This document shows positions 1 through 64,000 of a stretch of DNA of 64,000 nt, piece after piece. Source of the DNA: Thalassospiraceae bacterium LMO-JJ14 (GTDB taxonomy: Bacteria > Pseudomonadota > Alphaproteobacteria > Rhodospirillales > Casp-alpha2). The stretch spans positions 1,798,001 through 1,862,000 of the forward strand of contig CP134604.1 in assembly GCA_021555105.2 (NCBI GenBank). Reading direction: 5' to 3'. Within the stretch, counting starts at the first letter, position 1. Every line of letters starts with the position of its first letter. Both the position numbers and the translations under genes were made by a program. Under the pieces are notes generated by a model. That model had not been told where the DNA came from. It ran no database searches and was given only the letters and a program-made list of their open reading frames with translations.

Positions 1-59
1 GCCATGACGGGGGCTGCTGGGGCGCGCCCTTTGCCGGCGCGGGCGGGGGGCTGAAAACC

Positions 60-449
60 GTGCTGGTGGCGGCTGCGGCCCTGATCGACGCCGACGGGCG
101 GGTGCTCATCGCCAAACGTCCGGAAGGCAAATCGATGGCCGGCTTGTGGGAGTTTCCGGGCGGCAAGGTCGCCGACGGCGAACTGCCGGAAACCGCCCTG
201 GTCCGCGAACTGGCCGAAGAACTGGACCTCGACATTACCGAGTCCTGCCTGGCGCCGTTTACCTTCGCCAGCCACGTCTATGAGGATTTCCATCTGCTGA
301 TGCCGCTGTATCTGTGCCGCATCTGGAAAGGCCAGCCGAAACCCCTCGAAGGCCAGGAATTGAAGTGGGTGCAGCCGATCCGGCTGGGGGATTATCCGAT
401 GCCGCCGGCCGACAAGCCGCTGGTGGCGCTGCTCAGGGATTATCTCTGA
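60..449 (+). CDS. mutT: MutT-type Nudix hydrolase (8-oxo-dGTP diphosphatase)
   Basis: Sanitises the nucleotide pool by hydrolysing oxidised dGTP to the monophosphate. A full Nudix box lies at residues 35-57, with G35, E41, R49, E50, E53 and E54 in the G-x5-E-x7-R-E-x2-E-E spacing. The length (129 aa) is normal for MutT. The proposed GTG start follows a G-rich stretch, but the frame stays open to the window edge, so a start a few codons upstream cannot be excluded. A different frame closes with TGA at 52-54 and could be the end of a preceding gene that I cannot identify. Family assignment is firm; the preferred substrate is inferred. Confidence 0.88.
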   Translation: MLVAAAALIDADGRVLIAKRPEGKSMAGLWEFPGGKVADGELPETALVRELAEELDLDITESCLAPFTFASHVYEDFHLLMPLYLCRIWKGQPKPLEGQELKWVQPIRLGDYPMPPADKPLVALLRDYL

Positions 450-530
450 TCCGGCCCGCCGTTTCGCTCTGCATCTCTGCCGCCATCCCTGCCAGGGTCC
501 AGAAAGCAATTAATGATGCCTGACGCTCTG

Positions 531-600
531 GATTCCGGCTTTCGCCGGAATGACAAAGGGTAATGTTGTCCGTTACCCCGGCGCAGGCCGGGGGCCAGCG
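531..600. repeat. intergenic palindromic repeat pair
   Basis: Two adjacent inverted repeats of the ATTCCGGC-tttc-GCCGGAAT and CCCCGG-cgcagg-CCGGGG types lie between mutT and the convergent MarR-like gene. Related copies occur at about 3940-3975 and 43364-43441. They probably form RNA hairpins at the ends of both transcripts. The rest of 450-648 holds nothing I recognise. Confidence 0.6.
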
Positions 601-648
601 CATAAGCGCCGGTGGCCCATCCGGGAAAAGGGTATTGGAGGGGGCAGC

Positions 649-1029
649 TTAAAGCCCCGCCACAGCCTTTTTCATTTCATCGACCGCATCGTCGAAAAAC
701 GCATCCATTTGCGCGCGCATCTGCGGCGACAGGGCGATCAGCTTCGAGCGCGCGTCATTGGGGTTTTCCTTTTCGACGATCAGCCCGCGTGTCAGCGCGG
801 TGTCGATGTACTTGGATGCCGTCAGCGGGCTTTTGACGCCGGTGATGGCGGCAATTGCGTCGGTCTTGCGGACCGGTTCACTGACGCGCCACAAGTGCGT
901 CAGCAAATCCCAGTAAGCGGCCGAGTAAAATTCCGTGTCCCCCGCGAACAGATTGATCCAGCCGCTGCCGACCTTGTCGGTGAAGACCAGATAGGCACGC
1001 CGTTGCTGATCGCTATAGGTCAGGGGCAC
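649..1029 (-). CDS. MarR-like winged-helix transcriptional regulator
   Basis: Small (126 aa) winged-helix protein. The central segment (about residues 55-85) reads as a helix-turn-helix followed by a wing, with the MarR-like pattern T-A-S-K-Y-I-D then G-L-I, E, and a charged D-A-R-S-K wing before the L-x-L-S-P strand. The last 25 residues form an amphipathic helix suited to dimerisation. It is transcribed away from a 219-bp AT-rich region shared with the glycine-zipper lipoprotein gene. Its target and ligand are unknown. Confidence 0.7.
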   Translation of the reverse strand: MPLTYSDQQRRAYLVFTDKVGSGWINLFAGDTEFYSAAYWDLLTHLWRVSEPVRKTDAIAAITGVKSPLTASKYIDTALTRGLIVEKENPNDARSKLIALSPQMRAQMDAFFDDAVDEMKKAVAGL

Positions 1030-1248
1030 GGGATTCCTCCATGGGAAACAATGTTAAAAATTACAGTTATATATATAGCTTCTTTGCTGCAAATGTCCAT
1101 TCCCATTATCATATTGAAAATAAAAGATAAAAAGTTTGATACATTTAAATACATTTATTTTTAACAACAATATTGACTATAAAAATAAAGATAATTAAGC
1201 TCCTCTCATCGCCGCGGAGGAAACGGCGGCGACGTAACAGGAGGACGA
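1030..1248. promoter_or_regulatory. AT-rich divergent promoter region
   Basis: Between the MarR-like gene and the glycine-zipper gene. About 150 bp (1045-1200) is very A/T-rich, in strong contrast with the GC-rich surroundings. It must hold promoters for both genes, but I see no convincing -35/-10 pair. A good Shine-Dalgarno (AGGAGG at 1239-1244) precedes the downstream gene. Confidence 0.5.
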
Positions 1249-1776
1249 ATGATGAAAACCGAATTGATGACGACCAATACCAAGAAGACCACGAAATTGC
1301 GCCGGCCGATGGCCATGGCCATGGCGGCGGTGCTGAGCCTCGGCCTGCTGAGCGGCTGTGTCACCGACCAGGGCAACAAGCAGACCATGGGCACCTTGCT
1401 CGGTGCGGGCCTCGGTGGTTTCGCCGGATCCAAGGTCGGCGGCGGCAAGGGCCAGCTTGCGGCAACCGCGGCGGGCGTATTGCTCGGCGGGTTCCTCGGC
1501 AACTCGATGGGTCAATCCCTCGACCGTGCCGACCAGGCGTACCTGAACCGGGCGCAGACCCAGGCCATGGAGGCCCCGGTCGGGCAGACGATTTCCTGGT
1601 CGAACCCGGAAAGCGGCAATTCCGGCCATGTCACGCCGACCCGTGTCGGCCGCGACACGCAGACCGGCGCTTATTGCCGGGAATACCAGACCGAAGTCAT
1701 CGTCGGTGGCGAATCCCAGGTCGGGTACGGCACCGCGTGCCGGATGCCGGACGGCGACTGGAAAATCTCCAGCTAA
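1249..1776 (+). CDS. glycine-zipper outer-membrane lipoprotein (17 kDa surface antigen-like)
   Basis: Predicted lipoprotein. A charged N-terminus and hydrophobic stretch (about 20-36) end in a lipobox L-L-S-G-C with Cys37. A glycine-zipper pair follows at about 45-83 (repeated G-x3-G, including GAGLGGFAG and GVLLGGFLG), as in the Rickettsia 17-kDa antigen and SlyB-like families. The C-terminal half is a soluble domain with two cysteines (C-R-E-Y and A-C-R) ending in W-K-I-S-S. AGGAGG sits just upstream, and the second ATG at 1252 has better spacing than the first. Likely role is envelope structure; the exact function is unknown. Confidence 0.8.
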   Translation: MMKTELMTTNTKKTTKLRRPMAMAMAAVLSLGLLSGCVTDQGNKQTMGTLLGAGLGGFAGSKVGGGKGQLAATAAGVLLGGFLGNSMGQSLDRADQAYLNRAQTQAMEAPVGQTISWSNPESGNSGHVTPTRVGRDTQTGAYCREYQTEVIVGGESQVGYGTACRMPDGDWKISS

Positions 1777-1924
1777 CGTCTGCACTGCGTCGCGCCCGGG
1801 GGTACTCCTCCGGCCCTGCGGCGCGCGATGCGAGACGGGCGGCACCGGAACCCCTCTCCGGGCCGCCCGATCCGCGTGTGTGTTTGTGCTTTTAAAGCAT
1901 ACGCGCGCTTCCTACATTTCCACC

Positions 1925-2740
1925 ATGACAGACAACGAAACCACGACATCGAATCCCGGCGCAGCCGGCCCGGTTAGTGCCGGACTGGTGATTATCGGCA
2001 ACGAAATCCTTTCCGGTCGCACGCGCGACGCCAACCTGCAGCATCTGGGCGCAGAACTGAACAAGCTCGGCATCCGCATGACCGAAGTGCGCATCGTTTC
2101 AGATGAGCCGGACGCCATCGTCGAGGCCGTGAACACGCTCCGCGCACGCTATGATTACGTCTTCACCACCGGCGGCATCGGCCCGACCCACGACGACATC
2201 ACGTCGGAATGCATCGCCAAGGCCTTCGGCATCGACTTCGGACCGAACCCGGAGGCGGTCAAGTTGCTGGAAGATCATTATCCGCCGGGCGAGCTGACCG
2301 CAGCCAGGCTGCGCATGGCGAACACACCGGTCGATGCGGTGCTGATCGACAACCCGGTGTCCAAGGCGCCGGGTTTTCAGGTCGAGAACGTGTTCGTTTT
2401 ACCGGGTGTGCCGCGCATCATGCAGGCGATGTTCATCGGGATCCGTCACCGCCTGACTGGCGGCAAGCCGATGCTCAGCCGCACCGTCTCTTCGCATGTT
2501 CCCGAAGGCCGGGCCGGCGGTCCGCTCTCGGAACTGCAGGCGCGTCACCCGGATACCGAGATCGGCTCGTATCCGTTCTATCGCAACGACCGCCCGGGCG
2601 CGAACATCGTCATCCGTGCCGAGGATGCGGACAAAGCCGACGCGGCGGTACGCGATGTGATAGAGATGCTGAAGGACCTCGGCGGCGAGCCGGTCCTCGA
2701 AGACCCGGAGACGTCCGAAAACACGGAGGCGCCGACATGA
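1925..2740 (+). CDS. CinA-type molybdopterin-binding-domain protein
   Basis: 271-aa protein with the MoaB/MogA-like domain found at the N-terminus of competence/damage-inducible protein A. It carries I-I-G-N-E-I-L-S-G near residue 22, T-T-G-G-I-G-P-T-H-D-D near 80, and V-L-P-G-V-P-R-I-M near 155. The C-terminal amidase domain of full-length CinA is absent, so this is the short form. The frame is open far upstream, but the ATG at 1925 gives the family-typical start. The stop overlaps the ATG of the next gene (ATGA), so the two are probably translationally coupled. The biological substrate of the short form is not settled. Confidence 0.82.
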   Translation: MTDNETTTSNPGAAGPVSAGLVIIGNEILSGRTRDANLQHLGAELNKLGIRMTEVRIVSDEPDAIVEAVNTLRARYDYVFTTGGIGPTHDDITSECIAKAFGIDFGPNPEAVKLLEDHYPPGELTAARLRMANTPVDAVLIDNPVSKAPGFQVENVFVLPGVPRIMQAMFIGIRHRLTGGKPMLSRTVSSHVPEGRAGGPLSELQARHPDTEIGSYPFYRNDRPGANIVIRAEDADKADAAVRDVIEMLKDLGGEPVLEDPETSENTEAPT

Positions 2741-3009
2741 AAACGAAAAGCCCTGACCTGGTCCGTAGCCAGCGGGCTTTTTTCAGTTTTCTGGTTTATC
2801 GCGCAATCCTCGGCACGGCGATTTCGCTGGCGATTGCGGCGCTGTTGCTGTGGCTGGATGTCGGCGGCATTGCGTCGCTGATCGCGCGCGCCGGCCAGTC
2901 GTGGATGTGGATCGGTCTTTTCTGTTTCGATATCTGGGTGACCGTTACCGGCATGACCATTGCCATCGGCATCTGGGGGCTCGGCGAATGGCGCGACCCG
3001 CCGGACTAG
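2737..3009 (+). CDS. small integral membrane protein, unknown function
   Basis: 90-aa protein with two predicted membrane helices (about residues 20-42 and 55-80) and short charged ends. It overlaps the cinA-like stop by ATGA, which fixes the start and suggests co-expression. I do not recognise a family. Conserved placement after a CinA-type gene would be the main clue to function. It ends convergent with bluB. Confidence 0.65.
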   Translation: MKTKSPDLVRSQRAFFSFLVYRAILGTAISLAIAALLLWLDVGGIASLIARAGQSWMWIGLFCFDIWVTVTGMTIAIGIWGLGEWRDPPD

Positions 3010-3012
3010 CGT

Positions 3013-3684
3013 TCAGCGCTTGACGATAAAATTCGCAATGTCGACCCGGTCCTGCCATCCGGCGCGGACCAGTTCGGGGTCGTCATGTTCTTCGACGGGA
3101 TAACCGAGGCACAGATAGCCGATCAGGGTCCATGTTTCCGGCACGTCGAGGGTGCGGCGCACCTGTTCGGGGTCGAGAATCGACACCCAGCCCAGCCCGA
3201 CACCGTTGGCGCGCGCCGCCAGCCACAGCGTGGTGATGGCGCCGACCACGGAATAGGCGAGCATCTCCGGCATGGTCTTGCGGCCGAGCCCGTGTCCGGT
3301 TTCGCTTTCATCGTCGCAATAGACCGCCAGGTGCACCGGCGCTTCCTTCAGCCCGGCAAGCTTGAGCCCGGCATACAGTTCCGCCCGCGCGCCGTCGTAA
3401 TCGTCCAGCGCATCGGCGTTGGCGCGTTCGAAATTGGCGATGATGTCCTGGCGGCGTGCGGCATCGTCGACGGTGACGAAGCGCCATGGCTGCGCATTGC
3501 CGACGCTTGGCGACAGCGCCGCCAGTCTCAGCAACTGTTCGATCAAGCCGTCCGGCAGCGGATCGGTTCTGAAACGGCGCACATCGCGGCGCCACACCAG
3601 AAGACTTTCCAGCGTGTCACGGAACCGCCGGTCGAAACCGGGGGCGGTTTCGCCGATCAGGGGCTTTGGGTTGGGTGCGTCCAT
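3013..3684 (-). CDS. bluB: 5,6-dimethylbenzimidazole synthase (flavin destructase)
   Basis: Nitroreductase-fold enzyme that cleaves FMNH2 with O2 to form the lower ligand of vitamin B12. It shows the BluB signatures R-R-D-V-R-R-F-R (about 33-40), S-P-S-V-G-N-A-Q-P-W-R-F near 60, and G-L-G-W-V-S-I-L near 165. The chosen start (ATG at 3684, 223 aa) drops a 12-residue Cys/Pro-rich leader that the longer open frame would add. It stands alone here, with no other cobalamin genes nearby. Other nitroreductases are the alternative, but the combined motifs favour BluB. Confidence 0.85.
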   Translation of the reverse strand: MDAPNPKPLIGETAPGFDRRFRDTLESLLVWRRDVRRFRTDPLPDGLIEQLLRLAALSPSVGNAQPWRFVTVDDAARRQDIIANFERANADALDDYDGARAELYAGLKLAGLKEAPVHLAVYCDDESETGHGLGRKTMPEMLAYSVVGAITTLWLAARANGVGLGWVSILDPEQVRRTLDVPETWTLIGYLCLGYPVEEHDDPELVRAGWQDRVDIANFIVKR

Positions 3685-3806
3685 GACTGGACATTGGCAC
3701 GCACCCGGACCCGGGCGCAAGCGTGCCGGCGCCCCTTGCCGCGCTGCCGGCGACGATGCTTCGCCTCTTGCCCAGCGCGGCGGCGGCGGTTACTTTCCCT
3801 GCCGAT

Positions 3807-3891
3807 GCGGGCGTGGTGAAATTGGTAGACACAAGGGACTTAAAATCCCTCGGCTTCGGCCTTGCCGGTTCAAGTCCGGCCGCCCGCACCA
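3807..3891 (+). tRNA. tRNA-Leu (UAA)
   Basis: Cloverleaf read by eye. The acceptor stem GCGGGCG (3807-3813) pairs with CGCCCGC (3881-3887), followed by discriminator A and encoded CCA (3889-3891). The anticodon stem GGGA/TCCC encloses loop CTTAAAA, with anticodon TAA at 3841-3843. A long variable arm (CTCGGCTTCGGC region) is as expected for leucine. The T-loop is GGTTCAAGTCC. Confidence 0.97.
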
Positions 3892-4091
3892 TCCGCTTTC
3901 GCGGGCGCAGGCTCCTGCCGGAGTCCAGCGGCGCCGTTCGAAGCTCTGGACCTTGGCCTTCGCCGGGGTGACGACAGCAGAATTTACCCCGCGCTGCGCG
4001 CGACCCTCTCCCCAGGGAGAGGGGGGGATTGCCATGTTTCCCGCGCCATGCCCTCGGGCGAGGCCGCCGGGATGCAGCTACTGAATATCGG
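3892..4091. repeat. intergenic region with palindromic repeat
   Basis: 200 bp between tRNA-Leu and the convergent cupin gene. It holds a degenerate copy of the GGC-ttcGCCGGGGTGAC intergenic repeat at about 3940-3975, and a CCTCTCCC-aggGAGAGG inverted repeat at about 4003-4023. No gene is visible. Confidence 0.5.
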
Positions 4092-4781
4092 CTAGGCCGC
4101 GCCGGGAGCCGTCGCATCGGCAAAGCGCAAATGACCTTCCTTGGTCAACAGGCGGCAGCCGTTCGGGCCGGCCATCGCGGTGAAGTCCGTGCCGATCGGC
4201 AGGCGCAGCCATGACCACGGCCGGAACGCCTCCACACCCTGCATGAAGTCGCCGTCGAGCACGAACACCTCGTAGCCGCCGACCGGCTGCACCGAAATTG
4301 CCGTGCCGGGCCGGCAGGTCAAAAGCCGCACCGTTTCGCGCGTGTCGCGGAACAGCGCCCGGCTGTCGATGCCCGCTGTATCATCCGCCGCGCTGGCTTC
4401 CGAAGCCGCCCGCGTATCGATGCGTACCGGCGTCCGGTCATCGGGGTCGAACTGCCACAGCTTGACGAAGATGGTGCAGCCCGGTGCCGAGGCCGGGGTG
4501 TGGCGTGAGCGTGGTGGATTGCGCACGTAGGTACCCGCCGGGTGATCGCCGCCTTCGTCCTGAAACACACCGTCGAGCACGAAGTATTCCTCGCCGCCGC
4601 CGTGCACGTGCGCGGGGAAGGCACTGCCGGGTGCGTAACGGACGATGGAGGTCGCGCGCGCCACTTCATCGCCGATCCGGTCCAGCATCTTGCGCTCGAC
4701 ACCGGCCGTGGGCGAGGGGACCCAGTCCATGTCGCGGCCGTGCATGACGGCCCGCTTGGCGAAATCGCTATTGATTTCCAT
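4092..4781 (-). CDS. ChrR-like double-cupin protein
   Basis: 229-aa protein built of two cupin modules. The first (about 45-110) carries a metal-binding set H-V-H-G-G-G-E-E-Y plus a downstream R-H-T. The second (about 150-215) has lost most metal ligands. This resembles the C-terminal cupin domain of ChrR, the zinc anti-sigma factor of the singlet-oxygen response, but the N-terminal zinc domain and an adjacent ECF sigma gene are missing here. A stand-alone cupin sensor or enzyme is therefore more likely than a true anti-sigma factor. It lies just downstream of a SnoaL-like gene on the same strand (15 bp), suggesting one transcript. Confidence 0.7.
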   Translation of the reverse strand: MEINSDFAKRAVMHGRDMDWVPSPTAGVERKMLDRIGDEVARATSIVRYAPGSAFPAHVHGGGEEYFVLDGVFQDEGGDHPAGTYVRNPPRSRHTPASAPGCTIFVKLWQFDPDDRTPVRIDTRAASEASAADDTAGIDSRALFRDTRETVRLLTCRPGTAISVQPVGGYEVFVLDGDFMQGVEAFRPWSWLRLPIGTDFTAMAGPNGCRLLTKEGHLRFADATAPGAA

Positions 4782-4796
4782 CGTCGCTGTTCTCCG

Positions 4797-5204
4797 TCAC
4801 GGTGTGTCGTTCGTATTTAGTGCTTCAAGATCGAAATGAAAGACCTTGGATATGATCTGCCATGCACCGTCCACTTTAACGAACGTCAGGAAGTCGGTGA
4901 AGTAACGTTCGCCGACGGCGCAATGGGCATGCACGAAGGCGGTCCTGGGTCCGGCGAATTCAATGCCGACGATGCTGTCGCGGCGTGGCTCGCCCCGCGC
5001 GGCGGGGGCCTGCCGGGCGGCGACGATGGGCAGGTATTCATCCATTCCCAGATTGGTCAGCGCGTCTTCGGTTGCGCACACATACCGGGCATCCGGGTGC
5101 AGCACGCCGGCCAGCTTCGCCGGGTCGCTGAAATACAGACCGTCGAAATAGATCTGCATCTGCCGGGTCACGGCCTGAAGGTCTTCCTGTAGGTCATCAT
5201 GCAT
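4797..5204 (-). CDS. SnoaL/NTF2-like protein
   Basis: 135-aa alpha+beta protein of the SnoaL-like (NTF2 fold) superfamily. An N-terminal helix (residues 1-20) is followed by Y-F-D-G-L-Y-F-S-D-P and a terminal beta sheet with F-L-T-F-V-K-V-D-G-A-W-Q-I-I-S-K-V-F-H, the usual ending of this fold. The ATG at 5204 is preceded by GGAGAGAG, so I prefer it over the longer open frame. It is probably an enzyme or ligand-binding protein acting on a small hydrophobic compound, and is likely co-transcribed with the cupin gene downstream. Confidence 0.72.
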   Translation of the reverse strand: MHDDLQEDLQAVTRQMQIYFDGLYFSDPAKLAGVLHPDARYVCATEDALTNLGMDEYLPIVAARQAPAARGEPRRDSIVGIEFAGPRTAFVHAHCAVGERYFTDFLTFVKVDGAWQIISKVFHFDLEALNTNDTP

Positions 5205-5271
5205 GGTGTCTCTCTCCGCGCGCTCCCGGTGGCGGCCAGACGACCGCCCCGGGTGCCCGCCTGTAGGGGGA

Positions 5272-5880
5272 TCAGGCGGCTTCGCGCGCGAGGGTGGTCT
5301 GCACGTGCGGACGATTTCGGACGCGATCGACATAGGCGGTGACATGCGGCCAGGGAGAGAGGTCCAGCTCGATGATCGGCGCCCACGACGCAACGACGAA
5401 GGCATACGCATCGGCAACGGTGAAGGCGTCGCCCATCAGGTAGCTGCGGCCGTCGGCAAGCTGTGCCTCCAGCGCGTCGAAACGCGAGCGCAGTTTGGTC
5501 ATCGCCTGATCACGCAGTGCGCCTTCGGGCTTGATGGGGGCAAAGAACGGGCCGAACGACTTGTGCAGTTCGCTGGCGACGAAGTTCAGCCGTTCCTGCA
5601 ACCGCACACGCTCGATCGTACCGGCCGTGGGGGCAAGGCCCGTTTCCGGTTTCAGATCGGCGAGGTATTGCAGGATTGCCGGCGCTTCCAGCAACAGCGT
5701 GCCGTCGTCGAGTTCGAGCGCCGGCACGTAGCCGAGCGGATTGACGCTGCGAAAATCGCTGCCGGTCTCGGTTTCCTTGCTGGCGCCGTCGACCTTTGCC
5801 AGTTCGTAGTCGGCGCCGATTTCGTTCAGCGCGATGTGCACCGCCTGCGAACAGACGCCGGGCATGTAGTAAAGTTTCAT
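5272..5880 (-). CDS. gst: beta-class glutathione S-transferase
   Basis: 202-aa cytosolic GST. The thioredoxin-fold N-terminus opens with M-K-L-Y-Y-M-P-G-V-C, placing Cys10 where beta-class enzymes have their glutathione-linked cysteine. N-P-L-G-Y-V-P-A-L (about 47-55) and the E-A-P-A-I-L-Q-Y-L glutathione-binding segment follow. The helical C-domain contains F-T-V-A-D-A-Y. It is transcribed divergently from an HxlR-type regulator across a 140-bp region with four GTTACC half-sites, so it is very probably that regulator's target. Likely role is detoxification of an electrophile. Confidence 0.9.
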   Translation of the reverse strand: MKLYYMPGVCSQAVHIALNEIGADYELAKVDGASKETETGSDFRSVNPLGYVPALELDDGTLLLEAPAILQYLADLKPETGLAPTAGTIERVRLQERLNFVASELHKSFGPFFAPIKPEGALRDQAMTKLRSRFDALEAQLADGRSYLMGDAFTVADAYAFVVASWAPIIELDLSPWPHVTAYVDRVRNRPHVQTTLAREAA

Positions 5881-5936
5881 CGTTGTGTCTCCCTTCGTGG
5901 GTCAAAGTTGTTGTCGCCCCGACAGGTAGAATTCCG

Positions 5937-5997
5937 AGTTACCAAAGTAAAGTTGATTTCCTTTGGTAACTGCATTATCAAGTTACCATCCGGTAAC
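5937..5997. promoter_or_regulatory. operator: two GTTACC inverted repeats (HxlR target)
   Basis: A perfect 11-bp inverted repeat, AGTTACCAAAG (5937-5947) and CTTTGGTAACT (5961-5971), has a 13-bp spacer. A second repeat GTTACC-atcc-GGTAAC follows at 5982-5997. All four half-sites share GTTACC. They lie between the divergent GST and HxlR genes, the last ending 23 bp before the HxlR start, so binding should control both and give autoregulation. Confidence 0.8.
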
Positions 5998-6020
5998 CAG
6001 GTTTCCCCGAAAGGTGCGCC

Positions 6021-6446
6021 ATGGCCTTGAAAATGCGTAAGAATCGATCTCCCGCGGTGCCGTATAGCTGCCCGCTTCTGGAATGCATGCAGATCCTCGG
6101 CGGCGCGTGGACGCCTAACATCATCTGGAACTTGCGCGCCGGCCCAAGGCGATTCAGCGAACTGCGCAGCGATATTCCGCTGGTCTCGCCGAAGGTGTTG
6201 ACCACAAGGCTGCGCGAACTGGAATCGTGGGGCGTTTTGGAACGCAACGTCATGCCGACGTCACCGCCGTCGGTCGAATACAGCCTCAGCGATCTCGGCC
6301 AGCGGCTGGTGCCTGCCATCGACGCCATCGCCGAGGTCGGCGAGGAACTGAAGAAGCGGAAAGTCGTAAGCGACGATGCCAAGAAGCCATCCGGCCGCCC
6401 GCGTCACCTCGGCCGCCGCCGCCCCGGGAACAAGGCGGCGGGGTAA
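6021..6446 (+). CDS. HxlR-family winged-helix regulator
   Basis: 141-aa HxlR-type regulator. The N-terminal cysteine segment Y-S-C-P-L-L-E-C precedes L-G-G-A-W-T-P-N-I-I-W-N-L, the hallmark of the family. F-S-E-L-R, a recognition helix S-P-K-V-L-T-T-R-L-R-E-L-E and a wing S-V-E-Y-S-L-S-D-L-G follow. The last 25 residues are basic and Arg/Gly-rich, possibly extra DNA contact. HxlR proteins often use the N-terminal cysteine to sense electrophiles or oxidants, which fits the divergent GST. The shared intergenic region carries four GTTACC half-sites. Confidence 0.88.
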   Translation: MALKMRKNRSPAVPYSCPLLECMQILGGAWTPNIIWNLRAGPRRFSELRSDIPLVSPKVLTTRLRELESWGVLERNVMPTSPPSVEYSLSDLGQRLVPAIDAIAEVGEELKKRKVVSDDAKKPSGRPRHLGRRRPGNKAAG

Positions 6447-6513
6447 GAGGCGGGAGCATCAACTTCGTCATGCCGATGAAGGCCGAAATCCGGTTACGGC
6501 GCCGCCACCGGCT

Positions 6514-7209
6514 TTAGTCCCGAAGCGCCATGTCGACGGCGGCGCGGCAGTGCAGATCGGTGGTCGAGAACGCCGGAATGTCGATATCTTCGGGGGCGAT
6601 CAGCAGCGGTATTTCCGTGCAGCCGAGCACGATGCCCGCCGCGCCGCGTTTGTGCAGCGTGTGCATCAGTTCAAGGTACTTCGCCCGCGTTTCCGTCAGG
6701 AAGCGGTCCTTGACCATTTCCTCCATGATCGATGCATCGACGAAATCCCGTTCCGCAACGTCCGGCACGATCGTCTCGATCCCGAAGGTTTTGAGCACAT
6801 CCTGATAGAATGTGCCTTCCATGGTCTTGCGCACGCCGAGCAGTGCGACGGAAGAAAGTCCGTGGGCTTGGATGGCCTTGCCGGTAGCCTCGGCGATATG
6901 CAGGAACGGAATGCTCAGATGCGGCTGAATTTCCGGCACGAAACGATGCACGTCGTTGCAGGTGATGACCATGAAGTCGGCGCCGCCGGCTTCGACCGAT
7001 TTCGCGGCTTTCAGGATCATCTCGCACGCCGCCGCTTCATCTTTGTCGCGGATGACGTGGTCGACATAGCGCTGCCGGTCGACGCTTTCGAGGATCAGAT
7101 GCGCCGAATGCACACCGCCCAGGGTCTCGTTCATCATGGTGTTGAGCAGGCGGTAGTACGCCTGCGTCGATACCCAGCTCAAGCCGCCGATCAGACCGAT
7201 TTTCTTCAT
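6514..7209 (-). CDS. aspartate/glutamate racemase family protein
   Basis: PLP-independent amino-acid racemase of the Asp/Glu superfamily, 231 aa. The start M-K-K-I-G-L-I-G-G-L-S-W-V-S-T is typical. The two catalytic cysteines are visible in V-I-T-C-N-D-V-H (about residue 84) and V-L-G-C-T-E-I (about 196). Likely activity is racemisation of aspartate or another D/L amino acid, as in YgeA/RacX relatives. It stands alone with 157 bp before the next divergent gene. The substrate cannot be read from sequence. Confidence 0.87.
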   Translation of the reverse strand: MKKIGLIGGLSWVSTQAYYRLLNTMMNETLGGVHSAHLILESVDRQRYVDHVIRDKDEAAACEMILKAAKSVEAGGADFMVITCNDVHRFVPEIQPHLSIPFLHIAEATGKAIQAHGLSSVALLGVRKTMEGTFYQDVLKTFGIETIVPDVAERDFVDASIMEEMVKDRFLTETRAKYLELMHTLHKRGAAGIVLGCTEIPLLIAPEDIDIPAFSTTDLHCRAAVDMALRD

Positions 7210-7366
7210 CGCATTTCCCTATAAAACCGTGCTGCGGGATTCCTGCACATCCCGTGCCGATGAGCAAGAGAGCGCCAAGAGCGGATGTATCAGGATAATT
7301 CAATCTTAGGCGGTGGACTCTCGCTTCGCCCGGGGCAATGATGAGGGTGCTCAAGGGGGACAGGCA

Positions 7367-9232
7367 GTGCGGCAGAATCTCGCGCAGAAAACCTACGATG
7401 TGTATATTTTCGAGGATGAGCGATGGCTCGTCGATTCGCACCATGACGTTCGTTCCGATGCCCTTGAACGCGCCGAAGTCCTGATCGCTGAAAAACGCTT
7501 CGAGGGCGTTCGCGTCGTTGCCGAAAGCCAGCGCACCGGCGAGGAAGAAACCGTCCTCGAGGAAATGCTCGATTTCGGCGACAAGCCAGTCAAGATCGTG
7601 CCGATCGAGGACGCACCCGTCTGCGACGCTATTGCCGACTATTACCTGTTTCCGGCACGCAAGGCGGCGGGGCGGCTGCTGCGCGAACTGCTGGAACAGC
7701 GGGGTCAGACGGCGCTCGAACTGGCGTTCGATTACGGCGCGCTTCGCATGCTGGAGCGCAACGACAAATTATTCCCCGCCGCGATCAGCCGGATCGGGAC
7801 CATTCAGGCGAAAAAAACCGGCGCCAAACCGGCGGACCGTAACGACGTCCTTTATGCCGCCTTCGCCGAGATCAGGGAAAACGCCCGCGTCTGCGGCGAG
7901 GACACGACGCGGCCCGGCTTTGTCGACAGCCTTGGTTTGCAGGGGCTGGCCGACAAGGCACCTGGCGATGCCGGCGGGCGGCGCATCTATGTGCTGGGCG
8001 GGCTGGCACTGGCGCTGTCGAAGCAGGGCGACTGGTCGGACAAGCTGTCGCTGCTGATCGAGCTCGGCGAGAAATCATCCGATGCCCTGGTGGTTGAATT
8101 CATCGACGGAATCGCCGCGGAAATCCTCGATAGCTCGACGGCGCTGACGGACCTGTTCGGCGGCTTCGCCGATCCCATGACGGCGCTCAGGGATATCATT
8201 CATCTGACGCAGGGGCGCTGTAAGACAAAAAATGCCCGTTCCTGTATCGAGGCCTTCAATGCCTTCATGGCGGCGCGTCCGATGCCGCTGTCAAAGGCGA
8301 TCCTGCTCGGCCGTGTCGCCAAGACCATGAGCGGCATTCGCCCGTTGACGCGTGAAGGGGTGAAGGCAGATCAGGATGCGTTTCGCGGACTTGTGCGCGA
8401 ACTGACCGAAGAAGCTGGCGTCACCGGCGGGCCGGAAATGGCCGGCGCCATTGTCGAACGGGGACGGATCGCCTTTGCCGATCCGGATGATCTGTCGGCG
8501 GAAGATGCCATCAATCATGTGCTGGCCCTGCTGCCGTACCGTGCCGTGCGGCTCGGGTTTCTGCTGGATCTGATCGGCGCGCCGATTGGCCAGAAGAACG
8601 AGCAGGCAGTGCTCAACGTGATGGCCAGGCTGGTGCAGCAATTGACGTCATTGGCATCGCTGATGCCGGCCGACATGCCGCGCGATCAGGCGCATTCGGT
8701 GATGGAAGCGCTGAAATTGAAGCTGGCATCGGATGCCCTGCCGGAAAAATGGCGCGCGCTTTTCTCGGATACGCTGGACCGGCTGGTAAAGCGCGATGAG
8801 AAGTCGAAGGACGATCCCGCGGCCAACGAAGGGACGGCCGTGGTTTTTACAATGGAGGATGCGACCGTGACGAACCAGAAGATCGAGCGGCGCGAAGTCG
8901 ATGATGGGGAAATTCTGTTCGAAGAAGGGGATGCCGCCGATAAGGCCTATCTCGTGATTGACGGCAAGGTGCAGATTTTCCGCAAGAACGGCAACGAAGA
9001 AATTGTGCTGGCGACGCTTGGCAAGGGCGACATTCTTGGCGAGATGTCGCTGATCGACAATCAGCCGCGCATGGCGTCGGCGCGGGTTGTCGGCAAGGCC
9101 AAGCTGACGGTGATCACGCAGGGCGATCTCGCCAGCCGTCTTGGTAAACTCGGCGATAACGACAAGGTTTTGCGCCGGCTGATCGATGTCTTCGTCGACC
9201 GGCTGCGCGGCCAGGGGCGTCTGCACGAATAA
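7367..9232 (+). CDS. large protein with C-terminal cyclic-nucleotide-binding domain
   Basis: 621-aa soluble protein. The C-terminal about 115 residues form a Crp-type cNMP-binding beta-barrel (G-D-A-A-D-K-A-Y-L-V-I-D-G-K-V-Q-I-F and a phosphate-binding cassette G-E-M-S-L-I-D-N-Q-P-R-M-A-S-A), with no helix-turn-helix after it. The first about 100 residues may be a small alpha/beta domain. The middle is helical and unrecognised. The start is set by GTG at 7367, 6 bp after AAGGGGGA. It may be a cNMP-regulated scaffold or effector; function unknown. Confidence 0.75.
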   Translation: MRQNLAQKTYDVYIFEDERWLVDSHHDVRSDALERAEVLIAEKRFEGVRVVAESQRTGEEETVLEEMLDFGDKPVKIVPIEDAPVCDAIADYYLFPARKAAGRLLRELLEQRGQTALELAFDYGALRMLERNDKLFPAAISRIGTIQAKKTGAKPADRNDVLYAAFAEIRENARVCGEDTTRPGFVDSLGLQGLADKAPGDAGGRRIYVLGGLALALSKQGDWSDKLSLLIELGEKSSDALVVEFIDGIAAEILDSSTALTDLFGGFADPMTALRDIIHLTQGRCKTKNARSCIEAFNAFMAARPMPLSKAILLGRVAKTMSGIRPLTREGVKADQDAFRGLVRELTEEAGVTGGPEMAGAIVERGRIAFADPDDLSAEDAINHVLALLPYRAVRLGFLLDLIGAPIGQKNEQAVLNVMARLVQQLTSLASLMPADMPRDQAHSVMEALKLKLASDALPEKWRALFSDTLDRLVKRDEKSKDDPAANEGTAVVFTMEDATVTNQKIERREVDDGEILFEEGDAADKAYLVIDGKVQIFRKNGNEEIVLATLGKGDILGEMSLIDNQPRMASARVVGKAKLTVITQGDLASRLGKLGDNDKVLRRLIDVFVDRLRGQGRLHE

Positions 9233-9239
9233 TCCCTGG

Positions 9240-9662
9240 TTAGCCCGCGTTCCTGTCCGTATCGAAACCGGGCAGATCGTCGGCAATTTTCGACCACGAC
9301 ACCCGTGAACGGGTCCAGCTCTGATACGCCGGGCGGACGACGCCGGGATCATCCAGAGCCCCCGCTTTGACATACACCGTTTCTGGGTGCGATGGCGACG
9401 AGGTGAACAGCGGCGCGCCGCAATCGCCACAGAAATGCCGTGTCAGTTGCTGCCCGCTGTCGGCTGTCATGGTGTAGTCGCGCGGCGTTCCCTTGCTGAT
9501 CGTGAACAGATCCGCCTGCAGCCCGATGGAGATGTTAAAGGCGCTGCCGGTGGTCTTGCGGCAATCGCTGCAATGGCAATAGGCGGCGTCGGCGATTTCG
9601 CCCGTGTACGTGAAAGCCACGTTACCGCACAGGCAGGATCCGGTGATTTTTCTAGGGGGCAT
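9240..9662 (-). CDS. GFA (CENP-V/GFA zinc-fold) family protein
   Basis: 140-aa zinc protein of the glutathione-dependent formaldehyde-activating family. The cysteine pattern is clear: C-L-C-G-N-V (about 9-14), H-C-S-D-C-R-K-T-T-G-S (about 32-42) and F-C-G-D-C-G-A-P (about 80-87). The ATG at 9662 removes a 19-residue non-homologous lead. It overlaps the end of the EamA gene by 11 bp, so it is the last gene of the kinase/enolase-like operon. Members bind Zn and sometimes glutathione adducts; most are functionally unassigned. Confidence 0.85.
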   Translation of the reverse strand: MPPRKITGSCLCGNVAFTYTGEIADAAYCHCSDCRKTTGSAFNISIGLQADLFTISKGTPRDYTMTADSGQQLTRHFCGDCGAPLFTSSPSHPETVYVKAGALDDPGVVRPAYQSWTRSRVSWSKIADDLPGFDTDRNAG

Positions 9663-10542
9663 GATCCGGTTTTCCTCCCGCTCGTCCCTTGCGTGGTCCC
9701 ATAAGGACAGTGCCGGCAACGCCGATCATGATCAGGACCATGCCGGCGCCGCGCAACGGTCCGAAACCTTCGTCAAAAATAAGATACGACGCAAGGACAC
9801 CGGCGCAGGGCGCAAAAAGTGCGAACGGTGTCACCATGACGGCGGGGTAGGTGTTCAGCAACCGGCCCCAGACCGCAAATGCGACGGTCGTCGACACGAT
9901 GGCCAGATATCCAAGCGACAACAGGCTCACGGTGGAAGCGTTTTGGAACTGCGCGATCAGGTCGAAGCTGTCACCGATGGCATACGAGAAAAGAAAAGCG
10001 GGGATCGGCGGGACCAGGCTGAGCCAGATCATCAGCGCCAGCATGTCGACGTTGCCGAGACGTTTCAGGATGGTGTTGCCGATCGACCAGCTAACCGCGC
10101 CCGAGAGCGTCAGGCACAGGCCGAGATACGTCAGCTCGCCGTCGACACTGGCGAACACGAAGCCGAGACCGATGAAAGCGATGGCGACGGCGGAAATCTG
10201 GCGGGGCAGGGGGATTTCGCGCAATACGAAGGCGGCAATGAGGATGGTGAACAGCGCCTGCGTATGCGTGGCGACCGAGGCCAGCCCCGGCGGCATGCCG
10301 GCCTTGTAGGAAAAGAACAGGAACATGAACTGGCCGGTGAACAGAAAAAGCCCGAGCGCGATCAGCAAAAGCCAAGAAATGTCAGGCTTTTTGACGAAGA
10401 ATACCGGGAGCGCGGCGAGTAAGAAGCGGAAGCCGGTCAACTGTGCCGGGGTGAAGCTTTCAAGCGCGAATTCCGTGGCGACGAAGGCCAGTCCCCATAT
10501 CACGGCGACGGAAACCGCCAGCATGACATCGGTGGCTTTCAT
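9652..10542 (-). CDS. EamA/DMT-family transporter
   Basis: 296-aa membrane protein with ten predicted helices in two EamA repeats. It starts M-K-A-T-D-V-M-L with A-V-I-W-G-L-A-F-V near residue 17, and the second repeat begins near G-A-V-S-W-S-I-G-N-T. Exporters of amino acids or metabolites are common in this family. It sits 11 bp downstream of the enolase-like gene and overlaps the GFA gene, so it is part of the same transcript. Probably exports a product or by-product of the adjacent pathway; substrate unknown. Confidence 0.85.
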   Translation of the reverse strand: MKATDVMLAVSVAVIWGLAFVATEFALESFTPAQLTGFRFLLAALPVFFVKKPDISWLLLIALGLFLFTGQFMFLFFSYKAGMPPGLASVATHTQALFTILIAAFVLREIPLPRQISAVAIAFIGLGFVFASVDGELTYLGLCLTLSGAVSWSIGNTILKRLGNVDMLALMIWLSLVPPIPAFLFSYAIGDSFDLIAQFQNASTVSLLSLGYLAIVSTTVAFAVWGRLLNTYPAVMVTPFALFAPCAGVLASYLIFDEGFGPLRGAGMVLIMIGVAGTVLMGPRKGRAGGKPDHAP

Positions 10543-10553
10543 GGCTTGCGCAC

Positions 10554-11858
10554 TCAGCGCCAGTGAAACGCGGATTTGGGCGGCAGCGGTCCGTCCCTGT
10601 CGGCCAGCGTGTCGGCGATGCGGATGCCTTCGTTCCATTTCACCATGCGTTCCGATCGGGCGAACGAGCCGACCTTGAGCTGCGGCGCGCCCCAGCCGAC
10701 AGCCATATGCACGATGGTGCTGTCTTCGGTTTCGCCGGAGCGGGCCGAGACGATGCGCCCCATGCCAGCCTTGGCGGCGGCATCGAAGGCCGCCTTGGCT
10801 TCGCTCAGCGTGCCTGCCTGATTGGGTTTGCACAGCAAGGAGTTACACAGTCTGTCCTTGGCCGCCGCCTTGACCCGCGCGGCATTGGTGACGAACACGT
10901 CGTCGCCGACGACCTGCGCATTGTCGCCGACCGCCCAGGTGAACTTCATCAGCCCATCCGGGTCGTCCTCGCCCAGCGGGTCCTCGATGGAGACGATGGG
11001 ATAACGCTCCATCCAGTCGACGAGCATGGCGCACAGTTCCTCGCTGCTCAGCGTCCTGTCGTCCTTGGCGAGGGTGTATTTGCCGTTTTCACCGAATTCC
11101 GAAGCGGCGATATCAAGCGAGATGGAAACTTCGTTACCCGGCGTGAAACCGGCGCCCTCGATGGCGCGGACCAGGGTCTCCAGTGCTTCCTCGTTGGTGT
11201 CGAAGTCCGGCCAGAATCCGCCTTCGTCGGCGACGCCTGAGAGCTTGCCGGCGTCGGCCATGATCTTGCCGGCGCTGAGATAGACCTCGGCCGTCCAGTC
11301 CAGCGCTTCGCGGAAGCTCGCGGCGCCGGTGGCGATAACCATGAAGTCCTGTACATCGACGCGCCTCGATGCATGTGCGCCACCGCCGAAGATCTGGATT
11401 TCCGGCAACGGCAGCACGACATCGCCCCCTTTATCATCCCCGGCATCGCCGCGCAGGTACTGCCACAACGGCACGCCTTCGTGCGCCGCCGCGGCGTGCG
11501 CGATGGCCATGCTGGCGGCGACCGTGGCGTTACCGCCCAGACGTTTCTTGTTGGGCGTGCCGTCCAGCTCGATCATGAACTTGTCGAGCCGCGCCTGCTC
11601 GCGGACGTCCTGACCTTTCAGGACCTCGGCGATTTCCACATCGACGGCCTTTACGGCGTTGGTGACGTCCCAGCCGCCAAAGGATTTGCCGCCGTCGCGC
11701 AGATCGACGGCTTCGAAGCGGCCGCGTGAAGCACCGGCCGGGGCGATGGCGATGCCCTTTGTACCGCTCTCGAGTTCGACTTCGACCTCGACCGTCGGAC
11801 GGCCGCGGGAATCCCATACCCGGCGGGCGTGAAGGTTCTTGATGTTGTGTTTGGCCAT
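10554..11858 (-). CDS. divergent enolase paralogue with altered active site
   Basis: 434-aa enolase-family protein, clearly homologous over its length (D-S-R-G-R-P-T-V-E near 17, G-G-A-H-A near 160, the metal-binding D249, E292 and D319). It is not a standard glycolytic enolase. By comparison with the yeast enzyme, catalytic Glu168 is replaced by Asp171, and His373 of the S-H-R-S-G-E-T loop is replaced by Ala372. The Ser-loop reads A-G-A-S-R-G instead of S-G-A-S-T-G. Glu212, Lys344, Arg373, Ser374 and Lys395 are retained. It lies between an APH-fold kinase and an EamA exporter. It probably performs an enolase-like elimination on a different phosphorylated acid. Confidence 0.85.
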   Translation of the reverse strand: MAKHNIKNLHARRVWDSRGRPTVEVEVELESGTKGIAIAPAGASRGRFEAVDLRDGGKSFGGWDVTNAVKAVDVEIAEVLKGQDVREQARLDKFMIELDGTPNKKRLGGNATVAASMAIAHAAAAHEGVPLWQYLRGDAGDDKGGDVVLPLPEIQIFGGGAHASRRVDVQDFMVIATGAASFREALDWTAEVYLSAGKIMADAGKLSGVADEGGFWPDFDTNEEALETLVRAIEGAGFTPGNEVSISLDIAASEFGENGKYTLAKDDRTLSSEELCAMLVDWMERYPIVSIEDPLGEDDPDGLMKFTWAVGDNAQVVGDDVFVTNAARVKAAAKDRLCNSLLCKPNQAGTLSEAKAAFDAAAKAGMGRIVSARSGETEDSTIVHMAVGWGAPQLKVGSFARSERMVKWNEGIRIADTLADRDGPLPPKSAFHWR

Positions 11859-11888
11859 GTGCCGGTTCCCCCCGTCCGAACGGACGTT

Positions 11889-12908
11889 CTAGTTCTTGGT
11901 CAGATACGCATGCCATGCGTTATTGATGTCTATCGGATGATCGGCGGGATTTGTCAAAAACTGGCGCGCGACGGTACGGACATGATTTCTTTGGGCATCG
12001 TCGGTGATGTATTCGACCGGGGACTTGCCGTCGACCCGGGCCAGGAACAGACCGGGCAGCAAATGCGCGGTGCGCTGCATGATGTGGCGGTCGGCCATGG
12101 CCGCCGTCGCATCCTCGTAAGCGGCACAAAGCGCCTCGAAACATGCCCCGAACCCCGGTCGCGCGCCAGGTGTCCAAAGGCATTTCAACAACAGATGGTT
12201 GAGGCAGAATGCGAGATCGAACGCCGGGTCGCCGTACCAGGCGCACTCGGCATCGAGAAATACCGGGCCTTTTGGGCCGATCAGGATGTTCTTGGGGCTG
12301 ACATCGCCGTGTACCAGGGCGACTTTATGCGAAGCCGTGATCTCGGCCAGTTCGTTCAGGCGTGGGGCGACGTCGGGGCAGCGCGCGGCGGTCGCCAGCA
12401 GGTACGGCTCCAGCCGGATCGCATGGAAAATATCGTCGGTATCGAAGCGGGCGGATATTTCCGGGTGGTCCGACGTGCAGGCGTGAATGCAACCGAGCGT
12501 ACTGCCGACGGCGGTGGCGCTTGCCGGTTCGGCAATGCCGTCGCGGAGTTGCGCTTTCCACAGCGGCGCCGTCTCCGGCGGCAGAAAGGACATGGCGAAA
12601 AGACCGGCGCCCGGGTCGTGATACAGAACCTCGGGGACGGCTTCGGGGACGATGTCATGCACGGTTTTCATCCAGGCGACTTCATAGGCATTGCGCGAAA
12701 CCGGTGCCTGCCAGTCGTCGGCCACCTTGAGCTTGGCGAGCGCGCGCTTGACGCATATCGGGCCCGACGGCAGGTCGATGCGCCAGATATCGGAACTGAC
12801 GCCGCCGGTCAGCGCGGTGCAGGGCGGATCGTTATCCGATGTCAGCAGGCCACCGGCCCGCAAGGCGTTCAGGATATCCGTGGGTGCAGGCATGTTATCC
12901 GTCTGCAT
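11889..12908 (-). CDS. APH-fold small-molecule kinase
   Basis: 339-aa protein of the aminoglycoside phosphotransferase/choline-kinase superfamily. It has an N-terminal nucleotide lobe with T-G-G-V-S-S-D-I-W and I-C-V-K-R (ATP-binding lysine), the Brenner motif V-H-G-D-V-S-P-K-N-I-L near 200, and the metal-binding F-L-D-A-E-C-A-W-Y-G-D-P near 217. It begins 1 bp after the iclR stop and ends 30 bp before the enolase-like gene. It should phosphorylate a hydroxyl of a small metabolite. In this context it may make the substrate for the enolase-like enzyme. The substrate is unknown, and antibiotic resistance is unlikely. Confidence 0.82.
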   Translation of the reverse strand: MQTDNMPAPTDILNALRAGGLLTSDNDPPCTALTGGVSSDIWRIDLPSGPICVKRALAKLKVADDWQAPVSRNAYEVAWMKTVHDIVPEAVPEVLYHDPGAGLFAMSFLPPETAPLWKAQLRDGIAEPASATAVGSTLGCIHACTSDHPEISARFDTDDIFHAIRLEPYLLATAARCPDVAPRLNELAEITASHKVALVHGDVSPKNILIGPKGPVFLDAECAWYGDPAFDLAFCLNHLLLKCLWTPGARPGFGACFEALCAAYEDATAAMADRHIMQRTAHLLPGLFLARVDGKSPVEYITDDAQRNHVRTVARQFLTNPADHPIDINNAWHAYLTKN

Positions 12909-12909
12909 G

Positions 12910-13671
12910 TTATTCGAACGAGGCCGAGAGTTCGGCTGCGGCGCGCTGCAATCTGGGCACGTGGCCCATGGCCTGATCGAAGGTCATCCGCACGACAGGG
13001 CCGTGTGTTGCAAGGGTAGCCAGAAGCTTGCCTTTCTTGTCCGTCACCGGAACGGCGACCGCGACCATGCCGGGGATGAATTCCTCGTTATCCGTGCCGA
13101 TCTTGGTCTTGGCGATCTGGTCCGTGGCCTTCAACAGTTCATCGGCATCGGTAATCGAGTTGCTGGATTTCTTGTCGAGAGGCAGTTTCTCAATCAGCCT
13201 CTGGCGGCGCGATTTCGCAAGGCTGGAAAGGTACAGTTTGCCGCTGGCCGTGCAATGAAGCGGAACGTTTGAGCCGGTCGGCAACTGAATCCTGAGCGGC
13301 CATTCCGACTCGACGCGATCCAGATACTGCATCGACGTCGAGAGCGGCAGGGCGATGTTGCAGGTCTCGCCGATGTCGCGGGTTACGGATTCAAGAATGG
13401 CATGGCGCTCGCCACGGCCGCTCTGGTTTGATAACAGTTGAATGGCAAGCTTTGAAAAACGTTCCCCGGCCTCGTATCCGCGGCCATTGATGTCGCGGCG
13501 GAGGTAGCCTTCCTCGAGCAGGAGATTGCACAACCGGTGCACGGTCGCTTTCGGCAGTCCCGACGCCATTTCGATATCGATGGCGCTGGCGGGCCGGTCC
13601 ATGGCGCAGATGACTTCCAGAAGTTCAAGAACCCGGATCGAGCGCGATCCCGCGTTAGACTCGTCCTTCAA
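12910..13671 (-). CDS. IclR-family regulator (TTG start)
   Basis: 253-aa IclR regulator. An N-terminal winged helix (S-I-R-V-L-E-L-L-E-V, then L-P-K-A-T-V-H-R-L recognition helix) is followed by the effector-binding domain with H-C-T-A-S-G-K-L-Y-L and a C-terminal V-A-V-P-V segment. An ATG at 13752 would add 27 odd residues and crowd the divergent GMC gene. I prefer TTG at 13671, because AAGGAG sits 6 bp upstream of it on the minus strand and the protein then begins just before the conserved domain. It heads the kinase/enolase-like operon and probably controls it and the divergent oxidoreductase. Confidence 0.85.
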   Translation of the reverse strand: MKDESNAGSRSIRVLELLEVICAMDRPASAIDIEMASGLPKATVHRLCNLLLEEGYLRRDINGRGYEAGERFSKLAIQLLSNQSGRGERHAILESVTRDIGETCNIALPLSTSMQYLDRVESEWPLRIQLPTGSNVPLHCTASGKLYLSSLAKSRRQRLIEKLPLDKKSSNSITDADELLKATDQIAKTKIGTDNEEFIPGMVAVAVPVTDKKGKLLATLATHGPVVRMTFDQAMGHVPRLQRAAAELSASFE

Positions 13672-13769
13672 TGTAAGCTCCTTAAAAATAGAAAAGTTGT
13701 ACAAATTCTCATTTATGGAACGTAGAGTTTCATTGTTGCAACATTTTTGCAAGATGGTTAGTCTCGGGC
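13672..13769. promoter_or_regulatory. iclR / GMC divergent promoter region
   Basis: 98-bp AT-rich space. It includes the iclR Shine-Dalgarno (CTCCTT at 13678-13683, AAGGAG on the minus strand), which decides the TTG start. It also has a perfect 10-bp palindrome TGTTGCAACA at 13734-13743, a plausible operator for the IclR protein. Confidence 0.55.
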
Positions 13770-15392
13770 ATGCAAAATGAAGATGATTTTTACGACTATA
13801 TCATTGTCGGCGCCGGTTCCGCAGGCTGCGTTCTGGCGAATCGGCTAAGCGCTGACCGTTCACTCCGGGTCCTGCTTCTGGAAGCCGGTGGTCGCGACAG
13901 TAATCCGTGGATTCATGTCCCCGTCGGCTATTTCAAAACCCTGCACAATCCGAAAACCGACTGGTGTTACAAGACCGATCCCGAGCCGGGGCTTGGCGGC
14001 CGGCGTCTTGACTGGCCGCGCGGCAAGGTGCTCGGCGGCTCCAGTTCCATCAACGGGCTTTTGTATATCCGCGGTCAGGCCGAGGACTACGATCACTGGC
14101 GCCAACTTGGAAACCCCGGCTGGTCGCATACCGACATTCTGCCGTATTTCAAACGCGCCGAAGCTCAGGAACGCGGCGGCGACGACTATCATGGCGCCGA
14201 CGGGCCGCTCAAGGTTTCCGACATGCGCGCCAAGCGCGATGTCTGCGAAGCACTGATTGCCGCCGCCGAAGCGAACGGCATCCCGCGCAGCAATGATTTC
14301 AACGGTGCGACGCAGGAAGGGGCCGGATACTTCCAGATGACGGCGCACCACGGCCGGCGCTGGTCGACGGCGGTCGGCTATCTGCGCCCCATCGAACACC
14401 GCGATAATCTGCAGATCACCACGCATGCCACGGCCATCGAAATCATCTTTGCCGATGACGACCCGAAGCAGATCAGTGGCTTTGCCTACAGGAAAAACGG
14501 CACCCGGCACGAGGCGTACCTGCGTCCCGGCGGTGAAGTGATCCTGTCGGCCGGCGCCATCGGTTCGCCGCAGATATTGCAGGTATCGGGGATCGGCCCG
14601 GGCAAGCTGTTGAACAATCTGGGTGTCACGGTCCGCCATGAGCTCCGCGATGTCGGCGAGAACCTGCAGGACCACCTGCAGATCCGGATGATCTATGAAG
14701 TCAACGTGCCGACCCTGAATGACGAGATCAATAACCCGATCCGCCGTACCATGATGGGGATTGAGTACATCCTCAAGCGGACCGGACCGATGAGCATGGG
14801 TGCCAGTCAGGTCTGCATTTTCGCCAAGACCCGTCCGGACATGGAAACGCCCGATATCCAGTTCCATTTCCAGCCTCTGAGTGCCGACAAGCCGGGCATC
14901 AAGATGCATCCGTTTTCCGGCGTCACGTCGTCGATCTGTCAGTTGCGCCCGGAAAGCCGCGGCACGATTTCGATCACCTCACCCGACCCCGACGCCTATC
15001 CGTCGATCAAGCCGAATTACCTGTCGGCGGTGAAGGACCAGGAAACGGTCATCGACTCGATCAAGACGTCCAGGCGTATTTTCAACACCGCACCCCTGAA
15101 GGACTACATCGTCCGCGAACGCCTGCCGGGGCCGGATGTGCTCAAGGACGAGGATATCCTCGAAAGCGCACGCCAGATTGCGCAGACCATCTATCATCCG
15201 ACCAGCACCTGCCGCATGGGTGTCGACGACCATGCCGTGGTCGACCCCCGGCTTCGGGTTAACGGCGTCAAGGGGCTGCGCGTCGTCGACGCCTCGGTCA
15301 TGCCGACGATCGTATCGGGCAACACCAACGCGCCGACGATCATGATCGCCGAAAAGGCGTCTGACATGATTCTCGACGACCGGCGCGCCTGA
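13770..15392 (+). CDS. GMC-family FAD-dependent alcohol oxidoreductase
   Basis: 540-aa glucose-methanol-choline oxidoreductase, choline-dehydrogenase-like. The FAD dinucleotide motif is [14 protein letters not shown] (about 11-24), the GMC signature is [12 protein letters not shown] near 88, and catalytic His476 sits in H-P-T-S-T-C-R-M-G, with N-T-N-A-P near 518-522. No signal peptide, so cytoplasmic. It is divergent from iclR and probably under its control, so it may oxidise an alcohol at the entry to the kinase/enolase-like pathway. The exact substrate is unknown. Confidence 0.87.
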
Positions 15393-15786
15393 TCCTTTTC
15401 CGCAAAGAAAAAGCCGGGTCCCGAAGGACCCGGCGAGTTAGACAGGGAGAGAAGTCTCGGGGAGAGACTAGAAGCATTCTCAACATACCCTGTCCCCCTG
15501 TCATCAACAGTGACGGGGGTCACTCGGGATAATTTTTTCTAAAAATTTTTCCCGTCCTCCGGGTCGGTATGCAGGCCCCGATAAATGGCGGATTTCCAGG
15601 CGTTTCATTGCCTCTTGGGGGGCGTCGGGTTTTCCGGCATAATCTGGGCGTGCAGGAAAATTTCCACTGGAACGCAAAAATATTTGCAGTACCGCAGGGC
15701 GTCGTGGAACCTGCCGGGGCTGAGTCTCCGTATGCGTTTTCTCAGCCATTTGATGCCCCGTGTTCCTTCATGGATTGTGAGAGCAG
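15393..15786. other. 394-bp gene-free region with hairpins
   Basis: After the GMC gene a stem GCCGGGTCC-cgaa-GGACCCGGC (15413-15434) without a T-run may end the transcript or stabilise its 3' end. A second hairpin AGTCTC-ggggA-GAGACT (15453-15469) and a C5/G5-based stem (about 15493-15520) precede a T-rich stretch at 15532-15551, which is the better terminator candidate. I see no credible gene in the rest, which should hold the promoter for the SLC13 permease. Confidence 0.45.
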
Positions 15787-17655
15787 ATGGTTTTCACCAT
15801 AAGCGCCGATATGCAGATGTGGGTGACGTTTGCGATTATTCTGATCGCGCTCGCCGCCTATGTTGCCGAGAAATGGCCGATGGAGCTGACGTCGCTCGGC
15901 ACCATCTGTGCGGTGCTGCTGTTTTTCCAGTTCTTCCAGACCGCGCCGGATGAAGGCGGTAACGCCGGCTTGTCGCCGTCGCGCATCCTCGAAGGGTTCG
16001 CCAACACCGCCCTGATTGCCGTGCTGTCGCTTCTGGTCATGGGGCAGGGACTGATCCGCACCGGCATTCTTGACCGCGCCGCGCAATGGCTGCTCGATCA
16101 CATGCGTGCGCGAATTCCGGCAACGGCGGCGATTTTCGTCGTCCTGTTCATCGTCGGTGCGATCAGCGGCTTTCTCAACAACACCCCCGTGGTGGTGATC
16201 TTCATTCCGCTGATGCAGGCGCTGGCGCAGCGCTATCACATCTCGCCTAGCCGCGTCATGATTCCGCTCAGCTTCGCCGCCATATTGGGCGGCATGACGA
16301 CGCTGATCGGTTCCTCGACCAACCTTCTGGTCAATACGGCGCTGATTGAAATCGGCGAACGACCGCTGGGCTTTTTCGACTTCACGGTGCCGGGGGTGAT
16401 TCTGGCGCTGGCCGGGCTAGGCTATGCGGTGTTCGTGGTGCCGCGTATTCTGCCGGACCGTGCCGGGATGGCGGACAGGGTCACGACCGAGGGCGCGGGC
16501 AAGCAGTTCATCGTGCAGATCGAAACGCCGCCGAACTCGGAGCTGATCGGCGAAAGCGCGCCGGGCGGTTACTTCAAGGCGCTGCCGAACATGACCGTGC
16601 GTATGATCCAACGCGGCGAGCGTGCGATTTTGCCGCCGTTCGAGGATCTTAGCGTTGTCGAAGGCGATGTGATTGTCGTCGCGGCGACTCGGCCGGTGCT
16701 CAAGGAAGCGATTGCCGAACACGGCGAGCTTTTCCATCCCGACCTCAGAGACGGCAAGGCGCTGGACGACGATAACGATGATGCGCCATGGCGTCAGGCC
16801 GATCAGGTCCTCGCCGAAGTGATGATTGCACCGGCATCGCGGTTTGTCGGGCAGACGCTCAGGCTTGCCGGGTTCCGCTACAAGACCGGTTGCATCGTGC
16901 TCGGCATCCAGCGTCGCGCCCGCATGATCCGCGCCCGGATCACCGAGATCCGGCTCGAACCCGGCGACGTGCTTCTGGTGCAGGGACAGCGCGATCACAT
17001 TCGCCAACTCAGGGGCGGGCGCGATGCGATCCTGATCGAATCGTCGCGTGAAGACCTGCCGAGCCTGGATCACGTCAAGCGCGCCAGCCTGATCTTTCTA
17101 GGCGCCGTTTTCTGCGCCGCGACCGGATTGATGCCGATCGTCGTCGCCGCCTTTGCCGGGGCCATTGCCATGGTCGCGACCGGTGTCCTCAATCTGCGCC
17201 AGGCATTCCGCGCCATCGATCCGAAAATCGCCACCGCGATTGCCGCCGCGCTGGCGATGAGTATCGCGCTCAGGGAAACCGGCGGCGCCGCCTTTCTGGC
17301 GCATGGTATGGTTTCCGTCTTCGCCGGACAGGGCGCGATCGTCATTCTGTCGTTGCTGTTCCTGATCGCGGCCTTGATGACCAACGTGATCTCAAACAAT
17401 GCGGTTGCGGTGCTGTTTACGCCGATTGCCATCGACCTTGCCTACGAGGTCGGCGCGGAGCCCATGCTGTTCGCCATCGCCATGGTGTTCGCCGCGAACT
17501 GTTCGTTCGCCTCGCCGATGGGCTATCAGACCAATCTGCTGGTCATGGGGCCGGGGCATTACAAGTTTCAGGATTTCGCCCGCGCCGGGTTGCCGCTGAT
17601 CATCCTCATGTGGATCGCCTTCACGTTGGTCGCCAAGTTCTTCTGGGGGCTTTAG
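15787..17655 (+). CDS. SLC13/DASS-type anion permease with RCK_C domains
   Basis: 622-aa membrane transporter. Two hydrophobic halves (about 10-210 and 425-620) flank a soluble central part (about 235-410) that reads as two TrkA-C (RCK_C) regulatory domains. The first half has F-L-N-N-T-P-V-V-V and I-G-S-S-T-N-L-L, and the second has V-I-S-N-N-A-V-A-V and P-M-G-Y-Q-T-N, the paired substrate/Na-binding motifs of this family. Such proteins import sulfate, dicarboxylates or similar anions. The substrate cannot be told; C4-dicarboxylate or sulfate/sulfonate are the usual options. Confidence 0.87.
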   Translation: MVFTISADMQMWVTFAIILIALAAYVAEKWPMELTSLGTICAVLLFFQFFQTAPDEGGNAGLSPSRILEGFANTALIAVLSLLVMGQGLIRTGILDRAAQWLLDHMRARIPATAAIFVVLFIVGAISGFLNNTPVVVIFIPLMQALAQRYHISPSRVMIPLSFAAILGGMTTLIGSSTNLLVNTALIEIGERPLGFFDFTVPGVILALAGLGYAVFVVPRILPDRAGMADRVTTEGAGKQFIVQIETPPNSELIGESAPGGYFKALPNMTVRMIQRGERAILPPFEDLSVVEGDVIVVAATRPVLKEAIAEHGELFHPDLRDGKALDDDNDDAPWRQADQVLAEVMIAPASRFVGQTLRLAGFRYKTGCIVLGIQRRARMIRARITEIRLEPGDVLLVQGQRDHIRQLRGGRDAILIESSREDLPSLDHVKRASLIFLGAVFCAATGLMPIVVAAFAGAIAMVATGVLNLRQAFRAIDPKIATAIAAALAMSIALRETGGAAFLAHGMVSVFAGQGAIVILSLLFLIAALMTNVISNNAVAVLFTPIAIDLAYEVGAEPMLFAIAMVFAANCSFASPMGYQTNLLVMGPGHYKFQDFARAGLPLIILMWIAFTLVAKFFWGL

Positions 17656-17665
17656 GCGGCCAAGC

Positions 17666-18565
17666 TCACGGCGACCCGTCGCCGAAGAACGTCATGAAAT
17701 GGCCCAGCACTTCCTCGGGGGCTTCCTCGGCCAGATAGTGGCCACTGTTTACGGCCGCGCCGGTGACGGGGGCGTCGCAATACTGCCGCCAGATCTGCAG
17801 CGGTTCATACCACGCACCGATTTTTCCCTTCGCCCCCCATAGCACCAGCATCGGGCAGCGGACTTTGTCGCCGTTTTCCCGGCTTTCGCGGTCATCAAAC
17901 ATGTCGATACCGGCGGCGGCGCGGTAATCCTCGCACATGCCGGCGATCATCGCCGGGTCGCGCGCGCAGTCCAGGTAATCGGCCAGCGCGTCGGGATGAA
18001 AGAACCCGTCATCCTTCGGCTCGCGCGACGTGTGGGCACGAAACCAGACCTCGGGGGCGGCGTTGATCACGTTCTCCGGCAGGGGATGACGCTGCGCGAA
18101 CCAGAACCAGTGATAGTAGCCCATGGCGAAGCGCATGTCGGTGCGCTCGAAGTGCTCAATGGTCGGGACGATGTCGAGCACGGCCAGCTTTTCAACGCGC
18201 TCAGGATAATCGATGGCGAGCCGGTGCGCGACCCGGGCGCCGCGGTCGTGGCTGGCGACCAGGAACGTCTCGTGACCGAAGTGCGTCATCAACTCGGCGA
18301 AGTCGCGGGCCATCTGTTTCTTTGCATAGGCGGCGTGATCGTCGCTCGGCGCCGGCTTGAACGATTTTCCGTAACCCCTGAGATCGGGGCAGATGACGGT
18401 GAACTTTTCCGCCAGCTTTGGTGCCACAAAGTGCCACATGGCATGGGTCTGCGGGTTGCCGTGCAGCAATAAAAGCGGCGGCCCGGAACCGGCGCGGCGC
18501 AAGCGGATCGGCCCGTCCGTCACCTGGACCGTTTCAAGCGTGAAGTCGTCGAAGAAGCTGCGCAT
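17666..18565 (-). CDS. fluoroacetate dehalogenase-like alpha/beta hydrolase
   Basis: 299-aa alpha/beta-hydrolase. All key residues of the characterised Rhodopseudomonas fluoroacetate dehalogenase have counterparts: nucleophile Asp107 in S-H-D-R-G-A-R-V, carboxylate-binding Arg108 and Arg111, acid Asp131, halide-pocket His152, Trp153 and Tyr214, and base His276 in S-G-H-Y-L-A-E-E. Aspartate replaces the serine of ordinary esterases. It should hydrolyse a haloacetate to glycolate. It stands alone, convergent with the SLC13 permease (10 bp). Activity on fluoride versus chloride is inferred only. Confidence 0.85.
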   Translation of the reverse strand: MRSFFDDFTLETVQVTDGPIRLRRAGSGPPLLLLHGNPQTHAMWHFVAPKLAEKFTVICPDLRGYGKSFKPAPSDDHAAYAKKQMARDFAELMTHFGHETFLVASHDRGARVAHRLAIDYPERVEKLAVLDIVPTIEHFERTDMRFAMGYYHWFWFAQRHPLPENVINAAPEVWFRAHTSREPKDDGFFHPDALADYLDCARDPAMIAGMCEDYRAAAGIDMFDDRESRENGDKVRCPMLVLWGAKGKIGAWYEPLQIWRQYCDAPVTGAAVNSGHYLAEEAPEEVLGHFMTFFGDGSP

Positions 18566-18676
18566 GGACGAAGCCTAGAATGCTCTGCCCCCAAAACACA
18601 ATACGATTGCGCTCAGCGTGGAATCAAAATCCCGCTTGATTTATCCGGGTCCGGCGCTACTTTCGCCGTGGGCCAG

Positions 18677-18714
18677 GCCTCCCCAACGAGGCTCATTTCT
18701 TTCTGAGAGGAAAG
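18677..18714 (+). ncRNA. candidate serC leader RNA element
   Basis: Directly before serC are two small stems. GCCTC (18677-18681) pairs with GAGGC (18688-18692), and CTTTC (18699-18703) pairs with GAAAG (18710-18714), with the Shine-Dalgarno GAGAGG inside the second stem-loop. The position and two-hairpin layout match the alphaproteobacterial serC motif described from comparative genomics. Sequestering the ribosome site suggests translational control of serC-serA. Identified by eye only. Confidence 0.55.
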
Positions 18715-18720
18715 CACATC

Positions 18721-19893
18721 ATGAATACGCTACAGAAGCCGGACGTCCGTCCGGCGAACCCCAATTTTTCATCAGGTCCCTGTTCCAAACGCCCCGGCTG
18801 GCGCCCCGACGTGCTGGCGGATGCGTTTCTTGGACGCTCGCACCGTCACGCCACCGGCAAGAAGCTGTTGCACGAAGTGATTGAGCGGACCCGCGCCATC
18901 CTCGGCATTCCCGACGATTACCGCATCGGCATCGTGCCGGGTTCTGACACCGGGGCCATCGAAATGGCGCTGTGGTCCGTGCTGGGCGCGCGCGGCGTCG
19001 AGGTGCTGTCGTGGGAAAGCTTCGGCAAGCAGTGGGCCGCCGACATCACCAAGCACCTGAAGCTGGACGACGTCAAACTGTCGGATGCCGCTTATGGCGA
19101 TATCCCCGATCTCAGCCAGGCCGACTTCACGCGCGATGTGGTCTTTACGTGGAACGGCACGACCGGCGGCGTCAAGGTGCCGAACGGCGAGTGGATTCCG
19201 GCTGAGCGCGAAGGTCTGAGCATCGTCGATGGTACATCGGCCGTGTTCGCCATGGATATCCCCTGGGACAAGGTCGATATCTGCACATGGTCGTGGCAGA
19301 AGGCGATGGGCGGCGAGGCCGCGCACGGCATGCTGGTGTTGAGCCCCCGCGCCGTCGAACGTATCGAAAGCTACAACCCGCCGTGGCCGATGCCGAAGGT
19401 GTTCCGCCTCAAGAAAGGCGACAAGCTGAACGAGGACGTGTTCGCCGGCCTGACCATCAACACGCCGTCGATGCTGTGCGTCGAGGACGCGCTGGACGGC
19501 CTCAAGTGGGCCGAGAGTATCGGCGGTCTGCCGACACTGCTGGGCCGGGTCGAGGCCAGCTTCAAGGCGCTGAGTGCCTGGGTCGAGCAGGCGGACTGGA
19601 TCGATTTCATCTGCAAGGATCCGGCATCGCGTTCCGATACCTCTGTCGTGCTGGTCGTCACCGATCCGTGGTTCCAGGCGATGGACGAGGACGGGCAGCG
19701 TGACCTCATCAAGAAGCTGACGAGCCTTCTGGAGGCGGAAGGCGCGGCCTTCGATATCGGTTCGCACCGCGATGCCCCCCCGGGGCTTCGTATCTGGTGC
19801 GGCGCCACGGTTGAGGCGACGGACATCGCCGAACTCGGGCCATGGCTCGACTGGGCGTATCACACCGTCAAATCAAACCTGCAGGAGGCCTGA
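18721..19893 (+). CDS. serC: phosphoserine aminotransferase
   Basis: Second step of serine synthesis: transaminates 3-phosphohydroxypyruvate with glutamate. 390 aa, the longer alphaproteobacterial form. N-F-S-S-G-P-C near residue 16 matches the family start. The PLP lysine is in S-W-Q-K-A-M-G-G-E (about 195-203), with W-N-G-T-T-G-G-V upstream as a phosphate and cofactor contact. It ends 3 bp before serA, so the two form an operon. The gene follows a structured leader that overlaps its ribosome-binding site. Confidence 0.95.
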   Translation: MNTLQKPDVRPANPNFSSGPCSKRPGWRPDVLADAFLGRSHRHATGKKLLHEVIERTRAILGIPDDYRIGIVPGSDTGAIEMALWSVLGARGVEVLSWESFGKQWAADITKHLKLDDVKLSDAAYGDIPDLSQADFTRDVVFTWNGTTGGVKVPNGEWIPAEREGLSIVDGTSAVFAMDIPWDKVDICTWSWQKAMGGEAAHGMLVLSPRAVERIESYNPPWPMPKVFRLKKGDKLNEDVFAGLTINTPSMLCVEDALDGLKWAESIGGLPTLLGRVEASFKALSAWVEQADWIDFICKDPASRSDTSVVLVVTDPWFQAMDEDGQRDLIKKLTSLLEAEGAAFDIGSHRDAPPGLRIWCGATVEATDIAELGPWLDWAYHTVKSNLQEA

Positions 19894-19896
19894 GCC

Positions 19897-21471
19897 ATGC
19901 CAAAGGTTCTGATTTCCGACAAAATGTCGCCACTGGCTGCCGAGGTCTTTGCGAACCGCGGCGTCGAGGTTGATGTGATCACCGATCTCGACAAGGATCA
20001 GCTTGCCGAAAAGATCGGCGAATACGACGGCATCGCCATTCGCTCGGCGACCAAGATCACGCCGAAGACGCTGGCCAATCCCGGCAAGTTGAAAGTCATC
20101 GGCCGCGCCGGCATCGGTGTCGACAATGTCGACGTCAAGGCCGCGACGGGGGCCGGGATCGTCGTCATGAACACGCCGTTTGGCAACGCGATTACGACAG
20201 CCGAACACGCCATCACGATGATGTTGTCGCTGGCCCGGCAAATCCCGGCGGCGAATGCCTCGACCCATGCCGGCAAGTGGGAGAAATCCCGCTTCATGGG
20301 CGTCGAGCTAATGGGCAAGACGCTCGGCATCATCGGCTGCGGCAACATCGGCGCCATCGTCGCCGACCGCGCGCAGGGCCTGAAGATGAAGGTCATCGCC
20401 TTCGACCCGTTCCTGTCCGAGGAACGCGCCGAAAATCTCGGCGTGGAAAAAGTTGAGCTGGACGAATTGCTGCCGCGTGCGGATTTCATCAGCCTGCACA
20501 CGCCGCTGACCGACCAGACGCGCAACATCATCGATGCGACTGCGCTGAACAAGACTAAGGCAGGTGTGCGGATCGTCAACTGCGCGCGCGGCGGTCTCGT
20601 CGACGAGGTTGCCCTGAAGGCCGCGCTCGAGAGCGGTCACGTTGCGGGGGCCGCGCTCGACGTTTATGCCGAGGAACCGGCCAAGGAGAACGCTCTGTTC
20701 GGCATGGAGCAGGTGGTCTGCACGCCGCATCTGGGCGCATCGACATCGGAAGCGCAGGAAAAGGTTGCCGTTCAGGTCGCCGAACAGATGGCGGATTATC
20801 TGCTGTCGGGCGCCGTCACCAACGCACTCAACATGGCGTCGGTGACCGCTGAGGAGGCACCGAAACTCAAACCTTACATGGTGCTGGCCGAGCAGCTGGG
20901 CGGGTTTGCCGGGCAGGCGACGCAAAGCGCCATCAAGGGGATCGAGATTTGTTATGAAGGCGATGTTTCAACGCTCAACACCAAGCCGCTGACGGCAATC
21001 GTGCTCAAAGGATTGCTCGGTCCGCTATTGGAAGGCGTCAACATGGTCAACGCGCCGGTCATAGCCGAGGATCGCAACATAAAGATTCTCGAGGCGAGGT
21101 CGGAAACGGCGGGGAACTATCACACCCTGATCACCGTCAACGTGACGACCGAAAACCAGGAACGCTCCGTCAAGGGGACGTTGTTCAATCACGAACCGCG
21201 GCTTGTTGAGATCAAGGGCATTCACATCGATGCCAAGCTCGGCCCGAACATGCTGTATCTGGCCAACCACGACAAACCGGGGCTGATCGGGGCACTTGGA
21301 AGTGTGCTGGGCGAGGCCGGGGTGAACATCGCGACCTTCAACCTGGGCCGCGCCGATCAGGGCGGCGACGCGATTGCCCTGATCGAGATCGACGGTCAGC
21401 CGCCGGCGGACGTCGTGACGCGGGTCAAGGCGCTTGAGCATGTCGTGCATGCGATTCCAATGAGCTTCTGA
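19897..21471 (+). CDS. serA: D-3-phosphoglycerate dehydrogenase
   Basis: First committed step of serine synthesis: NAD-linked oxidation of 3-phosphoglycerate. 524 aa, the long type with catalytic and NAD domains (G-I-I-G-C-G-N-I-G near 147; R-A-G-I-G-V-D-N-V near 70; active-site H in C-T-P-H-L-G-A-S near 280), an intervening domain, and a C-terminal ACT domain (about 450-524) for serine feedback. Operon with serC (3-bp gap). A hairpin-plus-T terminator follows. Confidence 0.96.
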   Translation: MPKVLISDKMSPLAAEVFANRGVEVDVITDLDKDQLAEKIGEYDGIAIRSATKITPKTLANPGKLKVIGRAGIGVDNVDVKAATGAGIVVMNTPFGNAITTAEHAITMMLSLARQIPAANASTHAGKWEKSRFMGVELMGKTLGIIGCGNIGAIVADRAQGLKMKVIAFDPFLSEERAENLGVEKVELDELLPRADFISLHTPLTDQTRNIIDATALNKTKAGVRIVNCARGGLVDEVALKAALESGHVAGAALDVYAEEPAKENALFGMEQVVCTPHLGASTSEAQEKVAVQVAEQMADYLLSGAVTNALNMASVTAEEAPKLKPYMVLAEQLGGFAGQATQSAIKGIEICYEGDVSTLNTKPLTAIVLKGLLGPLLEGVNMVNAPVIAEDRNIKILEARSETAGNYHTLITVNVTTENQERSVKGTLFNHEPRLVEIKGIHIDAKLGPNMLYLANHDKPGLIGALGSVLGEAGVNIATFNLGRADQGGDAIALIEIDGQPPADVVTRVKALEHVVHAIPMSF

Positions 21472-21498
21472 GCGGAAAAAACGCGCAAGCCGATAAAT

Positions 21499-21541
21499 GA
21501 GCCCCGGCCAGGTCACTGGTCCGGGGCTCGTGCGGTTTTTC
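21499..21541 (+). terminator. Rho-independent terminator of serCA
   Basis: Stem GAGCCCCGG (21499-21507) pairs with CCGGGGCTC (21521-21529), followed by gtgcggTTTTT. It ends the serC-serA transcript. Confidence 0.75.
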
Positions 21542-21830
21542 ACCGTGGTCCGCGCCAAGCGCGGCTCTGTATCTGCTCCCTGCCATAACGCAGGTGAGCG
21601 CATTTAACGTTTATTCGGTTTTTCAAGTCGATTTACGATCCGCGCCGTCCCGGCCGGAAGACGTTTAAACTCAGGCGGAACGTGACCCCGGGCGTCGCCG
21701 GGGCCAAGGACTATGGTCCGGTGGAGCCTCCATGCGATCTTCTCCTGTTTTTCCATGCAGACGTCGATGACCGACGTCATGCAGAACCGAATCCTACGCC
21801 TATTTGATTTTTGAGTCGAATCGGGCGGCT
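21542..21830. other. gene-free region, nothing recognised
   Basis: About 290 bp between the serCA terminator and the convergent end of metA. It contains an inverted repeat GACGTCG/CGACGTC (21760-21778) and a few G/C-rich stems, but no credible reading frame, tRNA or known RNA motif that I can identify. Confidence 0.4.
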
Positions 21831-22784
21831 TCAGGCCGCGTCGTCGGCCTTCGGCACGGCGGGGCGGTCGTCGCCAATTTTCGACATGTCATACGGCGTC
21901 GACTGATAGAGCGTGTTGATCCAGTTGCCGAACAGGATATGTGCGTTCGCGCGCCATGTGTTGACCGGCGCTTTTTCCGGATCGTCCCCGGGATAATAGT
22001 TGCGCGGGAACTGGATGGCCTGTCCCTTGGCGACATCGCGGGAATACTCGTCGCCCAACGTGGTCGAGTCGTATTCCAGGTGATTGAACATGTGCACGTG
22101 ATTGAGTACCGGGTCCAGCACGAGCGCCATGCCGACGTCATCGGACTCCGCCAGGATCTGCAGATGTGCATGTTTTTCGATATCGTCGCGATGGTTCTCC
22201 GTGTGGCGCGACACGGGGATCGGGATCGCGTCGTTAAGTCCGCGCATCAGCGGTGATGTTGAATCAAGGACGCTGTGCCAGAACACGCCGAAAGCCTTGT
22301 GCGGCAACTGGTATTTCGGAATGCCGTAAAGATGATAGAGCGCCGCCTGCGCGCCCCAGCATAAATTGAAGCAGCCGTGGACGTTGCCGAGCGACCAATC
22401 GAAAATCTCGCACAGCTCCGGCCAATAGCGGACATCCTCGAACGGCAACTTCTCAATCGGTGCACCGGTCACGATCAGGCCGTCGAATTTCTGATCCTTG
22501 ACCTCCGTCCAGGGATGATAGAAATCGAGCAGATGTTGCTCCGGCGTGGTTTTCGGCTTGTGACTGGTCAGCGCCAACAGCGTCACTTCGACCTGCAACG
22601 GAGTCGCCCCCAAAACCCGTGCAAGCTGCGTCTCGGTTTTTATTTTTTCCGGCATCAGATTGAGGATCGCGACCTTGAGCGGACGGATATCCTGGCGGAT
22701 CGCGTCCTCGTCCTTGATTATCGGGACGCCTTCGGCCTCTAGCACTTTACGCGCCGGCAGTTTGGATGGAATTTTTATCGGCAT
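21831..22784 (-). CDS. metA: homoserine O-acyltransferase (predicted acetyl-CoA specific)
   Basis: Activates homoserine for methionine synthesis. 317-aa MetA-family enzyme: catalytic Cys142 in F-N-L-C-W-G-A-Q, and the H-x-E pair in F-N-H-L-E-Y. Residue 111, in T-G-A-P-I-E, is glutamate. In studied enzymes Glu at this position goes with acetyl-CoA and Gly with succinyl-CoA, so this is predicted to be a homoserine O-acetyltransferase despite its MetA fold. It is preceded by a P-loop protein gene (13-bp gap), so they are co-transcribed. No SAM-II riboswitch is evident upstream of the pair. Confidence 0.92.
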   Translation of the reverse strand: MPIKIPSKLPARKVLEAEGVPIIKDEDAIRQDIRPLKVAILNLMPEKIKTETQLARVLGATPLQVEVTLLALTSHKPKTTPEQHLLDFYHPWTEVKDQKFDGLIVTGAPIEKLPFEDVRYWPELCEIFDWSLGNVHGCFNLCWGAQAALYHLYGIPKYQLPHKAFGVFWHSVLDSTSPLMRGLNDAIPIPVSRHTENHRDDIEKHAHLQILAESDDVGMALVLDPVLNHVHMFNHLEYDSTTLGDEYSRDVAKGQAIQFPRNYYPGDDPEKAPVNTWRANAHILFGNWINTLYQSTPYDMSKIGDDRPAVPKADDAA

Positions 22785-22797
22785 CTCTCGTGTTTCC

Positions 22798-23760
22798 TCA
22801 GACGCTCAGACCGCGATTGCGGGCCCGTTCCCGGCATACCTTCAGATAGCGACTGGCATTCGCTCGTGCAACCTCGCTGCCTGCCGACTGCTGCTCTATC
22901 AGGTCGTACAGAAGCCGGATGAAGGCATCGCTGTCCAGTGTCATGCCGTTTTCGCCGTTACCCGGAAAAAGACGGTCGACATCGATGGAAAAACCGTACT
23001 TCTCGGCAAACGCCTCGTATCTTGGCTTGCGGTCATCCAAAAGCAGAGGGAACAGCCGGCGCGCGAAATCCTCGCGGTCGACACCCTTGCCGTCGTCGGG
23101 TGCGCCGGACAAGTGCCTGTCGATAAACGCCGGATGATAAAACAGCGGCTTCGGGTCGCTTTTTGCCCGGCGTTTCAGGGTTTCCTCGCCGGCGGCATTG
23201 GCGCGGATGTACATGATCAGCGTGTTGTCGCGCAGCGATGCAATGACCGGGTCTTCGGGATCGTCGATATCCGCGATCTCACACAGACTGCCGGAGGCGT
23301 CGTTGATGAAGTCCTTGCAGGAATAAATCTTCCAGGCTTTTTCGAGAAACCGTCCGACATCGCACATGGAATTGATTTCAGCGTCCTGATACTGGCGCTG
23401 GCGTTCAAGAAACGTCTTCTTGTCGAGGCCGCCCAGGTCCGGGTCGCCGAACATGCCGAGATACGTCGATACCGGCTCCAGGTTGTCGACCGAGATGTTG
23501 TGGTTGATATAGATCGAATCCGAGCGCAGCAGAGCGGCGACAAACGGGTCGGTGCGCATAATGCGGAATTTGATGTTGTCGATAATGTATTCGGCCAGAT
23601 ACGCCGTACCGATCCGGTAATCTGCGGAATAGTGAAACCAGTTGGCACTGCGCCGAAGACCGGTCGAAAGCGTGGTTTTGCCGACACCTGACATGCCGAG
23701 CAGCGAGATGGCATGCGGCAGCTTCTTGAAAACCTCGAACGATGGCAACGGCGACGTCAT
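22798..23760 (-). CDS. P-loop NTPase/kinase-like protein next to metA, unknown function
   Basis: 320-aa soluble protein with a Walker A motif L-L-G-M-S-G-V-G-K-T-T-L-S at about 20-32. Y-S-A-D-Y-R-I-G-T-A-Y follows, and there are several basic residues (R-R-A-K-S-D-P-K-P-L) near 205 that could act as a lid. The overall look is of a small-molecule kinase or sulfotransferase-like P-loop fold. I do not recognise a characterised family. It precedes metA by 13 bp on the same strand, suggesting a link with methionine or sulfur metabolism, but that is only context. Confidence 0.7.
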   Translation of the reverse strand: MTSPLPSFEVFKKLPHAISLLGMSGVGKTTLSTGLRRSANWFHYSADYRIGTAYLAEYIIDNIKFRIMRTDPFVAALLRSDSIYINHNISVDNLEPVSTYLGMFGDPDLGGLDKKTFLERQRQYQDAEINSMCDVGRFLEKAWKIYSCKDFINDASGSLCEIADIDDPEDPVIASLRDNTLIMYIRANAAGEETLKRRAKSDPKPLFYHPAFIDRHLSGAPDDGKGVDREDFARRLFPLLLDDRKPRYEAFAEKYGFSIDVDRLFPGNGENGMTLDSDAFIRLLYDLIEQQSAGSEVARANASRYLKVCRERARNRGLSV

Positions 23761-23908
23761 GGCGCACCTTTCTGCATAAAATATCCGGATAAAATGTCTA
23801 TGTAATCCTTCCGGCCGTCAAACCCGCTCTGGATAAGCGGATTTTCCGCACACTTAAATCAAAAAATGTCTCTCGAAAGCGCGCCGCAAGATGTTAGAGT
23901 GTCCATAA

Positions 23909-23925
23909 CGAGCGTAAAACGCTCG
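23909..23925. promoter_or_regulatory. inverted repeat upstream of the aldehyde oxidoreductase operon
   Basis: CGAGCGT (23909-23915), AAA, ACGCTCG (23919-23925): a perfect 7-bp inverted repeat 38 bp before the first gene of the operon, in the 203-bp space shared with the divergent P-loop/metA unit. Could be an operator or a leader hairpin. The rest of 23761-23963 is AT-rich promoter DNA. Confidence 0.4.
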
Positions 23926-23963
23926 ATGACTGGTGATAAAGCCACTTCAAGGGAGAAGATAAT

Positions 23964-24440
23964 ATGCAAAAATCACTAAATATAGATCCGGATAAATGCA
24001 CCGGATGTCTGCAATGCGAACTGGCATGTTCGTACGACAACGAGAATGCGTTCAATCCGGCGAAATCCCGCATTAAAGTTTTTTCCTTCCATGAAAAGGG
24101 TCGCTTCGTGCCGTACACCTGCACGCAGTGTGATGAAGCCTGGTGCATGCACGCCTGTCCTGTCGATGCGATCAGTCTCGACAAGGCGACGGGTGCCAAA
24201 ATTGTCAGCGATACGCTCTGTGTCGGCTGCAAGGTCTGCACCATTGCCTGCCCGTTCGGCACCGTGAATTACAACGCCGACACAGGCAAAGTCATCAAAT
24301 GCGACCTCTGCGAGGGCGAGCCGGAATGCGCCAAGGCGTGTCCGACCGACGCCATCACGTATGTTGACGCAAACTGGACCGGGCTCGACAAGATGCGCGC
24401 CTGGGCTGAAAAAACCGACGCCGGTCAGGCGACGGCTTAA
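23964..24440 (+). CDS. aorA: aldehyde oxidoreductase iron-sulfur subunit (AorA-like)
   Basis: 158-aa polyferredoxin with sixteen cysteines in four C-x2-C-x2-4-C-x3-C groups (starting near residues 12, 53, 86 and 113), enough for four [4Fe-4S] clusters. It matches the small electron-transfer subunit of the three-subunit Aromatoleum aldehyde oxidoreductase. A strong Shine-Dalgarno GGGAGAAG precedes the ATG. It leads a five-gene run and probably carries electrons between the tungsten subunit and the FAD subunit. Confidence 0.87.
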   Translation: MQKSLNIDPDKCTGCLQCELACSYDNENAFNPAKSRIKVFSFHEKGRFVPYTCTQCDEAWCMHACPVDAISLDKATGAKIVSDTLCVGCKVCTIACPFGTVNYNADTGKVIKCDLCEGEPECAKACPTDAITYVDANWTGLDKMRAWAEKTDAGQATA

Positions 24441-24457
24441 AAAGGGAGGGAAACATC

Positions 24458-26305
24458 ATGGCATGGGCAAGAAAAATCCTCCGCGTTAATCTGACGGATG
24501 GAACCTGCAACAGCGAGCCGCTCAACATGGATTGGGCGAACAACTACCTGGGCCAGCGTGGGTTGGCGACAAAGTACTTCGTTGAAGAGGTCGACCCGAA
24601 AGTTGATCCGCTGGATGCGAAAAACAAGCTGATCATGGCGACGGGGCCGCTAACCGGCACCTCGGCGTCGACGGCGGGCCGTTACTCGGTGATCACCAAG
24701 GGTGCGCTGACGGGCGCTATTGCATGCTCGAATTCGGGCGGGTTCTTCGGTAACGAAATGAAGAACGCCGGCTACGACATGATCATCTTCGAAGGCAAAT
24801 CGAAAAACCCGGTTTACCTGTTCATCGATAACGACGACGCCAAGTTGATTGATGCCTCCGACATGTGGGGGACCAGCGTCTGGGATACCGAGGATGCGAT
24901 CAAGCAAAAGCATCAGGATCCGCAGATCCGCGTTGCTTCGATCGGTGTGTCCGGTGAAAAGGGCGTCAAGTACGCCTGTGTCGTCAACGATTATCACCGC
25001 GCCGCCGGACGTTCCGGGGTCGGTACGGTGATGGGCTCGAAGAACCTCAAGGCCGTGGCGATCCGCGGCACCAAGGGCGTCGGCGTCAAGGATCCGAAAC
25101 GCTTCTTCGAGGCGGCTGCCGCCGGCAAGGCGGTTCTGGCCGGCAATGCCGTCACCGGTGAGGGGCTGCCAGCTTTCGGCACCCAGGTGCTGATGAACGT
25201 GATCAACGAAACCGGGGCCTTGCCGACCCGCAACCACCGCGACATCCAGTTCGAGGGCGCGCATGCGATCTCGGCGGAAGCGATGGCGGAACCACGCGAG
25301 TCCGACGGTAAGCCGAACCTGGTCCGCAATGCGGCCTGCTTCGGCTGCACGATTGCCTGCGGGCGCATTTCGACCATCGACCGGACCCACTATACGGTCG
25401 CGGAACGTCCGCAGTACCAGATCGCTTCGGGCGGCCTTGAATACGAAGCCGCCTGGGCGTTGGGCGCGGCGACGGGTGTCGACGATCTTGATGCACTGAC
25501 GTTCGCCAACTTCATCTGCAACGAGCAGGGCTATGATCCGATTTCGTTCGGCGCCACGGTCGGCGCGGCGATGGAACTCTATGAAACGGGGGTCATCACC
25601 GATAAGGAAACCGGCGGGATCGAGCTTAAATTCGGCAGCGCTAAAGCGCTGACGGATATTGCCGAGCTGACCGGCAAGGGCGAGGGCTTCGGCGCGGAAA
25701 TCGGCCTTGGGTCCAAGTTGCTGTGCGAAAAATACGGTCATCCGGAACTTTCGATGTCGGTCAAGGGCCAGGAGTTCCCGGCCTACGATTCCCGGGGCAT
25801 TCAGGGCATGGGGCTGACCTATGCGACATCGAACCGGGGTGCGTGCCATCTGCGGTCCTACACCGTGGCGTCGGAAGTTCTCGGTATCCCCGAGAAAACC
25901 GATCCGCTGGTCTCTGAAGGCAAGGCCGGTCTCGTCAAGGCGTTCCAGGATGCAACGGCTGTCTTCGACAGTGCGGGTATCTGCGTCTTCACGTCGTTCG
26001 CCTGGTCGCTCGAGGACGTTGCGCCTCAGATCGATGCGGCATGCGAGGGGGACTGGTCCGTCGACAAGCTTCTGGAAGTCGGCGAGCGTATCTGGAACCT
26101 GGAGCGGAACTTCAATAACGCCGCCGGGTTCACTGCCGCCGATGACAAGCTGCCCGACCGCCTGCTCAAGGACGCGGCGAAAACCGGACCCGCCAAGGGG
26201 CTCACCAATCAGCTCGATAAGATGCTGCCGGAGTACTATCAACTCCGCGGGTGGACCACCGACGGCATTCCGACAAACGAGACGCTGAGCCGTCTCGGAC
26301 TTTGA
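24458..26305 (+). CDS. aorB: tungsten-type aldehyde:ferredoxin oxidoreductase large subunit (AorB-like)
   Basis: 615-aa AOR-family catalytic subunit that oxidises aldehydes to acids using a tungsten bis-pterin cofactor. The [4Fe-4S] ligands Cys294, Cys297, Cys301 (A-C-F-G-C-T-I-A-C-G) and a distant Cys509 (A-G-I-C-V-F) are all present with the spacing of the Pyrococcus enzyme. G-P-L-T-G-T, A-G-R-S-G-V-G-T-V-M-G-S-K-N-L-K and R-G-A-C-H-L-R-S are pterin-contact segments. It sits 17 bp after the FeS subunit and before the FAD subunit, so the enzyme is of the AorABC type, able to use NAD. The physiological aldehyde is unknown. Confidence 0.93.
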   Translation: MAWARKILRVNLTDGTCNSEPLNMDWANNYLGQRGLATKYFVEEVDPKVDPLDAKNKLIMATGPLTGTSASTAGRYSVITKGALTGAIACSNSGGFFGNEMKNAGYDMIIFEGKSKNPVYLFIDNDDAKLIDASDMWGTSVWDTEDAIKQKHQDPQIRVASIGVSGEKGVKYACVVNDYHRAAGRSGVGTVMGSKNLKAVAIRGTKGVGVKDPKRFFEAAAAGKAVLAGNAVTGEGLPAFGTQVLMNVINETGALPTRNHRDIQFEGAHAISAEAMAEPRESDGKPNLVRNAACFGCTIACGRISTIDRTHYTVAERPQYQIASGGLEYEAAWALGAATGVDDLDALTFANFICNEQGYDPISFGATVGAAMELYETGVITDKETGGIELKFGSAKALTDIAELTGKGEGFGAEIGLGSKLLCEKYGHPELSMSVKGQEFPAYDSRGIQGMGLTYATSNRGACHLRSYTVASEVLGIPEKTDPLVSEGKAGLVKAFQDATAVFDSAGICVFTSFAWSLEDVAPQIDAACEGDWSVDKLLEVGERIWNLERNFNNAAGFTAADDKLPDRLLKDAAKTGPAKGLTNQLDKMLPEYYQLRGWTTDGIPTNETLSRLGL

Positions 26306-26369
26306 TGGTGATGGGGGGACGCCCGGGCGTTCCGGCGCTTCCCCCCAGCCGTCTTTCGGAGGAAAGAAT

Positions 26370-27614
26370 ATGACTTACGTGATTATTGGCGCCGGTCCCG
26401 CCGGCGTCACTGCCGCCGATACGCTGCGCAAGGCCGACCCCGGCACGGACGTGGTGATGATCGGCTCCGAACCCGAGCCGCCGTATTCGCGCATGGCCAT
26501 TCCTTATGTCCTGACCGGGCTGATCAAGGAAGAGGGGACATACCTGCGCAAGGACGAGGGGCATTACGATACCCTCGCGATCCAGTATCGCCAGGGGGTT
26601 GCCGTTGCCATCGACCCGGCGAAAAAGACCGTAAAACTCGAAGACGGCAGCGAGCAGGCCTATTCGAAACTTTTGATCGCCACCGGGGCGAGTCCGGTGA
26701 AGCCGCCGATCGAAGGGCTTGATCTGCCGGCCGTGCACCATTGCTGGACGCTCGAAGACTGCCGCAACATCATCAAGTATGCCGACAAGGGTGCGGATGT
26801 CGTCCTCATGGGCGCCGGCTTTATCGGCTGCATCATCATGGAGGCCCTGGCCGAGCGGGGCGTCAACCTGACGGTCGTCGAAGCCCTGGACCGCATGGTG
26901 CCGCGCATGATGAACGAAGCGGCGGGCAACATGGTCAAGGCCTGGTGCGAGCATAAAGGGGTGCATGTTCACACCTCGACGAAAGTCACCAAGCTCGAAG
27001 CCAACGACGACAAGACCGACACGCTGAAAGTCGATCTCGATAACGGCAAAAGCATTCCGGCGCATCTGGTTGTGGTCGCCACCGGGGTCAAATCGAATAT
27101 CGGCTTCGTTGAAGGTTCCGGCATGAAAACCGATCAGGGCATCCTGGTCGACGAATACATGCGCACCAGCGTTGACGATATATACGCCGTCGGCGATTGC
27201 GCACAGGGACCGGATTTTTCGACCGGCGGTTGGGCCGTGCATGCAGTGCAGCCGACGGCGGTCGATCACGGGCGCATTGCCGGGCTGAACATAGCCGGCA
27301 AGAAGGCCGCCTTCAAAGGCAGCCTGAACATGAACGTTCTCGATACCGTCGGCCTGATTTCGGCCAGCTTCGGTAAATGGGACGGGATCAAGGGCGGCGA
27401 TCATGCGGAATCCGTCGATCCGGAAAATTTCCGCTATATGCGTCTTGAATTCGACGGTGACAAAATCATCGGCGCGCTGTCGCTGGGGCGGACCGATCAC
27501 ATCGGCGTGCTGCGCGGTCTGATCCAGACCGAAGTGCCGCTGGGACCGTGGAAGGACAAGCTTATGGCCGATCCGCACCTGATTGCCGACGCCTACGTGG
27601 CGTGTTCGCATTAA
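26370..27614 (+). CDS. aorC: FAD/NAD-dependent oxidoreductase subunit (AorC-like)
   Basis: 414-aa pyridine-nucleotide-disulfide-type flavoprotein. The FAD motif is I-I-G-A-G-P-A-G-V-T-A-A (about 4-15), the NAD motif is M-G-A-G-F-I-G-C-I-I near 147, and the second FAD motif is D-D-I-Y-A-V-G-D-C-A near 270. No redox-active Cys pair. Gene order after AorB and a GGAGG ribosome site indicate it is the NAD-reacting subunit of the aldehyde oxidoreductase. It could also be a free-standing ferredoxin reductase. Confidence 0.88.
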   Translation: MTYVIIGAGPAGVTAADTLRKADPGTDVVMIGSEPEPPYSRMAIPYVLTGLIKEEGTYLRKDEGHYDTLAIQYRQGVAVAIDPAKKTVKLEDGSEQAYSKLLIATGASPVKPPIEGLDLPAVHHCWTLEDCRNIIKYADKGADVVLMGAGFIGCIIMEALAERGVNLTVVEALDRMVPRMMNEAAGNMVKAWCEHKGVHVHTSTKVTKLEANDDKTDTLKVDLDNGKSIPAHLVVVATGVKSNIGFVEGSGMKTDQGILVDEYMRTSVDDIYAVGDCAQGPDFSTGGWAVHAVQPTAVDHGRIAGLNIAGKKAAFKGSLNMNVLDTVGLISASFGKWDGIKGGDHAESVDPENFRYMRLEFDGDKIIGALSLGRTDHIGVLRGLIQTEVPLGPWKDKLMADPHLIADAYVACSH

Positions 27615-27633
27615 CCGGGGCCCGTAAAGGCGC

Positions 27634-27885
27634 ATGAACATACGCATCAAGCTTTATGCCTCGTTGGGCGAATACCTGCCCGACGATGCCGTCAAGAATG
27701 AGGCGGATCTGAACGTGAAGGACGGGACCACGCCGACACAGGTGATCATGCGTCTTGGGCTACCCGAAAAGATGTGCCACATGGTGCTGATCAACGGCGT
27801 TTATATCAGCCCGGACGAGCGCTCCAGCAAAGCCCTCGAAGCCGGCGATCATCTGGCGATCTGGCCGCCTGTGGCGGGCGGCTGA
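27634..27885 (+). CDS. MoaD/ThiS-like sulfur-carrier protein
   Basis: 83-aa ubiquitin-fold protein ending in the diagnostic V-A-G-G, the site of C-terminal thiocarboxylate formation. I-K-L-Y-A-S-L-G-E-Y-L near the start and the P-P-V-A-G-G end match MoaD. Located inside the aldehyde oxidoreductase operon, it probably supplies dithiolene sulfur for the tungsten-pterin cofactor, as MoaD-like genes in other AOR operons are thought to. ThiS function is less likely in this context. Confidence 0.88.
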   Translation: MNIRIKLYASLGEYLPDDAVKNEADLNVKDGTTPTQVIMRLGLPEKMCHMVLINGVYISPDERSSKALEAGDHLAIWPPVAGG

Positions 27886-27896
27886 CCGCGGCCCCG

Positions 27897-28196
27897 ATGA
27901 CGCTCGATCCTATCACCGTGACCAAACAGATGGGGATCACGCATGCGGAATTCGTCCGGCTTCTGCCACGCGCCGTGAAAACCCATCACTTCTGGGTTCA
28001 CGACACCAAAGTCCGGATCGAAGAGGGACACGGCAAGCATATCGAAATCGAGCTTGGGCCTGAATCCATGCGCCAGATCGCCCTGATGCGGATTGCGGCG
28101 ACCGATGTGACGCTTTCTTTCACCGGCTATTCCGAGGAAGAACGGATAGCTTTTCTGGCGCAGTTCGACCGCGCCTATCATCGCGGCGGGGGGTGA
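27897..28196 (+). CDS. small conserved-looking protein ending the AOR operon
   Basis: 99-aa soluble protein, ATG at 27897, 11 bp after the MoaD-like stop. It contains I-T-H-A-E-F-V-R-L-L-P and W-V-H-D-T-K-V-R-I-E-E-G-H-G-K, and ends with a helical F-L-A-Q-F-D-R-A-Y. I do not recognise a family. The position as last gene of the run suggests a maturation or assembly factor for the tungsten enzyme. Confidence 0.65.
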   Translation: MTLDPITVTKQMGITHAEFVRLLPRAVKTHHFWVHDTKVRIEEGHGKHIEIELGPESMRQIALMRIAATDVTLSFTGYSEEERIAFLAQFDRAYHRGGG

Positions 28197-28206
28197 GAAA
28201 CGGAAT

Positions 28207-28848
28207 CTATTCCGCCGCGTCGGACTTTGCGCCGCCCACCACCGCCGCATAATCATCCTTCATCCGGGCAATCCCCGATTTCAGGAAAGACTCCCGCATG
28301 GCGTGGCCGTTACCGGGGCGCGCCGTCATTTCGGACGGCAGTGTCGGTTTGCTGACATCCGGCCAGTGGCCGGGCTGCGCCTGCGCACCCTCTGCGGCGA
28401 TGGTGATCGGATCGTCATCCTCAATCGCCGGGGGGGTAAGGATTTCAAGGCAGTCCCAGGTGATCTCCAGCGGGATATTGTTCGGATCGAAGAAATAAAT
28501 CGACCACAGCGTTCCGTGGTCGATGGCGCCGGTGACCTCAAGGCCTGCTGCTTCCAGCTTGTCCTTGAAGGCGAAAAGTTCTTCGCGCGAGGCCACGGTG
28601 AAGGAAACGTGATCGAAGCCCAGCGGCTTTGCGGTCGGGCTGCCGTGGAATTTTTCTTCCATGACGCTGGCGCCGTCGTATTCGAAGAACGCGACCTGGG
28701 TGTTGCCGCACTGGAAGAAATAATGCCGGTAGCCGTCGTGCCCGATACCGGCCTGCAGTTCCATGCCGAGCAGATCGCGGTAAAAGCGGATGGTCCCGGT
28801 CATGTCCGGTGTGATGAAGGCTAAGTGGTTGATGCCTGTCAGTTTCAT
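28207..28848 (-). CDS. VOC-superfamily (glyoxalase/dioxygenase-like) protein
   Basis: 213-aa protein. One vicinal-oxygen-chelate domain spans about residues 1-135, with likely metal ligands in I-N-H-L-A-F (His8), F-D-H-V-S-F (about His80) and P-L-E-I-T (Glu about 128). F-Y-R-D-L-L-G-M-E-L is typical. A proline-rich C-terminal tail of about 75 residues is unusual for single-domain members. Likely a lyase, dioxygenase or fosfomycin-resistance-type enzyme; substrate unknown. Convergent with the AOR operon. Confidence 0.8.
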   Translation of the reverse strand: MKLTGINHLAFITPDMTGTIRFYRDLLGMELQAGIGHDGYRHYFFQCGNTQVAFFEYDGASVMEEKFHGSPTAKPLGFDHVSFTVASREELFAFKDKLEAAGLEVTGAIDHGTLWSIYFFDPNNIPLEITWDCLEILTPPAIEDDDPITIAAEGAQAQPGHWPDVSKPTLPSEMTARPGNGHAMRESFLKSGIARMKDDYAAVVGGAKSDAAE

Positions 28849-28917
28849 CAGGACCTCCCGTTCGTTGATACCGTCGCGGAGTATAACGATAAGCTGGAAA
28901 TCCCGAAACCCGGGCGC

Positions 28918-30309
28918 TCAGGCGTACGGGTTCTTGCCCGAGCGGGTGTGAATGCGGATCGGTATGCCGTCGAGACCGAAGTCGTCGCGCAGCCCGTTTG
29001 CCAGATAGCGCAGATAGCTGTCCGGCAGCTTCCCCGCGGTCGACGAAAACAGATAGAACGTCGGCGGACGCGATTTCGCCTGCGTGACATAGCGGATCGT
29101 CAGGCGCCGTCCGTGCGAGCCCATCGGCGGCGGGTGCGCTTCCAGCATACGAGACAGCCAGCGGTTCAGTGCCCCCGTGGGGACGCGCGTGTTCCAGAGA
29201 TCGAACACCTCGAACACGGTGGGTAAAAGCTTGTCGACACCGCGCCCGGTCTTGGCCGACATGGTGACGACCCGCACGCCTCTGACCTGCTGCAAAGACG
29301 TCTGCAGGCGGTCATTGATCTGCGCCATCGCTTCGCTGCGGTTCTTGACGGTATCCCATTTGTTGACGGCAATGATCAGCGCACGTCCTTCTTCGACCAC
29401 CTTGCGGGCGATGGTCAGGTCCTGTTTCTCAAGCGACTGCTCCGCATCGATCACCAGCACCACCACCTGTGCGTACTGAATCGCCCGGAAGGTGTCGTTG
29501 ACGGCGAGGTATTCCAGTTTTTCCTCGACCCGCGCCTGCTTGCGCAGACCGGCCGTGTCGACGAGACGGATTTCCCGGTCCTGCCAGGTCCACGAAGTGG
29601 CGATGGCATCGCGCGTAATGCCGGCCTCGGGGCCGGTCAGCATACGTTCCTCGCCCAGAAGGCGATTGACCAGCGTCGACTTGCCGGCATTCGGGCGGCC
29701 GACGATGGCCAGTTGCAGGGGCGATGAAAGAACGGCTTCGTCGTCGTCTTCTTCGCCGCTGTCCGATAGAGGCGCGTCTTCATCCACGGCGGCGCGCAGG
29801 GCTTCGGCTTTTGCCTGTTCGCGGAACGGCACCAGTGCGTCGTAAAGTTCGTCCAGACCGAGCCCGTGCTCTGCTGAAAGCGGGATGGGGTCGCCCAGTC
29901 CAAGCCTGTAAGCCTCATACAGCCCTGCTTCGGCCTGTTTGCCCTCGCACTTGTTGACGGCAAGGATGACCGGTGTGTTCTGGCTCCTGAGCCACTGCGC
30001 GAAATGGCTGTCGGTCGGCGTTACGCCGGCGCGGCCGTCGATCAGCAACAGGGCGGCATCGGCCGAGGCCACGGCCTGCTCGGTCTGCATGCGCATCCGG
30101 CTTTCGATGCTGTCGTCCGTGGCTTCTTCAAGACCTGCGGTATCGATCAGGTGGAATTTCAGATCGGAAATCGAGGCTTCGCCTTCGCGTCTGTCGCGGG
30201 TGACACCGGGCGTGTCATCGACAATAGCCAGACGTTTGCCGACCAGACGATTGAACAGCGTCGACTTTCCGACGTTGGGTCGGCCAATGATGGCGAGCGT
30301 AAAGGTCAT
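28918..30309 (-). CDS. der: ribosome-assembly GTPase Der (EngA)
   Basis: 463-aa tandem GTPase needed for 50S subunit maturation. Two G domains: [10 protein letters not shown] (residues 8-17) with N-K-C-E, and [10 protein letters not shown] near 210 with N-K-W-D, plus D-T-A-G-L in each. The C-terminal KH-like domain ends in N-P-Y-A. It follows bamB and a TPR gene on the same strand, a conserved alphaproteobacterial order. Confidence 0.97.
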
Positions 30310-30336
30310 GTTTTTAGATCCGGCCCGATGCCTGTG

Positions 30337-31701
30337 TCACCGATAGGCAACAAGGTCAGCATCGTCGGCCAGGAAAATCACGGAGCCGTTGGCGACGATC
30401 GGCGGCACGGCAACACTGTCCGGCATCTCCACGATGCCAAGCAGACGCCCGTCATAAGGCGAAATAGCCAACGCTTCGCCGTTCGATCCGGCGACGATCA
30501 GACGGTCGCTGGCCAAAATCGGCCCGGTCCATACAATCGGGTCCTCTTTGTGTTCCGGGTCCTCGAAGCGAGGCATGCCGGTCACCCATAGAACCTTGCC
30601 TTCATCGCGCGAAACGCAAATCAGTTCGTTCTCGTTGGTGATCGTGAAAATGTAATCGCCGGCAATCCATGGGCTTTCGGTGCCGCCGATTTCACGGGCC
30701 CAGACGCGCCGGCCCGTCCGTAAATCGATGGCCGCCATCACGCCGGCATGGCTGATGGCAATGACCCGGCCCCGATCGATGACCGGCCGGCCGCGAATTT
30801 GCGCCAGCGACGCGACGGCATCGGTACGGCGGATCGAAACCAGATTGTCCTGCCACAGCACGCGGCCGGTATCGGCGCGCAGCGCGTAGATCTCTCCCGA
30901 GGAATAGGGGACGACGACAATGCCGCTATCGATGGCCGGGCTCGCTCCGCCCAAAAGCGAAGCGGTTTCCTGGCTGCCGGCGTGTGTCCAGATTGTCTGG
31001 CCGTCGCGTGCATCGAGCACGATCAGGTTATTGTCCACGGTGACGACGAAGACGCGGCCGCCTCGAACCGCCGGGGCAACACGCATCGGGATACCGACTT
31101 TTTCCTGCCAGATCGTTTCGCCGGTTTTCGCATCGACGGCGAAAACCACCCCGAAGCCGGTCGCCACGAAGACCCGGCCGCGCTCATAGGCGATACCACC
31201 GCCGATATGGCCTTCGTCATCGATGTCGGGTTCCAGATCGGCGCTCCACAGGGTGTCGCCGTCCTGCAGGGTATAGGCCGAAAGCTGCGATTCCGTATCC
31301 AGGGCGAAAACCACGCCGTCCCCGACGATCGGTGTCGCAACGAAACGCAGTTCATCGTCGGCACCGGCGCCGATGTCCCGGCTCCAGGCTTCGCTCAGAT
31401 TGTCACGGACGGTAATGTGATGCATCGCGTGATTGGCGTAACCGCCGGCCATCGGCCAGCTGTCATTCGGGCTTGGCGCCGGCAGCACAATATTCGCTTC
31501 GCCGGGCGCGACATCCGCACGCAGACTCCGTTCGTTGGTAAGCACGGCAATGCGCTCACCCGGCAGCGGCTTTTCGCGTTGGCTGAACGGGTCCCAGTCT
31601 CTCAGCGAACCGCAGCCGCCGAGCGCCACCACGGTCATCAACATGAGAACATGAATGCCGGTTCTGGAAGCAACCCGAAGCTGTCGCGCGGTGAATGTCA
31701 T
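30337..31701 (-). CDS. bamB: outer-membrane assembly lipoprotein BamB-like
   Basis: 454-aa lipoprotein with a hydrophobic leader ending in lipobox V-A-L-G-G-C and about seven PQQ-type beta-propeller blades (repeats such as V-F-A-L-D-T-E-S-Q-L, G-E-T-I-W-Q-E-K, G-R-V-L-W-Q-D). It serves the BAM complex that inserts outer-membrane proteins. The start at 31701 forms ATGA with the upstream TPR gene, so the earlier in-frame codons are rejected. It is in an operon with the TPR protein and der. Confidence 0.9.
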   Translation of the reverse strand: MTFTARQLRVASRTGIHVLMLMTVVALGGCGSLRDWDPFSQREKPLPGERIAVLTNERSLRADVAPGEANIVLPAPSPNDSWPMAGGYANHAMHHITVRDNLSEAWSRDIGAGADDELRFVATPIVGDGVVFALDTESQLSAYTLQDGDTLWSADLEPDIDDEGHIGGGIAYERGRVFVATGFGVVFAVDAKTGETIWQEKVGIPMRVAPAVRGGRVFVVTVDNNLIVLDARDGQTIWTHAGSQETASLLGGASPAIDSGIVVVPYSSGEIYALRADTGRVLWQDNLVSIRRTDAVASLAQIRGRPVIDRGRVIAISHAGVMAAIDLRTGRRVWAREIGGTESPWIAGDYIFTITNENELICVSRDEGKVLWVTGMPRFEDPEHKEDPIVWTGPILASDRLIVAGSNGEALAISPYDGRLLGIVEMPDSVAVPPIVANGSVIFLADDADLVAYR

Positions 31702-32420
31702 TGGCCGATCGCTTGTAACAGTTCCTGAGCCCTTGAGCGTACGCCGCCCGGGGCTTTCGGGTCCAGTGCGTTCGCTTCGAGCCATTCCCTGGCTTTATCC
31801 GTCTGACCGATGCTGAGGGCGGCAATGGCGGAAACTTCACGTGCCGAATTGCGCCAGTCGTTGTTGGCGGATGTCAGCGGCTGCAGCTTGTCGATAACCG
31901 CCTGGGCATTGTCCTTGCTGATGTCGAGCATCTGCACGGCTCCGAGGATCGTCGCCAGATCGCGGAAAGAGGACGCAACGTTGTTGTCGGCGGCAATCCC
32001 TGCATACAGATCGGCGGCTTTCTGAGCGTCACCGCTTTTGGCAATCAGCGCGGCATGGCGCAGTTTGACCAGAACCTCGATCTTGCCGAGGCCGTCTTTT
32101 TCAAGCTTCGCCAGGCTGTCGATGGCGCTTTCCGTCTGGCCTTCCTGTGCCAGCGTCGCCGCGCCGATCAGGCGGTCGGTGGATTCCTGGCGGACGCTGC
32201 GGTCATATGCGCGCCAGCCCTGATAGCCGGCCACGACAACAACCACGGCGACAGCGACACCGATCACATACTTGCCGTATGCCTGCCAAAGTTTGTGCGC
32301 CTGTTCCTGACGCAGTTCATCGTCGATTTCGCGAATTAGGGCGTCGTCTTCCGGCTCGGCCAAGGTCGTCTCCGTTCGTTCGGCCCTGCTGATGCGGAAG
32401 GCCATATTGAAAGCGCCCAA
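31698..32420 (-). CDS. membrane-anchored TPR protein (YfgM-like) upstream of bamB
   Basis: 240-aa protein: a short cytoplasmic N-terminus, one membrane helix (about 51-70, V-I-G-V-A-V-A-V-V-V-V-V-A-G), then periplasmic TPR-like helices (E-S-A-I-D-S-L-A-K-L and following repeats). It resembles the YfgM family found before bamB-der, linked to SecYEG and periplasmic chaperones. An alternative ATG lies five codons in (32405). It overlaps bamB by ATGA. Confidence 0.85.
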   Translation of the reverse strand: MGAFNMAFRISRAERTETTLAEPEDDALIREIDDELRQEQAHKLWQAYGKYVIGVAVAVVVVVAGYQGWRAYDRSVRQESTDRLIGAATLAQEGQTESAIDSLAKLEKDGLGKIEVLVKLRHAALIAKSGDAQKAADLYAGIAADNNVASSFRDLATILGAVQMLDISKDNAQAVIDKLQPLTSANNDWRNSAREVSAIAALSIGQTDKAREWLEANALDPKAPGGVRSRAQELLQAIGQ

Positions 32421-32561
32421 ACATATCGGGGCGGCACTTGAAAGGCAAACGATTGCAGCCGCTTAAGCAGGACTTTCCTGGAAGGCCAGAAGAGCGTTTA
32501 TTAACATCGAATTAACCATTTTCAGGCAACAATGCGCAGTGTTAACAGGAGCCCCATAGCC

Positions 32562-32909
32562 ATGAAAAAGACAGCCAAGCTGCTTGTCGCTGCCTTTGTT
32601 TTGATGTCCAGCCTCTTTGTAACGGCTTGTGATCCGGTCACTTTAGGCTCCGTAGAAGGCGTTTCCCTTATGGGTTCGGACAAAACCGTCGTCGATCATA
32701 TTGTCTCGCTCAGCAGCGGCAAGAACTGCTCGACCCTCAGACGGGATCAGGGGCTGACGTATTGCGTCGAGGATATGCCGCAAATCCGCCAGGATATATA
32801 CTGTTACCGTGATCTCGGCGGGGTGACCTGTTATGACCGTGCCAATCCGCATGGCCCCAATCAGAACCAGCAGCGGGTTGACCGCAACGAACACAACCTG
32901 GCGAAATGA
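32562..32909 (+). CDS. small lipoprotein, unknown function
   Basis: 115-aa predicted lipoprotein: M-K-K-T-A-K then a hydrophobic leader and lipobox F-V-T-A-C near residue 24. The mature part has four more cysteines (N-C-S-T-L, Y-C-V-E-D, I-Y-C-Y-R, V-T-C-Y-D) that could form two disulfides. The tail is Asn/Gln-rich. ATG at 32562 is preferred, after AACAGGAG. A GC hairpin (32918-32939) follows. No family recognised. Confidence 0.7.
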   Translation: MKKTAKLLVAAFVLMSSLFVTACDPVTLGSVEGVSLMGSDKTVVDHIVSLSSGKNCSTLRRDQGLTYCVEDMPQIRQDIYCYRDLGGVTCYDRANPHGPNQNQQRVDRNEHNLAK

Positions 32910-32917
32910 ACCTGTTC

Positions 32918-32939
32918 AGCCCGGACCCGGTTCCGGGCT
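32918..32939 (+). terminator. 3' hairpin after the small lipoprotein
   Basis: AGCCCGG (32918-32924) pairs with CCGGGCT (32933-32939). There is no T-run, so it is weak as an intrinsic terminator and may only stabilise the mRNA end. Confidence 0.35.
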
Positions 32940-32953
32940 CAAGCTGAGGGCGC

Positions 32954-33673
32954 ATGACGTTCCGATTCATATTCTGGACCGTGCTGGTATGCCTGATTTT
33001 CTCCGGCACCGCCGGTTGGATATTCCATGGCGATCGCACGCCGGATCCTGAAGAACAGGCGATTGAAGCCTATAAACTGACCCTGGAATCCGAAAAACGC
33101 GCTGCCGAAGGCGGCGGTGTCGCGGACTGGACGCGTTATGCCCGCTCGCTCGTCAGCGGCCCCGAACAGTTCCGGGACCCCAAACAAGCCATGATCTGGT
33201 ACCGCAAGGCGGCCGATAAGGGCTATGCCCCGGCGCAGGTCGGGATCGGCGATCTGTATGCCAAGGGATACGGCGTCCGTCAGGACCATTACCGGGCGCA
33301 GGAATGGTATAGCGTCGCTTCGCGCCTGTCGCGCAACGCCGATGCTTACTTCAAGGTCGGCGAAGGGTTTTTCCGCGGGCTCGGCGCACCGCAGGATTAC
33401 GGAACGGCGCTGAGCTATTACCGGACAGCGGCCGAACAGGGTCATCCCGTCGCGCAGTATCTGCTGGGGTCCATGTACGAAGCCGGCTGGGGGGTGGAGC
33501 GCGACCTGGTCGAAGCCTGGGTCTGGTATAAACGCGCACTTCCGAAAGCGTCGGCCATCACCGCGCACGAGGACACCTACGATGTGAAGTATGCGCTGGC
33601 GCGTGTCACGAAACAGATGAACGCAAGCCAGCTTGATTTGGCCGCCAAACGGTTGGCGGCGGTGGCGCGCTGA
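32954..33673 (+). CDS. Sel1-repeat protein with N-terminal membrane anchor
   Basis: 239-aa protein. One hydrophobic helix at residues 4-24 (anchor or uncleaved signal) is followed by at least three Sel1-like repeats (D-P-K-Q-A-M-I-W-Y-R-K-A-A, then Y-A-P-A-Q-V-G-I-G-D-L-Y, H-P-V-A-Q-Y-L-L-G-S-M-Y-E-A-G-W-G-V). Such solenoids mediate protein-protein contacts in envelope or signalling complexes. Starts 44 bp after the small lipoprotein and may be co-transcribed. Partner unknown. Confidence 0.85.
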   Translation: MTFRFIFWTVLVCLIFSGTAGWIFHGDRTPDPEEQAIEAYKLTLESEKRAAEGGGVADWTRYARSLVSGPEQFRDPKQAMIWYRKAADKGYAPAQVGIGDLYAKGYGVRQDHYRAQEWYSVASRLSRNADAYFKVGEGFFRGLGAPQDYGTALSYYRTAAEQGHPVAQYLLGSMYEAGWGVERDLVEAWVWYKRALPKASAITAHEDTYDVKYALARVTKQMNASQLDLAAKRLAAVAR

Positions 33674-33731
33674 GCAAATATCCGGCGCATGCTTATTGAC
33701 GTCTGCCATTCGCGCCGCCAACATCCCGCAC

Positions 33732-34487
33732 ATGAGCATCAAGGCCGTCACGTTCGATCTTTGGGATACTGTTTTCGACGACGAATCGGATGAAGTCCGG
33801 CGCGCCGCCGAAGGGCTTCAAAGCAAGCCGGAAACCCGTCACAGGCTTCTGCTGGACGCGCTGCAACGCCGTTACGAAACGAGCCGCGCGGAAGTCGATA
33901 TCGCCTACGCCACCGCCAATGCGGCCTTCTACAAGGTTTGGCAGGAAGCGGGCATAACCTGGACCAATCGCGAGCGTCTGGAAGTTGTGCTGAAGGGGCT
34001 CGCTCGCCCTTTACCGGAAGACGAACTGGACTCGTTGTCCGCGGCGATGGAACGGCTCGAGGTCGATATGCCGCCCGATATCCTGCCGGGCGTGCGCGAT
34101 GCCATTCGCGAGCTCAGCACCCGATACAAGCTTTGCGTGATTTCAGACACCATCGTGACGCCGGGAACGGGCCTCAGGGAGATTCTCGCGCATCATGATT
34201 TATTGCAATATTTCAATGGCTTCGCCTTTTCCGACGAAGTCGGCCGCTCGAAGCCCGATGCCGCCATGTTCGAAGCCGCGCAACGGCAGATGGATGTCCC
34301 GTTCGAGCAGATGGTGCATCTCGGCGACCGCGACAACAAGGATATCAAGGGCGCGCAGGCGCTCGGCATGAAGGCGATTTTATATACGGCGAAACGCGAT
34401 GCCGACCGCTATTCGACGTCCGCCGACGCGGTTTGTACAACGCACGACGATCTGTGCGGCATCATTGACGCGTTAAGCGAGGCATAA
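33732..34487 (+). CDS. HAD-superfamily hydrolase
   Basis: 251-aa HAD phosphatase/dehalogenase-like enzyme. Motif I is D-L-W-D-T (nucleophile Asp near residue 9), motif II is V-I-S-D-T, motif III lysine is in G-R-S-K-P-D, and motif IV is H-L-G-D-R-D-N-K-D. A helical cap occupies about 20-105. ATG at 33732 is the family-typical start. It ends 3 bp before the glutamine amidotransferase gene, so the two are an operon. Substrate unknown. Confidence 0.87.
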   Translation: MSIKAVTFDLWDTVFDDESDEVRRAAEGLQSKPETRHRLLLDALQRRYETSRAEVDIAYATANAAFYKVWQEAGITWTNRERLEVVLKGLARPLPEDELDSLSAAMERLEVDMPPDILPGVRDAIRELSTRYKLCVISDTIVTPGTGLREILAHHDLLQYFNGFAFSDEVGRSKPDAAMFEAAQRQMDVPFEQMVHLGDRDNKDIKGAQALGMKAILYTAKRDADRYSTSADAVCTTHDDLCGIIDALSEA

Positions 34488-34490
34488 GAA

Positions 34491-35336
34491 ATGAAGCGCG
34501 CACCGAAAATTCTCATTGCCGACGGCAATACCAAAGACCGCAACGATGCCATGCTGGCGGTCGGCGGCGAGTTGGGGGCGGTGCTGTACGCCAATGAAAT
34601 TCGCCGCATGTTCCCAGACGCGGACCTGGTGACGGTGTATCCGGCGGATACGGACGATTATCTGCCCAAGGGCGTCGCGCTCGGCGATTTCGACGGCATG
34701 GTGATGGGCGGCTCGGGTCTGCACGCTTTCGATCCCGAGCCCGAGGTCACGCGTCAGGTCGATCTGATGCGCGCAGCGCTGGACGCGGGATTGCCCGTGC
34801 TCGGCAGTTGCTGGGGGCTGCAGATCGCCGCTGCGGCGACGGGTGGCGCCGTCAACAAGAGCCCGCGCGGCCGGGAAGTCGGGGTCGCGCGCAAGATTTC
34901 ACTGACTCCTGCAGGGCGCGGACATGCGCTTTATTGCGACAAACCCAGCGTCTTCGACAGCCCGTGCATTCATTATGACGAGGTCACGCACCTGCCGAGC
35001 GGCGCCGTGGTGCTGGCCGAAAACGCGCATTCCGCCGTGCAGGCCGCCGTCATCCGCAAGGGGGCGGGGGTTTTCTGGGGGGTGCAGTACCATCCGGAAT
35101 TCAACGTGCCGCATCTGGCGAACCTCTATCGCCGCTACAAGGACGATATGCTGAGCCAGGGGTATTTCGTCGACGCCGATGATCTGGAGCGCTACTGCAA
35201 CGAGTTATCCGCGCTGCATCAGGATCCGACCCGCCTCGACCTCAGGTGGCGGCTCGGGATCGACGATGACATCCTGGATGCCGATCAGCGCTGCCGCGAG
35301 ATTCGCAACTGGGTCGAAAGCCTGACGCTCAACTGA
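34491..35336 (+). CDS. class I glutamine amidotransferase-like hydrolase
   Basis: 281-aa GATase1-fold protein. Nucleophile Cys107 is in G-S-C-W-G-L-Q, and the His-Glu pair is in Q-Y-H-P-E-F. A roughly 70-residue helical C-terminal extension follows. It resembles the GMP-synthase-like and gamma-glutamyl-hydrolase relatives that release glutamate from small gamma-glutamyl compounds. It forms an operon with the HAD gene. A glutamine-synthetase-family ligase and an alcohol dehydrogenase within 7 kb make a gamma-glutamyl hydrolase role conceivable, but unproven. Confidence 0.82.
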   Translation: MKRAPKILIADGNTKDRNDAMLAVGGELGAVLYANEIRRMFPDADLVTVYPADTDDYLPKGVALGDFDGMVMGGSGLHAFDPEPEVTRQVDLMRAALDAGLPVLGSCWGLQIAAAATGGAVNKSPRGREVGVARKISLTPAGRGHALYCDKPSVFDSPCIHYDEVTHLPSGAVVLAENAHSAVQAAVIRKGAGVFWGVQYHPEFNVPHLANLYRRYKDDMLSQGYFVDADDLERYCNELSALHQDPTRLDLRWRLGIDDDILDADQRCREIRNWVESLTLN

Positions 35337-35988
35337 TCCCCTGCAACAGATTGCTGCCGCGAATGCCGTCGAAGATGAACTGCACGGCGAGCGCCGTCAG
35401 TAAAACCCCGACCACGCGCGAAATCACATTCAGCCCGGTGACGCCGAGCAGTTTCTGTATCTGCGTCGCCATCAGCAGGAAAATCATCGAAAGGCACAGA
35501 TTGGCGAGCAGTGCGCCAAGTACGGCTGCGGTCCTCAACGTGTCGCCATGTGCGTCGGCCATCAAAAGCACCACGGCGCCCATGGTCCCGGCCCCGGCAA
35601 TCAGGGGCGTTGCCAGCGGAAACACCGATATGTCGGTGCGGTGCGCGGCCTCCTCGGCTTCGTCATCGGTGGTCGAGCTGATGCCCGACGAATGCGCCAG
35701 CACCATGTTGATGCCGACCAGCAGCAGCAAAATCCCCCCGGCGGTCTTCAGGGACGCCAGCGTGATGCCGAGATATCCCAGTACCGACTTGCCGAAAAAG
35801 GCGAACGCCAGAAGGATCCCGGTCGCGACAAGGACGCCCTTGATCGCGGTGCGGCGGCGGTGCGCCGCCGGCATCCCCGCCGTCAGCCCGGCATAGATCG
35901 CGGCGACGTCAATCGGCCCGATGACGGCGAAGAACGTGGTGAAGGCGACGAGCCCGGTTTCGATGACTTTCGGCGAAATATCCATCAT
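35329..35988 (-). CDS. MarC-family integral membrane protein
   Basis: 219-aa protein with about six membrane helices. F-F-A-V-I-G-P-I-D-V-A-A-I-Y near residue 20 and D-I-S-V-F-P-L-A-T-P-L-I-A-G-A-G near 120 are MarC/UPF0056 signatures. Function in the family is not established. It overlaps the convergent amidotransferase by 8 bp. A diverged 192-bp copy of its 5' part (35771-35962) lies at 37112-37303 in the same orientation. Confidence 0.88.
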   Translation of the reverse strand: MMDISPKVIETGLVAFTTFFAVIGPIDVAAIYAGLTAGMPAAHRRRTAIKGVLVATGILLAFAFFGKSVLGYLGITLASLKTAGGILLLLVGINMVLAHSSGISSTTDDEAEEAAHRTDISVFPLATPLIAGAGTMGAVVLLMADAHGDTLRTAAVLGALLANLCLSMIFLLMATQIQKLLGVTGLNVISRVVGVLLTALAVQFIFDGIRGSNLLQGIS

Positions 35989-36165
35989 TACCCCTGTCGG
36001 CCTTAAGTTCAGCGGATGTGCCCTGGCCGGTCAATAGGAGTGTCAGGCTACCCACGTTCTTCGCATTCTCCCAGGTTGACCAAGAAATTGATTCAGCCGA
36101 AGATTGCAAGGAAATCAGACAAGAAAGCTGACGCTCATGGAAACGGCAAGCCGAATAATGCCCAC

Positions 36166-36327
36166 CGGGAAAACGGCGACAACCTCTGGCGGATGGACAT
36201 GATCGCGCCGTTCGGCGGTCAGGAAGAGGCGATGAAGGAACTGCGCGAGAAAGTCTTCGCCGGGCGCAAGATCAAGACCCTGCAACCCGCGCCGTCCGGC
36301 GAAGGCATGGTGGTGGTGGAGTGGTGA
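36166..36327 (+). pseudogene. C-terminal remnant of a toxin-activating lysine acyltransferase (RTX_C/HlyC-like)
   Basis: About 50 codons ending in a proper stop: D-N-L-W-R-M-D-M-I-A-P-F-G-G-Q-E-E, then E-L-R-E-K-V-F-A-G-R-K-I and L-Q-P-A-P-S-G-E-G-M-V-V-V-E-W. This is how HlyC-type acyltransferases of marine alphaproteobacteria end. The N-terminal catalytic part is missing and the upstream frame has no homology, so the gene is dead. No RTX toxin gene is nearby. Match by memory of the family, not by search. Confidence 0.6.
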
Positions 36328-36357
36328 TAGCTTCTTAAAGTATGTTTTGGATTAGAA

Positions 36358-36561
36358 GTGCGCACATTGCTGTACACATATATTTACGTGTTAATGCCTC
36401 TAATTATTTCAGTTTTTCTTTTTAGAAAAACAATAAAGAGATTTTATTATTCATTATTTGATGGAAAATCAAATAAGCATGCAGTAATTATCTTCATATC
36501 GGTTTTATTAATAATTATTATTATTATATTGCTTGCATCTAATGTTATTTCTGGAGCATAG
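36358..36561 (+). CDS. AT-rich small membrane protein, unknown
   Basis: 67-aa product (GTG start) with two hydrophobic helices (about 6-22 and 43-64) separated by a basic loop (R-K-T-I-K-R-F-Y-Y). Base composition is very low in G+C compared with all neighbours, which points to foreign DNA. Located between the acyltransferase remnant and the transposase remnant. Expression is doubtful. Confidence 0.45.
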   Translation: MRTLLYTYIYVLMPLIISVFLFRKTIKRFYYSLFDGKSNKHAVIIFISVLLIIIIIILLASNVISGA

Positions 36562-36566
36562 AGTGG

Positions 36567-36707
36567 ATGGCTAACGGAAGAATAGTCAGAACATACTCAC
36601 CTATTGAATACGATCCGGCTGAGCAAAGGTATGTTCGGTATGTCACCTATACGACATACAATGGTGACGGCTCGATCCGATTTCAGGATTACGGTGACAG
36701 TGCATGA
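36567..36707 (+). CDS. small ORF, unknown
   Basis: 46-aa open frame starting 5 bp after the previous AT-rich ORF. The product is polar and tyrosine-rich (V-R-Y-V-T-Y-T-T-Y-N-G-D-G) and ends inside the left inverted repeat of the transposase remnant. No family recognised. It could be the tail of a larger foreign gene or noise. Confidence 0.3.
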   Translation: MANGRIVRTYSPIEYDPAEQRYVRYVTYTTYNGDGSIRFQDYGDSA

Positions 36708-37096
36708 AATTGTCACCGTTCCCGTTGCTTTCCTGTTCCGCTTTTGGGCTTCGGCCCGCGTTTGGCCGGCTTCAAAGCGCGGCCGGTCCGCTTTTCCGCC
36801 GCGCGGATGAAATCGTCATCCCCAACGGGACGCCCGATACTTTCCGAACGGCGCAAGGACATGAAGCGCGCATCCTCCTCGCCGGTCGCGATGATCCGCA
36901 TCGCGGCTTCAATATAGGGCGCGACCGCATGGCAGTCGGTCACGCCGTCGCTCGTGCCCGGGCGGCGGTAGGCATGGATCGAGGACCAGCGCCAGTCCTC
37001 GGCCCGCCCGACCAGCCTTGCCCGAACCGGATTCAAGGCCACGTAGGCCATGGCCGCGACGAGGTGCGTCTCGTCTAAATGCACTGTCACTGTAAT
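36688..37096. mobile_element. decayed REP-associated transposase unit with inverted repeats
   Basis: Imperfect 18-bp inverted repeats, ATTACGGTGACAGTGCAT (36688-36705) and ATGCACTGTCACTGTAAT (37079-37096), matching at 17 of 18 positions, bracket the transposase remnant. The structure suggests a mobilised or recombined REP/RAYT unit. Confidence 0.55.
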
Positions 37097-37102
37097 CTTC
37101 AC
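36713..37102 (-). pseudogene. REP-associated tyrosine transposase (RAYT), C-terminal remnant
   Basis: 129 residues match the C-terminal half of Y1/RAYT transposases: A-M-A-Y-V-A-L-N-P-V-R-A-R-L-V, E-D-W-R-W-S-S, G-R-P-V-G-D-D-D-F-I and a basic K-R-G-P-K-P-K tail. The N-terminal HUH-nuclease part with its catalytic His pair is absent; the frame begins in the right inverted repeat. So it cannot transpose by itself. It is flanked by the duplicated marC fragment. Confidence 0.7.
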
Positions 37103-37111
37103 TGTTATCCC

Positions 37112-37303
37112 AGATACCCCAGTACCGACTTACCGAAAAAGGCGAACGCCAGAAGGATCCCGGTCGCGACAAGGACGCCCTTGACCGCGGTGCGGCGGCG
37201 GTGCTGCGCCGGCATGCCCGCCGTCAGCCCGGCATAGATCGCGGCAACATCAATCGGGCCGATGACGGCGAAGAATGTCGTAAAGGCGACCAGCCCGGTT
37301 TCG
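37112..37303 (-). repeat. diverged duplicate of the 5' part of marC
   Basis: 192 bp align without gaps to marC positions 35771-35962 in the same orientation, at roughly 93% identity by eye. Many differences are silent (for example in the G-P-I-D-V-A-A and F-T-T-F segments), which suggests a piece of a related marC allele, not a recent copy. It has no start codon or downstream continuation. The rest of 37304-37392 holds nothing recognised. Confidence 0.85.
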
Positions 37304-37392
37304 CTTCAAGGAACACCGGATCGTCCTTACGGTCAATAAGGCAGTGCCGTTTACGATGTTTGCGAACCGCTGCCGAGCGGCTAGGTTTGCGC

Positions 37393-38148
37393 ATGACTGA
37401 CGGCAATCCCGGTTTCATTTTTTTGCACGGTTTTCTCGGGCGCGCGGAAACGCGGATCGCAGGGATGAGGTTTGAGTACTTCCGTGGGCTGAGTGAGGTG
37501 CTCAGTGAGACGGGGGCTACGGCCATCATACCGCACATGCCGGGACGCGCCGGGATCGAGGCCCGGGCCGCCTGCGCGGCCGCCGAGATGTCACGTATGC
37601 CGATGCCGGAACTGGCGGTCGTCGGGGTCAGCATGGGCGGTCTGGTGGCGCGTGCCCTGGCGGCGCATCACGACCCCGACAGACGCATCCGGACGGTTGT
37701 GAGCATCGCCACCCCGCACCGTGGCTCGCCCCTGGCCGAGCGTGCGCTGTCCGCCGAGACCCGGCTGCCGGGCTGGCTCGTCGATCAGTTCGCCCCGGCC
37801 TTTCACGACCTGACGTCCGCCGGGGCCAGGGCCTTCAATGCACGCACGCCGGACCGCGCCGATGTGCGCTACCTGTCGTGGGGCTTTTCGCGCGAAAGGG
37901 CGGAAATGCCGCTGATCCTGAAGCGCCGCCAGAAACGCATATTCGATCTCGAAGGCCCCAACGACGGCATGGTGTCGGTGGCGTCATCGCGTTGGGGCGA
38001 AACGTTTACGGAGGGCCGCGCCGATCACTTCGAGACCATCGGCTGGTCGCCCAAACGCGCCGACCCGAAAACCGGGCGCCCGTTCGACCAGCAACAGTTA
38101 TGGCGCGACGTGATCCGTGCGTGCCGCGAAGGCGCGCAGGACGCCTAG
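37393..38148 (+). CDS. lipase-like alpha/beta hydrolase
   Basis: 251-aa alpha/beta-hydrolase. The oxyanion segment F-L-H-G-F-L-G, nucleophile Ser80 in V-G-V-S-M-G-G, a likely acid in E-G-P-N-D-G-M-V-S and His in R-A-D-H-F-E match bacterial triacylglycerol-lipase and PGAP1-like enzymes. No signal peptide, so it may act in the cytoplasm. ATG at 37393 is the first start that gives the family N-terminus; earlier codons fall in the marC duplicate. Convergent overlap of 4 bp with the alcohol dehydrogenase. Confidence 0.8.
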   Translation: MTDGNPGFIFLHGFLGRAETRIAGMRFEYFRGLSEVLSETGATAIIPHMPGRAGIEARAACAAAEMSRMPMPELAVVGVSMGGLVARALAAHHDPDRRIRTVVSIATPHRGSPLAERALSAETRLPGWLVDQFAPAFHDLTSAGARAFNARTPDRADVRYLSWGFSRERAEMPLILKRRQKRIFDLEGPNDGMVSVASSRWGETFTEGRADHFETIGWSPKRADPKTGRPFDQQQLWRDVIRACREGAQDA

Positions 38149-39314
38149 AGCGTTCCCGCCATGGCCGCGTCGTACATCTGGCGCATTTCCTTCTCGCCGA
38201 CGAAAATCGGGTTACCGCCCGCCGTCGGGTCTTCGGCGGCCATTTTAGACAGCTCATCGAGACGGTCCGAATCGACGCCCAGTTCCGCCGCGCTATGCGG
38301 GATGTCGAACTCTTTTCTGAGTTCGAGCACCCATGCCTGCACGTCGTCGAAGCTATCGCCGATACCAAGCCAGCGGGCAAGGCGGGCCAATTTCTCATCG
38401 ATGGCGTCGCGGTTGAACGCCAGGACATAGGGCATGAACACGGCGTTTGTCAGACCGTGGTGCGAGTTGTAGACAGACCCCACCGGATGCGAAAGCGAAT
38501 GGATCGCGCCGAGGCCTTTCTGGAACGCGACCGCGCCCATGGCGGCGGCGGACATCATGTGTGCGCGTGCCGTCAGGTTGGAGCCGTCCTTGACCGCCAC
38601 CGGCAGCCATTCCTTGACGAGGCGCATGCCTTCGACGGCGATACCTTCACCCATCGGGTGATAGAACGGCGCACAATAGGCTTCCAGGCAGTGCGCCAGC
38701 GCGTCCATGCCGGTCCACGCCGTGATGTTCGCCGGTAGGCCCTGTACCAGTTCCGGGTCGCAGATCACGACGGCGGGCATCAGTTTCGGGTGGAAGATAA
38801 TTTTCTTGGTGTGCGTGCGCTCGTCGGTGATGACCCCGGCACGTCCGACTTCGGACCCCGTTCCGGAGGTGGTCGGTACCGCGACGATCGGCGCGATGCC
38901 GTCCTCGTCGGCCAGCTTCCAGTTGCTGCCGATGTCCTCGAAGTCCCACATCGGACGGGTTTGCCCGACCATCAGCGCGATCACCTTGGCGCAATCCATG
39001 GCGCTGCCGCCACCCCACGCGATAATGCCGTCGTGGCCGCCGTTGCGATAGACTTCAAGACCGGCGTCGACGTTGGCGCTGACCGGGTTGCCCTGAACCT
39101 CGGAAAAGATGGCGCCGTTGACGCCGGCGGCTTCGAGTTCGGACAATGCCGCAGGGATCATCGGCAATCCGGCCAGGCCCGGGTCGGTGACCAGCAGCGG
39201 GCGGGTCATCCCCTGTGCCTTGCAGACCTTGCCGATCTCGGAAATGCGCCCGTTACCGAAACGGATAGAGGTCGGATAGCTCCAGTTCCCGGAAAGGGCG
39301 ATGGCATTGCTCAT
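38145..39314 (-). CDS. iron-containing alcohol dehydrogenase
   Basis: 389-aa group III (Fe-dependent) alcohol dehydrogenase. NAD-binding G-G-G-S-A-M-D-C-A-K near 100 and P-T-T-S-G-T-G-S-E near 150. Metal ligands lie in G-M-D-A-L-A-H-C-L-E, S-L-S-H-P-V-G and S-H-H-G-L-T-N-A. It follows the FecR-domain gene by 30 bp on the same strand and lies downstream of a glutamine-synthetase-family ligase. It could oxidise a simple alcohol or a gamma-glutamyl amino alcohol. Substrate unknown. Confidence 0.9.
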   Translation of the reverse strand: MSNAIALSGNWSYPTSIRFGNGRISEIGKVCKAQGMTRPLLVTDPGLAGLPMIPAALSELEAAGVNGAIFSEVQGNPVSANVDAGLEVYRNGGHDGIIAWGGGSAMDCAKVIALMVGQTRPMWDFEDIGSNWKLADEDGIAPIVAVPTTSGTGSEVGRAGVITDERTHTKKIIFHPKLMPAVVICDPELVQGLPANITAWTGMDALAHCLEAYCAPFYHPMGEGIAVEGMRLVKEWLPVAVKDGSNLTARAHMMSAAAMGAVAFQKGLGAIHSLSHPVGSVYNSHHGLTNAVFMPYVLAFNRDAIDEKLARLARWLGIGDSFDDVQAWVLELRKEFDIPHSAAELGVDSDRLDELSKMAAEDPTAGGNPIFVGEKEMRQMYDAAMAGTL

Positions 39315-39344
39315 ATAAGATAACTCCTGGTTGCCATTGAGGTT

Positions 39345-39971
39345 TTAGTTTCTGAAGGATGTCGTTGCGGCGGCGCGGCTGAGTTTCTGCGACCCCCAAT
39401 CCACGGGCGCCGTCGGCGCCGTGTTGAAATCGGCGATCAGGGTGCCGGAGCCGATATCCGTCAATTCCACGCGTCCGCCCTTGTTTTCGACATAGACTCC
39501 CTTGCCGTCGAGCAGGGCGATTTCCATGTCGCCGTCGAGCCGTCCGCCCCAGAACCGGGTGCCGCGAATACCGATCGTCGCGGTTTCCGTCTGCACCACC
39601 ATCGAGGAGTCGGCGAGTTTAAGCAGTGAGCCGCTGCTCATCTCGAACGCCCCCTTCATCAGGCGCATGACTGCATTGCCGCCGTTCTGCTCGACGACGA
39701 ATTCGACGACGGAAAATTGCGTCCGCTCGCCGAGTTTGACGGTCGTGCCATCGGAAAACGTCAGTTCAAGGCGCGCCTCCTTGCCGGTCGAGACGATATC
39801 GCCGAGCTGAACTTCGCTGCCAAGCTCAAGCGGACGCGGGAAGGCATCCTGCATGGCGACGGCGGCTTTTTCGATGCGGCTGACCGTGGCCACGACGTCG
39901 GAATTCTGCTGCTGCGCGCTGAGCGGCACAGCAAGGATGAGCATAAAAACAAAAAGGACGGCAAAACGCAT
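39345..39971 (-). CDS. periplasmic FecR-domain protein
   Basis: 208-aa protein with a signal peptide (about 1-20, ending P-L-S-A-Q). A FecR-type beta domain contains L-G-S-E-V-Q-L-G-D-I-V-S-T-G, L-T-F-S-D-G-T-T-V-K-L and A-T-I-G-I-R-G-T-R-F-W-G. No membrane helix after the signal, so it is not an anti-sigma factor of the classical kind; probably a structural or adhesion-related periplasmic protein. ATG at 39971 is chosen over a long upstream extension that overlaps the ligase gene. Same strand as its neighbours. Confidence 0.82.
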   Translation of the reverse strand: MRFAVLFVFMLILAVPLSAQQQNSDVVATVSRIEKAAVAMQDAFPRPLELGSEVQLGDIVSTGKEARLELTFSDGTTVKLGERTQFSVVEFVVEQNGGNAVMRLMKGAFEMSSGSLLKLADSSMVVQTETATIGIRGTRFWGGRLDGDMEIALLDGKGVYVENKGGRVELTDIGSGTLIADFNTAPTAPVDWGSQKLSRAAATTSFRN

Positions 39972-40038
39972 GGCGTGTCCTCCGATGGTTGTTTTGATTA
40001 CGCGGGCTGCCGCCAAGCGGTCAGCCGGAGATGCACTC

Positions 40039-41421
40039 TTATATGATTTCGAAGTAGCGTTCCATCTCCCAATCGGTGATGTGGCGCCTGAATTCGCGTT
40101 CTTCCCATTCACGCGTCGCCGCATAATGGTCGACGAACACGTCGCCGAACATGTCGCGGGCGACCTTTGACGCTTTCAGCCGTCCTGCGGCTTCGAAAAG
40201 CGTCGTCGGCAGGGCAAGACGTTTCGGGAATTTCTGATCGTAGGCATTGCCTTCGATCTTGGGCTCCGGCGTCAGGCCCGCTTCGATACCATGCAGTCCC
40301 GATGCAATCGCCGCGGCCAGCGCCAGATAAGGGTTACAGTCGGCAGCCGCGACACGGTATTCGACGCGCTGCGACTTTTCCGACCCCTTGATGACGCGCA
40401 GCGCCGTGGTGCGGTTATCGACCCCCCACGTTGCATCCGTCGGCGCCCAGAAGCCGGGGATCAGCCGGGTATAGCTGTTGACCGTCGGCGCGATCATGGA
40501 CAGGAACTCGGGCATCAGTTTCTGCTGCCCGGCGACGAACTGGGTCATGGTCTTGCTCATGCCGTCCGGGTTCTTGGCGTCGTAAAACACCGGCTTTCCG
40601 GCCGCTTTTCCGGCGCCTTTTTTGGCCAGCGAGATATGGATGTGGCCTGACTGACCGGGCCAGTCCGCAGACCACTTGGCCATGAACGTCGCCATCAGCC
40701 CGTGCTTTTGCGCCATGATCTTGGCGAAGGTCTTGAACAGCGCGGCCTTGTCGGCGGCGGCGAGGGCATCATCGACCGTGATCGCAGCCTCGAGGACGCC
40801 GGGGCCGGTTTCCTCGTGCAGGCCTTCCAAAGGCATGTCCATGGCCAGGCAGCCGTCGAGCAGTTCGCGGTACAGATCGCTTTCGACCGTGTTGCGCAAC
40901 ACCGAATAACCGAAATAACCGGGCTGTATCGGTTTCAGATCGCGGTAGTTCTTTTCGCGGACGCTGTGCGGGGTTTCCTCGAAGACGAAGAACTCGAACT
41001 CGAAACCGGCCTTCACCGTGTAGCCGAGTTTCTCGGCGCGGGCCAGTACGCGGCGCAGCGTGCCGCGCGGGCAGACGTCCTCGTACCTGCCGGAAAATTC
41101 ACCGAGGAAAAACAGCATGCCGTCTTCCCAGGCGATGTCGCGGCAGGACTCCGGTAGTAGCCGCACCTCCGCATCGGGATAGCCGGTGTGCCAGCCGGTG
41201 ATCTGCGCATTGTCATACAACTGGTCATAGGAATCCCAGCCGACGACCACGTCACAGAAGCCGAAGCCTTTTTCGAGCGAGGACAGGAACTTGTCCTTGC
41301 TCATGTACTTGCCGCGCATGATGCCGTCGATATCGAAGACACCGACCTTGACGTACTCCAGCTTGCGCTGCTGGATGATGGCCTTGGCATCGGCGACGGA
41401 TTTTACTTTGCGCGCATTCAT
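40039..41421 (-). CDS. glutamine-synthetase-family gamma-glutamyl ligase
   Basis: 460-aa GS-superfamily enzyme. F-E-F-E-F-F-V-F near 145 and H-I-H-I-S-L near 265 carry metal and glutamate ligands, and R-V-E-Y-R near 355 is an ATP contact. It lacks the adenylylation-loop tyrosine context of GlnA, and the N-terminal V-F-D-I-D-G-I-M-R-G-K-Y resembles PuuA/GlnA4-type enzymes that join glutamate to polyamines or ethanolamine. Downstream on the same strand is a Fe-dependent alcohol dehydrogenase, which fits an amino-alcohol route. Substrate not proven. Confidence 0.85.
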   Translation of the reverse strand: MNARKVKSVADAKAIIQQRKLEYVKVGVFDIDGIMRGKYMSKDKFLSSLEKGFGFCDVVVGWDSYDQLYDNAQITGWHTGYPDAEVRLLPESCRDIAWEDGMLFFLGEFSGRYEDVCPRGTLRRVLARAEKLGYTVKAGFEFEFFVFEETPHSVREKNYRDLKPIQPGYFGYSVLRNTVESDLYRELLDGCLAMDMPLEGLHEETGPGVLEAAITVDDALAAADKAALFKTFAKIMAQKHGLMATFMAKWSADWPGQSGHIHISLAKKGAGKAAGKPVFYDAKNPDGMSKTMTQFVAGQQKLMPEFLSMIAPTVNSYTRLIPGFWAPTDATWGVDNRTTALRVIKGSEKSQRVEYRVAAADCNPYLALAAAIASGLHGIEAGLTPEPKIEGNAYDQKFPKRLALPTTLFEAAGRLKASKVARDMFGDVFVDHYAATREWEEREFRRHITDWEMERYFEII

Positions 41422-41596
41422 TACGGCCCCCTTTTAACGAAAACTGTGACGCAGATAACTGTCGACCCCTGCAACCGAAGGTATTGTGGTTTATGCTATT
41501 TTAAGGTCGCCAAGGCCCTTGCGCCAAGCGCAGGTTTGCTGCCAGAGCTATATCCGGTCAATAAATTGCCGCTTTGATGAGGATTTCCACCGCAAT

Positions 41597-43357
41597 ATGA
41601 AAATCGACCTCACCGAAACGCTGAAACGCGGCATCGCTCTGCATCAGGCGGGGAATCTCGGGCAGGCGGCGGCGGCATATCAAACGATTCTGGACGTGGC
41701 GCCCGGGCACGCCGATGCGCTGCATCTGTCCGGGCTGATCGCGCATCAGCAAGGCGACAATGACCGTGCCGTCGCGCTGATTTCGCAGGCGATCGGGTTC
41801 GATGGCAAGGTGGTTCTGTATCACGCCAATCTGGGCCGGGTCCTGAAAGCTTCCGGCAATGACGAAGCCGCGGTCGAGGCCTTCCGGCATGCCGTGCAGC
41901 TGGAACCGGACAGCGCCGCCCTGCATGCCGATCTGTCGTCCGCGTTGCTTGGTGCCGGCGAAGCCGATGCGGCGCGGGCGCGGGCCAATCTTGCGCTCGA
42001 ACTCGATCCCGCGTCGGCGGAAGCCTGGGTCAATCTGGGGCTTGCGTTGCAGGACCTGTACGGCCCGGCCCACGATGACGCCGTGAACGCTTTTCAACGC
42101 GCCATTGCCCTGTCGCCAAACCTGGCCGGTGCGCACCTGGGACTTGGCGTCGCCTTGCATGAAGCGGGGGACGGGGCGGCGGCGAAGCAGGCTTACGGCA
42201 AAGCCGTTGCGCTTAACCCGGATTTTGTCGAAGGGCACTGCAATCTCGGCAATCTGGCACGCGACGACATGGATTTCGAGGCTGCCGTCGCACATTACCG
42301 CGCGGCACTCGCGATCGATCCGGCGCAGGCCACGGTGTGGGGGAATCTGGCGGTCGCTTTGCAAGAATCGGGCAATCTCGAAGAAGCGCTGCGTGCCTAC
42401 GATCGTGCCATGGAACTGACTCCGGAAGCCCCCGACATCCGCCGCAACCGCGGCATGGCGCTGCTGGCCAGAGGGCATTTTGTCGAAGGTTGGCGGGATT
42501 ACGAATACCGCTGGCAAACGGCGCGGTTCAGGAAATTGCAGCGCGACTGGCCGGTGCCGATATGGGACGGCGGCGATCCGACCGGCAAGCGCATACTGGT
42601 GCATGCCGAACAGGGGCTTGGCGATACCCTGCAGTTCTGCCGCTACCTGCCGATGCTGAAGAAACTCGGGGCGGATGTCGTGTTCGAATGCGCCGACAGT
42701 CTGCGCCCGCTTATAGAGACCATGCCCGATGTCGATGCCGTCATCGCGCCGGGGGACGCAATTCCGAAAATCGATTTTCACGTACCCTTGCTCAGCCTGC
42801 CGGGACTGTTCGGCACCACGGTTGAGAGCATTCCCGCCGACGTACCGTACCTGACGGCGCCGCCGGTCAGGCGGGCGAAATGGCAGCGGATATCCGCCGC
42901 TTGGCCATCAGGAGCGAAGATCGGCATCGCCTGGCGCGGCAGCCCGGACCACCCCCGCGATGCGGTTCGCTCACCGGGGCTGGCGCCGTTCATGGCGCTG
43001 ACCGCTCTGGACAATGTGCACCTAGTGTCTTTGCAGAAAGAAGGCGGCGCCGAGGAACTGGCGATGACCGAAGGCGCGGCACGGATCATCGACCCCGGGG
43101 CGGATATCGGCGATTTTGCGGATACGGCGGCGCTGATGCGCGGACTGGATTGCGTTGTGTCGTGCGACAGCGCGCCCCTGCATCTGGCGGGCGCGCTCGG
43201 CATCGGGGCCTTTGCCGTTCTGCCGCATGTGGCCGAATGGCGCTGGGGAACGGCAGGGGACACGACGCCCTGGTATCCGGGGATGACGCTTGTGCGTCAG
43301 CCGTCACCCGGCGATTGGGAGAGCGTGTTTGGTGAAGTCAAAGAACGTTTTGGCTAA
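41597..43357 (+). CDS. TPR protein with C-terminal glycosyltransferase-like domain
   Basis: 586-aa protein. About eight tetratricopeptide repeats fill residues 1-290 (L-H-Q-A-G-N-L-G-Q-A-A-A-A-Y, and later S-G-N-L-E-E-A-L-R-A-Y-D-R-A). A GT-B-type domain follows, with L-V-H-A-E-Q-G-L-G-D-T-L-Q-F near 335, I-G-I-A-W-R-G-S-P near 440 and V-S-C-D-S-A-P-L-H-L-A-G-A near 520. This architecture is common in alphaproteobacteria and probably modifies a protein or surface glycan. ATG at 41597 is preferred. The 175-bp space to the divergent ligase holds both promoters. Confidence 0.85.
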   Translation: MKIDLTETLKRGIALHQAGNLGQAAAAYQTILDVAPGHADALHLSGLIAHQQGDNDRAVALISQAIGFDGKVVLYHANLGRVLKASGNDEAAVEAFRHAVQLEPDSAALHADLSSALLGAGEADAARARANLALELDPASAEAWVNLGLALQDLYGPAHDDAVNAFQRAIALSPNLAGAHLGLGVALHEAGDGAAAKQAYGKAVALNPDFVEGHCNLGNLARDDMDFEAAVAHYRAALAIDPAQATVWGNLAVALQESGNLEEALRAYDRAMELTPEAPDIRRNRGMALLARGHFVEGWRDYEYRWQTARFRKLQRDWPVPIWDGGDPTGKRILVHAEQGLGDTLQFCRYLPMLKKLGADVVFECADSLRPLIETMPDVDAVIAPGDAIPKIDFHVPLLSLPGLFGTTVESIPADVPYLTAPPVRRAKWQRISAAWPSGAKIGIAWRGSPDHPRDAVRSPGLAPFMALTALDNVHLVSLQKEGGAEELAMTEGAARIIDPGADIGDFADTAALMRGLDCVVSCDSAPLHLAGALGIGAFAVLPHVAEWRWGTAGDTTPWYPGMTLVRQPSPGDWESVFGEVKERFG

Positions 43358-43363
43358 TACGTC

Positions 43364-43441
43364 GTCATTCCGGCGCAGGCCGGAATCCAGTTTTCAAAGT
43401 ACATTGATTGCACCCTGGACCCCGGCTTTCGCCGGGGTGAC
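43364..43441. repeat. paired intergenic palindromic repeats (bidirectional terminator candidates)
   Basis: Two copies in opposite orientation: ATTCCGG-cgcagg-CCGGAAT (within 43364-43390) and CCCCGGC-ttt-cGCCGGGG (within 43415-43441). They lie between the converging TPR and phnY genes. Same family as 531-600 and about 3940-3975. Confidence 0.65.
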
Positions 43442-43479
43442 ATCGGGTGGCTTGATCGGATGGTGTACTTAAGTGGAAA

Positions 43480-44931
43480 TCACTGCCACGGCATCGAGAA
43501 GGTTTTGACGTTGGTGAAGCTCTTCATCGCTTCGATGACGCCTTCCTTGTAGCCGAGACCGGAATCCTTGACGCCGCCGAAAGGCGACATCTCGATGCGG
43601 TAGCCCGGGACTTCCCAGATGTTGACGGTGCCGTGCTGCAGTTCGTTGATGAACCGCGTGATGTAATCAAAGCGGTTCGTGGCGACCCCCGACGACAGGC
43701 CGAAGTTGGTGCCGTTGGCTACGCGAATGGCATCGTCGATATCCTTGATACGCATGATCGGGATGGCCGGACCGAAGGTTTCTTCGGTGACCAGTTCCAT
43801 TTCAGGCGTCACGTGATCGACAACGGTCGGCGGGAAGATCGCACCCTCGCGGTCATTGCCGTGCAGCAGCGTGGCACCTGCCTTGACCGCGTCATCGACG
43901 CGGCGCTGGAAGGTGATGGCGGCATTTTCGGTGATGACGCAGCCGACATCGGTGTCGGCGTCGGTCGGATTGCCGGCCTTGAGTTTCTTGGCCTTCTCGA
44001 CACAGGCGGCGGCGAATGCGTCGGCGATGCTTTCGTGCACCAGAATGCGTTTCACCGCCGTGCAGCGCTGGCCGGAGTTCTTGGTTGCACCGGCAACGGC
44101 CATGGTGGCGGCACGGTCGATATCGGCGTCTTCCATGATGATGAACGGCGCGTTGCCGCCCAGTTCGAGCACGGTGCGGCGGTATCCCGCTTTTTCGGCG
44201 ATCATCTTGCCGACCGGTACACCGCCGGTGAAGGTGATCAGATCGATGTTCGGGTCGGTGATCATGGAATCGCCGATTTTCCCCGGCAGGCCGGTGACGA
44301 TGTTGAACATTTCCGGCGGCAGGCCGGCTTCATACAGCACGTCTGCCAGCAGAATGGCGGTCAGCGGCGTCAGTTCCGTCGGCTTGCAGACCATCCGGTT
44401 GTTGGTGGCGATGGACGGCGCGATCTTGTGCGCAACCATGTTGAGGGGGTGGTTGAACGGGGTGATGGCGGAAATCACGCCGAGCAGCGGCTCGCGCTGG
44501 GTGAAGATTTTGCGGCGCTGGCCGTGCGGCGTCAGATCGCAGGAGAAAATCTCGCCGTCATCCTGAATACACAGCTGACCGGAAAGATGGAACACATCGA
44601 ACGCGCGCCCGACTTCGTACAGGCTGTCTTTCTTGGACAGACCGCATTCCGCCGTGATCACATCGGAAATCTCGTCCTTGCGGGCAACCAGAAGCTCCGC
44701 CGTTTTCATCAGGATCTGCTGACGCTCGTAGCGGGTCAGGTTCGGCTTGAACGCGGCGGCCTTCTTGAAGGCATCGGCGATCTGTGCCGGATCCGCATTC
44801 GGAACCGTACCGACAACACTGCCGTCATAGGGGTTCAGAACCTCGATACGTTCATCGCTGTCGACGTGCTGGCCCGCGATCCGCATGGTTTCGTGTCGGG
44901 GCTGGAAGGTTTGTTCTGAGTGCGCGTCCAT
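43480..44931 (-). CDS. phnY: phosphonoacetaldehyde dehydrogenase
   Basis: 483-aa NAD-dependent aldehyde dehydrogenase. It converts phosphonoacetaldehyde, made by PhnW, to phosphonoacetate. Catalytic Cys lies in N-S-G-Q-R-C-T near 285 and the general-base Glu in L-E-L-G-G-N-A-P-F near 250. T-P-F-N-H-P-L-N near 155 is a phosphonate-family feature. Last gene of the phnW-phnA-phnY run, 18 bp after phnA. The specific assignment rests on both similarity and this context. Confidence 0.93.
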
Positions 44932-44949
44932 GATGAAATTCTCCGATTT

Positions 44950-46197
44950 TCAGGAAACGTGATTGAGAGCGACATCGAAGATGTCGAAGTTACGCAGCTG
45001 ACGACCGCCCGGCAGCTCGCCCAGCGGCTTGGTGACGATCAGCGGCACGGTCTGTTCCGTGACCCCGCCGTGCGAACGCAGCGGTTCTTTCAGTTGCGAC
45101 AGATCGTGACGGTCGGCACTGGTGCCGAGCACCTTGGATTTCCCGGAAACGACGATCAGGTCGCCCAGACGGTCTTCGGGCAGCCCGAAGATGCGGCAGC
45201 CTTCGGCGCGCGGGTAAACACGTTCGATTCCGTCGATCTCGCGAAGCCTGTCGGCAACATCCGCAGCGTCGTCGTCGCCCTTCAGATACACCGTCGCGAA
45301 AGAACCGAGCGCGCCGTGATGCACGACGTAAGGATCGGTGATCGGCAGGATCACACGCGCCTTTTCCACACCCAGCATGTCGTCGAGAACTTCCTGCAGG
45401 TAAATCACATCGGGTTCGCCATCGGCATTGAATTTTGCGTTCATGCCATGGTCGGCGGTCAGCGCAAGCGTTGCGCCCATGGCGTCGAGCTTGGCGAAAT
45501 AACCGTCCATCATCGCATAGAACTGGTTGGCGACGGGGGTGCCGGGGGCGTGCTTGTGCTGAATGTAATCGGTGGTCGACAGATACATCAGATCGGGGCG
45601 CATGCTTTCCATCAGCTTGACGCCGGCATCGAAAATGAACTCGCTCAGCTCGGCGGAATAAACGGACGGAATTTCCCGCCCGACCATGGCCTGGGCGTTG
45701 TCGATGCCGTTTTCCGCCAACGTCGTCTCGTCCGCTTTTTCGGACGAGAAGCTGACCGCGCGGCCGCTTGAAAAGTCGAGGCCATGACCCAACAGCCGGC
45801 GCAGCTTGTCCTTCGCCGTGATGACGCAGATCTTTGCGCCGGCATCGTGAAAAGCCTTGAAGATGGTGTCGACGCGCAGAAACTTGGGGTCATTCATCAT
45901 CACTTCCTCGCCGCTGTCGGGGTCGAGGAAGAAGTTGCCCGAGATACCGTGCACCGCCGGCGGCTGGCCGGTGACGATGGACAGGTTGTTCGGGTTGGTG
46001 AAGCTCGGCACGACACAATGCGCGCGCAGATCGGCACCTTTTTCGAGAGCTTTTTCAAGGAACGGCATATGCCCGCCGGCAATCGCCTGTTCGATGTAAT
46101 CCGGCTCGGAGCCGTCGATGCAGACAACCACGACAGGTGTTTTTGGCCAGTTGTATGTACGGCCGTTCACGGTCACGGTTTTGTTGATGCTGTTCAT
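44950..46197 (-). CDS. phnA: phosphonoacetate hydrolase
   Basis: 415-aa alkaline-phosphatase-superfamily metalloenzyme that splits the C-P bond of phosphonoacetate to acetate and phosphate. C-I-D-G-S-E-P-D-Y (about 27-35) gives the first metal Asp. The nucleophilic Thr is in P-S-F-T-N-P-N-N near 67, and D-Y-I-Q-H-K-H and A-D-H-G-M-N supply further Zn ligands. It lies between phnW and phnY, completing the PhnWYA pathway. Confidence 0.95.
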   Translation of the reverse strand: MNSINKTVTVNGRTYNWPKTPVVVVCIDGSEPDYIEQAIAGGHMPFLEKALEKGADLRAHCVVPSFTNPNNLSIVTGQPPAVHGISGNFFLDPDSGEEVMMNDPKFLRVDTIFKAFHDAGAKICVITAKDKLRRLLGHGLDFSSGRAVSFSSEKADETTLAENGIDNAQAMVGREIPSVYSAELSEFIFDAGVKLMESMRPDLMYLSTTDYIQHKHAPGTPVANQFYAMMDGYFAKLDAMGATLALTADHGMNAKFNADGEPDVIYLQEVLDDMLGVEKARVILPITDPYVVHHGALGSFATVYLKGDDDAADVADRLREIDGIERVYPRAEGCRIFGLPEDRLGDLIVVSGKSKVLGTSADRHDLSQLKEPLRSHGGVTEQTVPLIVTKPLGELPGGRQLRNFDIFDVALNHVS

Positions 46198-46223
46198 GTT
46201 TCCAACTCTCTCTTACTTGCTTG

Positions 46224-47354
46224 TCAGGCGGCGGCAGGGCGTCCGTTTTGGACCCCCATATCGCTGAGCACGTTGCGGATGACGCCGAGTGCACCCTGCA
46301 TTTGTTCGGCTCCGAGCGCGCCGATGCAGCCGATCCGGAATGACGGTGCGACGGTCAGCTTACCGGGATAGATGATGTAGCCCTGGTCCTTGAGGTGATC
46401 GTAAAACACCTCGAAATCGAAATTCGGATCCTCGGGCATTTTGAAGGTGATGATGATCGGCGCCTGCAGGTGATCGGGCAGCAGGGTTTCGAAACCGAGG
46501 CTGCGCATGCCGTCGATCAGGATGTCGCGGTTTTCCATGTAGCGCTTGAAACGGCCAGGGACACCGCCTGCTTGCAGAAACTGCCGGATCGCCGCATCGA
46601 AAGCGACGATGACATGAGTCGGCGGTGTAAAGCGCCACTGCGCGTTCTTTTCCATGGCCACCCATTGATCGTACAGATCAAGGCTGAGCGCATGGGCATT
46701 GCCCTTGCATCCTTCGAGCGCGGATTTGCGGATCAGCGCGAAGCCCATGCCGGGGACACCTTCAAGGCACTTGTTGGATGACGCCATGACGGCATCGAAC
46801 GTCACCTTTGTGGCATCGAGATCGATGGCACCGAAAGCGCTCATAGCGTCGATGATCAGACTTTTGCCATGTCGCGCGCAGACCTCGGCGATCTCGGCAA
46901 TCGGATTCAGGATGCCCGACGTGGTTTCGCAATGAACCGCCAGCACATGACTGATGTCATGATCTTCGGCAAGTATCTTGTCGAGATACGCCGGGTCCGG
47001 CGGAGTATCTTCCGGCGTTTCATACGTTGTGCAAGTGCGCCCGGCATAACCGAGGATTTTCACCATGCGCTGGCCGTATGCACCGTTGATCAGAACAAGG
47101 GCTCTGCCGTCCTTGGGGATCAGCGTACCGAGTGTCGCTTCGACGGCAAACGTGCCGCTGCCCTGAACCGGGACGCAGACATGCGTGCCTTCGGCGTTGG
47201 CGATTTTCAAAAGATTGGCCCGAACGCGGGCATTGGTTTCGATGAATGTCGCATCGCGCGAGCCCCAGTCGTGCAGCATCGCCTGCTTGGTTTCTGCGCT
47301 GGTGGTCAGGGGGCCAGGGGTCAGAAGCCAAGGATCTCGGTCTGAAGTCGTCAT
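46224..47354 (-). CDS. phnW: 2-aminoethylphosphonate-pyruvate transaminase
   Basis: 376-aa class-V aminotransferase: moves the amino group of 2-aminoethylphosphonate to pyruvate, giving phosphonoacetaldehyde and alanine. L-L-T-P-G-P-L-T-T-S at residue 10 is diagnostic, and the PLP lysine is in A-S-S-N-K-C-L-E-G-V-P-G. GGAGAG precedes the ATG. First gene of the catabolic unit; a terminator at 47427-47471 separates it from the transport genes, so it should have its own promoter in 47355-47426. Confidence 0.95.
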   Translation of the reverse strand: MTTSDRDPWLLTPGPLTTSAETKQAMLHDWGSRDATFIETNARVRANLLKIANAEGTHVCVPVQGSGTFAVEATLGTLIPKDGRALVLINGAYGQRMVKILGYAGRTCTTYETPEDTPPDPAYLDKILAEDHDISHVLAVHCETTSGILNPIAEIAEVCARHGKSLIIDAMSAFGAIDLDATKVTFDAVMASSNKCLEGVPGMGFALIRKSALEGCKGNAHALSLDLYDQWVAMEKNAQWRFTPPTHVIVAFDAAIRQFLQAGGVPGRFKRYMENRDILIDGMRSLGFETLLPDHLQAPIIITFKMPEDPNFDFEVFYDHLKDQGYIIYPGKLTVAPSFRIGCIGALGAEQMQGALGVIRNVLSDMGVQNGRPAAA

Positions 47355-47426
47355 GTTTCTCTCCGCAGGATGATCAATCGTTCGCGAATGCGGACTTTAT
47401 CGGGCATAAACGGTCAAAAGTCCACA

Positions 47427-47471
47427 AATAAAAAGGCCTGCGTAACGAAAATCAGCGTTTTCGCCAGGCCT
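47427..47471 (-). terminator. Rho-independent terminator of the phnST(UV) transport unit
   Basis: On the minus strand AGGCCTG pairs with CAGGCCT (47465-47471 with 47434-47440), with an inner CGAAAA/TTTTCG stem (47446-47451 and 47458-47463), followed by TTTTTATTT. It starts inside the last codons of the permease gene. Confidence 0.8.
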
Positions 47472-49152
47472 GGGTGCGCCGTTGTATGCCGCGCGTCAGT
47501 AGCATGTGCAGCAACCGCACGCCGGCTGCGGTGCTGACGATCATCATGCCCATGGCGGCAGCAGGAGACTGGTCGCCGGCATCGTCCATGTTCAGCACGG
47601 CCACCGAAGCCAGCGTCGTGTCGGATGAATACAGGAACACCACGGCGGACACGGTGGTCATGGCGTTGACGAACAGATACATGGAAATATCAAGCACCGC
47701 CGGTGTGCATACAGGCACGGTGACACGCCAGAAGGTCTTGTAAAACGGCGCCTTCAGGGATTGCGAGACGGCCTCGAATTCCGGGTCCATCTGTTTCAGC
47801 GCCGTCACCGCCGACAGGTGCGAGACCGTATAAAAGTGCGTGATCGTGCAGATCACCAGGATCGGCATGGTGTGATACAGAAAGCCCAGCGGGTTCGACG
47901 GGTGGTTGAAGAAAAATACATAGGCAAGACCGAGCACGAGACCCGGCACCGCCATCGGCACCATGCAAAGAGCCTGCATCACCGTCCGGCCGGTCTTGAA
48001 ACCGCGGCTTTTTTCCACCAGATAGGCGCCGAAGAAGATGATTGCCGTGCCGAAAATCGCGGTCCACGTCGCCAGTTCGATAGAGTTGAAATAAGACGCC
48101 CAGCCGCCGCCGTCCATCAGATCGAAATTGTAGTGCTTGGTTGTCAGGCTCAGGTTGTAGGGCCAGAAGGTGACGACCGATGAGAATATGGCCATCGCCA
48201 GAATGGAAACGATGATAAAACCGACCAGGCAGCAAAACGCCAGCATGATCATGTCGAACTGCCGGTTCGGTTTCGGCTGGAAAGGTACGGCGCGGGCTGA
48301 CAGCAGGGCCACCTGTTTGCGCTGCACCAGCCGGTCGGCGACGAAGGCAAAGGCGGCCGGGATCAGCAGGGCCATGGAGACCACGGCACCCATCTGGAAA
48401 TCATGCCGGCCGACGACCTGTTTGTAGACATCCGTTGCCAGCACGTTGTATTGCCCGCCGACGACCTTGGGGACGCCGAAATCGGTGATGATCAGGGTGA
48501 AGGCGACAAAGAACGCGGACACCAGCCCATAACGCATGCTGGGCAGCGTCACGGTGAAGAACGTCTTGATCTTGCTTGCGCCGAGAACTTCCGAGGCCTC
48601 GTAAAGGCGGGCATCGCTGAGCGACATGCCGATCAGCATTATCGTCATGACGTGCGGGAAAACGTAAAATACCTCGCCCATGACGATGCCGATGGGGCCG
48701 TAAAGCTCGGCGCCGAACAGCCATTCCTTGATGATGCCCTGGTTGCCGAAGAAAAACACCAGCGAGATTGCCGGCAGCAATGACGGCATCAGGATCGGGA
48801 TCAGGGCCACACCCTTGAAAATGCTTTTGAACGGTATGCACGAGCGGGTCAGGGCATAGGCGTAAATAAAGGCAATGACCATTACAATCGCCGAGGCAAG
48901 AAGCGTGACCTTGAAGCTGTTGCCGATCGACCATGACAGTGCGGGCGTCGTCAGATAGGTGATGTAGTTGGCGAGGCCGACAAACTCACCGTGCGAATTC
49001 TGAAAACTTTTCTCGAGCAGGGCATAAAGCGGAAACGCGATGCCGATCAGCAGAAATAGCGCGATTGCGGCCATCGAGGCGCGCATGACGATGTCGTCGC
49101 GGCTGACTTTCGCCTTAACAGGCCGGGAAGTGGCGGCAATGGTATCGGTCAT
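47452..49152 (-). CDS. phnU/phnV: 2-aminoethylphosphonate ABC permease, fused two-domain (PhnU-PhnV type)
   Basis: 566-aa inner-membrane permease with about twelve helices and two binding-protein-dependent transport domains in tandem. EAA-like loops lie near 190 (E-A-S-E-V-L-G-A-S-K) and near 465 (D-P-E-F-E-A-V-S-Q-S-L). In other bacteria PhnU and PhnV are separate; here one chain does both, as in FbpB-like iron permeases. It works with PhnT and PhnS. It starts 10 bp after phnT and ends in a terminator hairpin. Confidence 0.88.
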   Translation of the reverse strand: MTDTIAATSRPVKAKVSRDDIVMRASMAAIALFLLIGIAFPLYALLEKSFQNSHGEFVGLANYITYLTTPALSWSIGNSFKVTLLASAIVMVIAFIYAYALTRSCIPFKSIFKGVALIPILMPSLLPAISLVFFFGNQGIIKEWLFGAELYGPIGIVMGEVFYVFPHVMTIMLIGMSLSDARLYEASEVLGASKIKTFFTVTLPSMRYGLVSAFFVAFTLIITDFGVPKVVGGQYNVLATDVYKQVVGRHDFQMGAVVSMALLIPAAFAFVADRLVQRKQVALLSARAVPFQPKPNRQFDMIMLAFCCLVGFIIVSILAMAIFSSVVTFWPYNLSLTTKHYNFDLMDGGGWASYFNSIELATWTAIFGTAIIFFGAYLVEKSRGFKTGRTVMQALCMVPMAVPGLVLGLAYVFFFNHPSNPLGFLYHTMPILVICTITHFYTVSHLSAVTALKQMDPEFEAVSQSLKAPFYKTFWRVTVPVCTPAVLDISMYLFVNAMTTVSAVVFLYSSDTTLASVAVLNMDDAGDQSPAAAMGMMIVSTAAGVRLLHMLLTRGIQRRTQAWRKR

Positions 49153-49161
49153 ACGTAAAAA

Positions 49162-50256
49162 TCAGTTCCTTGCCGGGTACACAATTGTCAGGTCGGCGGG
49201 CAGGGCGAGGTGAATTTTGCCGCCCGGCGTCATGTCGATTTCGCGCGCCCGTGCAACCGAGACATCGACCATCAGTTCCGACTCGGCACCGTTAACTGGC
49301 ACGGTATGAACGCGGTGGAAGGAGCCCAGGAATTCGACATGTTCAATTGTCAGGTCGATCTGGTTATCGGCGCCGCTGGCACGGCTGCCGGTCAGGATGT
49401 TTTCCGGGCGAATGCAAAGGACGATGTCACTGCCGGTTTGCAGCCCCGGCGGCACGTCGCTGAGTGCGATATCGATCGTGCCGATCCGCGCTGCATTTTC
49501 GGATTGCAGGGTCGCTTCGATGAAATTGGTCGTGCCGATGAAGTCGGCGACGAACGGGGACGCCGGCTCGCTATAGATTTCATAAGGCGAGCCGACCTGT
49601 TCGATCACACCGTTGTTCATGACGACGATCCGGTCGGCCATGGTCAGGGCCTCTTCCTGATCGTGAGTCACCATGATCGTCGTGATACCGATCTTGTGCT
49701 GCAGTTCCTTGATCTCGTGGCGCAGGTGTGTGCGGACCTTGGCGTCGAGTGCCGACAGCGGCTCATCGAGAAGCAGAAGACCGGGTTCCGTCGCCAGCGC
49801 CCGTGCGAGGGCGACGCGTTGCTGCTGGCCACCCGATAATTGTGCCGGATATTTGTCTTCCTGTTCCGGCATGCCGACCAGTTCCAGCAGTTCCGTAACA
49901 CGCTGGTTGGTTTGCTGTTTCGGGAGTTTCTGGTTTTCCAGCCCGTAAGCCACATTGCGGCGCACCGTCAGGTTCGGAAACAGGGCATAGGATTGAAAGA
50001 CGATCCCGAAATCGCGGGACGACGGGGGCAGCGCGGAAATATCGCGCCCCTTTTGAAAAATCTGGCCGCTGGTTTGAATATCCAGGCCGGCAATCGCGCG
50101 GAGCAGGGTGGTCTTGCCGCAACCGGACGGGCCGAGGAAGCATACAAACTCCTTCTCGAAGACTTCGAGCGAGATATTCTTAAGCGCTGTGAAATCACCG
50201 AACTTCTTCGTGACGTCTTTGATCTTCAGGTACGGTTCGACGTTTACCGATGCCAT
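49162..50256 (-). CDS. phnT: 2-aminoethylphosphonate ABC transporter ATP-binding protein
   Basis: 364-aa ATPase. Walker A is G-P-S-G-C-G-K-T-T near 38, the signature is L-S-G-G-Q-Q-Q-R-V-A-L-A-R, Walker B is L-L-L-D-E-P-L-S-A-L-D, and H-loop T-H-D is present. A C-terminal TOBE domain (from about 250) has I-R-P-E-N-I-L. ATG at 50256 is preferred to an earlier GTG at 50289 because it gives the family N-terminus. It energises import through the fused permease. Confidence 0.9.
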   Translation of the reverse strand: MASVNVEPYLKIKDVTKKFGDFTALKNISLEVFEKEFVCFLGPSGCGKTTLLRAIAGLDIQTSGQIFQKGRDISALPPSSRDFGIVFQSYALFPNLTVRRNVAYGLENQKLPKQQTNQRVTELLELVGMPEQEDKYPAQLSGGQQQRVALARALATEPGLLLLDEPLSALDAKVRTHLRHEIKELQHKIGITTIMVTHDQEEALTMADRIVVMNNGVIEQVGSPYEIYSEPASPFVADFIGTTNFIEATLQSENAARIGTIDIALSDVPPGLQTGSDIVLCIRPENILTGSRASGADNQIDLTIEHVEFLGSFHRVHTVPVNGAESELMVDVSVARAREIDMTPGGKIHLALPADLTIVYPARN

Positions 50257-50322
50257 GTTTGTTCGTGCCCCCTGCAAGCTGCAAACCACATTAGCGTAAT
50301 GAAGTTACAATTTAAATGGATC

Positions 50323-50349
50323 GCCCCGGGGGAAATTTCCGCCCGGGGC
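50323..50349 (-). promoter_or_regulatory. intercistronic hairpin between phnS and phnT
   Basis: GCCCCGGG (50323-50330) pairs with CCCGGGGC (50342-50349), with no T-run. Such stems after a binding-protein gene usually slow decay or partly stop transcription, giving more binding protein than ATPase. Confidence 0.6.
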
Positions 50350-50374
50350 TTTCCAGTTTCGTTATCCGGACCGC

Positions 50375-51412
50375 TTACTTCGGATCGGACTTGCTGTCGT
50401 AGCGCTTGCGCCATTCATCCAGAATACGGATGCGGTTGGCGGCGGCCCAGGCAAAGTCGTTGTTGATCATTTTGCCTTCGATCCCGGCCGGGAAGTTCGG
50501 AACCGGCTTGGATTTGCCTTTCATGGACACGACGGCATACGACTCGTTGTACATCGCCATGGCTTTTTCGCTGACGGACCAGTCGGCCAGTTTTTTCGCG
50601 GCGTCCAGATTCTTGGTGTTGTGAACGATGGCAAAAGCTTCGAGGTCCCAGCCAACGCCCGGTGTCGGCGCGATGACTTCAAGCGGTGCACCTTCGGACT
50701 TCGACTTGGCGCCACGATAGGCGAAAGATACACCGATCGCCGTTTCGCCGCGCGCGGCCAGTTTGCACGGTGCGGAACCGGAGTGCGTGTAGCGCGAGAT
50801 GTTCTCGTGCAGGGCATCCATGTATTTCCACGCAGCGTCTTCACCCATCATTTGCATCCAGCTCGAAACATCGAGGAAGCCGGTCCCCGACGAGTTCGGG
50901 TTCGGCATGATGACATGGCCCTTGTAGACCGGCTTGGTCAGGTCGTTCCAATCGGTCGGGATCGGCAGATTGGCTTTTTTAGCTTCGACGGTGTTATAGC
51001 AGACCGAAGCAATCCACGCGCGCTGGCCGACCCACTGCGGGGCCTTGTTGACCTGGTCGTAGAATTTCGACTCAAGCTTGTCGAGACCCTTCGGTGCATA
51101 ACCCTGGAAGTAGCCTTCGTTGCCGAGCAGCATCAGGCTGGTGGCGGCGAGGCCCCACACAACGTCGGCCTGCGGGTTGTCTTTTTCGGCCATCAGTTTC
51201 GATGTCACGATACCGGTGGAATCGCGGATCCAGTTGATGGTGACGCCTGGGGTGTCACTTTCGAAGGCTTTTTTGAAACCTGCCAGTTCATCGGCTTCGA
51301 CGGCGGTGTAAACGGTCAGTTCGACTGCCGAGGCCGGTGTTGCGGACATGATGCCGAGGGCGGCGGCCCCGAGCGTCATGCTTTTGAGAAATTTTGAAAA
51401 TCCTGCATTCAT
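50375..51412 (-). CDS. phnS: 2-aminoethylphosphonate-binding periplasmic protein
   Basis: 345-aa ABC solute-binding protein. Signal peptide 1-28 ends A-T-P-A-S-A, and the mature part starts V-E-L-T-V-Y-T-A-V-E-A-D-E, typical of PhnS and ferric-type binding proteins. W-I-R-D-S-T-G and P-N-P-N-S-S-G-T-G-F phosphonate/oxyanion contacts are visible. ATG at 51412 gives the signal peptide. First gene of the transport unit; its promoter region carries two CAATATTG sites. Confidence 0.9.
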   Translation of the reverse strand: MNAGFSKFLKSMTLGAAALGIMSATPASAVELTVYTAVEADELAGFKKAFESDTPGVTINWIRDSTGIVTSKLMAEKDNPQADVVWGLAATSLMLLGNEGYFQGYAPKGLDKLESKFYDQVNKAPQWVGQRAWIASVCYNTVEAKKANLPIPTDWNDLTKPVYKGHVIMPNPNSSGTGFLDVSSWMQMMGEDAAWKYMDALHENISRYTHSGSAPCKLAARGETAIGVSFAYRGAKSKSEGAPLEVIAPTPGVGWDLEAFAIVHNTKNLDAAKKLADWSVSEKAMAMYNESYAVVSMKGKSKPVPNFPAGIEGKMINNDFAWAAANRIRILDEWRKRYDSKSDPK

Positions 51413-51731
51413 TATTGGTACTCCTAGCTCCCTGGTTGCAATATTGATGAAGTGATCAAACAGGCAAAAAGCCAATATTGTCAACAAAACCGGTCATCGC
51501 GAATATAGCAAGCGTGTGCGTCGATCCGAAATTAAGGTGATGATTGAAAGTGCAATACTTTTACTGTTTGCCATCGTGCATAAAGATTAGCCAATCAAAG
51601 CCGCTGGGGGTAGCGCAAAATCTATTTGTAAAGAAAGTTTGATGTAGGTCGGCTCCTGCGGTTATTTACACGCTAATGTGGATGTTAACTGCGCCGAACA
51701 GAAGCGCGACATCGGACCGGGGACTGAGGGC
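51413..51731. promoter_or_regulatory. phnS / deoR-type divergent control region with two CAATATTG palindromes
   Basis: 319-bp AT-rich space. Identical 8-bp palindromes CAATATTG at 51439-51446 and 51473-51480 are 34 bp apart, about three helical turns, just upstream of phnS. They are the best operator candidates for the divergent DeoR-family regulator. No gene is seen in the rest. Confidence 0.55.
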
Positions 51732-52496
51732 ATGCTGGCAGAAGAGCGACGTGCGAAAATTCTCGAAATTGTCAACGAGCGGGGGTCTGTCTCGGTCAGT
51801 GACCTGCACCGCCGCTTGAAGGTCTCACAGGAAACGATCCGCCGCGATATCACCAAACTTGCGCACGATACCCGGCTTCGCAAGACCCATGGCGGGGCTT
51901 TGGCGCTCGATCATTCGGAGCCGGTTTTCGATGAACGGATGGCCGTCAATATCGACGGCAAAAGGGCGATCGGCCGGGTTGCCGCGGAAATGGTAACGGA
52001 CGATTCTACGTTGCTCATCGATTCCGGTACCACCACGCTTTGCCTTGCCGAGAGCTTGATGGAGCGCCGCCGTCTGACGGTCTACACCAACGATATTCAT
52101 ATTGCTCAACGCCTGGGCGGGCGGAACGACAATCATGTTTACCTGACGGGGGGGGAGCTGCTGGCCAGCGAAGGGGCGCTGGTCGGGCGCGATGCGACCG
52201 CCATGCTGGCCAATTATTATCCGGATTTCTGTTTCGTCGGTGCGGCGGCGTTCGCTAATCATCCCTGGATAATGGATTACACCCGCGAAGCCGCCGAGCT
52301 CAGAACGCAGATGCTGTCACAGGGCCGCACCAAGGTCGTGCTGGTCGATCACACCAAGTTCGGCCGCACCGCACCGGTCAAGGTCGGCGGGCTTGAGGAC
52401 GTGGACATTATCGTTACCGATATCCCCCTGAAGGGCGAGATCAAGGCGGGCATGGCCAGGCTGTCGGCGGAAATCATCATCGCCGAAGAGGTCTGA
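51732..52496 (+). CDS. DeoR-family transcriptional regulator of the phosphonate cluster
   Basis: 254-aa DeoR/GlpR-type regulator. The N-terminal helix-turn-helix is R-R-A-K-I-L-E-I-V, then V-S-V-S-D-L-H-R-R-L-K-V-S-Q-E-T-I-R-R-D. The sugar-phosphate-binding domain has I-D-S-G-T-T-T near 97 and D-H-T-K-F-G-R near 215. ATG at 51732 gives the standard start; a longer frame from 51678 adds 18 non-family residues. Divergent from phnS, so probably controls uptake and perhaps catabolism, with a phosphorylated or phosphonate intermediate as ligand. Confidence 0.88.
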   Translation: MLAEERRAKILEIVNERGSVSVSDLHRRLKVSQETIRRDITKLAHDTRLRKTHGGALALDHSEPVFDERMAVNIDGKRAIGRVAAEMVTDDSTLLIDSGTTTLCLAESLMERRRLTVYTNDIHIAQRLGGRNDNHVYLTGGELLASEGALVGRDATAMLANYYPDFCFVGAAAFANHPWIMDYTREAAELRTQMLSQGRTKVVLVDHTKFGRTAPVKVGGLEDVDIIVTDIPLKGEIKAGMARLSAEIIIAEEV

Positions 52497-52517
52497 GCGG
52501 ACTTCCTGAGAGGCGCC

Positions 52518-52612
52518 ATGCTTCGAGACGGACGCTACGCGTCCTCCACAGCATGAGGCGTATATTATCAGACCCTCATCCTGAGGAGGCCGAAAGGCCG
52601 TCTCGAAGGTTG
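52518..52612. repeat. two copies of a CTTCGAGACG / CGTCTCGAAGG intergenic repeat
   Basis: Copy one (52518-52558) runs from ATGCTTCGAGACG to GCATGAGG. Copy two (52574-52612) is the opposite orientation, CCTCATCCTGAGGAGG to TCTCGAAGGTTG. A third copy is at 57681-57722. Common alphaproteobacterial intergenic element, here between converging genes. Confidence 0.7.
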
Positions 52613-52629
52613 CGTAAGGCAGGCCCCGA

Positions 52630-53346
52630 TTATTCAGCTTCAGCCGTAATCATTTCGCCGTGCAACTCGCAGCCGGCTTCGGCCAGTCTGACGAATTCGT
52701 GGGCGATGCTTTCCGGGGTTTTCAGGGTTTCCGGGTTCTCGCCGGGCATGGCGGCGGCGCGCATGCCGGTCCGTGTCGGCCCCGGATTGACGAGATTGAC
52801 GCGGATGTTCGATTTGCGCGTTTCCTCGGCATAAACCTTGGCCATCATCTCCAGTCCGGCCTTGGAAATGGCATAGGCGCCCCAGAAGGCACGCGGCTCG
52901 TGTCCGACCGTCGACGTCACATAGATCGCGCGGCCGCTGTCGGACGCCCTGAGAAGCGGGTCCATTGAGCGGGTCAGCCGCCAACATGCCGTCAGGTTGA
53001 CGCTCATAACGTCGTTCCAGACCTTAGGGTCGAGTTGGTGCATCGGTGTCAGCACGCCCAGCAGCCCGGCATTGGCGATCAGAACATCCAGACGGCCGAA
53101 ACGCTCGTACATCGCTGCGCCGACCTTGTCGATGGCGTCGAAATCCCTGAGATCGAGCGGCACCAGCGTCGATTCAATCCCGTAAGCGGTGCGGATCTCG
53201 TCATCGAGTTCCTCAAGCGCGCCTTGTGTGCGGGCAACGAGGATCGGGTGCGCGCCTTCCTCGGCAAAGCGTTTCGCAACGGCGCGGCCGATGCCGCGCG
53301 ATGCACCCGTGATCAGGGCGATACGTCCGTCCAGTCGTTTGGTCAT
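52630..53346 (-). CDS. short-chain dehydrogenase/reductase
   Basis: 238-aa classical SDR. Nucleotide-binding T-G-A-S-R-G-I-G (about 14-21), N-A-G-L-L-G near 92, and active-site Ser with Y-A-I-S-K (Tyr about 157, Lys about 161). It keeps the N-P-G-P-T-R-T segment after the active site. NAD(P)H-dependent oxidoreductase, probably for an alcohol/ketone or acyl substrate. It follows purF by 15 bp on the same strand, a frequent neighbour in alphaproteobacteria. Substrate unknown. Confidence 0.9.
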   Translation of the reverse strand: MTKRLDGRIALITGASRGIGRAVAKRFAEEGAHPILVARTQGALEELDDEIRTAYGIESTLVPLDLRDFDAIDKVGAAMYERFGRLDVLIANAGLLGVLTPMHQLDPKVWNDVMSVNLTACWRLTRSMDPLLRASDSGRAIYVTSTVGHEPRAFWGAYAISKAGLEMMAKVYAEETRKSNIRVNLVNPGPTRTGMRAAAMPGENPETLKTPESIAHEFVRLAEAGCELHGEMITAEAE

Positions 53347-53361
53347 TGATGAGATTCCCGT

Positions 53362-54849
53362 CTAGTCCCGTTCGGCGAGCAGGGATAACTGTTTCGGAAG
53401 GCCGCCGCCATCGCGGTCGACAAGCGGTATCGGATACTCGCCGGTAAAGCAGGCATCGCAGTATTGCGGTATTTCGGCATCGCGTTTCGCTTCGCCGACG
53501 GCGCGGTAAAGACCATCGATGGAAATGAATGCCAGGCTGTCGACGCCGATGATATCGGCCATTTGCTGTACGTTGTGCTGCGACGCCATTAGCTGTTCGC
53601 GTTCCGGCGTGTCGATGCCGTAAAAGCATGAATGCGTCGTCGGCGGCGAGGAAACACGCATGTGAACTTCGGTCGCCCCCGCAGCGCGGACCATTTCGAC
53701 GATCTTGGTCGAGGTTGTGCCGCGGACAATGGAATCGTCGACGAGGATAACCCGCTTGCCCTTGATCGATCCCAGGTTCGCATTGTGCTTGAGGCGCACA
53801 CCGAGGTTCCGGATCTGTGCCGTCGGTTCGATAAAGGTGCGGCCGACATAGTGGTTGCGGATGATGCCGAGCTCGAACGGGATTTCGGATTCCTGTGCAT
53901 AGCCGATTGCAGAAGGCACGCCACTGTCCGGTACCGGCACGATGACGTCGGCATCGACATGGCTTTCGCGGGCCAGTTCCTTGCCGATATTCTTCCGCAC
54001 GGCATACACGTGGCGGCCTTCGATCATACTGTCGGGGCGCGCGAAGTAGATATATTCGAAGATGCAGAAGCGGCGCGGTTTCTTGGTGAACGGCTTTAGC
54101 GAATGCAGACCGTTTTCATCGATGATGACGATTTCACCGGGATCGACATCGCGGACGAACTTGGCGCCGATGATGTCCAGCGCACAGGTTTCCGACGTGA
54201 TGATATAGGAATCGCCGACCCTGCCGATGACCAGCGGGCGGACGCCATGCGGGTCGCGAACGCCGATCAGCTTCTTGCCGGTCATGGCGACCAGCGAATA
54301 GGCGCCTTCGAGCTGCGAGATGGCATCGGTCAGGCGGTCGACGACGCGGCCGTATTCGCTGCGCGCGATCAGGTGAATGATTGTTTCGGTATCGCTGGTC
54401 GATTGGAAGATGCTGCCGCGTTCGATCAGTGCGCGCCGCACGGCATAGGAGTTGGTCAGATTGCCGTTGTGGGCGACGGCCAGGCCGCCGAATTTAAACT
54501 CGGCGAAAAGCGGCTGCACGTTACGGATGACCGTGTCGCCGGTTGTCGAGTAGCGGACGTGCCCGATGGCGGTGTGGCCAGGCAGTTGCTTGATGACTTC
54601 TTCGGATGAAAAGTTGTCGCCGACCAGACCGAGCGCGCGGTGGCTGTGAAACTGTTCGCCGTCATAGGAGACGATGCCGACGGCTTCCTGTCCGCGATGC
54701 TGGAGTGCATGCAAGCCGAGCGCGGTGTGCGCGGCGGCGTCGATATGTCCGAATATGCCGAATAATCCGCATTCCTCGTGCGGGTGGTCGTCATCGAGGA
54801 AGGGGTCCGTAGAGTTCATCATCGCGGGCATCCTAGCGCTTTCGTTCAC
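53362..54849 (-). CDS. purF: amidophosphoribosyltransferase
   Basis: First committed step of purine synthesis: PRPP plus glutamine to phosphoribosylamine. 495 aa. The Ntn-type Cys nucleophile is in E-E-C-G-L-F-G-I after a short propeptide, so the mature enzyme starts at that Cys. The PRPP-binding motif V-I-L-V-D-D-S-I-V-R-G-T-T near 365 is intact. Start at 54849 forms ATGA with the cvpA stop, which supports it over two nearby ATGs. Confidence 0.96.
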   Translation of the reverse strand: MNESARMPAMMNSTDPFLDDDHPHEECGLFGIFGHIDAAAHTALGLHALQHRGQEAVGIVSYDGEQFHSHRALGLVGDNFSSEEVIKQLPGHTAIGHVRYSTTGDTVIRNVQPLFAEFKFGGLAVAHNGNLTNSYAVRRALIERGSIFQSTSDTETIIHLIARSEYGRVVDRLTDAISQLEGAYSLVAMTGKKLIGVRDPHGVRPLVIGRVGDSYIITSETCALDIIGAKFVRDVDPGEIVIIDENGLHSLKPFTKKPRRFCIFEYIYFARPDSMIEGRHVYAVRKNIGKELARESHVDADVIVPVPDSGVPSAIGYAQESEIPFELGIIRNHYVGRTFIEPTAQIRNLGVRLKHNANLGSIKGKRVILVDDSIVRGTTSTKIVEMVRAAGATEVHMRVSSPPTTHSCFYGIDTPEREQLMASQHNVQQMADIIGVDSLAFISIDGLYRAVGEAKRDAEIPQYCDACFTGEYPIPLVDRDGGGLPKQLSLLAERD

Positions 54850-55502
54850 TGATTGGAACCTGTGCCGTCGATCAGGCGCTCAAGATTTTTGCGCTGATCG
54901 GCATTGTATCCGTCCCGGGCCGGGGCGTCTTGCTGTTTCGGGGTCGGGGACAGCAATCCCTTGACGTCGATATTGGTTTTACCGCCGCCCGCCGATTTCC
55001 CGGAAATCTGGTCCGGCACCAGGGTTTTAAGTAATTCGGCGCCGGGTTTTATCAACTGCATGGTGCGGGCATCGCGGATTATGGCCGGCTGGTCTTCCTC
55101 GGGCATGATCAGTTCCAGCCCGATATAGGCGACGCAGACGAGAACCGCACCGCGTGCCAGGCCGAACAAAAAGCCGAGCGACCGGTCGAGCACGTTGAGC
55201 GCGCTGGCCTGAACCTTCTTGGCGATGGCGCGGGTGATCAGCGACAGGAATACCAGCGTGACGATGAAGATCACCGTACCTGCGGCGAGGTCCGCAGCGA
55301 GATCCAGCGAGATATACTTGCGGGCAAACGGTTTGGCATACGGAAAGCCGTAAAACGTCGCGAAAATCGCCCCGACCCAACCGCCGACGGACAGCACTTC
55401 GTGTACGAAGCCGCGCGCATAGGCGAGTACGGCGGAAACCAGAAGGATGAGGAGAACGCCGACATCGACGACATTGATCGGCAGATCGTTGATGGCGTCC
55501 AT
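54846..55502 (-). CDS. cvpA: CvpA-family membrane protein
   Basis: 218-aa protein with four membrane helices in the first about 130 residues (starting V-D-V-G-V-L-L-I-L-L-V-S-A) and a charged, proline-containing C-terminal tail. G-F-V-H-E-V-L-S-V-G-G-W and L-D-R-S-L-G-F-L-F-G-L-A-R-G are family signatures. It is upstream of purF with an ATGA overlap, the classic cvpA-purF pairing. Role in envelope homeostasis is only loosely known. Confidence 0.9.
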   Translation of the reverse strand: MDAINDLPINVVDVGVLLILLVSAVLAYARGFVHEVLSVGGWVGAIFATFYGFPYAKPFARKYISLDLAADLAAGTVIFIVTLVFLSLITRAIAKKVQASALNVLDRSLGFLFGLARGAVLVCVAYIGLELIMPEEDQPAIIRDARTMQLIKPGAELLKTLVPDQISGKSAGGGKTNIDVKGLLSPTPKQQDAPARDGYNADQRKNLERLIDGTGSNQ

Positions 55503-55511
55503 GTTCCGACC

Positions 55512-56906
<1,395 letters not shown>

Positions 56907-57029
56907 GCCTCGCTCCCTTAGCCGACGGAGATTGAGGCTTAAGCCAATCCGGGCGTTGTCGCAAGCGGCCTCGTTTTTTCAATGATGCGGAGTTAGACTC
57001 CGCGCAACTTAGCGGAAGGATTTTCGATC

Positions 57030-57674
57030 ATGTACACGCTTTATTGGGGGCCACGAACCAGCGCAATCGCTCCGGATGTGGTGCTCAGCGAGGCAGGCAT
57101 CGATTTTACACGAAAACTCGTCAACAGGACCGACGGCCGTGTCGACGATCCGGCGTTCGAGAAGATTTCACCGATGAAGCAGATTCCGGCGCTCGTTCTG
57201 CCGGATGGCACGGTTTTGTGCGAATCGGCGGCGATTGCCCTGAGCTTGGCTGAACGGCACCCGGAAAGCTGCATGCTGCCCCCCGTCGCCGGCGAGGCGC
57301 GGGCAAAAGTCTATCGCTGGCTGATGCATATCCTGTGCAATATCTACGAATGTGATCTGCGATACAGTTACGCCGACCGCTACACGTCCGACCGAGCCGG
57401 CATCGACGGGGTCCGCAAGGCTGCCGCCGAGCGGTGGGACCGTGCGTTCGAAGTGATCGAAGCCGAAGTCGGCGACGGCCCCTGGTTCCTTGGGGCGGAT
57501 TATTCACTTCTGGATATCTATCTCGCGGCCACGGTGTGCTGGCACTACGACACGCCGGCATTGCTGGCGCGCTCGCAGAACATTGCCCGGATATGCGCGA
57601 ATGTCCGGAAGCGCGAAAAGAGCGGACCGCTGTTCCAACTTTATGAAATGCCCGAGCTGGACGGCTTGGTTTGA
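57030..57674 (+). CDS. glutathione S-transferase-like protein
   Basis: 214-aa GST fold. The N-terminal thioredoxin domain M-Y-T-L-Y-W-G-P-R-T-S has Q-I-P-A-L near 52 and C-E-S-A-A-I near 64 for glutathione binding. The helical C-domain has Y-S-L-L-D-I-Y-L-A-A. Catalytic residue is not obvious (Ser11 or Thr10 position), so it may be of the GstA-like or zeta-related kind. Stands alone between radA and mlaF. Confidence 0.85.
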   Translation: MYTLYWGPRTSAIAPDVVLSEAGIDFTRKLVNRTDGRVDDPAFEKISPMKQIPALVLPDGTVLCESAAIALSLAERHPESCMLPPVAGEARAKVYRWLMHILCNIYECDLRYSYADRYTSDRAGIDGVRKAAAERWDRAFEVIEAEVGDGPWFLGADYSLLDIYLAATVCWHYDTPALLARSQNIARICANVRKREKSGPLFQLYEMPELDGLV

Positions 57675-57680
57675 TTTCTG

Positions 57681-57722
57681 CCTCATCGTGAGGAGCAGCT
57701 TCGCTGCGTCTCGAAGGATGAG
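57681..57722. repeat. intergenic repeat copy (CCTCATCGTGAGGAGC ... TCTCGAAGGATGAG)
   Basis: Third copy of the element at 52518-52612, sitting between the converging GST and mlaF genes. Confidence 0.65.
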
Positions 57723-57733
57723 CGGGTTGGTGT

Positions 57734-58519
57734 CTAACCCCTAACCGCCATCTTGATCGGGCCGTCGGCGCGGCCGTGGATGAACTGATCGACGTATGCG
57801 TTGTCAGAATGGTCAATGGCGTCGGTCGGCCCGGCCCAGATAATCCGGCCGTCATAAAGCATGGCGATCCTGTCGCCGATCTTGCGCGCAGACGCCATGT
57901 CATGGGTGATGGTCACGGCTGTGGCGCCGACGGTCTGGTTGACGTGCACGATCAGGTTGTTGATGACGTCGGCCATGATCGGGTCAAGGCCGGTGGTCGG
58001 CTCGTCGAAAAAGATGATTTCCGGTTCGGTGGCGATGGCGCGGGCCAGGCCGACACGTTTCTGCATGCCGCCCGACAGTTCCGACGGCGACAGATCGAGG
58101 ACGTCCGGCGCCAGCCCGACGAGGCGCAGTTTCTCGGCGGCGATGTCACGCGCATCGGCGCGCTTGCATTGATTGCGGGCCAAAAGGCCGAAGGCGACGT
58201 TTTCCCAGACCGGCAATGAATCGAACAGCGCGGCGGCCTGAAACAGCATGCCGACCTGCCGGTTGATGCCTTCGCGTTCGCCCGGCGACATGGTCGTGAC
58301 CTCGCGGCCGTCGATGGTGATCGAGCCGCTGTCGGGTTTCATCAGGCCGAGCATGCATTTGATGGTGACGGACTTGCCGGTGCCCGAGCCGCCGATGATG
58401 ACCACGCTTTCGCCCTTGCCGATATCCAAATCGACATGATCCAGCACCACCTTGCGTCCGTTCGCAAAGCTCTTGCGAACGCCCGACAGACGGATCTTGG
58501 CGAGATTATCCTGTGACAT
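57734..58519 (-). CDS. mlaF: Mla lipid-transport ABC ATPase
   Basis: 261-aa ATPase of the MlaFEDB/Ttg2A type that moves phospholipid between the envelope membranes. Walker A is G-G-S-G-T-G-K-S-V-T near 42, the signature is L-S-G-G-M-Q-K-R-V-G-L-A-R, and Walker B I-I-F-F-D-E-P-T-T-G-L-D-P. Overlaps mlaE by 14 bp. No mlaD in the window; it may lie elsewhere. Confidence 0.93.
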   Translation of the reverse strand: MSQDNLAKIRLSGVRKSFANGRKVVLDHVDLDIGKGESVVIIGGSGTGKSVTIKCMLGLMKPDSGSITIDGREVTTMSPGEREGINRQVGMLFQAAALFDSLPVWENVAFGLLARNQCKRADARDIAAEKLRLVGLAPDVLDLSPSELSGGMQKRVGLARAIATEPEIIFFDEPTTGLDPIMADVINNLIVHVNQTVGATAVTITHDMASARKIGDRIAMLYDGRIIWAGPTDAIDHSDNAYVDQFIHGRADGPIKMAVRG

Positions 58520-59294
58520 CTTTGGTGAAGAACAAAAGGGTCAGGATATAGTTGAGGCAGAGAATCAGGATCGATGCCGAAACCACCGCATTGGTCGTCG
58601 CCTTGCCGACGCCCTGTGCGCCGCCGGCGGAATAAAAGCCGTGATAACAGCCCATCAGCGTCGTGATGAAACCGAACACCGACGCTTTGACGAGACCGGA
58701 AATCACGTCCATGGGTTCCATGAACTCCCACGTGTTCTGCAGATAGTTCGACGGGTTGAAGCCCAATTTATAGACCGATACCAGATAGCCGCCGAAGACA
58801 CCGATGATGTCGGCGATGAAAATCACCAGCGGCAGCATCACCGTCCCGGCGATCAGGCGCGGTGCGACCAGATACTTCATCGGGTTGGTGGACAGCGTGG
58901 TCAGGGCATCGACCTGTTCGGTCACGCGCATGGTGCCGATTTCGGCGGCCATGGCGGCGCCAATGCGCCCGGCGATCATCAACCCGCCCAAGACGGGGCC
59001 TAGCTCGCGGGTAATCGAAAGGACGACGACGTTGGCGATCGCGCCTTCGGCAGAGAAGCGCGCGAAGCCGGTATAGCTCTGCAGTGCCAGCACCATCCCG
59101 GCAAAGATCGCCGTCAACCCGACGACGGGCAGGGTAAAGAAGCCGATCTCGATGATCTGGCGCAAAAGCTGGCGGCCATAGAACGGCGGTCGCACGCAAT
59201 GCGAAACGGCGTTGAGTGTAAACATGGCCAATCTGCCGGTCGTGGCGAGAAACGCGAGGAACCCTCCACCAATCGGCCGCAACGGATTAATCAT
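58506..59294 (-). CDS. mlaE: Mla lipid-transport permease
   Basis: 262-aa MlaE-family membrane protein. About five helices, with the conserved E-L-G-P-V-L-G-G-L-M-I-A-G-R and A-E-I-G-T-M-R-V-T-E-Q segments near 95-130. Partner of the ATPase encoded just downstream. The start overlaps the alr stop (ATGA), so it is translationally coupled to alr. Confidence 0.94.
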   Translation of the reverse strand: MINPLRPIGGGFLAFLATTGRLAMFTLNAVSHCVRPPFYGRQLLRQIIEIGFFTLPVVGLTAIFAGMVLALQSYTGFARFSAEGAIANVVVLSITRELGPVLGGLMIAGRIGAAMAAEIGTMRVTEQVDALTTLSTNPMKYLVAPRLIAGTVMLPLVIFIADIIGVFGGYLVSVYKLGFNPSNYLQNTWEFMEPMDVISGLVKASVFGFITTLMGCYHGFYSAGGAQGVGKATTNAVVSASILILCLNYILTLLFFTKDVTG

Positions 59295-60409
59295 GCACCA
59301 GTCCCTTTATACGTGCGGGCGTAGCGCCGCCCGAGTCCGGTTAATACTTCATAGGGGATGGTCTGCCAATCCTTTGCCAGATCGTCGGGTGTGCGGTGCG
59401 CACCCATGAATTCGGCCATGACGCCGGGCTGGGCCAGGTGTTCGGGCACATCGGTGACGTCCAGTGTGATCAGATCCATCGAAACGCGCCCGGCAATCGG
59501 GGCCTTGTGCCCGTCGATGCTGGCAAAGCCGGTGTCCGAGCCGGCACGGTGATAACCGTCGGCGTAGCCGACCGGCACCGTGGCAATTCTTCTGGGCCCC
59601 GTGACCGGATGCGTGGCGCCATAGCCGACTGTTTCCGGCGGCGCGACGTGGCGCACCTGCAGGATACGCGCTTCCAGCCGCACCGGGTTGGCCATAGGGT
59701 TGGCCAGATGCGGTGTCGGGTTGCCGCCATAGAGCGCGACTCCCGGCCGGGCCACGGCGAAATGATAATCGGCGCCGAGAAAGACGCCCGATGAATTGCA
59801 GAGTGACGGTGTGCCCCGGCCAAGCCGCCCAAACGCCGCCTTGAACAGGGCAAGCTGTCGCGCACTCTGATCGCTTTCGTTAACGTCGGCGCTGGCCAGG
59901 TGGCTCATCACCAGGCCGAGATCGATGCCATCCAGCAGCGCATCGGCATCGCCCAGAAAGGTCTCCGTTTCTGCGAGGTCGAGGCCGAGACGGCACATGC
60001 CGGTATCGATGTGGACGTGGGCCTTCAGCGCCTTGCCCCGAACCTTTGCAGCATCGCGCCACAACGCGATATCGCCGAGTGAGTTCAGTACCGGCGTCAG
60101 GCCGTAATGCAGATAGTCGTCGACGGCGTCGGGCAGGGGGCCGTTAAGGACATGCACACGGACATCGGGCAGCTCTTCGCGCACAATGACGCCTTCGTGC
60201 GGATGGGCGACGAAGAAATCCACGCATCCGGCGTGAGCGAGGGCACGCACGACCGGCCGCGCGCCGAGACCGTAACCGTCACCCTTGACCGCGGCCCCGG
60301 CTTTGGCACCGGCGGCGTCGAGCTTCCCTTGCAATAGGCGATAGTTCGCCGCGACCGTATCGAGGTCGATGGTCAGGCGCGCGGCATAAAGATCATCCGG
60401 GATCGTCAT
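59291..60409 (-). CDS. alr: alanine racemase
   Basis: 372-aa fold-III PLP enzyme making D-alanine for peptidoglycan. The PLP lysine is in A-V-K-G-D-G-Y-G-L-G near residue 42 (Gly replaces the more usual Ala), and the catalytic Tyr in P-V-G-Y-A-D-G-Y near 255. It starts 11 bp after dnaB on the same strand and overlaps mlaE, so it sits in a long operon. Confidence 0.95.
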   Translation of the reverse strand: MTIPDDLYAARLTIDLDTVAANYRLLQGKLDAAGAKAGAAVKGDGYGLGARPVVRALAHAGCVDFFVAHPHEGVIVREELPDVRVHVLNGPLPDAVDDYLHYGLTPVLNSLGDIALWRDAAKVRGKALKAHVHIDTGMCRLGLDLAETETFLGDADALLDGIDLGLVMSHLASADVNESDQSARQLALFKAAFGRLGRGTPSLCNSSGVFLGADYHFAVARPGVALYGGNPTPHLANPMANPVRLEARILQVRHVAPPETVGYGATHPVTGPRRIATVPVGYADGYHRAGSDTGFASIDGHKAPIAGRVSMDLITLDVTDVPEHLAQPGVMAEFMGAHRTPDDLAKDWQTIPYEVLTGLGRRYARTYKGTGA

Positions 60410-60420
60410 ACCGGATATAT

Positions 60421-61932
60421 TCAGTAATCTTCGTGATGCGGGTCAAGATTTCCGAAGCGCGTGAACTCGCCGATGAAGGCCAGTTTGACGGAACCCACGG
60501 GACCGTGACGCTGCTTGGCGACGATGACTTCGGCCTTGCCGCGGGCGCGTTCGACCCGTTCTTCCCAGCCGGCCTGACGCTGTGCGAACTTCTCACCGCT
60601 TTCGTCGGCGCGCTGCATGGGCTCGGCTTTTTCGAGATAATATTCGTCACGATAGATGAACATGACGACGTCGGCATCCTGCTCGATCGACCCCGATTCG
60701 CGAAGATCGGCAAGTTGTGGGCGCTTGTCTTCGCGGTTTTCGACCTGGCGTGAAAGCTGCGACAGGGCCAGCACCGGCACGTCCAGTTCTTTGGCTAGCG
60801 TCTTCAGGCCACGGGTGATTTCCGAGACTTCCTGCACGCGCCCGTCGGATCGTGACTTGGCGCTGCCTGAGATCAGCTGGAGATAGTCGATCACGATCAT
60901 GCCGAGATTGCTCTGGCGTTTCAGACGCCTGGCCCGGGTGCGGAGCGCACTGACGGTCAGCGCCGGGGTGTCGTCGATGAAGATCGGCACTTCGTGAAGC
61001 GCATTCGATGCCTGAGCCAGACGGGAGAATTCCTCGTTCGTCAGTTCGCCCTTGCGCATGCGGTCCGACGACACATTCGATTGCTCGGACAGAATACGTG
61101 CGGCCAGCTGTTCCGCCGACATTTCCAGCGAGAAGAACCCGACAACCGCACCTTCGTTGCCCTTTGTGTCGGCGAAGTTCTTGGCGGCGTTATAGGCGAT
61201 GTTGGTCGCCAGTGCGGTTTTCCCCATGGCCGGACGTCCGGCAAGGATCAAAAGGTCGGAGCGGTGCAGACCGCCGAGCAGCTTGTCGAGATCGATCAGG
61301 TCGGTGCCGACACCGGCCAGCCCGCCCTGTCGCGCGTGCGCTGCGTCGGCAACCTTGATGGCTTCCATGACGGCGTTTTTGAAAGGCTGGAAACCACCAT
61401 CGAAATCGCCGGTGGTGGCAAGGTCGTAGAGCGCCTGTTCGGCTTCTTCGATCTGCGTTGTCGCTTCCTGATCGATGTCGTTGTCGTAGGCATCGTTGAC
61501 GACCCGCTCACCCAGCGAGATCAGCTCGCGGCGCAGGTGCATGTCATAGATGATGCGCCCGTATTCCCGCGCATTGATGACGTTGATGGCGCTGGCCGCC
61601 AGGTGCGCCAGATACTGCGCGCCGCCGATGTCATCGAGGGAGTTGTCGGCTTCGAAGTAGGGGCGAAGCGTCGTCGGGTCAGCAATCTGGCCGCGATCGA
61701 TCAGCTTCATCATGGCTTCGAAAATACGCGCGTGCGCGGTCAGGGCGAAATGTTCGGCCTGCAGGAACTCAGCGACTTGTTCCAGCGCTCGGTTGTCCAC
61801 GAAAATGGCGCCCAACAGACCGCGCTCGGCCTCGATATTGCGCGGCAATTGACGGTATGCCGGGGTATCGAGGTCGCTCGTGTCGTCGTCCGGGACAAGG
61901 TCCTGGGGGGCGTTTTGGGTGTTTGCAACCAT
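60421..61932 (-). CDS. dnaB: replicative DNA helicase
   Basis: 503-aa hexameric helicase. The N-terminal helical domain includes P-R-N-I-E-A-E-R-G-L-L-G-A-I-F near 31. The RecA-like domain has Walker A G-R-P-A-M-G-K-T-A, then S-L-E-M-S-A-E-Q-L, M-I-V-I-D-Y-L-Q-L-I and arginine-finger region. An N-terminal Asp/Thr-rich lead of about 25 residues is normal for alphaproteobacteria. Upstream 61933-62067 holds the promoter region after the rplI terminator. Confidence 0.97.
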   Translation of the reverse strand: MVANTQNAPQDLVPDDDTSDLDTPAYRQLPRNIEAERGLLGAIFVDNRALEQVAEFLQAEHFALTAHARIFEAMMKLIDRGQIADPTTLRPYFEADNSLDDIGGAQYLAHLAASAINVINAREYGRIIYDMHLRRELISLGERVVNDAYDNDIDQEATTQIEEAEQALYDLATTGDFDGGFQPFKNAVMEAIKVADAAHARQGGLAGVGTDLIDLDKLLGGLHRSDLLILAGRPAMGKTALATNIAYNAAKNFADTKGNEGAVVGFFSLEMSAEQLAARILSEQSNVSSDRMRKGELTNEEFSRLAQASNALHEVPIFIDDTPALTVSALRTRARRLKRQSNLGMIVIDYLQLISGSAKSRSDGRVQEVSEITRGLKTLAKELDVPVLALSQLSRQVENREDKRPQLADLRESGSIEQDADVVMFIYRDEYYLEKAEPMQRADESGEKFAQRQAGWEERVERARGKAEVIVAKQRHGPVGSVKLAFIGEFTRFGNLDPHHEDY

Positions 61933-62067
61933 GGCCGGACCATACTCGCCTTACGAAATATGTGCGCTTTTTCTTCTGTGGAATGCTGTGGAAGCTGGGG
62001 AAAACTCGCGAATAACTCAGTTGACTTTTGAAATCGAGTCTTGGAACCCATCCCATTCCGCCAATCA

Positions 62068-62097
62068 AAAGGGCGCGCCCTTGCGGACACGCCCTTT
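62068..62097 (-). terminator. terminator after rplI
   Basis: AAAGGGCG (62068-62075) pairs with CGCCCTTT (62090-62097). In the minus direction it runs into TTTTGATT, so it should end the rpsR-rplI transcript before dnaB. Confidence 0.65.
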
Positions 62098-62122
62098 GTC
62101 ATTCTCAAGTCTGCCTGAAGCG

Positions 62123-62839
62123 TTATTCGGGCTTTTCTTCTTCAGCGGCTTCCTGCACGGGGTGCACAGCTTCGACCACCGGCTCGTTTGCGGCGGCGGC
62201 TTCAGCTTCGGCCGTGGCTTCGGCTTCGGCGACAGCTTCTTCGGCAGCGCCTTCCTCGAACACCGCATCGGCCTGTTCGGCAACCGCAACCGCGGCTTCG
62301 GCGGCAGCTTCAGCTTCCGCTTCGATTTCGGCCTGTTCTTGCTGTGCCAGTGAAAGAACGGCGGCGCCGGTCGTTTCCTGGGTTTCCGCTTCTTCCAGCG
62401 AGCGGGCGATGTTGGCGATTACACTAATGATCACTTCGCCATGAAGCTGGACGCGAACCTCATGCATGCCGATGGTCTTGATCGGCTTGTCGAGGATCAC
62501 CTGACCACGGCGGATCGTGGTACCGGCCGCCGTGACGGCATCGGCGATATCGCGCCCGGTGACCGAGCCGTAAAGCTGACCGGCATCACCGGCCTGGCGG
62601 ATCAGAACGACTTTCAAGTCGCCCATCTTCGCCGCGACGGCTTCGGCTTCTGATTTTCTTTTCAGGTTGTCGGCTTCGAGCTGCGCGCGTTGCGCTTCAA
62701 AGTGCGACTTGTTCTGATCGGTTGCCCGAAGGGCTTTACCTTGGGGGAGCAGAAAATTACGGGCAAAGCCGGGCTTAACGGAAACGATGTCGCCCATTTG
62801 ACCGAGTTTTTCGATACGCTCCAACAGAATGACTTCCAT
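62123..62839 (-). CDS. rplI: 50S ribosomal protein L9 with long Ala/Glu-rich tail
   Basis: 238 aa, against about 150 for standard L9. Residues 1-150 are a normal L9: [16 protein letters not shown], the long connecting helix, and the C-domain with Y-G-S-V-T-G-R-D-I. From about 152 to the end the chain is almost only Ala, Glu and Val, encoded by degenerate gcttcggc-type repeats. It would be a long acidic, probably helical or disordered extension. It overlaps the DUF2232 gene stop by one base. Confidence 0.95.
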
Positions 62840-63783
62840 TATTCACTCTCCTGGTCATTGACCGGCTGCATCCTGTTGCGCAGTCCGATCCATTGTTCCA
62901 AAACACCAGCGCCGGCGACCAGAAACGCGGTCCATCCGAGCACCATGAGAAGTACGTAAAACGCGACAAGCATCAACATGCCGTTTGAAACCCTGCGCGC
63001 GAAGGTATGCACGACGGCAAGCCCCAGCAGGAAAAACGGCACCAGTGCCACGATCACAAGATTCCGCCCGAGATAGCTCCCGTCTCCGGGAACCACGAGG
63101 GCGATAACGCCTGCGCCGACCAACAGCCACGAGCACCAGTCCGGCAGCGTGATATCGGCATAGGAAATTTTCGGCCGCAGATTGCGCCCCGATTTCACCA
63201 ATGCAGCCTGTCCGGCAGCCGCATTTACCAGATGCATGACGACCCAGCTTGCGACCGCCATACCGGGGAAGAAAGGCGCCAGATTGCCGGCCAGATTTGC
63301 ACGGACATCGGCGGGAATATCGGACCCCATCCGTTCCAGTGCGCTGCCGATCAACCCCGCGACGATTTCCTGTAGCGGTCCCGCACCCTCGTCCATGATT
63401 GCCATCATGGCAAAAAACACGAGAGCCGTGGCACCGATAACGGTCAGGGTGCCGATCAGATTTCCGGCTGGATACCAGATCGGGTTCCCGTTGGTGTCGG
63501 GCTGAGTACGCAATGCCAACTGGCAAAGCACGATTGCCGGTACGGCATAGGCGAATGCGAACGGAATGGCGGTATATGCATTGCCGATCAGTCCGGCGGT
63601 AAACACCGCCGTCAGACCGGCGGTAATCGCCCCCTTCGTTCCGATCCCGAATCCTGCCAGATATAGCGGCAGGGGGGCCAGATAGAATAACGGCATTGCC
63701 AGAATCGAGCCGAACACGATGGAGAACACCGCGATCGCGCTGCAAATTCCGGCGCTGAGCGCCATGATGGGGGTGAAGGGCAT
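62839..63783 (-). CDS. DUF2232 membrane protein
   Basis: 314-aa integral membrane protein with about eight helices (starts [12 protein letters not shown], with helices spread to residue 300). It matches the DUF2232/YybS-like family that lies between rpsR and rplI in many alphaproteobacteria. A link to energy-coupling-type transport folds has been suggested, but function is unknown. Same strand and tightly packed with both ribosomal genes. Confidence 0.87.
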
Positions 63784-63821
63784 AATCAGTCTGTCCGCTT
63801 GGGCGCGTCTACGCCTACGCC

Positions 63822-64000
63822 TTACTTAAGGACGTAGGGAAGCAGACCGAGGAAGCGGGCGCGCTTGATAGCGCGGGCCAGTTCCCGTTGCTTCTTCGCA
63901 GAAACAGCCGTGATACGGCTGGGGACGATCTTGCCGCGCTCGGAAACATACCGGCCGAGCAGTTTAAGATCCTTGTAATCGATCTTCGGCGCATTCGAGC
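63822..64000 (-). CDS. rpsR: 30S ribosomal protein S18 (5' part beyond window)
   Basis: The last about 59 codons are present: [39 protein letters not shown] and L-L-P-Y, the standard S18 core. The N-terminus lies off the window end. It precedes the DUF2232 and rplI genes. Confidence 0.95.

What the first reader, a model, noticed from the sequence alone, without database searches (positions are those of the whole stretch)
10554..11858. Enolase paralogue with catalytic replacements Glu-to-Asp and His-to-Ala
Compared with yeast enolase, Glu168 corresponds to Asp171 and His373 to Ala372, and the Ser-loop is changed from S-G-A-S-T-G to A-G-A-S-R-G. The metal ligands (D249, E292, D319), Glu212 and both lysines (K344, K395) are kept. 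The metal and base machinery survives while substrate-contact residues change, which suggests a new substrate, not decay. The C-terminus is also unlike that of glycolytic enolase.
Basis: partly seen in the sequence, partly recalled or inferred. Interest (0 to 1): 0.6.

Follow-up and report, generated by a model that had tools for sequence, protein, structure and literature searches.

The report
Enolase paralogue paired with a kinase
A gene that databases call the glycolysis enzyme enolase belongs to a separate, widespread bacterial family whose leaving-group pocket has been rebuilt and which almost always travels with a small-molecule kinase, so the two probably form an undescribed two-step pathway on another 2-hydroxy acid.

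Summary
Window 10554-11858 (-) encodes an enolase with Asp at yeast Glu168 and Ala at His373, and the genome has a separate canonical enolase (44.7% identity). One correction: the metal-binding Ser39 is kept; the changed loop serine is Ser36. This is a family, not one odd gene. All 105 homologues collected carry Asp168/Ala373, N152Q, N155G, A215W and T397V, and keep both Mg sites, the Lys345 base (104/105), the Glu211 acid, Lys396, His159 and phosphate-binding Arg374/Ser375. They form one clade (100/100) with a long stem, and the window lineage is under purifying selection. Genome-wide it is present in 18/18 tested genomes with an intact paralogue and 0/30 without. In two related genomes one deletion removes most of both. 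Third partners vary: D-2-hydroxyacid dehydrogenases, FAH hydrolase with SDRs and sugar transporters, once PEP carboxylase. Best reading: the kinase 2-phosphorylates a 2-hydroxy acid and the paralogue eliminates from it to a phosphoenol acid. Fold, family, pairing and retained residues are shown; substrate and reaction are inferred. I found no description in the open literature searched. New variant of a known kind.

The parts
10554..11858 (-). enolase paralogue (E168D, H373A clade); proposed 2-phospho-acid dehydratase or lyase
   Evidence: AlphaFold2 model pLDDT 93.8, closest folds are enolases (Z 59.4 to 5ohg, rmsd 1.4 A, 44% identity)
11889..12908 (-). APH-fold small-molecule kinase, remote to methylthioribose kinase; near-obligate partner; 30 bp upstream of the enolase
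   Evidence: adjacent in 97/98 loci; genome co-occurrence 18/18 against 0/30; catalytic HGD..N and DAE motifs more than 95% conserved
12910..13752 (-). IclR-family regulator, first gene of the probable operon (likely start near 13704)
   Evidence: 1 bp before the kinase; conserved only in the window's own clade (L028, L030, L031)
9652..10542 (-). EamA-family transporter, next gene downstream (11 bp); lineage-specific member of the operon
   Evidence: conserved in L028-L031 only

Best explanation
The gene is a member of a distinct family within the enolase subgroup that works in series with the APH-type kinase beside it. Step 1 (inferred): the kinase phosphorylates the C2 hydroxyl of a 2-hydroxy acid, most likely a (2R)-2,3-dihydroxy acid delivered by a D-2-hydroxyacid dehydrogenase, an FAH-type hydrolase or an aldehyde dehydrogenase, depending on the species. 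Step 2 (inferred from retained residues): the paralogue binds the 2-phospho acid through two Mg ions, Arg374, Ser375 and Lys396; Lys345 takes the C2 proton and Glu211 helps expel the C3 leaving group, giving a phosphoenol acid. Because Glu168, His373, Ala215 and Asn155 around the leaving group are all replaced, the substrate should differ from 2-phospho-D-glycerate at or next to C3. The product could be a C3-substituted phosphoenol acid, or PEP itself formed from an unusual substrate. Shown: the family, the pairing with the kinase, the retained and replaced residues, and canonical eno alongside. Not shown: substrate, product and direction.
For: E168D, H373A, N152Q, N155G, A215W and T397V are invariant in 105/105, while H159, S39, E211, D246, E295, D320, D321, R374, S375 and K396 are kept in 105/105 and K345 in 104/105. 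Roles from PMC4450660: K345 base, E211 acid, S39 and D321 at Mg(II), and E168, E211, K345, R374, S375 binding 2-PGA. Kinase adjacent in 97/98 loci with spacing near zero. In G298 and G080 it is unlinked but still present. Genome-wide 18/18 against 0/30. In G734/G736 a deletion fuses the kinase N-terminus to the enolase C-terminus, removing most of both together. The pair is also on a Persicobacter (Bacteroidota) plasmid. Partners acting on 2-keto/2-hydroxy acids recur: same-strand adjacent D-2-hydroxyacid dehydrogenases in 22 of 137 loci, from several diverged groups (about 33-38% identity to each other), one PanE-type reductase, and a dehydrogenase next to the kinase in G080 where the enolase is elsewhere. 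FAH is adjacent in 15 of 137 loci, with SDR and sugar ABC genes in the Rhodobacterales operon. PEP carboxylase sits beside dehydrogenase-kinase in Rhizobium.
Against: No substrate is known and no assay exists. Phosphate on C2 is inferred from conserved residues, and the kinase could act elsewhere on the molecule. Third partners differ between lineages, so there may be more than one substrate. Ppc and pyk neighbours, and serC/serA near the window gene, would also fit an ordinary 2-PGA to PEP role. One FAH operon (L089) has its own IlvD-type dehydratase, so the pair is not simply the missing sugar-acid dehydratase there.
Confidence: 0.55

Rival explanations
1. It is an ordinary 2-PGA enolase isozyme serving a glycerate branch as in the serine cycle: dehydrogenase makes D-glycerate, kinase makes 2-PGA, paralogue makes PEP, and PEP carboxylase or pyruvate kinase uses it.
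For: It passes the TIGR01060 eno cut-off. Catalytic base, acid, both metals and phosphate binders are kept. D-2-hydroxyacid dehydrogenase, ppc, pyk and serine-glyoxylate aminotransferase-like genes lie near some loci.
Against: Canonical eno is present in the same genomes. Residues around the leaving hydroxyl (E168, H373, A215, N155) are replaced and then invariant, which fits a changed specificity better than a duplicated activity. From memory, E168Q and H373F cripple yeast enolase, though H373N keeps about 10%.
Confidence: 0.2
2. The pair turns the opposite enantiomer or an unusual C3 acid (for example L-glycerate from FAH cleavage of L-sugar acids or from L-glyceraldehyde oxidation) into PEP. 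This is a special case of the best explanation, listed apart because it names a substrate.
For: FAH/SDR operons with sugar transporters should give pyruvate plus a 2-hydroxy acid by analogy with PMC11199699. The Persicobacter pair follows an aldehyde dehydrogenase and lies near sugar isomerase-like, kinase-like and aldolase-like genes named by eye. PEP carboxylase neighbours.
Against: Lys345, which takes the proton of the D isomer, is kept in 104/105. Partner dehydrogenases belong to the D-specific family.
Confidence: 0.12
3. The pair is an ATP-primed sugar-acid dehydratase: aldonate is 2-phosphorylated, dehydrated to the phosphoenol 2-keto-3-deoxy acid, and the phosphate is passed back to ADP by the kinase; FAH and SDR then finish the pathway.
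For: In several Rhodobacterales operons FAH and SDRs occur with sugar ABC genes and no other dehydratase was seen within the stretch examined.
Against: L089 carries an IlvD-type dehydratase in the same operon. G736, with an MR/MLE dehydratase-like gene upstream, has lost the pair but kept FAH and SDR. Most loci have no FAH. The return transfer by the kinase is speculative.
Confidence: 0.1
4. A pseudo-enzyme, or a duplicated enolase kept for a non-catalytic (moonlighting) role.
For: Two canonical active-site residues are replaced.
Against: The base, acid, metal and phosphate ligands are essentially invariant, the family is under purifying selection, and it is coupled to a kinase.
Confidence: 0.03

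Closest known systems
Phosphopyruvate hydratase (glycolytic enolase, EC 4.2.1.11, TIGR01060)
   Same: Whole fold (Z 59.4, rmsd 1.4 A to E. coli enolase), both Mg sites including Ser39, Lys345, Glu211, Lys396, His159, Arg374, Ser375
   Different: E168D, H373A, A215W, N152Q, N155G, T397V and a loop-2 Arg-Arg; separate clade; coexists with canonical eno; tied to a kinase gene
MR/MLE-type sugar-acid dehydratases of the enolase superfamily (such as galactonate or fuconate dehydratase)
   Same: Superfamily chemistry of proton abstraction alpha to a carboxylate; some loci share FAH and SDR partners with route-3 sugar-acid pathways (PMC11199699)
   Different: The paralogue is an enolase-subgroup protein with phosphate and second-metal ligands kept; only a weak, below cut-off MR_MLE_C match
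Serine-cycle segment: hydroxypyruvate reductase, glycerate 2-kinase, enolase, PEP carboxylase (recalled)
   Same: Gene set logic of D-hydroxyacid dehydrogenase, kinase, enolase and, in Rhizobium, ppc
   Different: The kinase is of the APH fold, not a glycerate kinase family, and the enolase has an altered leaving-group pocket
Carboxyphosphonoenolpyruvate synthase of phosphinothricin biosynthesis (recalled)
   Same: An enolase homologue with a non-glycolytic reaction
   Different: No phosphonate-pathway genes were recognised near these loci; sequence not compared here

Membership tests
Enolase superfamily, enolase subgroup | Enolase_N and Enolase_C domains and enolase fold | tested here: met
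Enolase superfamily, enolase subgroup | Mg(I) ligands D246, E295, D320 and Lys345 base | tested here: met
   105/105 for the ligands, 104/105 for K345
Enolase superfamily, enolase subgroup | Second Mg site (Ser39, Asp321) and phosphate binders Arg374, Ser375 | tested here: met
   105/105 each
Glycolytic enolase (EC 4.2.1.11) | Glu168 contacting 2-PGA and the leaving hydroxyl | tested here: not met
   Asp in 105/105; Glu in 24/24 canonical
Glycolytic enolase (EC 4.2.1.11) | His373 in the leaving-group pocket | tested here: not met
   Ala in 105/105; His in 24/24 canonical
Glycolytic enolase (EC 4.2.1.11) | Score above the curated TIGR01060 cut-off | tested here: met
   461.7 bits against 300, which explains the public names
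Glycolytic enolase (EC 4.2.1.11) | Activity on 2-phospho-D-glycerate | not testable with these tools
   needs an enzyme assay
Methylthioribose kinase (TIGR01767), for the partner | Score above curated cut-off | tested here: not met
   partner kinase scores 53.7 bits against 275
APH phosphotransferase superfamily (PF01636), for the partner | Profile match and catalytic HxD..N and D-x-E/D motifs | tested here: met
   56.3 bits against 23.2; motifs conserved in more than 95% of 84 sequences
Carboxyphosphonoenolpyruvate synthase | Sequence similarity and phosphonate gene cluster | not tested
   no reference sequence was compared; no phosphonate genes were recognised among the neighbours inspected

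The most novel reading that the evidence does not exclude
A second reaction evolved within the enolase subgroup itself: a kinase and enolase pair that activates and dehydrates (or eliminates from) a C3-altered 2-phospho acid, forming an undescribed route from sugar-acid-derived hydroxy acids to phosphoenol acids in Proteobacteria and at least one Bacteroidota plasmid.
Probability: 0.5. Interest if true: 0.75.

Novelty: new variant of a known kind. Interest (0 to 1): 0.6.

Why it matters
Enolase is a textbook example of a strictly conserved, single-function enzyme, and members of this clade are publicly named phosphopyruvate hydratase; the window protein clears the TIGR01060 cut-off. If the clade has another substrate, the annotation is wrong in the genomes that carry it (about 6% of alphaproteobacterial species sampled, 25 of 385). 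There would also be a new example of how the enolase leaving-group pocket can be re-tuned, and a new phosphorylated route for hydroxy acids. The kinase pairing makes the substrate question directly testable with two proteins.

Tried and rejected
Alignment slip as the cause of the replacements: rejected. Decay or pseudogene: rejected for the window lineage; true only for the fused remnants in G734/G736. 3-Sulfolactate as substrate (sulfolactate-like genes upstream in two Roseibium-type loci, L093 and L096): seen in two near-identical neighbourhoods only, so not pursued. One universal third gene: none found; FAH in 15, hydroxyacid dehydrogenase in 22 of 137 loci. Apparent reverse-strand neighbours (cluster 8) were shadow frames of the kinase gene. 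Literature: eight searches aimed at this family or its pathway, in the open-access library only, found no description of the clade or the pair; a ninth was for enolase mutants. The genomes used for kinase co-occurrence were hand-picked from handles already searched, not random.

Full report
What is there. The ORF at 10554-11858 (-) encodes a 434-residue protein with both enolase domains. The window lies at 1798001-1862000 of a 3.89 Mb single-contig genome, which also holds a canonical enolase at 2476595-2477446 with 44.7% identity to the paralogue. Aligned to yeast enolase 1 (sequence recalled, then checked against PDB 1ebg, 435/436), Glu168 is Asp171 and His373 is Ala372. One correction: the Mg(II) ligand Ser39 is retained as Ser44, and the altered loop serine is Ser36.

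A family, not an oddity. A protein search of genome contigs and a degenerate DNA pattern for the VSARSGETED motif returned loci from Alpha-, Beta- and Gammaproteobacteria and one acidobacterial MAG. The pattern requires Ala at the His373 position, so the 24 further genomes it found carry that residue by construction. The 80 loci from the protein search were not selected that way. Across 105 sequences Asp168 and Ala373 are invariant, as are Gln152, Gly155, Trp215 and Val397. Loop 2 carries Arg-Arg (93 and 102 of 105). Everything known to hold the carboxylate, phosphate and metals is kept: D246, E295, D320, D321, S39, H159, E211, R374, S375 and K396 in all, K345 in 104. According to PMC4450660, K345 is the base, E211 the acid, S39 and D321 serve Mg(II), and E168, E211, K345, R374 and S375 bind 2-PGA. 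From memory, His373, Glu168 and Glu211 share the water at the leaving-group position. So what was rebuilt is the leaving-group pocket, with the rest intact.

Phylogeny and selection. A maximum-likelihood tree of 36 paralogues and 24 canonical enolases separates them at 100/100, with a stem of 0.95 changes per site. Pairwise dN/dS among the window gene and three close relatives is 0.04-0.13 for the enolase and 0.14-0.18 for the kinase; several dS values are near or above 1, so these are rough. Of 24 genomes with the paralogue, 23 also have a canonical copy; the exception is 63% complete. An AlphaFold2 model (mean pLDDT 93.8) matches enolases over the full length (Z 59.4, rmsd 1.4 A), which confirms the fold and says nothing on substrate.

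The kinase partner. Directly upstream, 30 bp away, is a kinase of the APH superfamily (PF01636), remotely like methylthioribose kinase but far below that family's cut-off. In 97 of 98 loci with enough upstream sequence the same kinase precedes the enolase on the same strand, usually overlapping or within about 20 bp. Exceptions are informative. In G298 and G080 the kinase is on another contig, and in G080 it sits in a unit with a 2-hydroxyacid dehydrogenase and an SDR. In Rhizobium-type loci it lies about 4.5-8 kb away on the opposite strand, beside a dehydrogenase. Across 50 genomes the kinase was found in all 18 with an intact paralogue and in none of 30 with only canonical enolase; these genomes were chosen by hand. 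In G734 and G736 a deletion fused the first 60 or so residues of the kinase to the C-terminal part of the enolase. A Persicobacter (Bacteroidota) plasmid carries a more distant pair, 49% (enolase) and 39% (kinase) identical, with the same Asp/Ala and Trp signature.

Third partners. None is universal. Of 137 loci scanned (some overlapping), 22 have a same-strand D-2-hydroxyacid dehydrogenase within 700 bp of kinase or enolase, from several groups only about 33-38% identical to one another; one has a PanE-type reductase; 15 have an FAH-type hydrolase. In Rhodobacterales the order is LacI, kinase, enolase, FAH, SDRs and sugar ABC genes, the FAH being closest to 2,4-didehydro-3-deoxy-L-rhamnonate hydrolase but below its cut-off. 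In Rhizobium indicum PEP carboxylase, dehydrogenase and kinase share a strand. In the window's own clade the operon is IclR, kinase, enolase, EamA transporter. Gene names for loci without annotation come from family scans where cited and otherwise from reading the sequence.

Mechanism. The most economical reading is that the kinase phosphorylates O2 of a 2-hydroxy acid and the paralogue removes the C3 group to give a phosphoenol acid. Steps shown: protein family, conserved residues, pairing. Steps inferred: position of phosphate, identity of the leaving group, substrate, direction. The rivals are an ordinary 2-PGA isozyme in a glycerate branch, an enantiomer or unusual C3 substrate leading to PEP, and an ATP-primed aldonate dehydratase. 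L089, which has an IlvD-type dehydratase in the same operon, and G736, which kept FAH and SDR after losing the pair, argue against the last as a general answer.

Novelty. Public plasmid records call these genes eno, phosphopyruvate hydratase. Literature searches in the open-access library found no account of the clade or the pair; subscription papers are not covered. I rate it a new variant of a known kind: enolase chemistry with a changed pocket and a dedicated kinase.

Noticed in passing
L150:9662-10135 and L143:1306-1779: In-frame fusion ORF joining the kinase N-terminus to the enolase C-terminus in two genomes of one genus (G736, G734); FAH and SDR genes follow intact in G736.
   Followed up: yes
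window 18721-21471: serC and serA lie about 7 kb from the paralogue; the same synteny occurs in seven Rhodospirillaceae-type loci, so it may be plain chromosomal order.
   Followed up: partly
L132 (G053:C16:26860-27705): A third, unrelated enolase paralogue with Glu at the His373 position, Glu168 kept and a PAGRSTG loop; very long branch (1.8).
   Followed up: no
L093 and L096, about 0.6-4 kb: UxaA/SuyB-like, Ldh2-like and YeiH-type exporter genes (sulfolactate-like set, named by eye) upstream of the LacI-kinase-enolase operon.
   Followed up: no
window 13770-17655: Choline-dehydrogenase-like GMC oxidoreductase and a DASS-type transporter on the + strand, divergent from the IclR-kinase-enolase operon.
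   Followed up: no
L192 (Persicobacter plasmid CP012861.1): Kinase-enolase pair in Bacteroidota preceded by an aldehyde dehydrogenase and near sugar isomerase-like, PfkB-like and class II aldolase-like genes (named by eye); useful for guessing the substrate.
   Followed up: partly
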